Assembly: GCA_035079385.1 (NCBI GenBank)
Contig: JAVHKY010000030.1
Span: 2,705,001 to 2,769,000 of the forward strand
From: Aspidiotus rigidus
Lineage: Eukaryota; Arthropoda; Insecta; Hemiptera; Diaspididae
Length of the DNA stretch: 64,000 nucleotides
Direction: 5' to 3'
A program made the position numbers and the translations under genes. This document shows positions 1 to 64,000 of this stretch, piece by piece. Under the pieces are notes generated by a model. The model did not search any database. It saw nothing but the letters and a program-made list of their open reading frames with translations, and had not been told where the DNA came from. The first letter of the stretch is position 1. Each line of letters begins with the position of its first letter.

Positions 1-120
1 GATGAAGAGGGAGCTAGTGTAGCACCCGATGACAAAACACACACACTCTCACGCTTGTATCAAATTTAGGATGAGCAGATGAAGCTAGATAAGATTGTAT
101 GACAGAACTGAAAATTTCAA

Positions 121-336
121 TTATCTTTTATTCAAGTCCAAGGAATTTTCTAGCAAAAACGTTACTTCACTGGAATTTTTCAAATAACTAACTGAATGTC
201 TAACCCTGTCAAGCTTAGAGCTGCGAGGAAGTATGGTCGCTAGCGCGTCACTGCCGTTTAGAGTACAAATTATAATGGGGTGTTTTGTTCTGGAGGACCC
301 ACTTGCTTGACTAATGAAATTATAAGTTAAGGTCAA
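121..336 (-). other. Possible coding exon, left-arm copy
   Basis: This is the mirror copy of 10258-10473. See that entry for the reading frame. No difference between the two was seen. Confidence 0.25.
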
Positions 337-403
337 TCGCGATCCACTCGGTGCTAATCAACTTGAGTCGTATTGTAGAACATGCCCTAGACAAACGTGA
401 GTG

Positions 404-913
404 ATCAATCAAAGTAGGTACCTAATATTACTCAACTCATGTAAAGTCAAATCTAAATTGAAGGTTATTACTCTTCTCTCTGTCAAACATTTGCAGACGT
501 TTGGATACTCTGTCACTTCATCCATGGAACAAGTACATTCTGTACAGTCTTTTTTTCATAAACCGGGACGCTCTGTTTTGCAATCCCATCTAGGTTTAAT
601 AACATTCTCAATTTCGTTACTATTGAACATTACAAAACACGATTGTAAAAAATCATCACGCTTAACTTTTTTCACGACATTATTTAAAACTTTCGTCGAA
701 TATAAGGATTATTTTCAGCAAAGTATTTGCTTATGACATTGTAAATCACATTAGTCACCAGATCTTTTACATGAGCCTTAAGCCCGAGTCTATTGGTAGC
801 ACATTATTCAACATCGAGCATTCATACAAATAGTGATTGTTGATCAATTGGAAGGCTTTTTCCGGATTTGAACGAATTTGTTTAATAGCGTTGATGATAT
901 TACCCCGCTCCTT
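404..913 (-). pseudogene. Decayed family-B gene, left-arm copy
   Basis: This is the mirror copy of 9681-10190. The only arm-to-arm substitution I noticed (772 versus 9822) falls inside it, close to the frameshift. Confidence 0.55.
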
Positions 914-1687
914 AGTGTTATTAGTTGAACACAACGTAAGTCAACGTACGACTCTGAATTGAAGTTGGTCAAACTTGTGAATGAACCTACACTTGTCCCT
1001 CTCCAACCCGATTCAAAAAACTTATAAAATCGACCAAATTCAATTATATTTATAATTATCGACCTGAAAGATATTATTTCATGAGAAAACCTAGAGATAG
1101 TTGACCACACACATAACAGAGTCGAAAGACTGTTCGCGATCTATATTATTCTCGTTATTATACATTTTGAAGCATATTTTACAAATTCAGGGAGGTGGTA
1201 AGTGTTAGAGAGGGTCGGGTTGACTAACAATACCGACTCACGCTCATCCACCGTTCTCTTCCTCGTAAACTATCACGATAATAATATGAACACAGGAGAT
1301 AGGTACTTTCGATGAATACTTTATTGACAATTCTCTTTAATCATTGACTGTGAGTGTCGGTGTGTGTTTATTGTAGGCACATTATTTGAAATATATTCTC
1401 GTTCTCCGAGACACTCTGGGAGGAGAAAAAAACAAGTCAATAATGTCTAGGAAAGAAAAAATAAAACAAAGTAGGTAAGATAAATTTTACAAACTTATTC
1501 TACATAATATAAATTTAAACCCAATAGCCAAAGCAAGGGCTAAAGCCTAAACAATAAGAATTATGAATTAAAATAAAATAAATGAATTATATATTTAAAA
1601 AATGGTCAGAAGATAGACAAAAGAGAACTTACAAAATTTACTACTTTTACCATGAAATGTATCTTATCAATATTGCTTCACGCTGTA

Positions 1688-1766
1688 CTAGAAATCGTTT
1701 GTTTTAGTTTCGATGATATCGTCCCAAATAAATGTTCCTCTAAAACCTATTTGAAAGGCGTTCGCC
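1688..1766 (-). other. Candidate terminal exon, left-arm copy
   Basis: Mirror copy of 8828-8906, which is described there. Confidence 0.25.
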
Positions 1767-2254
1767 CTGAAAAAATTGCATGGTATAATTAATTAATTGG
1801 TATAACATCACATATTCTTCACTGAATGAAAATAAGTCAATATTTTTTTCTTGGGTGAGGGTCTAAACTTCATCTCGCGCGCAATTAGTGTTTTTACTTA
1901 TGTATGTACACACGAAACTTATCTTCAAACTATAGAGGTTGCTAGGTGAAGCAATAGATGTGAACGTAAAACAAACTTTTAAATTAGACATGTTAGCGAG
2001 AAATAATCACTAATACACTCTGAAAAATCAGAAATAAAAGAATAATCGGACTATTTCACATTAATAATAATAATAATAAGAAGAAGAAGAAGAACATGGA
2101 ATGAAAAATTAAGTTCCAAATCTGACTAGAACGATTCGAATCTCTTGAGTACCAAAGTTCAGAAAGATAAAAAAGATGTGATCTTTTTTATTCCAGATTT
2201 TGACGGGTGAAGAGAAACTGTAGACCGAATTCATGGTCTATTCAAAATATTCCC

Positions 2255-2290
<36 letters not shown>

Positions 2291-2378
2291 GTGATCGAAA
2301 TTATTTTTAAAAATTCGAATAATAAATTTTGAAGATGCAAGAAGCTCGTTTTATCCTCAAACGGGGATAAACGTTATA

Positions 2379-2534
2379 TCATTCCCGGTCTTTGCGTCGA
2401 AACATTAGCTTGGGCTCATTATCGCCTCCCCTTATCCGAAGATCTAATTGTTCTTCTGTCGCAAAAACATCCTCAACATTTTCTAGTTCCCGCAAATTCA
2501 TCTCCTTCTGTTCCCTCTCCAGTCTCGCTTCCAC
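2379..2534 (-). other. Candidate coding exon, left-arm copy
   Basis: Mirror copy of 8060-8215, which is described there. Confidence 0.3.
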
Positions 2535-2636
2535 CTAATTAAGTTATAATACCTATCTGTTTTGTTTATAAGTGATCTACTCTGTTCTAATATTTATTAA
2601 AATACATTATATTGAATTATATACCCTCATTTTATT

Positions 2637-2777
2637 TCACACTTGGCATACACCCTTACCTCCAAAGATTTGTTTGAGGTTTGTACTTGTAGAACTCTTT
2701 CTGTCACTTGACTTAAGTACTACCTTTGTTGTTGGCAAACTTGTCGCTTCTTCTACTTCACCCAACTCGTGATTCAT
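2637..2777 (-). other. Candidate first exon, left-arm copy
   Basis: Mirror copy of 7817-7957, which is described there. Confidence 0.25.
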
Positions 2778-3339
2778 TGCAAATAGACTCAAAACACAAA
2801 GAGAATAAAGTAGCGGTAAAAGACAACCTTAATATCAATTTCAAATATTTTGGATATGCGAGCAAATTGTGATTGAAACGCAATTTAAAAAAAAAACAAA
2901 AACAAAAAAAAACTGATTTCCCATACATTCTATCCTTGTATTGGCGTAGAACAAAACTTTTTTTATCTAGCTAAATTGTTCATATTAGCTACTTGTAGTT
3001 TCCTTCTTTAATTTTTGAATGAAATAAATACACTTTTTGTTTTCCTTATTTAGCGATGTTATAATATTTGTAACTGGGATGGAAACCATTCTCTAGGCGT
3101 CATTGGTGCAGGCTTAAATTATTTTGTTGAGGAAATATAATAGCCTCTGTAAGACTTTTGTCGAAAGGAGGTTAAACGCGATTTGCCGAGAAATGGAAAG
3201 CGAGAATTGTTCCGAGAGGTTTGTAGGTAAACCCACTCACACTGAATCATGTATTGTCTCACCACGAAAAAAAATCATTGAATGTCCTTTGGTCAAATAA
3301 AGTGTGTACAAGTACATTGCTTTTTGAAGGAAAAAGAGG

Positions 3340-3575
3340 CTTCTCTCTGTATAATATGATCGAAGCTGACAAATACGCAAGAGACGCTTGTTGTTTCAGA
3401 TGTTGGAGGGTTTACCTAGAAACGGGTTCCCATGTTGTGGTTTGCAGAGAGAGACTGACTATAGAGCCCCATATATCTTTGAGGCGGACAAATGCAAGAG
3501 AGGTGCTCGTTGTTTCAAGCAAAAAGATCGTTCCATCTTTGTATTTTTCTACTTATTTATTCAGAATGAGTTAAA
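3340..3575 (+). pseudogene. Broken small gene with two Cys-containing repeats
   Basis: Two adjacent segments of about 26 codons resemble each other. The first reads with the core IEADKYARDACCF and the second with IFEADKCKRGARCF, so they share Y..I, EADK, R, A and CF. They lie in different forward frames, so a frameshift or a very short intron separates them. A TTTGCAG acceptor-like site sits between them near 3448. No family is recognised. The duplication shows that this was coding sequence. It is probably inactive unless spliced. An exact mirror copy lies at 7019-7254. Confidence 0.4.
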
Positions 3576-3645
3576 ATACTATATAAATGTACACTGCGAT
3601 TTTTACCATTCATTCAAATGGGTATACAAGCGCTTCTTTAGAAAG

Positions 3646-4374
3646 TTAAACAATTATACGAGCTTTGCGGAGTTTTTTCTCTATTTTGCGTATTTTTGGA
3701 AGCGTTTTGGTGTTTCCAGATTTTAGAGCTTTATGAAATAAATACAAGCTTTCAATAAGGTCATTAATATCAGTGGTTGAGTTGTAAAATGGCTTCTTGT
3801 TGGGGTTATGTAATACCATCCTAGCGATTGTCCCATTATTAATATCTTCTTCTCCAGAAGATGAACTATATTCCAACGGCTGAAAATGATTTGATGAACT
3901 CGCTTTGTCGGGTTCCTGTGATAACGTCTTAGCAAAAGACCCATCATTAAAATCTTCTTCTTTGGAAGATGAACTACTTTCCATCGGTTGGAAATATTTT
4001 GATGTATTTTCCATTGTATGATGTTGATAATTGCTTTCGCTGAATTTGTCATTTGATAACTGCTCATGAGTGCTAGCAGGAAGAGTAGAAGTAGACAAAG
4101 TTGAAATAGGCTCGGGATCAAATCCTCTATCCTCGGAAGCAAGTTTTTGTGTCATTTTCTCTAACAAAGGTACACACTTATTATTGACATTTTCTTGATG
4201 ATTATGTTTGGGGTACTCTCCTAAAACCTTGTTATCAGCATCATATTTTAGGTATGCTTTACACGTTCTTCGTTCGGCACATCTCCATCTCTTTCCACCT
4301 CTGACCAAAGGCTTATGGAATACAAACTTGTATCCTTTGAAAATAATCTGATTTTCATTATGTTTTTCAAGCAT
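3646..4374 (-). CDS. Small FLYWCH zinc-finger protein
   Basis: An uninterrupted 242-codon frame with an ATG start. Residues 9-60 form a FLYWCH domain: F12, Y15, F17, the W30-R-C32 core, then C38, H57 and H59, which are the expected C, C, H, H zinc ligands. FLYWCH domains bind DNA or mediate protein contacts in insect chromatin proteins, and also occur in Mutator-type transposases, but no transposase domain follows here. A Ser/Glu-rich linker contains two copies of a 31-residue segment, at 127-157 and 163-193 (FQPMESSSSSKEED and FQPLEYSSSSGEED). The C-terminus (202-242) is a basic helix. The last ~30 codons lie inside the left arm, so the palindrome edge cuts the gene, and the same 3' part recurs at 6855-6948. 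It is divergent from the 5187 gene across a shared minisatellite. Function unknown; probably nuclear. Confidence 0.8.
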   Translation of the reverse strand: MLEKHNENQIIFKGYKFVFHKPLVRGGKRWRCAERRTCKAYLKYDADNKVLGEYPKHNHQENVNNKCVPLLEKMTQKLASEDRGFDPEPISTLSTSTLPASTHEQLSNDKFSESNYQHHTMENTSKYFQPMESSSSSKEEDFNDGSFAKTLSQEPDKASSSNHFQPLEYSSSSGEEDINNGTIARMVLHNPNKKPFYNSTTDINDLIESLYLFHKALKSGNTKTLPKIRKIEKKLRKARIIV

Positions 4375-4467
4375 TTCTCAACTCAACGCTAGTATTGCTC
4401 AACTATCTTTGTTGCCTTAGTTTATATTACCGATCTTGCCTTTGTCGTTATCATTTTTATAGATTTT

Positions 4468-4694
4468 GGTCCCATTAGATCCTATTGTGGTCCCGTTTGG
4501 TCCCGTTTGGTCCCTTTGTGGTCCCGTGGTCCCGTTTGGTCCCTTTATGGTCCCGTTTGGTCCCTTTATGGTCCCGTTTGGTCCCTTTATGGTCCCGTGG
4601 TCCCGTTTGGTCCCTTTGTGGTCCCGTGGTCCCGTTTGGTCCCTTTGTGGTCCCGTGGCCCCGTTTGCTCCCGTTGTGGTTCCGCGTGGTCCCC
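4468..4694 (+). repeat. GGTCCC minisatellite, copy 1
   Basis: GGTCCC alternates with GTTT, TTTGT, TTTAT and GT spacers for about 227 bp. It lies between the FLYWCH start and the TATA box of the rightward gene. The open frames it creates (VPLWSR-type repeats) are by-products of the repeat. It may influence a shared divergent promoter. Confidence 0.92.
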
Positions 4695-4701
4695 TATCTC
4701 T

Positions 4702-4710
4702 TATATAAAG
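4702..4710 (+). promoter_or_regulatory. TATA box upstream of the 194-residue gene
   Basis: TATATAAAG follows the minisatellite directly, and the ~130 bp after it are conserved in the second module. The match to a strong metazoan TATA box and the conserved leader support a transcription start about 30 bp downstream. From there to the ATG at 5187 is about 450 bp, which may include an intron. It contains a short upstream ATG frame at 4862 and a (TA)n run near 5013. Confidence 0.65.
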
Positions 4711-5186
4711 ACAAAACGCTTTAGTTTGAAGTAGCCTTGTTTAAGCAATCTTTGTCAACTCTTTCAAAAGTCCTTTGGGGATTAAGTGCTAGCGTTGAAA
4801 AATTGATCATAATTGCCTAGTGTGTTTGAAAATTTCATCTGAGAGGAATCAATTCTAGAGGATGAATCTTAAACATCATTCAAAAATGAGAGTTGCGTAA
4901 AGGCAAAGAGGGGGTGCTTATTTTTCATAAGGGACTAAAGATTTGATGGGAAGAACTGGTAAGAATGATTAACTAATTTTTTTCTGCTCCTCAGAAAGAA
5001 AAAAAAAGTATATATATATATATGAAAGCCGCGAATGTGTTCTCCGACACTAGAAAAATGGCTCACTAATTCTTTCTAAAACAAAGAGGCATCATTGTAG
5101 GAGGAGATTCGATTTTTTCGTCAATCCAACAACAGAAACTTAGCCATATACATGTTCATTCTTCATTCTTCTTTGACTCAGTGAAA

Positions 5187-5771
5187 ATGTCTCCGTGTTC
5201 AATTTTACGGCAACCAAAGAGCTTACAAAAATTATGTCTCAAAAAAATATTCAGTAATATTGGTACAGTCCATATAGGGTGTATGTGCGATGAGACGCGT
5301 CGACTTAAACAAAGAAGTAGTACTTCGTTTCTTAGAAAATACGCTCCACAATGCCTTAAAATTCGCACATATGTACCAAAAGAAAGACATTTTATTACAT
5401 TTTGTCAATTATCTGGGTGGATAGTACGATTTTACAGCGAAGAGAAAAATCAGGATAGTCCTTTGAACATGCGACTCTATGGAAAGCGAGATAAATACAC
5501 CCGTTATCATCCTGAAATAATTCGGAATCTCATACGTAATTTATGCATAAATCTCGATGAGAAATATTTCAAGTCGTTCTTTGTCGTGAAAGATCTTTAT
5601 TATTCACGTGATGTAATCAACATTATTATAGCTCCTCGCTTACTAAAGTGGAAAGAAATGAAACTTCTCTTTGACTACTTATGTGGTGGAATTCCATCAA
5701 TGAAAGACGCTCTAGAGAGAGCATTGAACATAAGAATGGGACGTAGATGTTATTTTTTCCGGAGTAATTAG
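5187..5771 (+). CDS. 194-residue protein with BC-box-like N-terminus (family A, intact member)
   Basis: The start is the ATG at 5187; the upstream in-frame GTG is not a likely start. I do not recognise the protein by family. Near the N-terminus SLQKLCLKKI fits the Elongin-C binding BC-box rule (S/T/P)LxxxCxxx(A/I/L/V), the core of SOCS boxes. A broken paralogue keeps it as SLRVLCVLKI. No Cullin box is evident, so an E3-ligase adaptor role is only inference. Other conserved blocks are TYVP...F..F, LIRNLCINLDEKYFK, FFVVKD and IAPRLL..KE.K.LF..LC. No signal peptide or membrane segment is evident. The promoter comes from module copy 1. The frame has no introns and ends 34 nt before a histone-type stem-loop. 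Paralogues are at 10802-11286 and about 11500-11977. Confidence 0.75.
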   Translation: MSPCSILRQPKSLQKLCLKKIFSNIGTVHIGCMCDETRRLKQRSSTSFLRKYAPQCLKIRTYVPKERHFITFCQLSGWIVRFYSEEKNQDSPLNMRLYGKRDKYTRYHPEIIRNLIRNLCINLDEKYFKSFFVVKDLYYSRDVINIIIAPRLLKWKEMKLLFDYLCGGIPSMKDALERALNIRMGRRCYFFRSN

Positions 5772-5805
5772 TATAATATACGCTAGCATTAGATATTTTT
5801 AAAAC

Positions 5806-5821
5806 GGCCCTTTTCAGGGCC
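5806..5821 (+). terminator. Histone-type 3' stem-loop of the 194-residue gene
   Basis: GGCCCT-TTTC-AGGGCC forms a six-pair stem with a four-base loop, preceded by AAAAC and followed by ACCCC. This matches the metazoan replication-dependent histone stem-loop (GGYYYT, T-rich loop, ARRRCC, flank ACCCA) at every position. It begins 34 nt after the stop, as in histone genes. SLBP would bind the RNA hairpin and cleavage would give a non-polyadenylated end. I see no clear purine-rich U7 site downstream. An AATAAATAAAA run at 5863-5873 could serve as a polyadenylation signal. Confidence 0.85.
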
Positions 5822-5897
5822 ACCCCTGATTCTCTAAAACATGCAATTATTTATTCAAAGCGAATAAATAAAAGGTTGGTCTAGTTGAGAGACAAGT

Positions 5898-6017
5898 TGC
5901 TTTACACGTTCTTCGTTCAGCACATCTCCATCTCTTTCCACCTCTGACCAAAGGCTTATGGAATACAAACTCGTATCCTTTGAAAATAATCTGATTTTCA
6001 TTATGTTTTTCAAGCAT
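5898..6017 (-). pseudogene. 5' fragment of the FLYWCH gene
   Basis: The ATG at 6015-6017 opens the first 40 codons of the FLYWCH protein with one replacement (K16 to E), through the W-R-C and second Cys. It then runs into unrelated sequence. The His pair is missing, so no finger can form. It appears to have been carried along as the far end of the duplicated promoter module. Confidence 0.85.
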
Positions 6018-6111
6018 TTCTCAACTCAACGCTAGTATTGCTCAACTATCTTTGTTGCCTTAGTTTATATTACCGATCAAGTGCCTTTGTCGTTATCATT
6101 TTTATAGATTT

Positions 6112-6291
6112 GGTCCCATTAGATCCTATTGTGGTCCCGTTTGGTCCCTTTGTGGTCCCGTTTGGTCCCTTTGTGGTCCCTTCAAGGCCCCGGTTGCTCC
6201 CGCTGTGGTCCCGTTTGGTCCCTTCGTGGTCCCGTGCTCCCGTTTGGTCCAGTGGTCCCATTTGCTCCCGTTGCGGTCCCACTTGGTCCCC
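6112..6291 (+). repeat. GGTCCC minisatellite, copy 2
   Basis: The same GGTCCC repeat as 4468-4694, but shorter (about 180 bp) and more diverged, with interspersed GCTCCC and GGCCCC. It sits in the same position, just 5' of TATATAAAG. Confidence 0.9.
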
Positions 6292-6300
6292 TATCTCTTA

Positions 6301-6309
6301 TATATAAAG
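6301..6309 (+). promoter_or_regulatory. TATA box upstream of the family-B gene
   Basis: TATATAAAG follows the second minisatellite and precedes a leader shared with module copy 1. The distance to the first ATG (6440) is about 130 bp. Confidence 0.65.
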
Positions 6310-6439
6310 ACAAAGCGCTTTAGTTTGAAGTAGCCTTGTTTAAGCAATCTTTGTCAACTCTTTCAAAAGTCCTTTGGGGATTAAGTGCTAGCGTTGAAAA
6401 ATTGATCGTATTTGCCTAGTGTGTTTGAAAATTTCACTT

Positions 6440-6472
6440 ATGAAGTTTCTTCTTGCTCGTATGCTTCAGTGA
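6440..6472 (+). CDS. Ten-codon upstream frame overlapping the family-B start
   Basis: ATG AAG TTT ... CAG TGA begins just past the shared leader, and its TGA overlaps the next ATG as TGATG (6470-6474). This arrangement would allow termination-reinitiation if the ATG at 6472 is used. It is too short to be judged coding by composition. Confidence 0.3.
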   Translation: MKFLLARMLQ

Positions 6473-6798
6473 TGAGGAGAAAAAAAAAAAGTAAAAGTTT
6501 ACGAGTGAAGATGGAACCTCGTAATATCATCGACGTTATTAAAAAAATTTCGTCTCACCCTGAGAAAGCTTCTAGATGGATCAACGATCGCTTCCCTAAC
6601 GTTAGTAACGGGACATTAATGTGTGTAGCAAATAGACCTATAGTTTGCGCGAAAGATTTAGTGCCGAATGTAATTTACATTGTTTTGTGTAAACATTTTG
6701 ATCAACTCTGTTTTCTGCTTGTGTTAAATGATGTCGCGATTAAAGTTCCGCGAGAACAGTTTTTTCTATCGTACTTCGTTTTTTTTTTTCGACGGTAA
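6472..6798 (+). CDS. Small basic protein, family B (intact member)
   Basis: A frame of 108 codons from the ATG at 6472. An ATG with stronger context at 6511 gives a 95-residue form. The stretch before 6511 is Lys-rich (RRKKKKSKS). Recognisable blocks are NIIDVIKKISSHPEKA, then KDLVPNVIYIV and a beta-rich tail ending VPREQFF. The first two recur, frameshifted, in both arms as GNIINAIKQIRSNPEKA and KDLVTNVIYNV, which confirms that this is a real, diverging gene family. No known domain is recognised. The last codons (FVFFFRR) are read from the T run of a hairpin, so the natural C-terminus may have been replaced when the palindrome edge formed. No histone-type stem-loop follows. Confidence 0.6.
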   Translation: MRRKKKSKSLRVKMEPRNIIDVIKKISSHPEKASRWINDRFPNVSNGTLMCVANRPIVCAKDLVPNVIYIVLCKHFDQLCFLLVLNDVAIKVPREQFFLSYFVFFFRR

Positions 6799-6849
6799 AA
6801 ACTTGTAAACATTCATCCGAATTGGATTCGTGACCGTCGAAAAAAAAAA
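6779..6849. repeat. Hairpin at the inner edge of the right arm
   Basis: A T run followed by CGACGGT (to 6796) is mirrored by ACCGTCG and an A run (6833-6849). This gives a 17-bp perfect stem around a 36-base loop. It abuts the palindrome boundary at 6850 exactly and overlaps the stop of the family-B gene. Confidence 0.85.
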
Positions 6850-6854
6850 TATTT

Positions 6855-6948
6855 ATTTCATAAAGCTCTAAAATCTGGAAACACCAAAACGCTTCCAAAA
6901 ATACGCAAAATAGAGAAAAAACTCCGCAAAGCTCGTATAATTGTTTAA
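6855..6948 (+). pseudogene. 3' fragment of the FLYWCH gene
   Basis: This reads FHKALKSGNTKTLPKIRKIE and continues to the same RIIV end as codons 213-242 of the 3646-4374 gene. It is the mirror of that gene's tail and lacks the zinc finger and the linker. Confidence 0.85.
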
Positions 6949-7018
6949 CTTTCTAAAGAAGCGCTTGTATACCCATTTGAATGAATGGTAAAAATCGCAG
7001 TGTACATTTATATAGTAT

Positions 7019-7254
7019 TTTAACTCATTCTGAATAAATAAGTAGAAAAATACAAAGATGGAACGATCTTTTTGCTTGAAACAACGAGCACCTCTCTTGC
7101 ATTTGTCCGCCTCAAAGATATATGGGGCTCTATAGTCAGTCTCTCTCTGCAAACCACAACATGGGAACCCGTTTCTAGGTAAACCCTCCAACATCTGAAA
7201 CAACAAGCGTCTCTTGCGTATTTGTCAGCTTCGATCATATTATACAGAGAGAAG
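7019..7254 (-). pseudogene. Broken small gene with two Cys-containing repeats, right-arm copy
   Basis: Mirror copy of 3340-3575 on the opposite strand, with the same two EADK...CF segments in two frames. Confidence 0.4.
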
Positions 7255-7816
7255 CCTCTTTTTCCTTCAAAAAGCAATGTACTTGTACACACTTTATTTG
7301 ACCAAAGGACATTCAATGATTTTTTTTCGTGGTGAGACAATACATGATTCAGTGTGAGTGGGTTTACCTACAAACCTCTCGGAACAATTCTCGCTTTCCA
7401 TTTCTCGGCAAATCGCGTTTAACCTCCTTTCGACAAAAGTCTTACAGAGGCTATTATATTTCCTCAACAAAATAATTTAAGCCTGCACCAATGACGCCTA
7501 GAGAATGGTTTCCATCCCAGTTACAAATATTATAACATCGCTAAATAAGGAAAACAAAAAGTGTATTTATTTCATTCAAAAATTAAAGAAGGAAACTACA
7601 AGTAGCTAATATGAACAATTTAGCTAGATAAAAAAAGTTTTGTTCTACGCCAATACAAGGATAGAATGTATGGGAAATCAGTTTTTTTTTGTTTTTGTTT
7701 TTTTTTTAAATTGCGTTTCAATCACAATTTGCTCGCATATCCAAAATATTTGAAATTGATATTAAGGTTGTCTTTTACCGCTACTTTATTCTCTTTGTGT
7801 TTTGAGTCTATTTGCA

Positions 7817-7957
7817 ATGAATCACGAGTTGGGTGAAGTAGAAGAAGCGACAAGTTTGCCAACAACAAAGGTAGTACTTAAGTCAAGTGACAGAAAGAGT
7901 TCTACAAGTACAAACCTCAAACAAATCTTTGGAGGTAAGGGTGTATGCCAAGTGTGA
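7817..7957 (+). other. Candidate first coding exon in the right arm
   Basis: A 46-codon frame starting MNHELGEVEEATSLPTTKVV with Ser/Lys-rich continuation. A good donor (GGAG|GTAAGG) lies at 7935, so this may be a first exon. Joining that donor to the acceptor at 8059 breaks the frame; a weaker GTATGC donor at 7943 would preserve it. No homologue recognised. Mirror: 2637-2777. Confidence 0.25.
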
Positions 7958-8059
7958 AATAAAATGAGGGTATATAATTCAATATAATGTATTTTAATAA
8001 ATATTAGAACAGAGTAGATCACTTATAAACAAAACAGATAGGTATTATAACTTAATTAG

Positions 8060-8215
8060 GTGGAAGCGAGACTGGAGAGGGAACAGAAGGAGATGAATTT
8101 GCGGGAACTAGAAAATGTTGAGGATGTTTTTGCGACAGAAGAACAATTAGATCTTCGGATAAGGGGAGGCGATAATGAGCCCAAGCTAATGTTTCGACGC
8201 AAAGACCGGGAATGA
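8060..8215 (+). other. Candidate coding exon, charged helical peptide
   Basis: The frame opens exactly at an AG acceptor (TTAATTAG|GTG) whose TAG would stop it upstream. It then runs 51 codons, beginning VEARLEREQKEMNLRELENV and ending RRKDRE before TGA. The Glu/Arg/Leu-rich composition predicts a helix or coiled coil and differs from the surrounding AT-rich sequence. No family recognised. Mirror: 2379-2534. Confidence 0.3.
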
Positions 8216-8303
8216 TATAACGTTTATCCCCGTTTGAGGATAAAACGAGCTTCTTGCATCTTCAAAATTTATTATTCGAATTTTTAAAAATAATTTCGAT
8301 CAC

Positions 8304-8339
<36 letters not shown>

Positions 8340-8827
8340 GGGAATATTTTGAATAGACCATGAATTCGGTCTACAGTTTCTCTTCACCCGTCAAAATCTG
8401 GAATAAAAAAGATCACATCTTTTTTATCTTTCTGAACTTTGGTACTCAAGAGATTCGAATCGTTCTAGTCAGATTTGGAACTTAATTTTTCATTCCATGT
8501 TCTTCTTCTTCTTCTTCTTATTATTATTATTAATGTGAAATAGTCCGATTATTCTTTTATTTCTGATTTTTCAGAGTGTATTAGTGATTATTTCTCGCTA
8601 ACATGTCTAATTTAAAAGTTTGTTTTACGTTCACATCTATTGCTTCACCTAGCAACCTCTATAGTTTGAAGATAAGTTTCGTGTGTACATACATAAGTAA
8701 AAACACTAATTGCGCGCGAGATGAAGTTTAGACCCTCACCCAAGAAAAAAATATTGACTTATTTTCATTCAGTGAAGAATATGTGATGTTATACCAATTA
8801 ATTAATTATACCATGCAATTTTTTCAG

Positions 8828-8906
8828 GGCGAACGCCTTTCAAATAGGTTTTAGAGGAACATTTATTTGGGACGATATCATCGAAACTAAAACAAACGAT
8901 TTCTAG
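8828..8906 (+). other. Candidate terminal coding exon
   Basis: A strong acceptor (CAATTTTTTCAG) at 8827 is followed by one phase base and the frame ANAFQIGFRGTFIWDDIIET, ending six residues later at TAG. The upstream partner exon is not identified. A 42-codon ATG frame at 8603-8731 lies between this and a TTTTTCAG site near 8570, but its donor does not match in phase. Mirror: 1688-1766. Confidence 0.25.
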
Positions 8907-9680
8907 TACAGCGTGAAGCAATATTGATAAGATACATTTCATGGTAAAAGTAGTAAATTTTGTAAGTTCTCTTTTGTCTATCTTCTGACCATTTTTTAAA
9001 TATATAATTCATTTATTTTATTTTAATTCATAATTCTTATTGTTTAGGCTTTAGCCCTTGCTTTGGCTATTGGGTTTAAATTTATATTATGTAGAATAAG
9101 TTTGTAAAATTTATCTTACCTACTTTGTTTTATTTTTTCTTTCCTAGACATTATTGACTTGTTTTTTTCTCCTCCCAGAGTGTCTCGGAGAACGAGAATA
9201 TATTTCAAATAATGTGCCTACAATAAACACACACCGACACTCACAGTCAATGATTAAAGAGAATTGTCAATAAAGTATTCATCGAAAGTACCTATCTCCT
9301 GTGTTCATATTATTATCGTGATAGTTTACGAGGAAGAGAACGGTGGATGAGCGTGAGTCGGTATTGTTAGTCAACCCGACCCTCTCTAACACTTACCACC
9401 TCCCTGAATTTGTAAAATATGCTTCAAAATGTATAATAACGAGAATAATATAGATCGCGAACAGTCTTTCGACTCTGTTATGTGTGTGGTCAACTATCTC
9501 TAGGTTTTCTCATGAAATAATATCTTTCAGGTCGATAATTATAAATATAATTGAATTTGGTCGATTTTATAAGTTTTTTGAATCGGGTTGGAGAGGGACA
9601 AGTGTAGGTTCATTCACAAGTTTGACCAACTTCAATTCAGAGTCGTACGTTGACTTACGTTGTGTTCAACTAATAACACT

Positions 9681-10190
9681 AAGGAGCGGGGTAATATCAT
9701 CAACGCTATTAAACAAATTCGTTCAAATCCGGAAAAAGCCTTCCAATTGATCAACAATCACTATTTGTATGAATGCTCGATGTTGAATAATGTGCTACCA
9801 ATAGACTCGGGCTTAAGGCTCGTGTAAAAGATCTGGTGACTAATGTGATTTACAATGTCATAAGCAAATACTTTGCTGAAAATAATCCTTATATTCGACG
9901 AAAGTTTTAAATAATGTCGTGAAAAAAGTTAAGCGTGATGATTTTTTACAATCGTGTTTTGTAATGTTCAATAGTAACGAAATTGAGAATGTTATTAAAC
10001 CTAGATGGGATTGCAAAACAGAGCGTCCCGGTTTATGAAAAAAAGACTGTACAGAATGTACTTGTTCCATGGATGAAGTGACAGAGTATCCAAACGTCTG
10101 CAAATGTTTGACAGAGAGAAGAGTAATAACCTTCAATTTAGATTTGACTTTACATGAGTTGAGTAATATTAGGTACCTACTTTGATTGAT
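9681..10190 (+). pseudogene. Decayed family-B gene in the right arm
   Basis: The first frame reads GNIINAIKQIRSNPEKA, matching NIIDVIKKISSHPEKA of the 6472-6798 gene. After about 40 codons a frameshift moves the match to KDLVTNVIYNVISKYFAENN. A second frameshift near 9905 leads into VVKKVKRDDFLQSCFVMF, which the intact gene does not have, so the ancestral protein may have been longer. Two frameshifts and an internal TGA make it inactive. Mirror: 404-913. Confidence 0.55.
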
Positions 10191-10257
10191 CACTCACGTT
10201 TGTCTAGGGCATGTTCTACAATACGACTCAAGTTGATTAGCACCGAGTGGATCGCGA

Positions 10258-10473
10258 TTGACCTTAACTTATAATTTCATTAGTCAAGCAAGTGGGTCCT
10301 CCAGAACAAAACACCCCATTATAATTTGTACTCTAAACGGCAGTGACGCGCTAGCGACCATACTTCCTCGCAGCTCTAAGCTTGACAGGGTTAGACATTC
10401 AGTTAGTTATTTGAAAAATTCCAGTGAAGTAACGTTTTTGCTAGAAAATTCCTTGGACTTGAATAAAAGATAA
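10258..10473 (+). other. Possible coding exon without ATG
   Basis: A 71-codon open stretch (core HPIIICTLNGSDALATILPR) ends at TAA and has no methionine, so it would need a 5' exon. Composition looks coding, but no family is recognised. It lies at the outer part of the arm, mirrored at 121-336. Confidence 0.25.
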
Positions 10474-10593
10474 TTGAAATTTTCAGTTCTGTCATACAAT
10501 CTTATCTAGCTTCATCTGCTCATCCTAAATTTGATACAAGCGTGAGAGTGTGTGTGTTTTGTCATCGGGTGCTACACTAGCTCCCTCTTCATC

Positions 10594-10801
10594 TAAGAGT
10601 GCACACTAACTCTACCCACACTGGAAGTAACTATAGGCCGGAAGCCAATAAGGAAGGGAACATCGTCGTACTCTATCCGCTTCTATATGAATCAAGAGTT
10701 CACGACCTACCGCTACACCAGAGTGATCGTACAAGGTGTGTCGACATGTTTGTAGTATGTAAAGTTGTGTGTTCTATGACTTTGCCCGTAATTATTTCAT
10801 C
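10594..10801. other. Outer flank of the palindrome
   Basis: About 200 bp between the right arm and the family-A paralogue. No terminal repeat, target duplication or stem-loop is evident. Confidence 0.5.
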
Positions 10802-11286
10802 TCATTCGAATATACGCAGCACCACAGCCAGATTCAATTCCTTGCTAGAATCACCCTTGCATAAGGAAAAGAAGAGATGTTTAATTTCTTTCGCGGTCAA
10901 TAAACGTGGCGCTATTACAAATTCAATGCTGTTGTCGTGAGGGAAGAAAAAGTCTCTTACAATCGCGAACGTTTTGAAATATGTGACATGGAGATTTAAA
11001 CAAGTATTGCGTATAAAATTCTGCATTATGCCCTTGAGAAAACAGCAATGATAGTCTCTATTTATCAGCATACGGTGTCTGAATATACAACTTTGGTTTT
11101 TCTGTTGAGTGAAAAAATCTACGCTGCTTGTGCATAATTTATAAAATTGAATATGATCTTTGCGTCGGGTAAATATGGCTAAGGTATGCATTGACCACAC
11201 CGCCCTATCTTGTATTGGGTAAGGTCGCATTTAAGACATCTTATAAGGAATATCTTAAGTACGCACAAAACACGCAGGCTGAACAT
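10802..11286 (-). pseudogene. Family-A paralogue with a frameshift
   Basis: From the ATG at 11286 the N-terminus reads MFSLRVLCVLKIF, keeping the BC-box rule SLxxxCxxxI. That frame stops. A second frame (ATG at 11230, 142 codons) carries the body: FIRNTCLNLHVTYFKTF, VRDFFFPHD, IAPRLLTAKEIKHLF and LC.G. These align with LIRNLCINLDEKYFKSF, VKDLYYSRD, IAPRLLKWKEMKLLF and LC.G of the 194-residue gene. A frameshift near 11180-11230 therefore splits an otherwise complete copy. No histone-type stem-loop follows the stop before the arm edge at 10593, so the 3' end may have been lost when the palindrome formed. Confidence 0.65.
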
Positions 11287-11308
11287 TTTGTTGCGATCGA
11301 AATAATAC

Positions 11309-11338
11309 GATGATAATAATAATAATAATAATAGTAAT
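11309..11338. repeat. AAT microsatellite
   Basis: Seven or so ATA units with a GTA interruption, lying upstream of the 10802-11286 paralogue. Confidence 0.8.
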
Positions 11339-11483
11339 ATTTTCGGAGTTAGTTAGTTTGTCTAACTTTGAGCTTTGCACCCTGCTCGTCTGATTGGTGG
11401 ATGAATCTTCCGTTTGATCATTGAAAATAGTAGATACATCTGCTATTTTTTCGCGATCGCTTCTATGATCGAAAGAATTATGT

Positions 11484-11499
11484 GGTCCTGAAAAGGACC
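11484..11499 (-). terminator. Histone-type 3' stem-loop of the third paralogue
   Basis: On the minus strand AAAAC-GGTCCT-TTTC-AGGACC-ACA forms the same six-pair stem and loop as 5806-5821. The third pair is changed from C-G to T-A on both sides, so pairing is kept. Confidence 0.8.
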
Positions 11500-11977
11500 G
11501 TTTTAATGATAATACTTGTCTCGTATAATAAATAAAATTATATCTCCATCCACCAACGCTTCGATTCCAAGCCTAGAATTATCGCCCAATAATATTCATC
11601 GCGTTTGTCAGCGTTACCTTTAAGAGAAAAAAGAACTCTTGCTCTTCACGTGCGCTAAACGTCTTTTACAACGTAATATGTCTGGAAAAATTTCTCATCA
11701 ACGTTCATGCAGATATTCTGGAGGAAAGACTGGAAAGTGGGAATAGAGAAGCGAGTGATCCACTCCCTTACTGGGAATTCAAGTTGTTAAGTGAATATGG
11801 TTTTTTTTGTTTTCTTTCTTACTGAAAAAAGTCGATGATACTACCAGATATTTTATAAAACTTGAGAATATCACGCATAAAAGGTACATATGTGAAGCAT
11901 GCAATGTGCCTTGGATGAAGACATCTTACATTGAATATTTTCTCGCGATATAAATCTTCCAAGCTTCTAACGTACAT
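11500..11977 (-). pseudogene. Third family-A paralogue, broken
   Basis: Starting at the ATG of 11975-11977 the frame reads SLEDLYREKIF (BC-box position with Cys replaced by Tyr), TYVPFMRDILKFYKISGSII, then a stop. A shifted frame continues with EWITRF and FLQNICMNVDEKFFQTYYVV up to KDV-stop, matching LIRNLCINLDEKYFKSFFVV of the intact gene. The IAPRLL block is not recovered. At least one stop and two frameshifts make it a pseudogene, yet its 3' stem-loop is intact. Confidence 0.6.
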
Positions 11978-12989
11978 TTTGCCGAGTCAACGTTAAAATG
12001 AGAATGATACTTTGAAAAAAACATATAAGTTGATGTTGATCACGGATATTCCCACCTATCATCTGATTGGTTTGTTGAATTTAATCATAGGGAGATCTGA
12101 TCCAATAAAAAATAATGTAAGAATCATCCTTCTAACGCATCACAGGGCAAAGCGGGCCAGCGAAACAATAAGGGTACGGTCAGAATTCTCACACCTTTGG
12201 AAAAACTGAAACTGACCAGATGTTTTTCAAAATAATACAAAAAATTAGGCTTAAGTCGTAAAACTATACCCATTTATTCGTAAAACTATACCCATTTATT
12301 CGAGTCGTATTTGAAATGATACTCCTAGGAATGGCGTTTGCCCGTTGATTTTTACGAGGGGTAGGTATCTGTTATATGGAGAATTAGCCCGATACATCAA
12401 TAAATTAAAATCGTCGCATTCTTAAGGAGTTGTGAATATTTTTTTACAAGCGTTTACCCCATTTTCATATATACGCGAAAAAGTAATAGGTAAACCGACA
12501 AATCGCAGCTGGACCAAAACAACGAGGACGGAACGAGGCGTGCGTATCGATTTTTACAATCGAAATTAAAGGTGTGCGTTTGATCGCGTGTCGGTAGCTT
12601 ACCTTACCTTAAATTAGATCAACGCGTAGATGCTATGAGAACTCCCTAAAAATTCTAATTAGACTTATTCAGATAATAAACGAAAATATATTAAAGAGGG
12701 ACTTCAACAAATTCATTCCATCATTCGATCGTATAGTTACACTCATTCATACTACGCTAAGCCCTACATATAGTACATACCTATTCTCTACTTTTACGAG
12801 CGAATATGATACACTCATTCATGGTCACCCTTCATTCATAGCGATCCTTGTACACCCTTTACTCTTACATGATCGAATACGTAGGGTGAATTCGTTCGTC
12901 GTATCACCGCCTACACGTTGAAATGACGATGACCACGATCATACATAATGCATTAACCCCCCAAAACCGACGAGCAACTCATTATTTTT
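11978..12989. other. No gene recognised
   Basis: AT-rich sequence. The only structure noted is a 22-bp direct duplication (CGTAAAACTATACCCATTTA) at about 12258-12301. Confidence 0.5.
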
Positions 12990-13640
12990 CCAAAAATTAA
13001 AACATTCACCGTTGCGTAAATATCGATTTTCCTTATACCTAACGCGATAAACTTCTTAACCCTTCCTCTGCCACCCTCCCTCTTTAGAAAGAAAACGTCG
13101 TCGAATAGAAAGAGATCGTCGTCGAACGGGCGATTCATTCATTTTCGTTCGTTCATAACGTCAATCAAGCACCACCGACGAAAAACGTAAATACGACTCG
13201 CCGTAATATTCTCCCTGGACGAGTAAATATCAATTTTTCCCTTATACCTAGAAAGAGATGGTCATATACGGGCCTAACTTAGAAAGAGAGAGATCGTCGT
13301 TGAACGGACAACTCATTCATTTTCGTTCGTTCGTAGCGCCAATCAAGCACCCCCAACGAAAAACAATATTCTTAATTAAACAGGAAGCCCTAACAAAAAA
13401 ACAACATTCGTGATATTCACCCTCGTCATGTAAAATTAATTTTTTTTTTTTCCTTATACCTATACAAATACTTCTACATACGACATGGTCATAACTTAGA
13501 CAGAAAGACATCATCGCGCTCCTCGTCGTCAAATAACCGGACAACCTTTCGTACAAAAAAGATCGCCGCCGCGACGTCATATAGCCGGACAAACCTTCTT
13601 AGAAAGAGATCGCCGTCATTTAGACAGAGAAAGAAAGATC
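12990..13640. repeat. Diverged ~210-bp tandem repeat, about three copies
   Basis: CCTTATACCT recurs near 13031, 13240 and 13452. Each is followed by GAAAGAGATCGTCGTCGAAC-like sequence and by CATTCATTTTCGTTCGTTC plus CAATCAAGCACC (clearest near 13130-13180 and 13310-13355). The third copy is most diverged. No coding potential. Confidence 0.7.
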
Positions 13641-14639
13641 AATCGCCGTCAAAAGCCGGACTTAGGCGTGCGCAGAAGGACCAAAGTCCCAAGACCTAAC
13701 TTTATATCCTACTTTTCGGCTCTCGAGGAACCCTATTTTCATTTCAAACACTCAGATCTTTCCAGTAGAAACAAATTCGAATCATGAACGCGAAAATTCT
13801 CCGATAAAATAAATTTCCGCTCAGTTCATGAACGCGTAACTTGTAAATATTATCACATTGGTTGTAACGTGGATCGTAAATTAAACCTCGATTCTGTATC
13901 ATAATAGAAACAAAAATCTTGCCACTCTGCATGCTAAAAAGCACAATTGTTCCAAGTTATTTCTTTCTGAAATGCTACTGCACATCAACTACCACAAACA
14001 ATGCCATACTATCGCACTGTAAGGATCGTGAGCGCATAGCACCCTGCAGGTCAACTGGCGAATACTACTCGATGTCGTCACTCTCATTGAAATTTATAAA
14101 TAAAGCAATTATTCGAATTCAGTGGCGCTTCATTGTACAGGCATCAAAGTAATGGACAGTATCATCAAGATAATACACTCGTTGCTGGAAAAACGGAACC
14201 AGGAAATCATAAAACTCAATTTCCCATGTTTTCATTTCCATTGAATTCACTGTCATAGCCTACATACTATACAGCGAGCGTGTTTTGTTTTCCAACAAGA
14301 TCGTTCCTCTGTTCGATCGATTATGTCGGCTGATTGTTTCGTAATTCCAAACATTAAATGCGAGCAAATTGAATAAACTGTTACATACGTCAATTCACCA
14401 AAACAAATGATAGTTCTTAAACTATATAGTTGTCATACGTCATGACGAACACTCGAAACGGCAAATCGTCCGAAATCGAACCGCAGGGAGTCGTAACGTT
14501 TCTAAGATGCATTGGAACCAAACACGTCACTTCCTCGATCTACATTTTTGTACAAAATTTCTATTTCTTCAACGAGTTGTCATGTTGAGGCAATTTAGCT
14601 CGGTATACGAAATTTGAATGTAGGTGCGATGAATACAAA
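13641..14639. other. No gene recognised
   Basis: AT-rich sequence without repeats, RNA genes or a convincing reading frame. Confidence 0.5.
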
Positions 14640-15960
14640 TATCAAATTACAGTAGTTGCAGGAGGAGGTACAATTGTGTAAGACGTATATACTGTAAGGA
14701 AGTGTGACAAGATCGTGATCACGTGCTTGAGAGATGGAGGATGGAACTTATAACGAGCAACGAAGGGAAAGGAGTTGAGAGCATGAGAGCATACGTCCAG
14801 TGGTAAAATTTCTTCACAGGAGTGTGGGTAAACTGGAGTAATTAGTTGGTAAAATGAGAACGTGTATGGAGAGGATGACACTTCTTCTCATCTGTAACTT
14901 CTGTTGGAGGTTTACCCAGGGATAGAAGTTTTCTCGATAAGGAGGAGTTTGACAAGGGCTGATTTTTCCAGGATGCGTGCCATTGTTATATGAGGTGAGA
15001 ACGGTAGTGCTTTTTACTGTCTGAGGAAACTTTTCGGTAATTTTTTGGAAGGAAGTAGCAAATTTAGATTCTTTATCAACGACGTTGAGTTCTGCTACAT
15101 CAATATGCCCAGGTAACCATACAAATGTTGCGTTGCTGTTGATAAAGTTGAGCGTAGATCGTGGTAGTGTCTAAAAGTCAGTGACCTGTGGATAATAAGT
15201 CAATATGAAGCTGTGAATAACTATTTGGTGGGAACTGAGTGAGATGAGAGACAGGCGAGGATAATCGTTAGTTCAGCGGTGATACAGAGGTTATATTGTG
15301 AACTCGATAAGCCACTAGAAGACCGTTCGCGGGATAAGGGAAGACAGCTCTATTTGTAGATTTAGGTCTGTCGGAGATACAGACGGTGTGAACGGGATAG
15401 TACTGGATCAAATACCCAAAGTGGTGGAAGCAAGTGGATTTTTTGTGTGGTGTCGAGTCAAATGGAAGAGAGGTGTGAGTGTGAATGTAAACTACAAGGG
15501 GTAGACTGAAGAGGGTTTCTGGAGGGATTGTTCGAGTCGAGAATGGATTTGTTTGTTACCTGTAACTGTAAGTTTTTCTGGAAAACTTGTGTTGTAGATG
15601 GAAAGGTTTGGGAATTTAGAGAGCGAGACATTGAAGGTTGGGATGCTCGATGGCTTCTGCACACTGAGTTTGGCAGTCATATGGAAATAGGTTTTAAAAG
15701 GACCAGTCAAGTTTATGATCAAAATATAGCCTTAAAAGCTTCGCGGACTGTTGGTCTTTGACACGAAAGTTTAATTAGAGTAATGGGGTTGGGGTTTCTT
15801 GATTTGTATATGACGGAGTATGTTTTAGGACATGAGAATCGAAGCGATTCTTGCAGCAGCGGAAATATTGTAGTCGTGGGCCAAGTGTACTCATCCTACC
15901 ATCATTGTATGAATTAGGTAATAAGAAGAGCCATAGATTGCATAGACAGGGATACAACCG
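14640..15960 (-). pseudogene. Jockey-like LINE remnant: end of reverse transcriptase and RNase H
   Basis: Read leftwards, the first part (about 15950-15600) resembles the segment after the RT domain of Jockey-clade LINEs, with NLTGPFKTYF in the place of the usual G.FRTSP motif. The RNase H part follows: ITAELTIILACLS (the AEL motif) near 15290, then a TDS-like LFTAS, and VWLPGHIDVAELNVVDKES near 15119-15063, matching W.PGH...N...D..AK. Stops and frame changes are frequent. The 14640-14880 end is less certain. The element inserted leftwards and is long dead. Confidence 0.65.
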
Positions 15961-18900
15961 ACGTTGGAATCCTGAACCTATGTAAACGTGACAATTCTAT
16001 GTCAAGGCAAAGAAATATCTATTCAGTCGGGTTCCACTTCATCGGAGTTTGTATATCGATTACCGGAACAAGAAAGAGATAATAGGTGAAAAGGCGACCT
16101 TTCGAATGTTACGCACACTTCCTTCAGAGAGTACAGTACCCGCGTTTTCTTCTGCCGATATAATTGTAATCGACACTCTCATTTCTCCACGCATTCGTAC
16201 CAGTCATATCATTGACAATGAGGAGAAATTCAATCTAGATTGCGCGGTCTTTTTCAAGAGAAGAGCGCGCGATATTCAAGACGAGGACGACGACGACCTT
16301 CACGCTCTCATACAATGATTTCGAATCAATCAAAGTACGGCACACAATATTTTATACCAAGTAGTTGTTTGGTGCGGCGTGTATGGAGTATTGTTTTTAA
16401 CGAGACAATAGATTTTTCATGTATAGTAATCTCGGAGTAAGTAACATTAGTATGTTGCGCGCGATACCCATAAGACAGAGCCGCCAAGTTATTCGAAAAT
16501 CACCTCTTACAACGCTACAACCAGTTCCTTTACGCGTCAAATCGTAAACAATCTTTTGTAATGAGATATGCACGACTTGCAACTTATTTTAATAACGCGG
16601 TCAAGTGCAAACTATCTACTTTAGTATAATACGATCAATAGAAGTACCTATAGTAAAAGAACAACGAAAAATTTTTGTTCACTACATGGAATAGTTTACA
16701 ATAAATAAAAAAAAAAACATACATTGAAACTCGAATATCAAACATCGAGGTTAACAAATTTCAGTTATTTCGAGAATGACGAAAAAAAAATACGACCAGC
16801 ATTCCAATTTATTACATATGAATACTCCCATCGAGATCCTCATACACTTAGGTGCGAATGCCATAGGAAATGAGCGCACACTTCAAAATGCTGGATGTAA
16901 GAAGAATACGCGAAAAATATTGTAATAATAACCATCGAGTTTACGGCCCACTTTTCTAGCGTAAAAATGGTGCCATTTACTGATCGAGTTCAAGAACGTT
17001 CACAATACCTATACTGATAATCAGAGACACGTGTATACTATATAAATATAAATAATTTTATGAACTGGATAAATGTTTGAATGATGAAAATACTCGGCAA
17101 ATTCACCCCTCAAAGGTTGTAAACGACAATCACCCCCTAAGTTATTCGTCAATAGACAGAGAAGAAAGACTCTTTATAGGTTGAAGTTGACATAAAAAAG
17201 TTTCTTTTATTTCGAGACATTCCATTCTCTCGAGACGAAGAAGTTTTTTAACTGGCGCTTCAGGCGCACCGATTTTAATATTGAATCGTTTCAAACAGTT
17301 TCTTAGAAATTTCATTCTATTTTAACGAGCAAGAGCTTCATAACTCGACGAAATCACAATATGAAACGCATTATAACGTATTGCGCGATGTCTAATATTA
17401 TAATATTATGAATTTTTAACTAAGTTATACTCTAGGGAGAAAACGAACCGACAGTGCGAGATATATAAAAAAAAAAAGTATATGAAAGGTAGAATATGAG
17501 AAATTAGAACAGCAAACGCGAATTAATAAATGTCTACTTCATGTTCGGAATGGCAATGCAATAAGACCGAAACGAGCTTTTGAAGAAAATTGAAAAAGTT
17601 GTTTTCTTCTGTTCCACGAAATTTTTAAAAAGAAATTCGAGAAAAACGAATGTCCATGTGATGATGCACATTCAAAATTTCCGCGAGGTTATTTAGTCGT
17701 TCAACGTAATCTTATCACATCGAGCATAAATTTTAATTTTTTACAGACTTTATTTCGTCAATGAGGACTAAAAAAGTAAGAATCAACAACTCTCTCATTT
17801 CTAACAGGAAACCTGTTTTATGGGGGGTAATTTGAAGAAAAATGACGGGCACCGTCCGACAAAACGTGGTTTTTGAAATAATGTTGACCTCCAAGCTATG
17901 TGTCAGATTGGATCATTTCAGTCGAATATGGTTCTCGCTTGATTTGATTTTGTATTGAGTAGGATAAGCAAAGTTCACACGAAATTAGCACTAAGGTAGG
18001 AACGGATGGGTTTCACGTGTGGTTTTTTCCCGCGCGCTGTAACGCCATCACGCGAAAAAAGCCTTATTGCAACATCTTCGAACCCTTCCACCGTCGCGTT
18101 CTTCCGTTACAGTGTGCGGGAAAAACCTGTATGTAAAACTCTCGTTCTGTGAGGCGCGATTCATGGTCAAATTTTCAAATCGCTTTTACCAAACAGACAT
18201 TTTCCTTCAAAAAATTTTGAAGAAAATATGTACGTTGATTTTGAACGTTGCAAAAAAGATGCACCAAGTTTGGCACATGCACGTTAGGGAGGCATATCAA
18301 TCTTGCTGCAATGCATTCTAAAAATTTCAACATAATTTCGTGACCTAAATACTTGATATCTACTAGATCGAAGATGATGATATTCGCATGTTGGTGGTAA
18401 TGGCAATATGAGATAGTTTTATGAGAAGCCTTACTGAAGAAGAATAGATCGGATATTTTTATGACGAGCTTCGTTTTGATAGCGGATATCAGAAGCCAAA
18501 GGTTACAAAGGTTATGTGAAAACGTAGTCGTTTTATTTCAATGTGCTCACGAAGAAGCCAACAGGGAGCGGATGTTTACCTCGACTCATACAGCTTCTGT
18601 TATAGCGAAGCATTTACCGATCGTCGTAATTGAAATACAAATAATCCAAACATGCTGAAACGAGAGACTTTTTATTTAAGCAAAAAATTGAATTTATTAG
18701 AAAAATATTATGGAGAAAATATCATGTTCAAGAAAATATCCTCCTCTTGCGGCAGTCTTGATCGTAGAGATGGCAAGTTGAAATCCCTGCAGATTTTTTC
18801 AAACTCCTCGTATTATTCTCTTCCAGAAGAACTTTGAACTTTTTGGATTTAGTGAAATTATCATGAAAGAAGAATACTGTACAACACTGTTCATCAAGTG

Positions 18901-19267
18901 ACAGCCTGCAAATTATACTATTTCTTAGCTTTTCCTTCGTTACCAGCGTTCACCAGTTTTTATTTTGGAATAAAGTTGTATGAGCTTTGAAAATTCTAAA
19001 ATTCTCTGTTTCTTTCGTCTTTCCTTCTTCACAGTTTTTTCGTTAGATAAAATTAATTGTCTCTGCTCTTTCTCTTTTACGAATTTTACTTTCTTTTCAG
19101 TGATGAAAGAAATACTGCCATGAAATGTTCTCGTTTTGACATTTTTAATATCTTTACCGGCACTCTACCCCATTAATGGAAACCCTCAAGGCTGAGTTCG
19201 AGTTTCCCAGTTCTAGTAAGCAGTATATTAGGCTATACTAGCTTCAAACTAGACTATATGCTGGGCT
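15961..19267. other. No gene recognised
   Basis: Mostly unique AT-rich sequence. An 89-codon frame at 16049-16318 ends in an acidic stretch (DEDDDDLHALIQ) but has no recognised domain or splice context. The stretch 18000-18320 is richer in CpG. I cannot support a feature. Confidence 0.5.
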
Positions 19268-20110
19268 CCCCCCCCCCCCGTTGGCGTTACAACGCATGGA
19301 CTTGAAATCCCTGATCCAGAAATATGCGAATCCGAATATGAGTTCTCCTATCATAGCATACAATGCACTTGATTATATTAGGCTTCTGTTCGAAGAGACG
19401 AATTTTGATGACGTCACAGGCAAATTCCACCTGATGACGTTACGCAGGCTGATTACATCACAAGCAGATTCGATGGATGATGATGACGTCACAAGGAGGT
19501 TTCAACTGGTTGATGTCTTTACTGTGCCTCCATCCGCTGTCGAAAATTCGCAAGTTTAGAACTGAAACCAGCATTACAGACGTCTATTGGAAACCTAAGA
19601 GTCCAAGTCTGAGTTGACTCTCACTCCCCTCTCTAGGAAATTTGCAAGGAATGCTTGGCTTGATCCAAAATACTTGGCGTATTTTATTCTAGACTAAGGA
19701 AGAGACGAGAGCGAACGAGTGGAACAAGTGAGTCCTTGAAAGCTAGTTAGCTTGAAATATGTATACTGGACTTATACTAGACTAATGAGCGAAAGTAGCC
19801 TAATATACGATCAATATATCGATAAAACCAAGATCTATGTATTGATAAAACGCCCAAAGACTTGTACGTGATTCCATGGTTTTCCATGGAGCGGAGCAGT
19901 TCACTCTTTTTACTTTTAAACAAGGATTAGCATATGCCTATATGGTACCTTTTACTAATACTAGGCTTCTGCCTCCTTGTGGTTGATGGACTTGGAATCC
20001 TTGACCTAAACCAAAAATCTGCGAATCCGAAGGAGAAAGTGTGAGTAAGAAGAATTAACAAGTTACTAATTTGATGACGTCACGAAGAGGTTCAAGAAGG
20101 TTGACTTGCA
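19268..20110. repeat. Mixed repeats: C run, ACTAG/TAGGC-rich sequence, TGACGTCA motifs
   Basis: A run of 12 C (19268-19279) is followed by sequence with TGACGTCA at about 19411, 19485 and 20075. The surrounding text is rich in CTAGACTA and ATACTAG strings shared with 24888-24920, 36590-36860 and 42740-42990. These are fragments of two dispersed families. Confidence 0.55.
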
Positions 20111-20199
20111 CGGCTGTAGTTGATTTCTTTACTGTGCCTTTATCCGCTATTGAAAATTATTTTGTCTTAACTGCTAGCTGGATCGGCAATTATAATGAG

Positions 20200-21010
20200 A
20201 CATATTGAAAAATGATCTTTATTCATTTGGCAACGCCGAAACCTTTTTTCCATCATTTTCTGCGTCCGTCCCTCTCCCCCCACCCCATCTCCTAAAAAAA
20301 CTCGCAACCTATTTCATCAGCTGCTCGGTGTTACCTTCAATAACTGTGTTAATCGAGACAAATAGGGGACGTGTTTTATGGGGGTTTCTTTGTTTATCCT
20401 TTTTCTAAATAAAGATCACTTTGATCCTCACCACCATGCGAATTTGAGCTTGAAAGTACATACTTTCCCCAAGTTTTCCTCTATCGGATACAGATCAATA
20501 TTCGAAATTTCTAAGTCCCCTCCGCCAATGACTTTCCCCAGATATACCCTGAAAGGTAGCCTCTTCGAGCATTGCTTCACACACAAATCGACTCAGACCC
20601 TTCAATGGGCCAGATATGCAACGCTTTAGACACCACAAGACTCGGAACGTCCTTCCAAGGTATTCCAAACTCGAAGGTCGGAATTTTTCCATAGCTCCCA
20701 AGTCCGGGCCTGTGACGTCACAATTTGATGACGTCATAGATCTGGTACGTCAACATTTTTGAGATCCTACGTGCCGCATAAAACAGGTTCCCTGCCATCC
20801 CTCGTTCAACTCTGTTAAAGAACACGTGAGTTATTTCTAAGTCCTCCTCCTGTCATATATAGCTTCAAAGTCCGGGTGTGTGCCGTAACAATTTCATGAT
20901 GTCATAGATAACTTTTGCTCAAGTTTTTCAGATCCCACGTGCCCCATAAAACAGGTTCTCTGCCACACCTCGTCCAACTTCTTCAAGGAACTCGTGAGTT
21001 TTTGGAACTT
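20200..21010. repeat. TGACGTCA-family repeat fragments
   Basis: Two TGACGTCA sites near 20710-20740 are joined to AAAACAGGTTCCCTGCCA (20784) and a similar AAAACAGGTTCTCTGCCA (20950). Both lie in the arrangement seen at the right end of the 45607-47631 element. The ~170-bp spacing shows a local duplication. Confidence 0.65.
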
Positions 21011-24000
21011 TGGGAAAATTTCGCGAGAAAGATATGAACTGATTTGTAAAATATTATTAAAAATCGACCAATGTCTGTTTGATCATACTTTTGATGCGCT
21101 TCTCTTCAGTTCGCTGTAAATTCGATCAAAACAGGGTAAATATCAGCGAAACGAGTACAAGAAAGTAGTCGAGGGTCGTAAGCAATCGGCCAAAGAACTT
21201 TGCTGGAACGATATCGTGAGAAGATATAGCGGCAACGTGAGAGTACTGCGGAGCTGACTGAAATAAGGAATTTGAAAGAACATTGGAGCGAAGAATCGAA
21301 ACGATCGCGAGTAGTCATTTCACAAAGCCATAGGTAGCGATAAACCAGAGCAGTCGGTGTAAACAACTCGACGGTTTACGAAACCCTTTCAGCACGTATA
21401 AACGAATCGACCATATGGACGTCGCGTCGCCACATAATTGGGACAAATGGTATCCACGCTATTTACGGACACCGTACAATAAAAACAGTTACGTAATTCG
21501 AAATAGTAGAGAAAAAAATCTCATTGCATTCTACAGTATCTCGGCGACTAGATTCATCTTTTCGAATCAATAAATCGAATTGGTTTTCTCCTCTTCTATA
21601 TACCTACATCTGAACCTTGAATTCTTGCGTGAAAATGAGATGGGACGGCATGAATACCGAGAAAAAGAAGGACGCAACTAATCAGTAAAATAATGGTGAC
21701 TAAAGGCGCGTAAGTTACCTTCGATTTGTCGAGACTGAAAATTAAAGTAAACAACATCCGTTTAAACTAAACGAAAGTATGACCTCGGGCAAATAAATGA
21801 AAGATAGTGAGGGAAAGCACTCACCCAAACTTAGACGGCCATTTTTCGTGATGTGGGTTCTTTGCCAAAGAAACGAACGATCTATAGGTAGCAGACATCA
21901 TACTCGCAGACATGACGTTGATATTTTATTGCTTCCGACACGCGGGTAAAAAAATTCTGGGAAGAGCCTCGTAAAAATCCCTAGTATAGAGCGAGAAAGA
22001 GAGAGAGGTATTACGCAACCGAAAATCGTACATTATACAACCTCTAACGCTTTTTTCCGACGAACCCTTAAACTAGTTCCTCACTGTAACTCGAATTCGT
22101 CTAAATAGAGACCATCATTGATACTTGTCCGGTTATTCACAGAACCATTTACAGGCACTTCAACTTACATATCCGGCGCTTATAATCTTCAACAAACCTC
22201 ACTTAACTTCCTCGTCTTGAATGATTCCAGAGCCTCTTTTCCAAGAAAAAAAAAGACCAAGCGGACAATTCAACTATCTCAATTATTTCGGCAACACAAA
22301 ATAATTTAAGAGATTATATTCCTCATTGATAGGTCTAATTATTCCAACAACTCTATCCCTTTTTTCTGATATTTCTACAGACAAACATAGTCTACCATGC
22401 AGAAATAGCGATATCACGCCTTCCTCAAGGTCCAATAGTTAGTCGCGATTCCATTTTACACTTTCGTATGATATAGTCTACACTATCTCGAACATGGCAA
22501 TTTGATCAACTTTTTTCCTTCGAAATCGTGTAAGTTGAACGTCGACATCATTAGTATGGTTGTCGGAGTATACAAAACATGTAAGCCAACGAACACAACA
22601 TCGTAATAATGAAGACGAAATCCGATACAGTAGCGACTACTAGCCGAGCTTCATCAGGTGGAAATTATTGTTTCAATGCGCGAGAGACATAATGATAATA
22701 CACAAACATTCAAGCATTCAGCTTCCTTTCCACGCGCGAAGACGCGGTGAAACTTGCAAGAGTTCAGGCAGTCTGATCTTACACGAAGGAAGTAACTCAA
22801 CTCTCTGCTTTATTATTGTCCCGGATAATGAGACGAAATTAACATCAATTAACCTTTTTACGGATAGACGCGGTGACTCAAATACGTACACCTCATCTTT
22901 CAATACACGATTCGTGATCTGTTCTTTTCATTTGTTGTATTTTCCTTTTGCCGGTTACATCCTTAATAATTGTAATTATCATTATTTTAATTCTCGCAGT
23001 ATTATATGTATTGAAATCGAGAGCGTATACATGTCAGCACGCTCACTCTTCGCTAAATTAATCGCTTCCGTTCATAAAAGTAAATACAGTATACGCGCTC
23101 GATGTATTAATAATGCTCTAGTATATACAAGAATAAGAAGCGAAAACGTTTCATCAATCAATAATTAAATTCATCGGACCTATCTTCTAAAATCATACGC
23201 TGATGTGTCTCCGCACGCAAGCGCTTCATACAACAATGAAATTCAGACGCATACGAGAGAAAATCTTCGACGTTCTCGATAAACATGATTTGAAGCGCGA
23301 CAGAGTCACTCACCTTATGTCAAATCGTAAAGACGAGATCTTGGGTATTTCGAGTGAGACTTTCTCGTTGCAATAATATGTCTATAATCTGCAAGTGTTT
23401 AAGTGATTCTCAAAAATGATCCGAGGTATGGAGTTCCGTCATTATGACAAGAGCATAGGTGGGTAAGGGCCAGTTTGACCGAAGTGCTAATCATAGATTT
23501 AGAGCTGGCGCTTTATTGGCGAGCTTGACCTGTCACATGACATTTCGCGTCGTGGGTAAAACTGGCCCTGGAAGGTTGGAAAAGTGGTGTATCTTTGGTT
23601 CAAGAATCTAAGAGTTCTTGATGGAGAAACTAACCGCACAACCAACTCGAAACAATTTAAAGTCAACTTATCATTTACTCTTCTTTCAACAGAAACTTCA
23701 GCCACAGAGAAATCATCCTCTTCCGTCTCCTGATTGGCCATATCCAACTCACACATTCTCATCACCAACAAGCCCAGTGTACGAGCCCAGAACAAGCATT
23801 CGGGAGATACCTGAAATCAGACACTTTGTTTGGCAAGGCATACCGTAAGGCTTGGGTTAATCTACTGGGGTTTAAATATTCTCGCGCCTAGACATAAGTA
23901 GGATTTAGAAAAATTAGGGTGACTGTAGAATTTTGATCTTTGAGCTTGGACAAATTTTGATTCTCGACCCCCAAAAAGAGATCATTTCTACGGCCGTTGG

Positions 24001-24474
24001 CGAATAAGAGCAAAGAAGATGCGCTCTAGATTCACTAGAATCGCCATTTTTGGAGGTTTGCACGAAAGTTATCCAAAAAAGGAAGATTTTCTGGCAGAGC
24101 CAAATAGATAAATGTTTCATGTCGTCTACTAGTAAATTACCTCACTTATATTTCAAGAACTCATAGCCTATGGTTTGTGAAATTTCCTCACAGAGGTGCG
24201 GCATACGCTTTGTAATTGAACTAATATAGGCGGGGTCTCTTGTAAGATAAGCTATCTAGCTCAGGGAAGACTCACTCGCTCAGGCCAATTGTTCTTCGTT
24301 CTTTGTCTACTGCATTTTGAGCTGTCTAGATTTCAAGACTTGAACGAATGGAAGGCGTAGTGTAGTGAAAGTCAAGGTATCTAGTCCACGGGAGGGGGGG
24401 GGGGGGCGAACGAGCGGAGCAAGTTCGCTTCCATATTGATATCAACACTCGTGGCGTCATAACCACCAATGAAT
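21011..24474. other. No gene recognised
   Basis: AT-rich sequence. The longest frame (22668-23168, 166 codons) has no recognised motif and looks like chance. A run of 13 G near 24394-24406 precedes a GAACGAGCGGAGCAAG string that recurs inverted near 36655. Confidence 0.5.
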
Positions 24475-24674
24475 GGGTGTCCACTGAAAGGAAATTCTAA
24501 AAATACTCGACTTTTACTCGAGCTTTTTTCAAAGTAAGTTGACAAGTAAAAAAAGTTGAAACCGGGAACCAATACTGTCTTTTTTTTTGCCTTTTACAAC
24601 ATTTTTGGTCATTTTTATCATTTGTACTTGAACGTACTTGACTTTTACTTGATTTACATGGCCCGTAGACACCC
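24475..24674. mobile_element. Short non-autonomous element with GGGTGTCYAC ends
   Basis: The left end GGGTGTCCACTGAAAGG is mirrored by GTAGACACCC at the right. Inside, both halves carry CTTGACTTTTACTTGA-like sequence as in the terminal parts of 45607-47631. It looks like an internally deleted derivative of that family, lacking the TGACGTCA core. No clear target duplication. Confidence 0.6.
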
Positions 24675-25462
24675 GATGGCTGCCTGCAACGTCATCAACA
24701 CAACTTGATATCCTCGGGATTACTCAATCCGCTCGTGAGCTTCCTAACAGTGCAGTCTCCGTTATAACAGGCCTAATAGCAATGCTGTTCGAGTCTCCCT
24801 CGCACTAGGCTTCCGGGTCACGGCTGATGACGTCACACTTGCAGATTTCAGAATTGGGGCACTACTCCTTAGCTCCATTACACGGGCTTCACAGTATACT
24901 ACACTATACTGTAGGCCTACTATTAATCTTCATGAAACCAGGTCCAACATAAGCCTAACGTACAGCAGTCATCGATCACAAGAACGAGGGGAGGTGGAAA
25001 GAACTCCGGTTGACGACGTCACCAGCTAATAACGTCATTGCCTCGGGGACAGACCACATCAGAAGAGAAGAGATACAGAATACAAGATTATTAGGGCATG
25101 AGGGGGCAACTCGCAGGGATGGCGTGAACTCGCAAATATTGGAATTGGGCGCTAAGATTCAGGAAAGACATGAACCATGTCGAAAACTTGAAATGACACT
25201 CATTCGAAAAAAATTAGTGAAAGGGCTACAACTTTCGTTCTCTGGATTTTTTATGCAAAACAACAACATTCAAGATTGTAAAATTGACTTTCTTCGGTAC
25301 CTACGTCGAGTCACAGTAGAAAACACTATGATCAGTTTTTTCTACGCACTTCTAACGCTCATGGACTGTCCTCTCTTCACCAATGGTGTGACATGACGTG
25401 ACTAGTTCGTCGGGCAATTGAAAACTCGTGAAAAAAAATTCTTGGGAGTAAGTTACAGCTAA

Positions 25463-25860
25463 TCCACTCTCATTGGCTAGCTAACGACCAGCTAATTTTG
25501 ACAAAAAATTCCTCGGGTAACGACTAATGGCTAAAAGTTTCGGCTCAGCTAAGCAGCCCTGGGCAGCCATTCGACCATCGAGCAATTAATTTTGATGCAA
25601 TCTGGAGAAAAATAATCTTCTTTCATTATTGCAGAAAAACCAATTTCCTAGTTTATTTCTTCGATAATTGCATCAGCAGCAAGGTGTAAGTGTGTAAGGA
25701 AAAGATTGAGAGAAACAAATGATTAGTACGGTCAATTTCATTGGCTAAAGACTTGGCTAAAAGCTAACTTGATTTCATTGACTAGATAACGGCTACCGAA
25801 ATTCTTCGGCCAACAGCTAAAGCTTTGACTTAGCTAAGCAGCTCTTCTTCTTGCCCTCTT
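25463..25860. repeat. Duplicated GCTAA-rich segment
   Basis: A stretch at 25463-25568 (GGCTAGCTAACG ... TCAGCTAAGCAGC) is repeated imperfectly at 25735-25852 (GACTAGATAACGG ... TTAGCTAAGCAGC). The origin is unknown. Confidence 0.5.
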
Positions 25861-27129
25861 TTTTAGCTTAAGACACGCATACAATAGGTTAGTATAGTTT
25901 ATTCAACTTATTTACTAGTTTTTCAGGTCCACTCACGGTGGCGCAGCCAGAGAGAAGTCGACCTCCCCCTTCAAGTGTAAAATTTGTCCTAAGCCAAAAT
26001 TACAGAAAAGTGTAAATTATTGCATAAAATTTATGACTACGTCATTGGCTTACATCATTAGCTCGTGACGTCATTTTCGTTACGCGATTTCGTTACATAA
26101 ATTTCAGATGGACCCCGCAAAGAGAGAGAGAAAAAGAAATGAAAAGTTTCCAACACTTTTGATAAATATGGTTGGAAGTAAAAAAAACGATCGTACATAG
26201 TTACCAGCATAATATGATGTAGAATAAAGCGGGAGGAAAGGATTCCTCGATCATGATTCCGTGCAACAGTGTTCAAGTAGACCATGTGTAAAAGAGTCCT
26301 AAATATAGTCTGCCATACTTCTTCTCGTCCCGAAAATGGATTACTATTGTGACAACTTTGAACTTACCTAGAAAATAAGAAACAACATTCGTTTGTTAAT
26401 AGAATTCAAATTGCTCGTAAATCGATCAGGAACATAAAAGCTGAAACTAGAATAAAAAATTTATACTCCAATCAATTTTTTTTTAACGCTAATTTATGAA
26501 GTCGTTCAATCACTATAGTTCAGAAAAGTAAGAGTGGAAAATCCTTTTAGTGGGGGATTTTTGCATAGGGTAGATGAGTGGTGGCACACCCATTTTTTCG
26601 AACAATTTGCATTTTCAATTAAATTCAATTTCAAGAATTATAATATTCTGAAATTAAAAACCGAGAAAAATCTGCATTAAATTTCCCAGTTCTCACAACT
26701 ATATTATACAAAAGTCTGTGACGCCTAAGGATTTTTGTAGTATCTTTGGTCTTTTGATAATATTCTCAATTACGGGACGTACCCCAATTTCACCTCAAAA
26801 ATATCCCGGCAGAATCGCGTTCAGATATTCCTATAAACTACGTCCAAGATAGATTTGTCAACGAAAGATGGCTCATCTATGGGTAAGACGCTTCCATTTA
26901 GTTGAGAAAATTAACCTAGTCGACGAAAGGTCTTCAATTTCACCACAAATATACCCCCATAAGAAGTATTATAAAGAGCGAAATTGCATCAATCCACCCA
27001 AGGAAAGTCACTGAAGAACCGAATAAAGTTCGAAAATTTGACTGCTTTCAACAATGATCATAGGCCAACTATGTGGCCTTCAGAAAACGGGATTTTTACG
27101 AGGAATGATTTTTGTTTGAAAACATTCTT
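25861..27129. other. No gene recognised
   Basis: AT-rich unique-looking sequence with one TGACGTCA near 26067. No convincing frame. Confidence 0.5.
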
Positions 27130-27358
27130 TCGAAATAATTAGAAACGTGCTACAAAATTGTTGGATCAGCTTTTTGGAGACGAGATTTTAAATATGTTGT
27201 TTCAGACATCTAGACTGACATTTTTCAACAGAATTTTTTAGGCATTTATCGCCTGTACTGATGAGGAAGTTTTACCGGGCGTAGAACCAATAAATATTCG
27301 AATAATTTCTTATTAAAATCGTATGATGACTAAGAATTCTAATAAATAAAGAAGAAGA
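27130..27358 (+). mobile_element. LINE 3' tail ending in AATAAATAAAGAAGAAGAA
   Basis: The text ACTGATGAGGAAG...GGGCGTAGAACC followed by AATAAA and a GAA-type tail is the usual form of a CR1/RTE-like LINE 3' UTR. A diverged relative lies at 33620-33790, sharing TTAATATGTTGTTTC. No coding part is recognisable. Confidence 0.45.
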
Positions 27359-27789
27359 ATTGTCTCTACATTGACGAAATTCTTGCACTCGACTCTTCTG
27401 TTCTCTCCTTGACTATACGCCAATGCTTCATTGAGTCGGACAAGAAATTTTTTCGTTCGTGCGGAATTCTTTTGGCCAAAGTTTCGACTCGGTCATATAT
27501 TAGAGAGGGGATTTGAAAACACTTTGACTCCACGCTGTATTTCCCAAAAGAGAAACTTGGAAAAAATTTCGACTTTGATGAGGTCACGCTATGTTCCACC
27601 ATCACCCCTTCCAAGAACACATTTAAATCCTTTAGAACAGAACTTGCGTTGATCTTATTGTGGTAGAAAATCCGGTTTTGTGAAGCCTTTCAGACAGCGA
27701 TGTCTCACCTTTTCTGACGGTGGCTTGAAAACCTCATCGTCGGTGTAGAAAATATTTCCCATCTGTTTGCTAATTATTACTGAATTCTA

Positions 27790-28023
27790 GGGCTCCTAAG
27801 CAATTCGAAGATTGATTCGAAATTATTTTTGGTTCATTTTCATGACAAGGATCAAGTCCCAAGGAAAATTGTCAAACAATATCCGATGTTTATAACTGGA
27901 AAAAGTCCACGCCTGCAGAGAGTGCAGAGAAATGACGAACGAGAAGCACCTTAAGACTCGGAAATATTTGAAGATTAGAGCCTGATCATCTCAGTACAGA
28001 GAAGTTCGACTTGTTTGATCTAT
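27790..28023 (+). repeat. Dispersed repeat, forward copy of an inverted pair
   Basis: Reads CAATTCGAAGATTGATTCGA through GAAGTTCGACTTGTTTGATC, and is found inverted at 29085-29336 with roughly 15-20% difference. The 29047-29241 minus frame shows no known domain. Confidence 0.75.
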
Positions 28024-29084
28024 GCATGCTTCAATAAAAGAAAGGATCCCGTACAATCCGAAAAAATGTTGAACCCCTTTCTTCTTGAATCATCCACTCC
28101 CAACTGTGAAATATGATGAGATAATGGAGTAAATACACACTAGTACCAAAAATACAGCCTTGATGAGAGGGGGCCCATCATTCCTCATATTTGTCTCTTC
28201 TACGCCTACAGAACGCTCGTACGAGCGATTTTCACTATATCAACGTATATTTCACAGTATTACATCATGCGAAAGAGGTCGTATATTACGGTAGTGCGAG
28301 ATAATTTTGCAGGTGTTTTGCATACAAGAAATCGTGATGTCGAACTATTAAAAGAGTAAAATTCGTGCACTTTTTATTGTTCTGGAAATTTATTCTCGCT
28401 TACGTTAGGATAGTTGATTGGATCTCGTCATTCTCGAATACTGAGTGGAAAATTTTTCAGTTTGCGGCTTGTGCCAATAACGATTCTTTGTGCGCTACTT
28501 GACGTTCTTGAATAGGATTTATGAAAGTTATACGCTTCGAATTAGAGGTTCTTTATTAGTGGCAACTTTTAATCAGAGGAGACTGCAATAAATAATGATA
28601 CGATGAAAACTAAAAAAAAAACAATTGATAAAGTCGTAAGTTTCGCCTTATTTTGGGAGTGGATATAGACTAAGAACTTTGAAGGGAGGTGGGATTGTAA
28701 CTCATTCCTTCATCTTTCAAATCTTGCACTGATCATGTAATGCTACAGAATTCGATGGTTGTAAGGGGGGAGGCTGATATCAAACTTGATCCTCTCCTTC
28801 TTCATTTGTCTCTTTATATTGTTTTCCTTGAGTTTATCCCGGAAGACTTAGATGCACTCTCCATTTTTTGACCGGCCCACGATGTCTACGTTTGCACCTT
28901 TACACCCAACAAGACATAAGACCACAGTAAAATGACGGGTGGGCACCGCTCCCAGTGATGAACGTCTCTAGTTGCCAGGTAGGGAATTTGAGGGAGGAAA
29001 GTGTGCATACAATATGTATGCTGGGAGCAACCTCTGCATCAGAGATTCAAAGTACATACTTACATCTACAGTGCAAGGTCCATA

Positions 29085-29336
29085 ATAGATCGAACAAGTC
29101 GAACTTCTCTATACTTGAGGTGGTCAGGCTTTGAGCTCCAAATATTTTCGAGCTTAAGGCTTTGAAGTGCTGTCTTATTGCTTCCCGTCCGTCATTTCTC
29201 TGCGCTCTTTGCAGGGGCGGACTTTCTTCTATTATAAACATCGAATATTGTTTGACAATTTTCCTTGGGGCTCGATCCCTGTCATGAAGGTGAAACAGAA
29301 ATAATTTCGAATCAATCTTCGAATTGCTTTGGAGGT
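29085..29336 (-). repeat. Dispersed repeat, reverse copy of an inverted pair
   Basis: Reverse complement of 27790-28023, slightly longer. The intervening 1.06 kb is AT-rich with no frame. Confidence 0.75.
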
Positions 29337-31365
29337 CTAAAATTGACGAGACTCTCTAGTCCCTCGTGTTTTCCTTTAGTTCAAAACGGTTGTCTGGTTT
29401 CTGATTAGCTCAGCGAATAGAGTAACTGCGACTACTATCTGGCGTCTTGTTTGTTAGCAAATATAGTTTGTATAGACGCAAAGATGCATCTCTGTTGTAA
29501 GTCGATTCTAATTCAAGTCCATAACCGTTGATCGTAATTGTTTAATCCGTTGATTAAGTACTCTTCCTGGAGATGATCATCTACGTAACTTATACGCGTA
29601 CAAAGGAAACAACCCATCTTCGAGGTCATTCCACGTGCGCTCGTGTTTCAACAGCCCCTCTTGCGCACGCGGACATACTATGTCATAAACAATAATCTTA
29701 CTCGCGACGTCATAACGAGTTTTTTTTTTCTTCTCGCTCTTTTTAATTTATATTCTAATGAGAAGCTCGTCTTATCGCCTATAATATTCTACTGCCGAGC
29801 TTATACTTTTATTTCTTTCCTATTTAACAACAACAACATCCATGGTATCGCAACTGCACCACGTTCTCTCGCCGTCTAATCGCGCTTCTAGAAAAATTGC
29901 ACTTCGCAAGCAAACACTGACTGTACTCGCCGGATGATAAATGCATAACAGTGTCCGCGATACGCGTGACTTACACACAAAATGCGCGCGATTCGTACGA
30001 TGTGTATGCTCGTATAATGTAGACGGCGTTCTCCCTGCTGCTCAGCCTGCAGCGAGGTGTGTACGAGTGCGAAAAATTTACTTATACAAAACAACCGGAT
30101 TCAATTCCGGATTGTAATTACGTGACTAACAATGAAGTTGAGAATCGGTTCTCTCCGACAACAGCCCGTTGTAGTACTATAGTAAACAGAATATCGCGCA
30201 CCGCGCTACGCGTCATAACGTCGCCTCAGTCGCTCGAGCCTTATGTAGAGGCTGCACGGTACCTTTAGAAGGTATACTTGAAATACGGTACAAACAAAAT
30301 ATTAGAATTATATCTGGATAGGTACACAGTACATGATTGATTCCTTTTGGCAACTTATGTTGACATTTTTATAACTCGGTGGAAAGTTCTTATTGTTCGG
30401 GTATTTCGATTACATGTATGATTTCTTTCTGGTTTCTTACGCAATCGTATATACCGGAGGAAGGAAGTGTTGACTTGCGATGGAATGTTTGATAGATATT
30501 GTCGAGGGTACTTATATGGCACAGCTTGTTGTTTTCGCCAAACTCTTCGATCGCTTATACGGTTATCTGTTGAGAATTATTTTACACATCTAATGCGCGA
30601 AAGGACACAGAGAAATGCTGGAGATATCCTTTTTATAACAGCAACGCTTGTGTCGAAATTTCACATATTTGTGTAGAATTGCTATTAATCACCACTGGAA
30701 ACCCTTTCCCCTTCGTAAGCATTTCTGCAAACAGTCAATAGAAAACGAATGATAGAAGCCAATAGTTTAAATAATTAATCTCTTCAATTTCTATATAATC
30801 CACAATATTATTGAATCCACTACAAACATAACATCTGAGCATTAGCATTGTGGTAGACACCCCTGAACGTACTCCAAACGATGAAGTGACAACTGAAGAC
30901 ATATTTGTCAGCGATAAGTGTTCCGAAAATGGGGAGACCATTCACCGCGATCTCACCGAAAACTTTTAGGTCAATATGTAAGAATATGCACGCTGGTACT
31001 CGCAGACAGAATGGGTAGTCGTATTTGTTATAAGATAGAGAATAGGTATCGTCCATTAGGATTCGGTATCAGGGTACAACGAAGGTCCATGGGTCATTAG
31101 AGACCTGGTATCGAGGTATAACGAGAAGTACGATTCTTGATGAATGTAGATATTGTTCTCAGAGTATCAGGGAGTTCGCCTTTAAAAAAGTACGTTTAGG
31201 AATCTCTTTAGGCGTAAGAGAGTCTTATGAATATATCATAAATGTTCTTATTCCCATGTATGACAATAAAATTAGTTTACTTGACTGCTAGAGAACATGA
31301 ATAGAGTCTCAAGTACCCTGTACTACTGTCTTGTTGATCAACTCTTTGGTATATGAATAATTCTC
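29337..31365. other. No gene recognised
   Basis: AT-rich sequence. A tRNA box-A-like string at 29406 lacks a matching structure. The stretch 29600-30270 is richer in CpG. Confidence 0.5.
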
Positions 31366-31392
31366 AAAAAAAAAAAAAAAAAAAAAAAAAAA
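31366..31392 (+). repeat. A27 homopolymer
   Basis: A run of 27 A about 100 bp after AATAAA (31265). It may be the tail of an old retroposed sequence lying to its left, but no target duplication was found. Confidence 0.7.
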
Positions 31393-31739
31393 TTCATGTG
31401 ATGGCTCTGTTTTGGCAATACTAACAGTGTTGATGGAGTCAAATCTGTAGTTAAGAATCTCCTCTATAACACACAGCAATTCACGACAGTGTTCGGATAC
31501 CCTATTTTTTCCATCGTAGTGGACTGTAATATCATCAGGTTTTCGTATTGATTGTGTACAGAAAGCCTCATTTGGCAAGGGAAAAGTCAAACTTACACGG
31601 GTCATATGAAGAGGAGAGGTGTACCAGTAAGTTCCTGACAATCAAAAATTTTGGAGTGCAGAAACGCACAACCGCCACTGGGTGTAGAAACTGAAGAATA
31701 CTTTTTTTCTGCCTCGTAGTGGACAATATTTAATCCACT

Positions 31740-32620
31740 TTGAGGACGTCATAGAACTAATTAATTTAATGAGGAATGTAACCAAAGAGGTCCCTTTGTA
31801 TGTCATTATCAAAATCCAGTCATGGAAATTTCTTTTTTTTTGAACTCATTGCCCCTCTTAGATAAGGTTTTTCTTTCAATTCGATTCTAATTTTTTAGCG
31901 GGGAAGCCGCTTTCCTTTCTGTTAGGGGGTACTTTCAGGAAATTTTCGTACGACTCTTGAGCTATTCATGATAGGAGGGGGACTTGGAATAATTTCGACC
32001 TCTAAGCTATATATGATGGTGGGGGACTTGGAAAAATTTTGACTCTCGAGCTATATATGTTAGGATTTTTAATATGTTCTACTTGTTGGAGGACCTTCAG
32101 CAGTGGAATACGGAACTTGCGGGTCCACCGCTCACCGTTGCAAAACTTGTAACGGCATCCTAATTTTTTAGCGGGGAACCCGCGATGACGTCACGAGTTG
32201 ATGTCGTCAAGGAGAGGGGAGGGGGACTTGGAAAAATTCCTACCTCCGAGCTATATAATGATAGGAGGGGGACTTAGAAAAATTTCGACCCTCTAGCCAT
32301 ATATGATAGGAAGGGGACTTAGAAAAATTCCTTCCTCCGAGCTATTAGTGGGGAACCCTCTATTCCTTTTATTGGGGAGGTACTTTCACGAAATTTTCGT
32401 CCGCGAGCGCGAGTGAGGTTGATGACGTCACAAAGAGGGGAGGGGGACTTGGTAAGATTTCGACCCTTTAGCCATATATGGTAGGAGGGGACTTGGAAAA
32501 ATTTCCACCCTCTAGCCATATATGATAGGAAGGGGACTTAGAAAAATTCCTACCTCCGAGCTATATATATGATAGGAGGGGGACTTGGAAAGACGACAGC
32601 TTCCTTGGAATTGCAGCGCG
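31740..32620. repeat. TGACGTCA-family block with short tandem units
   Basis: It contains TTTTTTAGCGGGGAACCCGC (32163), two TGACGTCA sites (about 32187 and 32425), and at least seven copies of a ~40-bp unit built on CTATATATGATAGGAGGGGG and ACTTGGAAAAATTTCGACC. The unit is the same as in the arms of the 45607-47631 element, here expanded in tandem. Confidence 0.75.
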
Positions 32621-33149
32621 TTCAAGTTGTCATGTCATGATTTTCAGGACTTGGAAGAACTTCAGGCTCTAGGGGACTCGGGACAGCGGGTCAAAGCGAG
32701 AGGTATGTGGGTCCACGACATAGGTAATTTTAGATGGGTGCAACGCTGTTGATGCTGATCGCCATTAATTGTCTCTTCCATTTTGATTGAACAATTGGCC
32801 GATAGGTTCGCATAATGTCAAAATTCTCCATCCTAGTGGAAAGGGTCCTCTTTCCATTGTAAGGACACTTTGGAATTTTAAGGACACTTTGATGGAATAT
32901 CCTGCTTCTTTCAACAAGAATATCGATGTGACCGACACATTAGTTATCTAATTCCATAATTTTCTGGATTCATATGATACGATCAGTTTCTTTGAAAGAT
33001 GGTGAATGAGTCAGATTAGGAAGGAAGAGAAAGTATGCGACGAGAAAACTTCCTAGCCCAAACAGGAGATCGTTCAACGAGTGTGACAATCACTACCCTA
33101 CCTGGCCCTAAGAATAGATAGTCGTAGTTTACTAGCGAAGGAGTTGTTT

Positions 33150-33223
33150 GTAATTGAAAAACTCGAGCGAAAAATTTGACCACTTCGTCGGGATCGCAAC
33201 CCGAGACCTTTCGCTTGCCGGGG
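33150..33223 (-). repeat. tRNA-like sequence, inverted copy
   Basis: Reverse complement of 33326-33399 apart from a few changes. On the minus strand it keeps the box-B-like GGTTGCGATCC and the downstream TTTTT. Its 5' half diverges from the plus-strand copy. Confidence 0.6.
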
Positions 33224-33297
33224 TTCGTCGCCGTTGCGGGTAGTGACGTACAAGTTCTCGTCGTGAGCACTTGGAAACATTCGCGGAAGGTTTGATC

Positions 33298-33369
33298 GCC
33301 CTCGTAGCTCAGCGGTAAAGCAGTCGCCCGGCTAGCGAAAGGTCTCGTGTTCAGATCCCGACGAGTTGG
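33298..33369 (+). tRNA. tRNA-Ala-like sequence, probably a pseudogene or SINE head
   Basis: Box A (TAGCTCAGCGGTAAAGC) and box B (GTGTTCAGATCCC) are in tRNA spacing. D, anticodon and T arms can be drawn with one mismatch each. The seven-base anticodon loop CCGGCTA would give anticodon GGC (Ala), but position 33 is C, not T, and only four of the seven acceptor pairs form. TTTTT at 33374-33378 could end Pol III transcription. The defects and the inverted partner at 33150-33223 argue for a tRNA-derived repeat, not a working tRNA. Confidence 0.45.
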
Positions 33370-33399
33370 TCAAATTTTTCGCTCGAGTTTTTCAATTAC

Positions 33400-36300
33400 C
33401 AGTAACCCGCATGTAAGTATTGCGTCTTTTGTCGTATTTTACCTTCAGATAGAAGTCCCACCTTGAGAGACCACAGTACATTAGGCTGTTTCAAACACAC
33501 ATTCAAGCCTGGAGAAGAGAGACGCAAATCCGTGGAAAGTAGAATTGAAAATTGTTCGGACGTTTACAAAGAATCATATAGACAAAGAAGAAAGAGAAAG
33601 TGTGTCCTTTTCATGATATATTTTTGAAAAATTGATTTTCGGAGATTGAAACGTGTCACAAAAACGGTGAGATTTTTAATATGTTGTTTCCAACACCTAG
33701 CCTGGACATTTCACAATCAACTTCACAGTCAGAAAATATTTTTTTCATCATTTATCACCTGATGCATGCGTATATTTCAAATGCAATTTAATAATCGCTT
33801 ACGATCCAAAACGTGAAATCAACTTTTTTTCAAATTCTTACAATCTTGTAGAAAAGTATCATACAGGCGGCGTTTCTTAGCCTAATGAAAGTCCATATTA
33901 TTTTGAAAGGTCATATGAATAAGGAATGAAACAAATTGGTGTTGCCTGTTTCAGGTGCGACCCTTTCAAATTAATTGCGATAAAAAACGCGCGAATGAAT
34001 TAGGAGTAGTTTTTAGTGGAAAGTTCAACAACCATCAAGATTGCTTGGCCTAGAGACCGTGAAGTACAGGTTTCAGGATTCTTATATCTGAAATTGCAAA
34101 TGGATAACTACTCGCGTAAAATTCTGTAACGTTCCATTAATTCTGTATAAATTGTTTAACAGTGAGAGAAAAAAATAATATTTATTATACAAAACAAAAA
34201 AAAAAAGAATGAAATAATTTGCTATAAGGTCAGATTAAGATCTACTAACGTATTGAAAAAAATTACTATTTATCGAATCGATATCCTTGAAAATCAAAAA
34301 ACTTCGATTATGAAATGTAAAACCAAGTTTATAAGCGGGTCCGTTCACTCGTGGTCGACGATATCATGAATGAAATGTTTTAAAAATAGCCACGGCCGAT
34401 CGAATAATAATCGCCGATAATATTCGTGTTTAAGCTGTACTTTTTCTTTTCGCGTATCGATACCTTACGTACCTATCACGAGTTAGAATACATAAAGAGA
34501 AAGTCACCGCGGGTATACCGTTTTTTTTTTTATTTTCAGTTCTGGTCAGCTGTCGCCAAAAATTAAAAATACCAACAGAACTCGGTGTACACGTACTAAA
34601 AACGTATTGTCCATTAAGTAACAGGTGATTCAACTTTCTGCATTACGCAACGTGGTCGACCAGAATTGAGAAATGGTTTTGTCGATAAAAATGTCATGTA
34701 AAATAAAGCCGATAAACCGAACGACGATAATTTGACGCGTCAATTATTTGTAAATGCCCGTCCTTCGCCACATGAATGAAGGCGCCAAAGGCAGTACCAG
34801 TGAACCACCTAAGGGTCTTTTCAAAGTTGTCTCGTTTCGCTTAATTGAAAGTAAACGTTCTGTCTCTGCCTCGCTATCGAAAGAAGTCACCCGTTTGCGC
34901 TATCACAAGATCGTAATTTAGGTTCACGGGAACGCGTCGTGTCGTTAAAGTCAGTTTAAATTTTCCTTGTAGACGATTCGTCGAAATTTTATTGCCATTG
35001 TTTCTTGGCCTATATGCGGTAAATTCGTTCTCGGAAGTTCACTATTCTTATTGTAACCACTACCTATACGATGTACCTAACTAACAGTCCAACGAGAGAG
35101 CGATGCACTGATGCGGCTGGGTACCTACTGTGATATAATTATTCATCTTCGTGATGGCAGCAGTGGTGAATGCGCCATCGAGCAACATCATGTCGAGGAG
35201 CAATACTTCAAGAGAACGTTTACTGGATAATGCGGATTTTACGCAAATTCTGCAGTTTTCCTATTTATACGGACTTTCGTAAATTATGCATAATAATTGG
35301 TCATAAAAATGAGATAATTGAAAGTGACAGTGCGTGTACCCTTTCGTCGTCATTAGGTGCGTGTTTATTTCGCTGTCGAGCGAAGTGTAATTATATAGGC
35401 GCGAGGTCGCCATTTGTTTACAGCCACTGTATTTTGGTTCGTCATCATTTATATTTTGTATATGAAAATTCATCGTCGTATGAAAAGTGATAATAACGAA
35501 TTTTGGTTGGATGGTGTGAAAGCGTTCACTTGGAAGCAATTGGTGGCTTCTCGTCGCCCAGAATTTTCATTATTAGTACTTCGACATTTTTGATGAATTG
35601 ATCAATAGGGTAAATTGTTTATACACCACGTATCGTTCCTTTTTCACTATGGAAAATCGTCTGCTTTTTTTCTGGGACATATAATTATTATTTACAGATC
35701 ACCTCACCACTTCCGAAGTCAACTCCCCAGCAAATAGGAAAATTTTATAGAAAATTTGAATTTTTTTTACGCTTATGGCAAAAAATTTGTTTAGACAGCG
35801 ATATCTCCTTGTTTTCACTCTTCATTGCGTTTGCTAAAGATATTCCCTATTTATTCGCCGAAATATCGTAATCAATAATCTCATCTTAAAAATCGTCTGC
35901 TATTATCTACAAACCATTTTCCTCAATCCGAGGTATCGGAAAAACACAGTCATCATTGGCTTCGACCTAATTAAAGGACTTGGAAAGATTCTACCCAAAG
36001 CGTAGTATGATGTCATAAGTGACCCTGATCTGATGAAGTCCGAATACACAGAGGGGGCGGATGATTCAGTTACTCTATGTATATACTCAAGGCTAAGAAA
36101 AGAATTCAAGTAAATTTCTCCACTTCATGGAAAAACATTGAATCGTGTACATGTCTTTGGGCGTTTGCAAAGAAATAAAATGTACAGATATGTTAATTTT
36201 GATTACATCGATTCATCAATCTCGATTATATCAATATATGATCTTGATTGTATTGGAATATCGATTCTATATACTTGGCTGCTATAGTAAGTTAACCCTT

Positions 36301-36580
36301 CATTATATTATGCCTATTCACGGATGAAGGTCCCGCTAGGAGCGCTACTTGTTCTGCCAAAAAAGTCATGAGGTGTTTCCTACTATGACACAACATATAC
36401 TAATAAAATCGTAATTCCACCGTTTCAAATTGTTTTTCATGAAAAATACAGAGAATAAAACTTGTTACCCTTTCAATTTTCTTTCAGATGATTTTTACAT
36501 TTCCATTTCATCACTTTTTTTTTGCAAGTTTCCTCGAATTGCTGTCATGGTAAATCTAGAGGGCGCCTCCTCTGCCTTTA
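33400..36580. other. No gene recognised
   Basis: It starts with a diverged relative of the 27130-27358 tail (33620-33790). The rest is AT-rich. The stretch 34740-35480 is less AT-rich and includes a 106-codon frame (35170-35490) that lacks homology or splice context. Confidence 0.5.
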
Positions 36581-36899
36581 TTCGCAAATATAATAACCTT
36601 GTATAAGTCTAATATACAATATTTTAAGCTAACTAGAACAAGCTTTTGGGAGCGAGCACTCGCTCCGCTCGTTCGCCTCCTTTCTTAGTCTACTATACTT
36701 ATATTAGTCCTATACAATGAGGGCTGAACCTGTTATAGCCGCCTAGTTTAGGCCTAATTAGTATAAGCCTAGTATGCTGTATATTGGGCGTAGTGTAAGG
36801 AAGGCTAAAGGAAACCTATAGTGTACTCTATACTAGGCCTAGTTTAATAAAGGCTCATGGTCGAAATTTATCCAAGGCCCTAAAGTAGGTCAAAGTCAT
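36581..36899. repeat. TAGGCCTA-rich dispersed repeat
   Basis: Strings such as CTAGTTTAGGCCTAATTAG and ACTAGGCCTAGT recur with AGTATGCTGTATATTGGGC. The last string is also found near 42804. Similar text lies near 19200-19280 and 24888-24920. Confidence 0.5.
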
Positions 36900-37518
36900 T
36901 GATGACGCCATTAAGCGTCGCGTTGCTTCGTCCGAAGACATATACATGGTAAAAGGAAGGGGGAGGGGATGGATGAATCCTCCTTCTGTCACTACAGGTT
37001 AAAGAATAGTGCGGAGCAAGTGAACCTCCTGTCAGCTAGTTAGCCTAATATGTAAAATATTAGACTTATATTAAAATAAGAAATACTAATATGACGTCAT
37101 CATGACTGAAATAGGTTTGATTTGGTAGGGTCAATTCATATGGTCGATAAAACGAAAAAATTGCCGGTATGATTTTCTCGCACAAAATAAAAAGTTAGAA
37201 ATCACGGGGGAAAAAAAGAATAATTTTACAAAAAAAAAAAATTAAAAAAATTAGAAATTATACATAAAAATAAAAAAGTAACAAAAAATCACAAAAAATT
37301 AAAATTAATGTTGTAAGTCGCAAGTCACTACGTAGCGCTAGTGTCGCAAGCCATTTTTGACTATTTTCATTTTTTAATGATATTATTATTTAGATACAGA
37401 GGAATTTGAAGAAAATATCATCTTTCATCCAGTATTCTATACATTCAACAATTTTTAATTGACCTAATGGATACGAAAGTTGACTTTAATTGACTTACTT
37501 GACCAGGTAGACACCCTG
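36900..37518. mobile_element. Right part of a CAGGGTGTCTACC-ended element
   Basis: GGTAGACACCCTG (37506-37518), preceded by TTGACTTACTTGACCA, is the right end of the family seen at 45607-47631. A TGACGTCA lies at about 37091, followed by A-rich low-complexity sequence. The left end was not located. Confidence 0.5.
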
Positions 37519-37759
37519 AATTTTTGACCAAAAAATTAATGCTTACAAAAGAAAGTATAAAATTATAAAATAAATTGAAAAAGCTACAGAATTGTAATGA
37601 AAAAATTATATTTTGTTGAATGATAAACGCCCATTCGGCTTTGCCCAGCTTGCCGTGTTTCTATTTCGGCTAAGTGGTATCGTTTTTGCCTCATGTGGCA
37701 ATGAAATCCATCTGTCTCAGACAATTTTGATTCTTTCAAGTGGGAAACCCGTCATCTTT

Positions 37760-38560
37760 TGTGTTGATGGGGAGGGGGGGAGGGAGGGAGGAAGGAAGTA
37801 TCTTCAGAAAACAGGCGTGCTCACGTCCGACTTTTGTGACGTCATCATTTCCGAAAAAATGTCCTCGATGGTGATGATAGAAATTTCGACCTGCAAGCTA
37901 CAGGAATGATAGGAGGAGTACTTAGAAGAATCTCGACCTCAGAGCTAGGAGGCAGACTTGAAAGAATTTCGACCTTTTTTTGAACTTGGACCATTTTTGT
38001 CGATATGGGGAAATTTTTTGAAATTCTATAAAAAACTCACGGGGTTCCCTGATGTAGTTGAACGAGGAGTGGTAGGAAAAATGTTTTATGGGGCACAAGG
38101 CTGACCTATGACGTCATCAAATTGTGACGTCACAGACATGGACTTTGGAGCTGTATATGATAGGAGGGCGACTCGGGAAAATACCTTAGAAGAACGTTCT
38201 GAGTATTATGGGGTTTGAAGCGTTGCATATCTGGCTCATTCAAGGGGCTAAGTCAATTGGTCCATGAAACATTGCATATCTAGGTACTCAAGGGGCTATC
38301 TTTCACGCTATATACACCGACCATCGAGCTATCCAAAATTTTCGAGCTCCGAGCTTTGCCGGCTGGAAAAACCCAATAGGTTTCCTGCTGAAATTTCGAT
38401 TTCCGAGCTAAGGATTTTTCTATGACTATAATAGATTGTGACGTCACAGGGACTGATTTATGACGTCGTCAGATCGTGACGTCACAAGGAGTGATCTATG
38501 AAGTCATCTGCAGATCATGAGGTCATAGGGATTTCTCTATGCTATCATCAGGTCGCAACC
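37760..38560. repeat. TGACGTCA-family block
   Basis: About five TGACGTCA sites (near 37838, 38107, 38122, 38440 and 38478) lie among CTATGACGTCATCAAATTG-type units that decay in tandem towards 38540. TATATGATAGGAGG and TTCCCTGAT strings are shared with the other copies. Confidence 0.7.
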
Positions 38561-38694
38561 AGGGAGAAAAAATAGAACGGTACATCGAATTATTTTGTCG
38601 CGAAGTATATTTCAACAAATCGGAATTGATGAAATTACGTAAGGACTGTTAGAATCACACGAAGAAGAATAAACTAAAACGGTCTTTTCAGAAC
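38555..38694 (+). pseudogene. Possible relic of a stem-loop-ended gene
   Basis: A short frame reading IERYIELFCREVYFNKSELM and ending KLRKDC-stop at 38652 is followed 28 nt later by AAAAC and GGTCTTTTCAGAAC (38681-38694). That is a damaged histone-type stem-loop with one mismatch. The spacing resembles the 194-residue gene, but the peptide is not recognisably family A. It may be coincidence. Confidence 0.25.
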
Positions 38695-38780
38695 AATTGA
38701 GGAACTATGAAGTATAATCTTTGCTTCGTAAATGGTTTGTGAACCGAAAGCGCTTAGCGTTAGTATTTTCATCTCCAAAC

Positions 38781-38815
38781 TTTTTTTTTTTTTTTTTTTT
38801 TTTTTGGGGGGGGGG
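38781..38815. repeat. T25-G10 compound homopolymer
   Basis: Twenty-five T are followed directly by ten G, then AGTAA. Such junctions are also a known weak point in sequencing. Confidence 0.85.
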
Positions 38816-39089
38816 AGTAATTTAATATACGGTGTTTGTAGGCTAAATAAAGTTTCGATGGAGTAATCTTGAAACATCTTTCTTCCCCTCGATTTCATTC
38901 TTCAAGAGCAAGCTCACAAGGAGTTGCGATGTAATTCTACACATATAAAGTGTAGTGTATTAAAAATGATGGTTATTCTTCTAAACAATGTGCACTCAAA
39001 ATTTCATAACAATTACTTGAATAGAAAACGGGCGCGAACGGTCCGCGTCTTACTTTTTTGAAAGAATGAAATGAATCGGCACGACGGGA

Positions 39090-39215
39090 AAAATTATTTT
39101 ATAAGTTTTTTATTAAGCGGCACTGCCGTCGATATAATGATTAAACGAAAAATGACCGACGTTTCGATAGTTACGACTATCTTCTTCGGGGTTGGCATCA
39201 TCATTTTCGAGGAAC
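39090..39215 (-). mobile_element. LINE 3' UTR fragment
   Basis: On the minus strand: CCCCGAAGAAGATAGTCG, then CTATCGAAACGTCGGTC, then TTAATAAAAAAC. The GAAGAAG...CGAAACGTCGG pattern is typical of CR1/Jockey-group LINE 3' ends. No coding part is visible. Confidence 0.55.
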
Positions 39216-42200
39216 TCCGGAGAATTTCAACTGTCGAGCTTCCACGATGATGAAAAGCCAAAGCCATTTATGGCTGTTTCCCGCGAATCTGTGAAGGTTG
39301 CGGGGGACCCGCTGCCATTGCAGACTGTGCAATAGCATCTGAATTTCTCTTTTTCTTTTTGTTGAAACACACTGAAAATTTCTTGTATTTATTTTTTTTT
39401 TCGAAAATTTTATGAAGTAACCAAAAATTTCTTCCGGAGTCTCGTTCCTCAGTCATTTTTTCAAGTCTCGTCATTTTATGCAGCTATATACTACAGTTCC
39501 GAATTGAAATTTTTCACAATACTGCAGGCGCAGCTCATAATATACAACTCGCAAAGTCAAAACTTGCACTTCCACAGATGAACTTTATCTAAATCTCGGA
39601 CGTAACGCAGGCGAAGACACCAAAAACCGGCTTACAGAGACGGGGTAGGTTTCTTGGGGAAAAATGAAGACAATCATTGTGATACGATTTCGTATTTTTG
39701 CTCTCTTTTTCTGCACAAATAATAAGTACATAAAGCTAGGCTACATTACGCTCTGAAGGTGTCTCTAGAATCCTGAAATATAGCCTCGAATGAGATCAAC
39801 GAAGCTCGTCTAGATATAGAAATGCATTGCCTCGGAGGATACAGAAGTCATTGAGGCTCGAAAGGAAATTATAACGTCATCAGTTTTCCTAATTTAACAC
39901 TCGCGCTGATTCAATTTACGGCAATCTTCATGATAAGTAAATTCGTGACTAATTATCGTGCACGTTTTTCTTCTATTGATACGAAACATCTTTTTTGAAG
40001 GTATAAAGCGCGATGTATTTTCCATTTTATTTTCATCATAATTGTATGCATGAAGTCTTGGACCAAAAGTTAGCTCATGAAAGCCTTGACACGCAAAGAT
40101 GGTTTTTTGTTTCCCATTAAATTTTCCTGGGCAATTCAAGATTTTACGACCATTCTTCTATATTCAGGGGCGTTCTTTTACCCCTATAACGGTAGCAGGA
40201 AAGATTGAATAGTGGACAGGGGGCTCATGCGAGGTTATGAATAATTAAAGCCCTCGCAAGCTAGTGAACAAACGAACGAAGCTCTTCCTCCCGTCATCTC
40301 ATTGAAAAATTTTCAAAAATTGAGAAAAAAACATCATTAGTGTCACTTAGTAGATACACTATTCTCGACTTTTTTCATGATTTTTATTCCTTCCTTATAT
40401 GTAATACACAATTACCCGCAGGCAAATTATACGCAAAGAAGCACTAACGTCATACCTCATACTCTCTGTGAACGGTCAATAATTCAAATTAGAAAAAAAA
40501 AAACTCTTAAAAACGTAAAAGAGAGAATTTAACGCGTTTTAGGAGAAATGAGCGCATAATACACGTTGACGATAATCGTCCGCACTTATACGACTCATTA
40601 ATTAGTTATTTTTGTTTATGGACCGTAATACACAGTAAACCGTTCCGTGGTTAGGTAATCACCCAGTCATAATCATTTTTGTTGTTACCGGCTTTCGTAG
40701 AGCTCGAGTCATTCACGGTCGCCGGTTTTCATTTCTTGTACGTCTCTACGTATAAGTGACGCAAATTAGGAGAGTGAACCATCAAATACAAGAGGGTGGA
40801 GAGACTATACGAAGAAGTGACCTTCATGAAGTCAAAATTTGCTGAATTTGATCACCTTACGAAGGAACGTGTCAATCAACATGAAACACACATTAAAAAT
40901 GAAACATTACGGGTAAGTTTTACTGTATGATATTACTGTATTTAGAAGTGGAAACATTTTCAGCACCGAACACCGACGTTTTAGTCATTTGAGCAATGCG
41001 ACTATATGGAACTGAACGCCCGGGAATCGTCTTTCAATCTCCTAAAATAGGAGTAGGCAAAGCCTGTTCATCTTCAACCACATACCATAATCACAAGAAG
41101 TTGAACTTGTTTTCATACATTTTTAAGATCCCGGCGCAAAATATTTTACCCGCTTACTCAAACCTGAACATATTTGTTCACATAATCACTCAAGAGAAGT
41201 ATCGCGGTCTCTCCGTCGAATTTCTCGCCAGACTTGTGTTCCTGCGGCTGATACCTATTCCAATTGGTTGCGTCGCAGATAGAGTCTGTCAATTTAAGGC
41301 AGGAACGTCATAGAATTTTGGCGACCTCCACCTTGCCTTGAGAGAAAAGACACTAAACGATGTTCTCAAATATTTTACTGAACCTAATGGTTGTGAATCT
41401 CGTTGACTATCGATCTTCACGAAGGCAATCCGAGAGTTTCAACGTTTCGACTACTCGAATTTTTGGGTAATAAGGCTATGCTTTATTAGTGCTCTGTCTT
41501 ATATCTCTGCTCACGAACATCGAAAAGGGGGTGAGGGAAGGTCTGGGAAAGTGGAATAGGCATAACAATAGGAATAAATTGACTCGTCCCGCTCAAATAA
41601 AAAAAAAAAACGCATATTTTAAAAAATGTTACGATGCGAAGCTTTGAACTGACGGCGGAGTTCTTTTTTGGGCGACGATGATGAACGAATACACGAATTT
41701 AATGAAAAAGAGGATGTTTTCTTGGGTTGGTAGATAACAATTATAATGCAATGTAGATTAGCCAATTTTTCTACCTCTACTTCACAACCATACCATTAGA
41801 TGGAATATCGGATGACTAATTATAATTCCTCAGACTTTCAAAACAGCTATCGAGTCAAATAAAGTCGATATTCTTCATGACAACGACTTGAAAAATTAGA
41901 ATTAAAAGCCTTTAAATTTCAATCTTTCAATCAAGCCGAGTTGTTTTCAAAACGATCCATAGATTTTTGGTTTGGATTTTACTATCCGAAGTACGCATTT
42001 TTGGCTACCCTGATGGCAAACCAAAAATATGTTTTACCCCCAAAAAACTCACGCTAAAGCGAATCAATAAAATCCTTAATTGACCCATGAACTTGAAAAA
42101 TGACTGGTGTACATACCACAATACTTTCAGTCATCTTCATCGAATTATTTGAAAAATTTCAAGACTTCTTTTACTACGCTGATTTTTCAACACGACAAAT

Positions 42201-42739
42201 TATTCTACACTTACAGCAAAAAATTCTCCATACATCATCAGGAGAACTCGTCACCAAACCACCGATAAGTCGATTTATTAAACGTTCGGAATGAATCAAT
42301 AATTGATTCAAACCGAATATGCATCAAAGAATTGATTTATATTTGCTGACATTCAACAAAATTTCAAAGTTGAAAAAGAAGAACGCATTAAGGAAAATTT
42401 TAGAAAACAATAAAAAATTTGAAACCTTCGAATTTTTTTTGAATGTCAAAATTTATGTTTTCTAGTTCAAAATTGCTCGACCCGCGTTCAAGAATTATTG
42501 ATCATTAAAGTCAAAAAATACGATAAAAATTCTAGCGTACTTTATTCGAAAAATTTGCTGACGATGATAAATGACACGGTTGAGTGTCGTAAATCCAATC
42601 GTATGCTACGATTATATTGAATATAATTTACACGTAATAAGAATAGATAATAAATTGATCCTAGCTGGTATACGAGGAGTGGTCAGAGCCGTGCGGACGT
42701 ACGGACGCAAATTCTAGAATCAAACCTTAGGGGAAAGGC
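39216..42739. other. No gene recognised
   Basis: AT-rich sequence. A 105-codon frame at 40996-41313 has no recognised domain. Confidence 0.5.
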
Positions 42740-42990
42740 TAGCTTTATACTAGGATTTCGGAATGGGGGGGGGGAGAGTTATCCCCTCTTCCTAATCATA
42801 AGTATGCTGTATGTTGGGCTCAGTATAATGGAGTCTTAAGGTCGAAATTTTTCCAAGTTCCCATATTGGGCCTACTATAATGAAGGCTCAGTACTAATGC
42901 CCACTAGACTTCTTCTACACAAATTCGCTCGTCCCTCCAAAAACTACTTAGTTTCACAATTAGTACACTAGACTTACATTGAGCCTTGAT
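42740..42990. repeat. Dispersed repeat related to 36581-36899
   Basis: It shares AGTATGCTGTATGTTGGGCTCAG, in shorter matching pieces, and TATACTAG text with the earlier copy. A run of G lies near 42766-42776. Confidence 0.45.
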
Positions 42991-43124
42991 GACGAGGGTG
43001 AAGGGAGGGGAGCACTCGCAGAATTTTAAATAAGGGGTAGGGTCTCAATAAAGATATGATCATGTCAAAAATAAATTCGTAAACAAGTTTCGATTAAGAT
43101 TACCGACATCAGTAATCTCAAAAA

Positions 43125-44110
43125 AATTTGTACTCTTGTGCCGCTCACGCTCCCAGCCCTCACAATCAAATAAGGTGTCTTCATCCTGCCCTTGCTTGCA
43201 ATGCAAACATGTTACCTGCTCAACATTCCTTAACCTTCATGAAGGTACTTGTTAAAGCAGCTATGACCGCTCAACACCTGTGTCAGGTGAAAGTTCAGCT
43301 GACCATGTTCTCAATTCATCCACTCATCAAAGTCGCGTATCAACACTCCGGTCGTCCATGAGCAATTCTTGCTTACCATTTCTCAAGCAAGGAGTGCCTG
43401 GCCTCCTGCTTGACCCGTATAGCCTCTTGATCAGTCGTTGCTCTCTTTTTTGCTTTGAATACCATCGGTCTCTCCTCAGTGAGGAACTCGGGTGGTGGTG
43501 AATGCTAATAAGCCATGAGCATCCGTCGAAACAGTGCAGTAGGAACGAACACACCTCAGCGCAGCTCTTTACCATCTCTCTCTGACTGTAAGGTGTCTTC
43601 ATTGAGTCGGTCCACATTGAGGCACCACAAGGCGGTGCTCATCATGGTCCTTCTACTTGCTTCTCCTGACCCTCCTAGGTTTCTCATCGTGACTACCCTG
43701 GCCGCCTTTACGGCTGTCACCAGGAAATGGTGTGTAAGATCAGATCAGCTTTCAAAACCAGATGCCTAGTTACTCCATTACCTTCTTGGTATTCATTTCC
43801 ACACCTTGCAGACGAAAGGTGGGTGGAGTGAACTTTCGACGGGTCGTCAATCTCACATCTGGCCGACTCGATCCAACGTGTCAATATTTCTAGAGCCCGT
43901 TTCACTTTGCTTTCCACCTCTACAGTCATTTCGGTAGGGGATAATCTGCATAGCAGATAAGCTCCACACCTGATGGCAGCTCTACCTTGAAAATCCCGTT
44001 AAATGCGACACAAATAACTGGGCGCTTCACTGCATCAACACACGTCTATGCTTTGATTTCTCGACAGCTAGGATAACTGCTGATCATCCTGAGTGAGGCT
44101 TCTTTGAGAC
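43125..44110 (-). pseudogene. R1-like LINE remnant: RT core to C-terminal zinc knuckle
   Basis: Read leftwards: LRMISSYPSCREIK, FNGIFKVELPSGVELICYADY with the RT catalytic box (43941-43952) as YADY where YADD is expected, RALEILTRWIESARCEI, LLTEERP, then LIRDFDEWMN, HLTQVLSGHSCFNKYL and the zinc-knuckle text TCLHCKQG...FDCEGWERER. This order and the GH..F..YL motif are characteristic of R1-clade elements. Stops, frameshifts and the damaged catalytic residue make it inactive. It was 5'-truncated upstream of the VPQGS region. The same family occurs at 61755-63430. Confidence 0.8.
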
Positions 44111-45606
44111 TGGAAAACGTTTTCATTTTTTCTTAGGGATAACTCGAAGCTATTCATTTTGTGTATTCACCTCAATGCTCCCTCTACAATCCGGTATCGT
44201 TATTCGAAGCTCGTTGAACCGTTACAACCTTCATTGAAAATTGGCTCTTTCTAGGAAAACAAATTTTCTTCTTCAATCTAGCTAACAATTTTACTCACGA
44301 CAGCCTCCTCTTATATGCTTGAAAACACATTATACGAACGAATTTTCAATCGAGCTGTAATATAGTACCCATATGATGTTTTTGTTTTCACTTGTGCCCT
44401 TCTTCGTTTGTAAATTATAATCACTAATTAGTCGATTTCACTCCTCTATCACGCGAGACTCGCTAATTCCCATCAACACAGGCAAAGCAGTCGAGTCGAA
44501 AAAAATACAGCAATGGCACATTCGTAATGTACACATATCGGATATCATTCGTGTACAAGTATACGAATATTATCTCATGATCAAGTACCGTGAAGGTCTA
44601 AGCTCGTTGATCTTCACCTGTTGGTTTGGTCGTTATATTTGACGACGAGTTACTATTTTCGTCGTATGATGTATGTATAAAGTATACAAAATAATAATTA
44701 TCATAGCGTATACACTTAAACTCGAGTATTTGGATAAATCAAGAGAAACGTTCAAGATGTAAAAACGATAACGCGTACCTCTCGAATCTAACCTAGATTT
44801 TAGAACTAGAACTTTTTTAGTCCAAAACCAAACACACATAAACTTTGTCGTTTTATGGTAGGTTACAGGAATTTTACGCAACTTTACGAAAGAGGTTCTC
44901 GACCACCTAGCTCGTAGAGAAACAATTCGGCTCTCTCTTTCCCATATTGAAAAGCTGAATGAGGAATCTAATATTATACACATAAGTGTATTCATTTCTT
45001 TGCTTTGCTGTACTACCTTTAGTAATAGCTGTATTTATGTTATTACTGCTTACGTAACGTGCTCATCTTTGTAAAATGTCTTGTCTTTCGTAATCCATCC
45101 GACACGATCACCTCGGGGAAATTAATTTTTTTTTTTTCATTAGGTATACGTTCGAAATCGCGGCCACCGTGTCAACATTGTAAAAAGTTCACTCGCTAAA
45201 TCCTATCCATATCTCCACCATGAAGTAAAATAGGTGATACTATGATACGACGTGGCGCGATATTTTCACTAAAAATGTCTTTTTATATCGCATTTCTTCG
45301 AGGGCAACCGAGTCTTCCACATAGGGCATCTAAGAGGTCTCTTACAATGAACGAAAGTTGGCAACGAACAACAAGAAACGGTCCGTTCAGTAATCAGATT
45401 GCCACTTCCTATCAATGATTTGATGTTTCAACAATGAATGTGACATTGATTGGGATAGCACACAACTCCAATGGGGCAACGGAAACAAAATCTCTAGTTT
45501 AGGTCGCTCAAATACCAGATTGCCAACTTTTTATTCATTGTAGGAGATCCCTAAAGTCATAATTTTTGAAACGTCTAAATTTTTAGGAGGTTACGAACCT
45601 AGATTA
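44111..45606. other. No gene recognised
   Basis: AT-rich sequence without a supported feature. Confidence 0.5.
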
Positions 45607-46014
45607 CAGGGTGTCTACTGAAAGGACTTGACCTTCATTGACTTTTTTTGAAAGTAAGCGAGTCAACAAGCAAGAAGAAAAAACCTCACGTGTTCTTTAA
45701 CGGGGTTAAACGAGGGAATGCAGGGAACCTGTTTTATGGCGCCCGCGGGGTCTGAAAAATATAGATTGTGACATTACAAGGCTGACCTATGAAGTCATCA
45801 AATTGTGAAGTCACAGTCCCGGACTTTGGAGCTATATGTAATAGGAGAGGAACTTGAGAAATTAGGATGCCGTTGCAAGTTTTGCGAGAGTCAAAATTAT
45901 TCCAAGTCTTTGTTCTGTCATATATAGCTCGAGAGTGGCCATTTTTACCAACTCCCCCCCCCCCTCCCAATCATATATAGTTTAAAGATCGAAATTATTC
46001 TGAGGTAAGGCCTA

Positions 46015-46650
46015 GAAGCCATCCTCTATTCCAACTTTTTTTTTTTTTTTTTTTTTTTGTTACTATTATTATTTTAATTTTAATTTTCCACTGCAAATTA
46101 TTATTATTATTTTTAATACTTGATTTTCTCTTTATTACTGTCTTTAGTTTGATAATTTTGTCCCTTTGTTTTTTGTTTTTTTCCTTTTTTTTTTTTTTTT
46201 TTTTTTTTATGATTTTGTAGCAATAAAATATATGGTTGGATTGAAAATAAAAAAAAAAAAAAAAAATTATTCTAAATACGAACCCTTCCTCTCCATGACG
46301 TCATCAACCTCGCGACGACATCAACCTTGGGCCGCTCGCGTGGACGAAAATTTCCTGAAAGTACCTCCAACATCAACCTCGTGACATCATCAACCTTGGA
46401 CCGCTCGGGCTCGCGGAAGAAAATTTTCTGAAAGTATCCCCAAAAACATCACCCTCGTGACGCCATCAACCTTGTGGTATGATCAACCTTGGACCGCTCG
46501 TGCTCGCGGAAAAGAATTTCCTGAAAGTACCCCCAAAATCATCATCCTCGTGACGTCATTAACCTCGTGACGTCATCAACCTTGGACCGCTCGTGCTCGT
46601 GCAAGAGAATTTCCTGAAGGTACCCCCAACAAAAGGTATATCCGGTTCCC
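46015..46650. repeat. Low-complexity tracts and TGACGTCATCAACC tandem units
   Basis: T23 (46036-46058), a second long T tract (about 46185-46208) and an A tract (46250-46265) are followed by four or five ~85-bp units. Each has ATCAACCTCGTGACGTCATC, GGACCGCTCG and TTTCCTGAAAGTACC. They end in GGTTCCCCGCTAAAAAAC, the terminal string also seen at 32163 and 62720. Confidence 0.7.
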
Positions 46651-46709
46651 CGCTAAAAAACTAATCTATAACGTCATCAAATTGTGACGTCACAAGGCTG
46701 ACATATGAC

Positions 46710-46817
46710 TATTATCGGAACTCATAATGAGTGAGTGAGGTGTAAGTAGAGCACTAATATTGAAAAGGGTCTTTCAGCAACTAATAAAGTAGATTTTTAC
46801 AATTGAAAAACCCTTTT
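46710..46817. mobile_element. 108-bp insertion inside the foldback element
   Basis: TGACATATGAC occurs on both sides (46699-46709 and 46818-46828), and the sequence between them is absent from the mirrored right arm. The ends (TATTATCGG... and ...AACCCTTTT) are not obvious inverted repeats. An 11-bp duplication fits a retroposed or other unclassified insert. Confidence 0.6.
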
Positions 46818-47631
46818 TGACATATGACGTTATCAAACAGTGACGTCACAGCCCCGCCCACAAGCTATACATGATAGGAGAGGGGCTGAGAGGGGCGCTT
46901 AAAACATTTTCGAGCCCCGAACTTTGCCGGCTGGCCGGACGGCAGACGGCGGACGTTTTTTCCACCCCCCCCCCCCGATAAAACAGGTTCTCCGTTTAAA
47001 AAAACACGGTGCACGGCAAATTTCTCAAAAAGCCCCCCATAAAACAGTTTCCCTGTTAAAAAGTCAAATTGGTTAAAAATACTGTTTTAACAGGCAATCT
47101 GTTTTAACGGGCGAGGGGGGGGGGGGAGGGTTGCGTCAGAAAAAACATCCGCCGTCCGGCAAATCTCGAAGCTCGGCAATTTCCCAAGTCCCCCTCCAAG
47201 TCCCCTCCTATCATATGTAGCTAGGGGACGGGGCCCATGTCACAACTTGATGACGTCTTGGCTCAGTCTTGTGACGTCACAATCTGATGACGTCATAAAT
47301 AAGTTTTTTCCAAGTTTTCTTCCTATTATATTTAGTTACAAAGTCCGGGCCTGTGACGTTTTTCTAAATTCCCCTCCTATCCTATATAGCTTGGGGCGGG
47401 GCCTGTGACGTCATAATCTACATTTTGCAGATTCCACGTGCCCCAAAAAACAGGTTCCCTACCACCCTTCGTTCAACTCCGTTAAAGAACCCGTGAATTT
47501 TTTTTTAGCTTTTTTCAGAAGTTTTTGTCATTTTTTTATTTTTACTTGACTGTTAATGAAGATACGTAACTTTTACTCGTTTACTTGACCTTTTATCAAA
47601 TACTTGACTTACTTGACCGATAGACAACCTG

Positions 47632-49599
47632 AAGAAGGGCCAAAGGAATGAATAGGTCCATGACAAACAAAGAGAATTGAGGCAATGAGTAAAAATCCGG
47701 GAACTAGCCGAAAAAACGAAATGCATGAGGCCATCGGAAAAACAGAAATTATAAGATTTGGGAGTAGCGATTAAACTCAAATTGCCCAGGGAATCCTCGT
47801 AAATGAGATCGAGTGAGGCGAATTCCCAGCCTATTTGATGATGAAGGATAAGAAGATCATTATACAAAAAATAAAAATAATGATATTCAAGAATTAGAGG
47901 ACAAAGGACGCGACTAATAAAATTAGAGGAAACGATAGATACCGAAAATCGAGAGATTATTAGCTTAGACATATATTGACCTCATCTAGTCTTTTTGTCA
48001 TCATATAATCAATTCTGTGCAAGTTGTTGATGTATTATACATATGATGTAAATGTCGAACAGGTCCATAAGAAACGGAAAACAGTGTCATAGAGTCGAGT
48101 TGGAAGGGAAACTATTCTAACAGAGAAACATTCCCGACAAAAAGAGTGGAGAACAGATCTTGCATTGCTACAGGAATAAGCGCCAACAGTAGCATCTGAG
48201 GGTTCCGAAAAAACCTTCAACTGAGGATGAAACATGATAGCAATGCTGGAGTCGAAAGTGGAGAGCATGAGTTCGGGACTTCTCATGTATACGTGGACTG
48301 TTGATCGTATGCATGTGCTATCAGCATTGTAAGTGCTGAAGCTTTTTTCACGCCTCATTCGAAGTGCAATCGGGTTACAAAAAAACATAATTTATTTGCA
48401 TTTTGAGAATATTTTCTCGATCTTCCGTGGGCTATCTTGCGATTTGGAAAACGTTAGCAAGTAAGCGCAATACAGCACGTGGGTAAAACGGGTTTGGACG
48501 AGGCGCTTAATATTACCTTTAACAGCTCCATCAGAAGGCTAACTCGATGAGAGCGAGCAAAAATCTTATCTGGAGTCGAAGTGCCATGTTCTCGAGTTCT
48601 ATGAGTGTGGTACTGGCGCGGATATGTGCCCGTTATATAATGCGACAACACATGCAAGCGTCCATTGACATCGTAAATACACGCTACAGGTGGTTTTCTT
48701 TACTGTCGCTGTAATGTATTTTATCGAATGCGATGATGTCATTCACGCGTAATATTCAGCATAAGGGAGGTACGAGCCGATATTCTCTCGCAATTTGAGT
48801 GATTTTTCGGAATTTCTTTCCCTCTTTCCATTCTTACGTAAGACTTGAAAACGCAGGATCTTTACTCTACAGGTGGACTTCTGAAACTGGCGGGATACTC
48901 GCTCTAATATCGGTCGGTGTCGCGCAGTTCGTATCGCATTAAAGTCACCGGCGTCATCGCGTAGATATAATCCCGTTAATATACGCGCTGCTATTTCAAC
49001 AAACGTCATCATTATCCTCGTTCTTTTTTTTCTGCTCTTCTTTCAAAATGTTGAATACGAAATCTTTGCGATATTATATAATTTTTCTAACTACACTAAA
49101 ACCTGAACTCGACGCAACCATACGATATTGGATGCTGCGAAGACTGTCCTCAGAGTGGACAACATTGTTACAATTCCACATACCAACGATGTTTCACAAT
49201 AATGCCTAGTATAGAAAAACTGGACAGAGTGATAACTGTACTACAAATCATAATAATATAATGAACGGAATTGAGCAGAACTTTTTTTTTTTCTTCGAAA
49301 TAACAAGATATTATTTTTTTCTAATTCTCGACATATCGTGTCTTAGTAGTTCTATAATCAAGTTTTTGATCTTTATGCGTACGTTCGGTTCTGCGGTCGA
49401 TTATTCAGATTCAAATGCTTGTCCACGCTACGTCTTTATATAGTGTATGAAGACGGCCACTGGAACGAAAGATTGGAAAGTTTGGGCGGTCATTGAACCG
49501 AAAGCATCTGGTCGCGGTATTCTTTTTCTGACAGGACAAAAGCGCGAATCGATATGTTTTCATGAATTTTACCTCTTATTTTTCTTTTCTCTCCTCACT
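47632..49599. other. No gene recognised
   Basis: Two open minus-strand frames (47553-47972, 139 codons; 48035-48388, 117 codons) show no recognised motif or splice signals. The rest is AT-rich. Confidence 0.45.
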
Positions 49600-49634
49600 C
49601 TTGGTGTGTCGCGAAATCGAGTTTGAGAACCACT
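49600..49634 (-). mobile_element. hAT-like terminal sequence
   Basis: On the minus strand CAGTGGTTCTCAAACTCGAT is followed by TTCGCGACACACC, the usual end of many hAT elements. The adjoining outside bases are CTATAGAG. The other end was not found. Confidence 0.4.
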
Positions 49635-50396
49635 GGCTATAGAGTCGATAATATATTGTCTAGACGTGTACCCGGAAGCGCAGGAATGTTTGTGATTTGA
49701 ATGCGACTGACAGGGCTGAAAGCACGAGAGTGTTTCTGAGAAAGATTTTAGACTATGGTCAATTTCTAAACCCTTCAAGAGGATTTTGAGGTTGAAGTCA
49801 GTGTCAGTCGTCGTTGATGCTGGAGTGCGCTCTTTGTAACTTGTGTCTTTTTCTTTCTCTAACACTTTTGAAAAACATACATAGTCCTTTTCGATTTCCA
49901 AGATACTTGGAAGATTTTTGAGCTTGTAGTCTTGAAATATTCAATCGTTCTTTATAGAATACTCGGAAGACTGTGTACCACCTTCCCAATTTAAGCTAGA
50001 AACCTCTTCAAAAGTGTGTTTTGACAACAATTCTCATACGAAGTCTTATTGAAACTGGATCGAATGTCAAAGACGTAGGCAACGAAAAAAGGATCAGCAC
50101 AGTCGGCAAACTAGCCGGTGAAATCTAAGCCGGGTATGAGTTGATAAAATTTAGGCGTTTGTTAATATGTTCGCAATCCTCTCCTCTCCCCCCCCCCCTA
50201 TTGGGAGATCACCGCTAAGCCTGTGATGAAAGAGGTATTACAATCCATAACAATTCTCTTATTGATCGTTCATCTTATTTTTACGGAGTTTTTGTTTTTT
50301 TCTGGTGATCGACCGGCAAGTTTTTGAAGTTTCGGTGACGTTCTAAAAGATGACTTGATGCAAAGAGAAGTTCTCCGAATTAAGAACTAGGGTGCG

Positions 50397-50634
50397 GCAA
50401 AAGTCGTTTAACCACTTTGCACGTTTGAAAAATGAGAAAAAACAAAAAATTGGACCGAAGAAATACCGTTTAATCACCACAAAAAAACACGAGCGAAAGT
50501 AAAAAATTACTACAATTTAAGCACAATTTTACTTTCGCTAATGTTTTCTTGTGGTAATTAAACGGTATTTCTTCGGTTCAATTTTTCGTTTTTTCTCATT
50601 TTTTAAACATGCAAAATGGTTAAACGACTTTTGC
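50397..50634. mobile_element. Hairpin MITE with 108-bp arms
   Basis: 50397-50504 and 50527-50634 are inverted copies around a 22-base loop, with about ten differences. They start GCAAAAGTCGTTTAACCA and close at GCGAAAGTAAAA. The outermost bases (GGTGCG / GGGGTA) no longer match. There is no coding content. Confidence 0.85.
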
Positions 50635-50874
50635 GGGGTATTATTGGCTGATATTCTACTCTACAAAAGTTGAAAATAGAAAGAGAAGAATGATAGCCTT
50701 GCAAGGTCGAAAATAAATGGAAAAATAATTTATAGATCACATCGAATTTCTCCCTCATTTGTTGCTTCCCAGAATTTGATATTATCCTTTTATCCTCGAA
50801 TTAGGCGCATAGTTAGAAAAGGAATATTAATTGAACCTGAAGAAGAAATAAGAAAAAGAGATTCCAACACTTTA

Positions 50875-51020
50875 AGGTGGTGTTGTTTTGCGTGTTCTAA
50901 AGTTATGCACGCCCGGGGCGCTGCAGCTTGGCGATTGTCAAAAAGAGGGGTTCGCTGAGGAGATTCTTCCAACTTTGAAATGCATGCGCAACACTCCACC
51001 GTGGAGGACGAGAGGCGCTA
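50875..51020 (+). mobile_element. Solo 3' tail of the R1-like LINE
   Basis: GGTGGTGTTGTTTTGCGTG, GCGCTGCAGCTTGG and TTCGCTGAGGAGATTCTTCC match 63300-63420, which lies directly behind the R1-like coding remnant there. This is therefore a strongly 5'-truncated copy. Confidence 0.65.
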
Positions 51021-51179
51021 CACACACGACAAAAGCAATTCTTAAAGTAGCAGAGGGTGTTGCTCGAGATAAAAAAATGGAAAAGCTAATTTTTGCAAGA
51101 ATATGAACGTCCTGACGTCCAGGAATATGAATTTACGCGTTTTCGGGGATGAGGGGGAAAGAAATCTAGAAGGAATTCA

Positions 51180-51520
51180 TCAACTGTGTTAATCGAGGCC
51201 AACAGGGAACCTGTTTTAGGTTCTTTTTTTGTTTTGTTTCTCCAAATACCCCTCTTATTGTACATGGCTCGGAGGTCAAATTTTTTCAAGTTCTCCTTCT
51301 ATCATAATAGCTTGGAAGTCGACATTTTTTCAAGTTCCCCGTCAGAACATACATATATAGCTCAGAGATCGAAATTCTTCCCCTTCCCCTCCTCCTCCTT
51401 CATTCAAAATTTCTCTAAATCCCTCTTTTATCATATAGGTACATAAATCGGAAGTCGATAAGTCCCACGTTTTGCCGGACGGCGGCCGGTGCCTGTCATT
51501 TTCCTTCAAAAACAGGTTTC
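51180..51520. repeat. TGACGTCA-family fragment (without the core motif)
   Basis: AACAGGGAACCTGTTTTAGG, CATATATAGCTCAGAGATCG and GCCGGACGGCGGCCGG match the arms of 45607-47631. A similar but weaker fragment lies near 52560-52720. Confidence 0.6.
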
Positions 51521-54500
51521 TTGTCAAAAAGAAGTTTTCGGATTCTGCTGATTTTTCTACTCACTGAAATTCTCTAGTGGGGACCTATTTCGTTAAGGTT
51601 GTCTAATATTACCCCCCTGATCTTCGTAATGTTAATAAATATGCTGAGAAGAAGTAAAGAACGGAGATAACATTCTGTAGAAAGCTGTGATACCCTGAGT
51701 ATCCCAAACTGTGATCTATGAGTATTCTTTTGTAAAAATACCAATAAACGATAAATCTATAAGACACAATCGTATGGCGAAGAAATTTTGAGACAAGACT
51801 CTCTCTTGAAAACATCCATTCAAAATTTGATAATCCATATTATTCAAACCTCCACCTCTTATCCATAAAAATTGTTTTATTTAATAATACAGTTGAAATT
51901 CATACCGTACGTTGGTTTCACCTCACAGACGCGAATCAGATAGATAGAATTTCAATCCTGATCACACTTCGTAAGAATAGGTACGATAAGTACGGCCGAA
52001 AAGAAATGGAATCACTCACCTGTAACAAATAAAAAGAAGAGATTAGTCCACTAATGAATAAGATAAATACGAGAAAGAGATAAGATGAACGTCAGAGATC
52101 TAAAAGAAAGAAAGTACACAAGCAAAACTTCAAATTATTCGTACAAATCATTCACCAGACCCATGTTCGCAAACAAAGTAACAAAAAATAAATATAATAT
52201 TTGATTAGTATAATTTTTTTGCAAATTTATACGTCAAGAGGCAGACGTTCTTCCTCTTTGTTGCCACCCTCTTTCACTCACTGCTAATTTTCTGCCCTCA
52301 ACAGACCAATATCAAAATCTTTTTTTTTTTTTTTTCAAATGCTCTCAGGCCACGTAATTCACCTCTTCTGTACAAGGCTCTCTAATGTAAACAAAAACTC
52401 GAAGTTCGTAAAAAGTTTTTCTGTCACACTACCGATTTAGAGAATTTGCTGAAAAGGTGCACTTACGGTGACTTCTTCAATGAGATAAGCAGGAAATTCT
52501 TTCCCAAATTTTCCCAAATTCCACTTCTGGTACTTCTTTAGCCTACTGGCGAGATTTTTCGAAGTCTCATCATTTTTATTTGTAGCTCGGAAGTTGAAAT
52601 TTTTCAATTCATACTATTTTATACATATAGAGCTCGAAAGAAGGTCAAAATTTTTTCCAGTCCTATTATTTCGCATAAATAGCTCAAAACTCGAAGTTTA
52701 TACAAGTCTCAAAGTCCAAAATTAAGGAGGAAAAAAAGAAAAAAACATTTCAAGTGGACAGCAAATGTTTTCTTCGAAAGAACCTCTTTTTATCAAAAAC
52801 CGCAAAACCACGGTCCAATAATATAAAATTTGCTAATTCTGTCTCATGGTAACACTTTTTTACTTCAACAGAAAATTATTCTTATGGTAATCACACCAGA
52901 TGGGCGAAATAGAACCTAAAACTAATGAATAAGAAAATTCTATGCATTCATAGTTCGCGTATCCTTCTCATCACTCATCAAGGTTCGTCTTCTATTCTTC
53001 CTGAAAAACAGATATTTTTGTTTATTCTAAAGATTCCCGTGCAGTTTCTCTCGACAATTTTTGGTACTCACGAATAGTAACCTCTACAATACACGCGGAA
53101 GACTTTGAATTACGTGAACAAAATCTCACGTCGACTGCACATAATACGTGTTTTTCCTCAAATTTGTTGATTTCTTAATCTGATTTTCAGCTTCAAAACG
53201 TTTTCGCCTCATTAGAACGCTGGCACGTACTTAATTGATTTCGCCATAAATAATCTTTACGCTGCGCTGAACAAAATTGGCGCGAAGACGGCCTATACGC
53301 GTAGAACCGATGCAGAGGAAAAAGAAAAAAAAAGTAAACCATAAAAATGAACAGGCTTACAGAGTTGGGTTATTTTGCTCAAATTAAACGGTTACTCGAT
53401 GTTTGACATTGAAGAACAACGTACATGTTCCCAGAGAAAGACGGTGGAGTCTATACGTATTTTCATAGTTCACCTAGGGAATTAGAGGAGAGAAGAATTG
53501 GGGTATATAAGGTTCTCATGTTATTTTTTGGCGTCACGTAACAATGACCTTTTAAAACAATTCGTTTTGAAGCATGAAAGATGTATGAATAATGTATGGA
53601 GGAAACGCGAAATTTCGTATTTTCCGCAAACAAAAAAAATCAATGTCCGCCTTTTCTAGTCGGTCAGAATAATTAATAATGCACTTGAAGAAAAGTAAAA
53701 ACTATTTGTGTTCTAAATCGATTTGATTTCTGACAGAAAGGTCGAACATATTGCGACATGTGTGTTCAGAGTTAATCAAAGTGCACAATTATGTTTTTCC
53801 TTCCTTCCTCAAGATTGATGCTATTCTCAACTTCTTGGAAAGGCATTCCTTCGGTGTGGGACAACTAATCAGACTCACGCGAAACTCATTGACATTCTTC
53901 ATAAATTTATTCATATCTATCGCAGCGACCCCAGCGGATGACCATATCACATAAGCATTATTATTACATAGAGTAAGAAAGTGTGAGGAACATATCGTGA
54001 TACATTTCTCTGATTTACTAGAGGATCACAGCTGTATTTCAGGACGTCACAAGTAAATGAATTTTGCGGTCGTTCATCAGTTAGTTTTACGCTTGAGTGG
54101 TCTTAGGGGGTTACTTAAGTACGTTTCGTAACATTCTAAAACACATGATGACAAAATTGAAAAGTTTCAAACTTGAAGAGGTTTTTTCTTGACTTTATTT
54201 TCATTTTTTTCCCTACGTCCTCGAAGGAGTCGTCGGTATGATTGAGACCTAATGGAAGGACTTGTAAAATTCTTTGACTACGATCTCTATAGATCATTGT
54301 TTCTTAACCACATCGTAGGTGTGTCGCGAGATTTTAATCTGAACTAAAAAATAATTGCCATAAATTACTCAAAACACTCATCATAAGGATCACCTAACCC
54401 GCACGCGACGTGTTTCAGCTTTCAAATCATGTTGATTCCAGTAATACATAATTTGTTTAACAATAGCTCAACATGCACTGAATGTCTTGTCATAAAAATC

Positions 54501-57249
54501 AAAAATTTTTGGCAACATAAATTTCGAAATTAGGATCTCCAGTGAATGGAAGAAACATCCAGACCCTATTGCGTCTAATTATACTGGTAGCAGATCCCGG
54601 CAGAAGGCCAGTGCTCCAATTTTTTGGAACCTCAGAATAGGGACAGAGGGCTGAGGCCTCACATGGCCACAAATACTAAAATTAGGGGGAGGAAATCCGT
54701 AGATACGTGAAAATGTCAAAACGCAGAAAAATTTTGGATCCAATTTGGAGTTTTGAAAATGCTATGTCGCAGAATATCGTCTCATAGAAAAATGTTCCAC
54801 GATGGAAGAGAGATTGAGAAAAACAGGCCTGCCAACACTGAGCTTAGCAAAAAAATAGTGAAATAGTGACTTGGAGAGGAGAAAAAAGTGACCAGATAGT
54901 GACTTCAAAAAATGACCAAGAGTAATTTAATTAATACCATCATACCTATAATGAACATCAGCAATTGAATACAGCACTTGAAAAAAAAGATAGCCAAACG
55001 CAAAAACGCAAGGACGATCGTTAGCTAATTCTAGATCGACTGACACAGCTTGATAAATATTTTCAGGTAAGACGGTAAATTTCTGAACTGCAGTTTTCTG
55101 GTACTCGTAGTTGACCTATGATGAATAATTATGGATACCGGAGGTACAAAGAATACGACCAGCAAAGAATCGAAACGAAACAGAGCACTCGAAAGCTCTG
55201 TCAAATCGATCCGGAAGGATGACATGGACCTACTTATCATCCTTGGCTGATAAACATCTAGTCAAAAGACTAACTGAAAAAAAGAGCACAAACAGCCTCG
55301 GATGTTGGAGATCCCTACTATACGTCATGGAAATTTAGGTAGACCAAAAAAAAAGGAAGACAATGTGATTTCAAGCTCATCAAGTTCTTTGAAACCACAT
55401 ACAGGCCAATTATAATGAACCTCGAATAGAAAGAAGCACAGAAGCATCGCGTGTATCCTGATCACTTTTGACTCTGCACTGTATTGCGATACAATTGGGA
55501 CCTTCATATTATATAAGATTCGATGATGCGACGCTGGAGCCTCCACAGCTCTGCAAAGTCCGGATTTTGTACTTCTATAACGTTTTTCTGCAATTTTTGT
55601 AATTCTGGAAATTTCGTGTTTGTTTTCAAAGAGGCGTTTTTCATAAATCTTTTTCTGAACAATCGAAATGGGACTCGCATTGGGTAATTTGAGTCGCGAA
55701 TGACATCATATTATTTTAACTCATCAATTTGCTCTTTTATCGACTCTCTTTCAGCCCATGAGAGTCGTCAAAAGTGATATCCTATGTGCTTGGAATTAAT
55801 CATTTGAACCCAAGAAGTGACTCGCTCGATGGAGTTGCAAAACGATTACAGTAACCTAATAAATTTCTTGGAATTTTCCCTGCCGAGAAAAACACTTATG
55901 ACGTCTTCTCTTGCCAATTCATTATACTGATTCGCTGAATAAGAGGTGAGACTCTTTCTCTTAATCCTCCACAGAGGAAGGAGTTTGAAGAGGACGTGAA
56001 AGTAGCTTCCTAGAATACGGAGTAGGAGACGGTTCTTCATTAACCACGGGCCACTGCAGTCTCAAACGTCCCTTCTAGCGCTAGCCTGACAAACGTAACG
56101 ACGGATCTGCTCCCGCGTTTCCTCGTGAGCGCGAGCGCGGGAAGAAAAAATATTTTTTTGGGCGAGCAACAAAACTCAAGTTCGTTGGGAAGGATACGTC
56201 GTTTTCAACAGTTATGATTTTTCGCTTGAGCTCACGAGGAAATTTTTCTCTCCCCTCCTCTTTTTTGTTCTCCATTTCATAGAAATAGTGACAAATAGTA
56301 ACCAAGAAACAAAAAAGTGCACAAATCACTAGAGTATGATAGGCCTGGAAACACTGCTATAGATGAAGAACTTGGAGAAAGTTCAAGCTCGGACTATAAA
56401 GACATCACATGTTCCGGGAAAATCTATAGAGGAAAGACTAGAGAAAAAGTCGAATTACAAGCTACTCGTAGATTAAAAAAAGAGAACTCAAAAAAATCTA
56501 CACCCGGATGATCTCCAACTGATTGAAGACTTGGAAAAATGTCAAGTCACAAACCATTCACTTTTCTTGAGGGTACATCCTCAAAAAATATGTCCTGAGT
56601 GCGTGAGGTTATTAGGGGTCTTGGAAAAATTGTTCACATAAATTCTTATCTGCGAGGGGAAAGCGAAAAATATAGTCCCCAGACCAGAAAGAGAAGTCAG
56701 CTGACCCAAATTTCTAGTCACGAGCCAGGAGTAAAAAAGACATTTACATTCAACCAAGTAATGGATAACAGCGTTTGCCATTGCACTTGATCATTTTTTC
56801 ATCGTTTAATTGTTCTTTTGGTATATTTTCGGGTATATTTCTTGATTCTAAAAGGTTCCCACTACGCCCATTTACAATGTACAAGAAAACTAATAGGCGT
56901 TTCGTGAGATCTAAGCAACCTTCAATCTGAACGAATGATCTCTTGGTTGCACAACACTTGAAAAAAATCTTCCGTTGTAATTTTTGAGCAGAGTTCTGGG
57001 ATTCAGTAACACTTTAGACCATCTAGTCATAGACTGTCAGTACTGATAAGAAATGACATTGAAGGTGATTAAGACCTGAGTTCTGAACGTTTGCTAAAAC
57101 GTCCTCATTCGAAGCGTTGATGACCCAATCGACCGAGGCTTGACCGTGCGCCAATAATTCTGACTACTAATAACGTCGTGGTGGTCAATATTTTTTTTCT
57201 TCGAGGTCTATGAAGGCATTATGAGTTATGATTTCTATAGGTGATCCGT
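51521..57249. other. Mostly no gene recognised
   Basis: AT-rich sequence. A hAT-like end is visible at 54297-54335 (listed separately), and decayed AGTGACTT/AATAGTGAC repeats lie near 54840-54930 and 56280-56300. No convincing coding frame. Confidence 0.45.
54297..54335 (+). mobile_element. hAT-like terminal sequence
   Basis: CATTGTTTCTTAACCACATC followed by GTAGGTGTGTCGCGAG resembles the end at 49600-49634. It is preceded by CTCTATAGAT. The two ends point away from each other, so they do not bound one element. Confidence 0.35.
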
Positions 57250-57690
57250 CTAGTCCAGTTCGGTTGTATACAAATTATTACTTTTTTTGTTCTTCTTCTT
57301 CTTTGTTCCGCCATCTCCTATCGGAGGTTGGCCAACCAAATGGCTATCTGCAATTTTGATGTCGCCTTTCTGAATACATAAATCCAAAGATGTGCAGCCT
57401 AACCAGCGATGTAGGTCCTTCAGCCAAGAATTCTGCCGCCTGCCAACCGATCTTTTTCCATTGACCTTGCCTTCCAGAATCAAGCGCAATACTTCGTTTT
57501 TTACCCCTCAGCATGTGGCCCAAGTACTGCAGTTTCCTTCTTTTGATAGTGCTCAGCAATTCAGTTTCCTTCTGCATTCGGTTAAGCACTTCGACGTTTG
57601 TTATTTTCTGTATCCAAGGAATCCTCAGTATTCCGCGGTAGAAGTACATAGAGCGAATGAAAACAATCACACTGCCCTCCCCCCCCCCTC
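57250..57690 (-). pseudogene. RTE-like LINE C-terminal tail
   Basis: The first frame reads LLSTIKRRKLQYLGHMLRG, matching the R.RKLRYLGH..R motif of insect RTE-like elements. After a frameshift it continues as LEGKVNGKRSVGRRQNSWLK, DLHRWLGCTS, then IGDGGTKKKKNKK running into a GAA-rich 3' end. This is a 5'-truncated, frameshifted copy that inserted leftwards. Confidence 0.75.
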
Positions 57691-58967
57691 TTTCAGTAAA
57701 TCCAATAATAAACCATACGATAAAGAAATCATTGGAAATTATTTTTCGCTCATTTTCCGTTCGCTTTGACGATTAAATCATTGGTAGACAAATCACGGCA
57801 AAAAAGTAGGTATGAAAAACAATCATCTTTATCATAATTTACGAGCGTAGGCGTCGTTTCACTCGCTCCAAATCATTTTCCTCTTTCTAGGTTCGCAAAT
57901 TTTTTGGCCTTCAATTAATTTTCCATATCAACTTCCGCAAATTGAAGGGGAGAGAGGGAGAAAAAAAAACGTTTACAATTTATTCGTGTCGCACATAATT
58001 TTCATATAAGAGGTACCGATTCACGTATGAAGAAAACTATTTGACCACGACTCATCATTTCGACAATTAATAATCTACTTTTTTTCCAAGACATGATAAT
58101 AAAGAACGAGGAAAAAAATAAACAAGCTCAAAACTGTAATCAAATTAACAGTTACTAATAAGTTTACACCACACAATATTGCATACTAAGCGAGATGGGA
58201 TGATATGACATTTTTCACATTTGTCATAATATCAAATCATAAATATGTATTGTGCATCGCTGTGTAATACACTGAAACGAGCAGAGAGAATTATAGTCGA
58301 AGGTGCAATTATTCATTTTTACGATCATTAGGAATGATGAAGAAGCGCCGAAAAATGAAATGAATTTATCTTCTTCAGTTATTACAAGCTCCCTCCTCTT
58401 CCTCTCATACAAAAATTAAACTATCTACACGCACACACCATTTTTCTACAATAATGAAATCAAGAACAGCGAACACTCTTTCAGGCTCGGATTGCCAAAA
58501 ATGTGTATCGTGGTGAAAATGTCCGTGACATTTGAAATTCAATTTCGATCGAACTCGTTTATAACAGTGCGTGGCCAGTACATTATATTATAGGACACAA
58601 AAGGCTTTTGTTTGCGTACTCGTATTTGCATACAGTAGTAACATAATTTCGCTCGGCAGAGGTTCCGTTTCAAATAAAATCTTCACCTGTTCTTTACTTT
58701 TCTTCCAATACAAGGTAAATAATATACGCAAACAACGGCCACGCGTATTAACCTTTTTTTTTTCTGCCAACAAAATCTATCCAACCGTGGTTACGTTCTG
58801 ATAACAGTCTGATACTGTACACACTCTGCGTACCCAACAGGAGCGTACCTTGCGGTATTTTAATTACGATATTACTTCTTTACCCTCCACTGCGTACACC
58901 GCTATTTGCAATTTTTAAACCGTTTTTCCTTCCATCCGGGTATATTTAATACGCTCGTTGTTTGCAG
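57691..58967. other. No gene recognised
   Basis: AT-rich sequence, nothing supported. Confidence 0.5.
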
Positions 58968-59187
58968 CGAGTATTGAAGAGCATCGACATCCCAGCCGAG
59001 CTATCATTGCGTTACCAAAAAGTCTTCAACAACATTTGGTACACACTTCATATCGATGTCAGCCTTGGCCTCGTTCACCGAGTATCCAGATCTTATATAC
59101 TCTGTCTACGGTATCATGTTGAACAGTCCAGATCGACATTATTGAAGAATGTAACTGTAGTCAGCAAGTCGACATATATGACAGCCG
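58968..59187 (+). other. Exon-like segment with good splice signals
   Basis: A pyrimidine-rich TTGTTTGCAG acceptor at 58967 and an ACAGCCG|GTAAGT donor at 59188 bracket 220 bp. It is open in one frame (start RVLKSIDIPAELSLRYQKVF). No homologue recognised and no neighbouring exons found. It may be a non-coding exon or chance. Confidence 0.2.
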
Positions 59188-59932
59188 GTAAGTTTAACTA
59201 CACTTGTTCGCTGACAATCGTCATACCTAACGAATCATCTTTGTATTTCATGGCGTGGTCTACTTTCAGCAAAACGCAACACGTCGACACGTGCTATACG
59301 GTGACAATTATTACGTATTGTCTGCAAATATCAGCGTGAACAACATAAACACAATACTTTCTCGACCGATGGATTCTCAATAACGATATTTCGTGGATTT
59401 CTAAGCTTAACGCAGTCACCTCGAGCCATCTGCCCAGCTAATCCATCCCATGGAAAAGAATTGTCCACTCTGAACACAGAGAAAAGAAACTCAAGCAACC
59501 CAAGACTGGCTAATGATACGAAGTTCTTCTAAGAACTACGTCTGTTCCTGCAACACAAAGCCATCTTCACTTTCGGTTTATAATACCAACTTCTTAACTC
59601 CTAATCTACCACGAACATACCAGTGATGGAGAAATCTAAACATATCTACTTGGGACAGAAACAACAGAGAATCTCATACCTCGACTTTCGCTGCTTGGCT
59701 TCGAATAGAACCCTACGGACTACGAGATCTTGTGAATATCCCCTCCTCCCTAGAAATACACCTACTCAATTAAGAAAAAAATTCATAATTATTGAAGGGT
59801 GAACTACCGTTGATCAAGATTTCAATCAAGAAGTGCGTGAGACTCAGCACTGTAAATATAAAACTAGAGATTCGCGTCCGGCCCCAAAAGAGTCGCCCTC
59901 TACATTTACTATAGCGGCCATTTGTGGAAACT

Positions 59933-60108
59933 GGACGAAAAGGTGATGTTTCAGAAAATTGGTGAAATTTTTATTTTTATGAGTTTCATACTATTCTACT
60001 AGTCAAGAGAGTCGAAAAAGGTACTTTTTTTTCACTATCAACAGAGATATAGCTAGTTGAAATAACATACGCTCTTATGTAAATTTTCATATGATCACCT
60101 TTTCGTCC
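59933..60108. mobile_element. Short MITE-like inverted repeat
   Basis: GGACGAAAAGGTGAT (59933-59947) is perfectly inverted at 60094-60108, 146 bp apart. Outside it, TATAGCGGCCA and TAGCGCGTCTA text is weakly mirrored, so the real ends may be about 25 bp further out. Non-coding. Confidence 0.55.
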
Positions 60109-60799
60109 ACGACACTAGCGCGTCTACAGTAGTGGCCTGATGCGAATAAATTATTCTCATCTCTCACAAAGTTAAGACATTTTTAGCCAACGCGCAAAAA
60201 AATTCGAAATGTTGCAGACTTTCAATCAAAAACATGAATCGCGAAGAAAGAAAGGACAATCACTAATGAGATTCTGGATATATACACAGTAAATAAAATC
60301 GCACATACTGAATTCCTCTTCTAAAACTTTGTCACATCCAAAAGGTCTCCTTTGAACCCTTCACCCTATTGGCCATAATTCGAGGAGAGGAACTGAAAGC
60401 TGAATGTATATCTTCCTGAAAAGAGTTACGAAAATCGCTATCAAAAACTCTCTGAATGTCACTGTAGAAGTATGACTCGTTCATATCCTCCTTTATTCAA
60501 CTAACGAGAGGAAAAACCCGAAAGATAATCACGGCGAAGTTACGATACGCATGATTATTTACACAGATTGTTTAGATAGAATGAGATTGATATCAATAAA
60601 CTTTCAACCAATTGATCGCAGAACTTTTTTTACGAACTTCGACCGCAACTTTGGTAAGCCGAACTATACGTGTATGATTGCTTTTCGATTTTGAGCATTT
60701 ACACAATCGCACATATGCTTCTAAGACTGGAATTACTCACGAGAAAATCATAACGAGAAACTTTGAAACTTTTTTTTTCGGAAACCATTACGGTTTCGT

Positions 60800-61290
60800 T
60801 ACTATGACGTCATTTATTGGAGAGACACGTCTTTAACGACGGATAGGAAAGTTCAGAAATCTTACAGCCCACCTAATGAGTTGCTCGGGGTTGCCTTCAT
60901 TAAGGCAAACAACGAACCTCTATTTTATGGGAGTCACTCGCGTGCAGTCTCAATTTTCGTTTAATAAGAGGAAATTTTCCAATTCCCCTTCCCATCATGC
61001 AAGAGTCGAATTTTTCCCAAGTCTCAAGTTTTGCCGGACAACGTCCGTCATTTTTCTCCAATTTACTTCCCATAAAACAACTTCCCTGTTGAAAACTGTA
61101 CCCAAGGCGCAGTATGACGTCACTAGTGATCTTGAACTGATAAAGCCTACACATACGGAGGGCACAGGATGAGCTAATTAGCCCAACATAAAGTATACGA
61201 AACCCTAGTATATTATATCGGTTTGGATTTTCGTCATGACTTTGTAACTATGACGTCATCGATGACCACAATTTGTTCAAGGGATTTGGA
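60800..61290. repeat. TGACGTCA-family fragments
   Basis: TGACGTCA near 60808, 61118 and 61253, together with GTTGCCTTCATTAAGGCAAAC, GCCGGACAACGTCCG and CCCATAAAACAACTTCCCTG, all shared with the other family blocks. Confidence 0.6.
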
Positions 61291-61754
61291 AAAATTTTAC
61301 CCGGGGCATAAGCTGAGAATAAATAAAAAAGGTGGAAAGTTAGCCTGACATTCAGTACATAAGACCGAGCACTATGCGCACGCAGACACGGGCCAGCGAC
61401 GTGACAAGAAATTTCTCTAAGGAAAGGATGAAGGGGGAGAGGGCGATCACGGTCCCGAGGCTGAGACTGGAAATCTTTTCACTTATCAGCACTGAGTGGG
61501 TAAATTCTGATCCTCAAGCGGGGAGAATTTGTCCCCCTCAACCCCTCCCCTGGATGTACCATTAACAAACGCATATCGTACAAAATTTTTTGATTTTAGG
61601 TTCAGCTTAATGATTTCGCAAAAAAGTCTTCTAACGATGCAGTACAAAAAAAGAAAATAGAAACACTAAGACTTTGATTTGTTATACTTCTCTGGAATCG
61701 GAGGACCGAGAGAAGCAAGAAGAAAAATCATGATGCGCACCACCTCATAGACTC

Positions 61755-61945
61755 TCCTACAAGATCGACTCGATGAAGATGCTATACAGAGGGAGAGAGA
61801 TGGATCCATCAACGAGCTGCGCTCAAGTGTGTTAGTGCCTACCGCACTGTCTTGACGAAGGCTCTCTGAGTATTAGCACATTCACCACCAATCGAGCTCC
61901 TCGCTGAGGAGAGAGCAGTGGTGTTCAAAACAAAACAAATTATAT
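61755..61945 (+). pseudogene. R1-like LINE remnant, part A
   Basis: It reads KCVSAYRTVLTKAL and LAHSPPIELLAEERAVVFKT, the AYRTVS...PI.LL..ER segment between RT and the C-terminal knuckle. It is homologous to 43500-43620 on the other strand. It continues at 62736 after an inserted block. Confidence 0.75.
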
Positions 61946-62735
61946 GTGTCCCGAGTACCCCTCCTATCATATAAATCTTAAAGCTTGATGTTTTTCTAAG
62001 TCCCGAAAATGATGACGTGACAACTTGAACGCGCTGCGATTTGAAGGAAGACGTCGTCCCCCTCCTGTCATATATAGCTCAACAGTGGAAATTTTAAAAG
62101 TGAACCTGTTTTATGAAGGGTTTTTTGAGAAGTTTGCCGCGCGCCGTACGCCGTCCGGCAAAAAACTTGAAAAAATTTTATATAGCTCATCGGTTGAAAT
62201 TTTTCCAAGTCCCCCTCATATCATACACAGCTCAGAGGACGCAATTTTCACAAGTCTCCCCCCCCCTCTCCGTGACGTCATCAACCTCGTGACGTCACCG
62301 TCTGCGAGCGCGAGTGGACCGTGTGTCATTCGGCGAAAAACTTGGAAAACTTTTGACTCCTATTGTATCTTGAAGCATAAAACTTTTCTAAACTTGAAAT
62401 AATTTCGAATCCCATTGTACATGGCTTGGAGGGTGGAAATTCTTCAAGTCTTCCTTCTATCATAATACAGCTCGAGAATTAAAACTTTTCAACAGGGAAC
62501 CACTTTTATGGGGGGTTTTTTGAGAAATTTGCCGTGCGCCGTTCGCCTTCCGGCAAAAAACATGGGAAATAAAATTTCGATTCCCATCATATATAGCTCG
62601 AGGATCGAAATTTTTTAAAGTCCCCCTCCCATCTCCGTGACGTCATCAACCTCGCTCGCGCCCGCGCTCGCGGATGAAAATTTCCTGAAAATACCCTCAA
62701 CAAAAAGGATAGCGGGTTCTCCGCTAAAAAACGCG
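61946..62735. mobile_element. TGACGTCA-family block inserted in the R1-like LINE
   Basis: The block separates two pieces of the R1-like remnant. It holds two direct ~400-bp units, each with ACCTGTTTTATG, TTTTTTGAGAA.TTTGCCG and GCGCCGT.CGCC text, three TGACGTCA sites, and ends in GGGTTCTCCGCTAAAAAACG. About 30 bp of the LINE are missing at the junction, so insertion was not clean or was followed by loss. Confidence 0.7.
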
Positions 62736-63200
62736 GCTTTAAGGGTCAAGCAGGAGGCCAGGCGCACCTTACTTGTAAAATGGAAAGCAATGAATTGCCC
62801 ACAGCGAGCTGGGCACGTGGACAACCCGTGTGTTAATACGCGACTTTGATGAGTGGATGAACTGACTCCATGTTTAGCTGAGCCATGGTTGCTTCAACAA
62901 GTACCTTCACGAGAAGTTAAGGAAAGTTGAGCAGGCAACGTGTTTGCACTGTAACCAAGTGCGGGATGATGGACCACAGCACACCTTATTTGAGTGCGAG
63001 GCGTAGAGTTGTGAGCAGGACAAGCTTAGTCGGTTTCTTCAAGAGACTGGAAGTAGATGAAGCACTTGCTCCGAGCAGCCTGGTATCCATCATGCTAGGT
63101 TCCGAAGAAGCATGGCTGCATTTGCGGCCACCGTGATGAAGAAGATGAACCAGGAATGGAATACGCAATTGCAGAACTACGCTGTGGTCTCCTCAACACC
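62736..63200 (+). pseudogene. R1-like LINE remnant, part B
   Basis: It starts RVKQEARRTLLVKW, continues LIRDFDEWMN, then EQATCLHCNQVRDDGPQHTL with FECEA-stop (C..C...H...C knuckle). After a frameshift comes LAPSSLVSIMLGSEEAW and MAAFAATVMKKMNQEW. The order and motifs match the R1-clade C-terminus. Several stops and frameshifts. Confidence 0.8.
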
Positions 63201-63289
63201 TGTGTACCTTCAACATCCAGATTTGCAGGAAAAACAGGAAGATCATTATTGAAAAGAGAAGAAGATGATAGACTCCAACAGCGATCTAC

Positions 63290-63430
63290 TATGTGTCATG
63301 TGGTGGTGTTGTTATTGTGTGTGTTCTAATGCATTTTGCGTGCGAAGGGGGGCACTGCAGCTTGGTGGTTGCCGAGAATAAGAGGGGGTTCGCCGAGGAG
63401 ATTCTTCCAACACTGAAGTTACACCCGAAA
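63290..63430 (+). mobile_element. 3' tail of the R1-like LINE
   Basis: GTGGTGTTGTTATTGTGTG through CGCCGAGGAGATTCTTCCAAC directly follows the coding remnant and recurs alone at 50875-51020. Confidence 0.65.
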
Positions 63431-64000
63431 GGGTCAATTCCGGTGTTGGAGGAAACAAACCGCACCGACTCCATCATGGAGGACAGGCAGCTTTGCACAT
63501 TCGACATCACATCCGAAAATACCAAACATCCCTCCAACATGCACACACTTCCCGACAAAAGTTTTCCTATTATCCCAAAACACATTTAGTCCCACAAGTC
63601 GGTTTCTCCTTATTTCGTCTTTCAAACCATTGTAAATTCACTGATTCATACCTTCGATAAACAAAAATTACAATTGTCCTCTTTCTAGCTCTCAATACTA
63701 GAATAAATTTTTCCTTTCCTACGCACAACGACGCTTGTAGCAGATTGAAAATTCGTATGCCAATCAGTTTCCTCTTCTATTTTTATAATATTATATTTTT
63801 CTACCTCCTCCAATCTAATTAATTCATTTTCTAGGCGCGTACGCGTTGCATATTCACAACTTGATTTTATGCCATACATTCGTTTACTACGTACATACGA
63901 GATTACAATCTGATCTAATTTATATTCATATATCAATCGTCGAGCACAAACAGTGCACTTCTAGTTTAGTTGCACTCGACGAGTAAACGAAGTTACATAA
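63431..64000. other. No gene recognised
   Basis: AT-rich sequence to the window end, nothing supported. Confidence 0.5.

Follow-up and report, generated by a model that had tools for sequence, protein, structure and literature searches.

Gene A and the stem-loop beyond its stop codon

In the 64-kb window—the whole 64,000-nt stretch of Aspidiotus rigidus DNA analyzed here—ORF calls, Pfam and a genome search delineate gene A (positions 5187–5771, plus strand) as an intact, intronless gene of no known family, whose single unbroken frame encodes a basic protein of 194 aa (pI 9.9, net charge of ~+22, nine cysteines). An earlier description made from the letters alone (hereafter, the sequence-only reading) had called this gene intronless and its product a non-histone protein. 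Both statements hold, as the frame runs uninterrupted from 5187 to 5771 and neither A nor any of the 14 family members compared had a histone match in Pfam. For gene A and its relatives, Pfam and PHROGs likewise offered no convincing family: PHROG matches were scattered (best E 0.0075) and a Pfam match to AvrPiz-t fell under the cutoff (E 0.02), both being judged too weak. Too weak as well was the match of the family profile to the telomere resolvase ResT (E 0.01; the sole match, to a 78-residue chain, at positions 84–160 of alignment A1), which serves as a lead only. Searches for homologues outside this genome returned none in a set of 5.8 billion proteins, be it with the single sequence or with the 14-row alignment, none that could be confirmed in viral contigs, and none in phage records. 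The predicted structure of A (from two window proteins) had a mean pLDDT of 33 and was set aside.

A TATA promoter, as in replication-dependent histone genes, had also been ascribed to gene A. This part did not stand: no equivalent of the (TA)n run at 5009–5022 was seen in the 260 nt preceding the gene at loci L040, L042 and L044, whereas the host H4 and H2B genes have TATAAA at –109 and –88, respectively, and a histone-like promoter was hence rejected. GGTCCC-type tandem repeats (4465–4693 and 6109–6290) are located just upstream of the two copies of a duplicated module (4697–4837 and 6296–6436) that contains a TATATAAAG-like sequence and precedes genes A and D.

Downstream of gene A lies the hairpin GGCCCT-TTTC-AGGGCC (5806–5821, plus strand), with a stem formed by 5806–5811 and 5816–5821, a loop at 5812–5815, and the flanks AAAAC (5801–5805) and ACCCC (5822–5826). 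The stop codon is separated by 34 nt from the stem and by 29 nt from AAAAC. The sequence-only reading had equated the structure with the SLBP-bound histone hairpin, and the Rfam scan it proposed as a check agrees: Histone3 (RF00032; gathering cutoff of 34 bits) matched positions 5801–5847 with 40.2 bits (E 2.4e-8 for the 64-kb window), the sole Rfam match at the gathering threshold in the 64 kb. Under the threshold, matches to miRNA families mostly hit both strands of inverted repeats; those at 33146–33403 and 50443–50590 are probably foldback or MITE-like elements. The predicted fold of the stem-loop RNA (5801–5826) is as expected (MFE of –11.4 kcal/mol, z of –2.57). No bacterial-type terminator was found at the site, and the hairpin pattern had no exact match in viral contigs.

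Genome-wide (441 Mb, 102 contigs), gene A matched 151 stretches, many of them arranged as inverted pairs and 33 of them with the whole protein 100% identical. An above-cutoff RF00032 match sits just 3′ of the gene in 31 of these 33 copies, from 75 candidates scored; the other two copies (C56:1628712 and C72:4692557) lie outside the list of 75.

The palindromic element that carries gene A

While the sequence-only reading was right to place a histone-type hairpin on a non-histone gene, it overlooked the setting, a multicopy palindromic element of Polinton type. Gene A resides inside a nearly palindromic mobile element of 16.8 kb (G000:C30:2701881-2718713), of which the first 3,119 bases fall outside the window on its left side and the remainder occupies window positions 1–13713. 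Its arms are inverted repeats of 6,864 nt with 100% identity (–3119 to 3744 and 6850–13713); within the window, this translates into 100% identical inverted arms at 1–3744 and 6850–10593. The termini read AGTAGG...CCTACT, the ends being AGTAGGATATAAAG and its complement, and are bordered by a 6-bp target-site duplication, TTTCGG, whose right copy is at 13714–13719 (plus strand) and whose left copy immediately precedes the element (L039). A perfect 6-bp duplication also surrounds nine of ten other elements with the same ends.

Besides gene A, the element encodes a FLYWCH zinc-finger protein of 242 aa (3646–4374, minus strand; PF04500, E 3.2e-6) and harbors gene D (6406–6798, plus strand), a frame open from stop to stop near the palindrome center. 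The right arm contains two paralogues of A on the minus strand: gene B (10802–11230, 142 aa), for which no stem-loop was found here, and gene C (11637–11977), which is decayed and contains internal stops. Gene C lies upstream of a second stem-loop, GGTCCTTTTCAGGACC (11458–11504, minus strand), in which one pair is changed on both sides and which scores 29.3 bits with RF00032, i.e. under the cutoff of 34. Unlike the B gene in the window, those at L047, L057, L059 and L067 do possess a stem-loop. We noticed that B lacks the stem-loop where it resides in the amplified palindromic element (10805–11230 in the window; L062, L068 and L072) and carries it in other elements.

Fuller copies of the element measure ~19.7 kb. 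In one of these (L073; C3:3835000-3840500), the middle is palindromic as well (98.5% over 4.5 kb), almost as far as the center, and contains genes A and D twice each. With only a single A and a single D in its middle, the window copy has lost part of its center. Inverted dimers such as L073 may reflect a hairpin replication intermediate.

The definition of Polinton/Maverick elements includes a 6-bp target-site duplication. Their domain set, as given in the available part of PMC6431247, comprises PolB, a DDE integrase, a packaging ATPase and capsid genes. The window element resembles them in size, in its long terminal inverted repeats (the 6,864-nt arms) and in its duplication, TTTCGG; it is unlike them in that it is palindromic over almost its whole length, with its genes duplicated, and in that it shows no protein-primed PolB or retroviral-like integrase, neither a polymerase nor an integrase domain having been found by Pfam in a six-frame translation of the arm. 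The same ends, however, delimit a 19.66-kb element (C72:1780028-1799686, duplication AAAATT) in which 6 kb of sequence revealed an rve integrase (E 1.2e-8) along with an ATPase of the poxvirus A32 type (E 3.4e-10). PolB was seen neither in the 6 + 2 kb read of this element nor among the genome matches listed for it; DNA_pol_B_2 matched 185 stretches of the genome in all. A more distant element on C54 combines a 57% paralogue of gene A with a capsid fragment of the double-jelly-roll type (E 3.3e-37) and, like the window element, encodes a FLYWCH domain (L104, 2e-7), and its relative on C33 has a 6-bp duplication (CTTCAA) and the ends AGTAG...CTACT. Given the 6-bp duplication and the domain set distributed over these relatives, with integrase and A32 ATPase in an element sharing the very ends of a window copy that shows neither PolB nor integrase, we file the latter as a non-autonomous, Polinton/Maverick-type element and not as a Polinton proper.

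Hairpin conservation and candidate 3′-end signals

Relatives of gene A were found at 92, 80, 57 and about 30–44% identity and were sorted into the classes A, A57, B, C, P (the integrase-coding element and its relatives) and Q. The basic character of A is shared by a hairpin-less Q member (net charge of +15), and two P members are neutral to acidic. A tree computed from 13 of 14 aligned rows, the B gene of the window being left out, did not resolve the deep branches, so that the hairpin may have been gained once and then lost in P and Q, or may have been gained repeatedly.

We surveyed 44 gene entries for the hairpin, taking the last matched sense codon as the reference point for distances. With all six pairs, it was present 25–37 nt 3′ of this codon in 17 of 25 entries of A, A57 and B (8/12, 5/5 and 4/8, respectively). 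Among the other class A entries, two retain five of the six pairs (L046, L051) and two yielded no stem-loop (L043, L052). Four of the six decayed C genes have a six-pair hairpin, located 158 nt past the last recognizable match. None was found in P (0/4), Q (0/7) or L066 (0/1), and the A57-related L053 has none at the expected distance (0/1), the one located there being 444 nt away. In B, in A57 and in some paralogues of class A, the hairpin scores under the RF00032 cutoff.

Between A and A57, synonymous divergence is close to saturation, with a dS of 1.43 (dN 0.33; 66% coding nucleotide identity), yet the hairpins share 22 of 24 bases, and the remaining two jointly swap one G-C pair for A-U. 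At a pS of 0.76, A and B share 19 of 24 hairpin bases; A and C, at a pS of 0.80, share 21 of 24, with a C-G pair replaced by U-A, a comparison that combines the coding part of L059 (whose own hairpin is lost) with the hairpin from other C loci. The B hairpins have unusual loops (TCCA, TCTA), and the 3′ flanks around the hairpin differ among paralogues. Pairing was then counted in 14 chosen sequences, namely ten from elements (four A, one A57, three B, two C) and four from the host (one an H2B pseudogene): all 84 of 84 cells are paired and two of the six pairs have changed on both sides, in a set that leaves out near-identical copies and decayed hairpins and thereby favors pairing. Sliding the partner strand reduced pairing to 7–64%. 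A shuffle control was mixed: the covariation score came out at 5/500, as did the count of cells changed on both sides, while pairs changed on both sides gave 31/500 and pair types 340/500. Since bases and pairs are kept among paralogues with saturated synonymous sites, and pairs have changed on both sides, selection on the hairpin in this gene family is well supported by sequence comparison, and so is the suggestion of a non-histone family with a histone-type 3′ stem-loop.

Two further features in the window could bear on 3′-end formation (both on the plus strand). A pyrimidine-rich stretch, GATTCTCTAAA (5828–5838), is a candidate downstream element, situated about where host histone genes have ATTTCTTRA, and a small hairpin, ATTTATTC..GAATAAAT (5849–5872), contains AATAAA at 5863 and 5867 and may be an alternative polyadenylation site. 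By eye, a downstream motif common to element genes and host histones looked good. It failed a position-weight test, however, with a matrix built from seven sites (five in histone genes or histone-derived, two orphan): the host motif was not convincing in the element genes, with p 0.047 for A, 0.17 for A57, C and L066, and 0.52 for B and L053.

Polyadenylation signals are distributed unevenly across the classes. All 12 entries of class A have AATAAA or ATTAAA 74–97 nt past the last sense codon (the AATAAA lying ~41 nt past the stem), which makes a polyadenylated transcript form possible in this class. No such signal exists within ~330 nt in any of the five A57 entries or in three of the four B entries bearing a stem-loop, whereas all seven entries of class Q, which is devoid of the stem-loop, have one 22–38 nt past the last sense codon. 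That A57/B and Q have one signal in place of the other is the strongest indirect indication of 3′-end formation by the hairpin. In class P (four entries), the nearest AATAAA/ATTAAA is no closer than 264 nt. The integrase-coding element with the same ends as the window copy has a gene of this class; of its 19.66 kb, the 8 kb that were read (L107, L064) gave no RF00032 match.

The host histone pathway and the proposed role of the hairpin

Host H1, H4 and H2B loci feature the same hairpin as the element genes, followed by ATTTCTTRA; searches with PF00125, PF00538 and an H4 query located further host histone genes. For SLBP, PF15247 exceeded its cutoff at C3:9981096 and C3:9975972. The SLBP-domain exons thus lie at two neighboring places (G000:C3:9975972-9981374; L079–L081), perhaps representing two SLBP copies. 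U7 snRNA was not found in the host via RF00066; as the control genomes likewise gave no match, this does not count as evidence of its absence.

Histone-type stem-loops also occur elsewhere in this genome. A tandem array of them spans G000:C33:2665426-2764570 (L077, L078, L110), with units mostly ~3 kb apart; in the L077 unit, the stem-loop is 3′ of a truncated H2B pseudogene, identifying a satellite built from a histone gene. Other stem-loops are orphans, i.e. not near any listed histone or A-like gene. Ten of these (C2:3852684, C3:27369766, C4:113377, C11:12505524, C12:4374132, C15:5303629, C16:334843, C16:5925031, C16:5932233 and C20:6909074) comprise seven with the host motif ATTTCTTAA, two with the variant TTTCTCTAACA and, on C11, one with neither; further orphans are at C28:152258, C28:159460 and C21:1597076-1605169. 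Orphan pairs on C16 and on C28 are spaced by exactly 7,202 bases on the same strand, a regularity that hints at a further family of repeats ending in a histone-type signal.

The 3′ end of gene A resembles that of replication-dependent histone mRNAs (SLBP/U7; RF00032) in its GG-rich 6-bp stem, 4-nt loop, AAA and AC flanks, proximity to the stop codon and intronless gene, as well as in its identity to the hairpin of host histone genes. It differs in that gene A encodes a non-histone mobile-element protein, that the downstream motif is not convincing and that its processing is putative. We favor the explanation, with a probability of roughly 0.65, that the hairpin is a genuine, selected SLBP-type 3′-end signal of Polinton-type element genes, whose mRNA would be poly(A)-minus and coupled to replication. 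That this mRNA is cleaved, remains free of poly(A) and is timed to S phase is here inferred from the histone pathway, and so is each step of the following scheme. Host transcription would continue past the hairpin, host SLBP would bind the hairpin RNA, and a U7-type complex would cut 4–5 nt past the stem (~5825–5826), in keeping with the rule for histone pre-mRNA cleavage (4–5 nt after the stem) stated in the available part of PMC7026596. The message would exit without poly(A) and be stable and translated mainly during DNA replication, such that element proteins may be made when host replication provides nucleotides and open chromatin for copying and integration of the element.

It is rather unlikely that the hairpin is merely an accessory SLBP-binding site in a gene A mainly polyadenylated at the AATAAA at 5863, with two possible transcript ends. 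The poly(A) signal common to all 12 class A entries and the weakness of the host-type downstream motif would fit this; the missing signals in all A57 and three of the four stem-loop-bearing B entries would not. Nor does a poly(A) signal exclude ends formed at the hairpin: as described in the available part of PMC1924863, C. elegans histone genes combine hairpin and poly(A) signal and their mRNA ends after the hairpin, possibly upon trimming from the poly(A) site. The order of hairpin and poly(A) signal in gene A is that of these genes and of human H2A.X (PMC7807067), all of which, however, are histone genes. Improbable, too, is a histone 3′ end captured by the element and hitchhiking without function. 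The identical hairpin in host histone genes would point to such a source, and the H2B-pseudogene satellite demonstrates that histone 3′ ends have been amplified in this genome. Yet a passive passenger would hardly keep 22, 19 and 21 of its 24 bases and all pairs at synonymous saturation, with pairs changed on both sides, while the 3′ flanks differ; separate captures by A, B and C, which are conceivable, would in themselves point to selection.

Given an element built of inverted repeats, the hairpin might alternatively serve it as a DNA hairpin, transcription terminator or packaging signal, its histone likeness being convergence. This appears very improbable, as orientation and place are fixed relative to the stop codon, the unpaired flanks AAA and AC match those of the histone hairpin, as does the TTTC loop except in B, and the site offers no bacterial-type terminator. 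A chance match, finally, is negligible. By composition, a degenerate form of the stem-loop pattern is expected 8.5e-10 times per site and 5e-8 times in 60 positions, and the size of the genome raises this to 0.75 sites; a stricter pattern, however, occurs 211 times in the 441 Mb and its reverse not once, and the hairpins are placed after stop codons in several paralogue classes.

Beyond the individual signal, whether a Polinton-type, virus-like transposon lineage has adopted the host histone mRNA pathway (SLBP, probably U7) for its own protein family is a reading we hold to be evenly balanced. Its messages would then be poly(A)-minus and made and translated during DNA replication, providing the first non-histone clients of the pathway and a route to S-phase coupling. 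Polinton-type elements and histone-type 3′ ends are each known, and no report of the latter on mobile-element genes was found in the literature searched, of which coverage was partial; their combination would be new. A selected histone-type end on a non-histone family would broaden the pathway, serve as a natural experiment on the contribution of SLBP by itself, and provide a virus-like transposon with a direct means of coupling to S phase.
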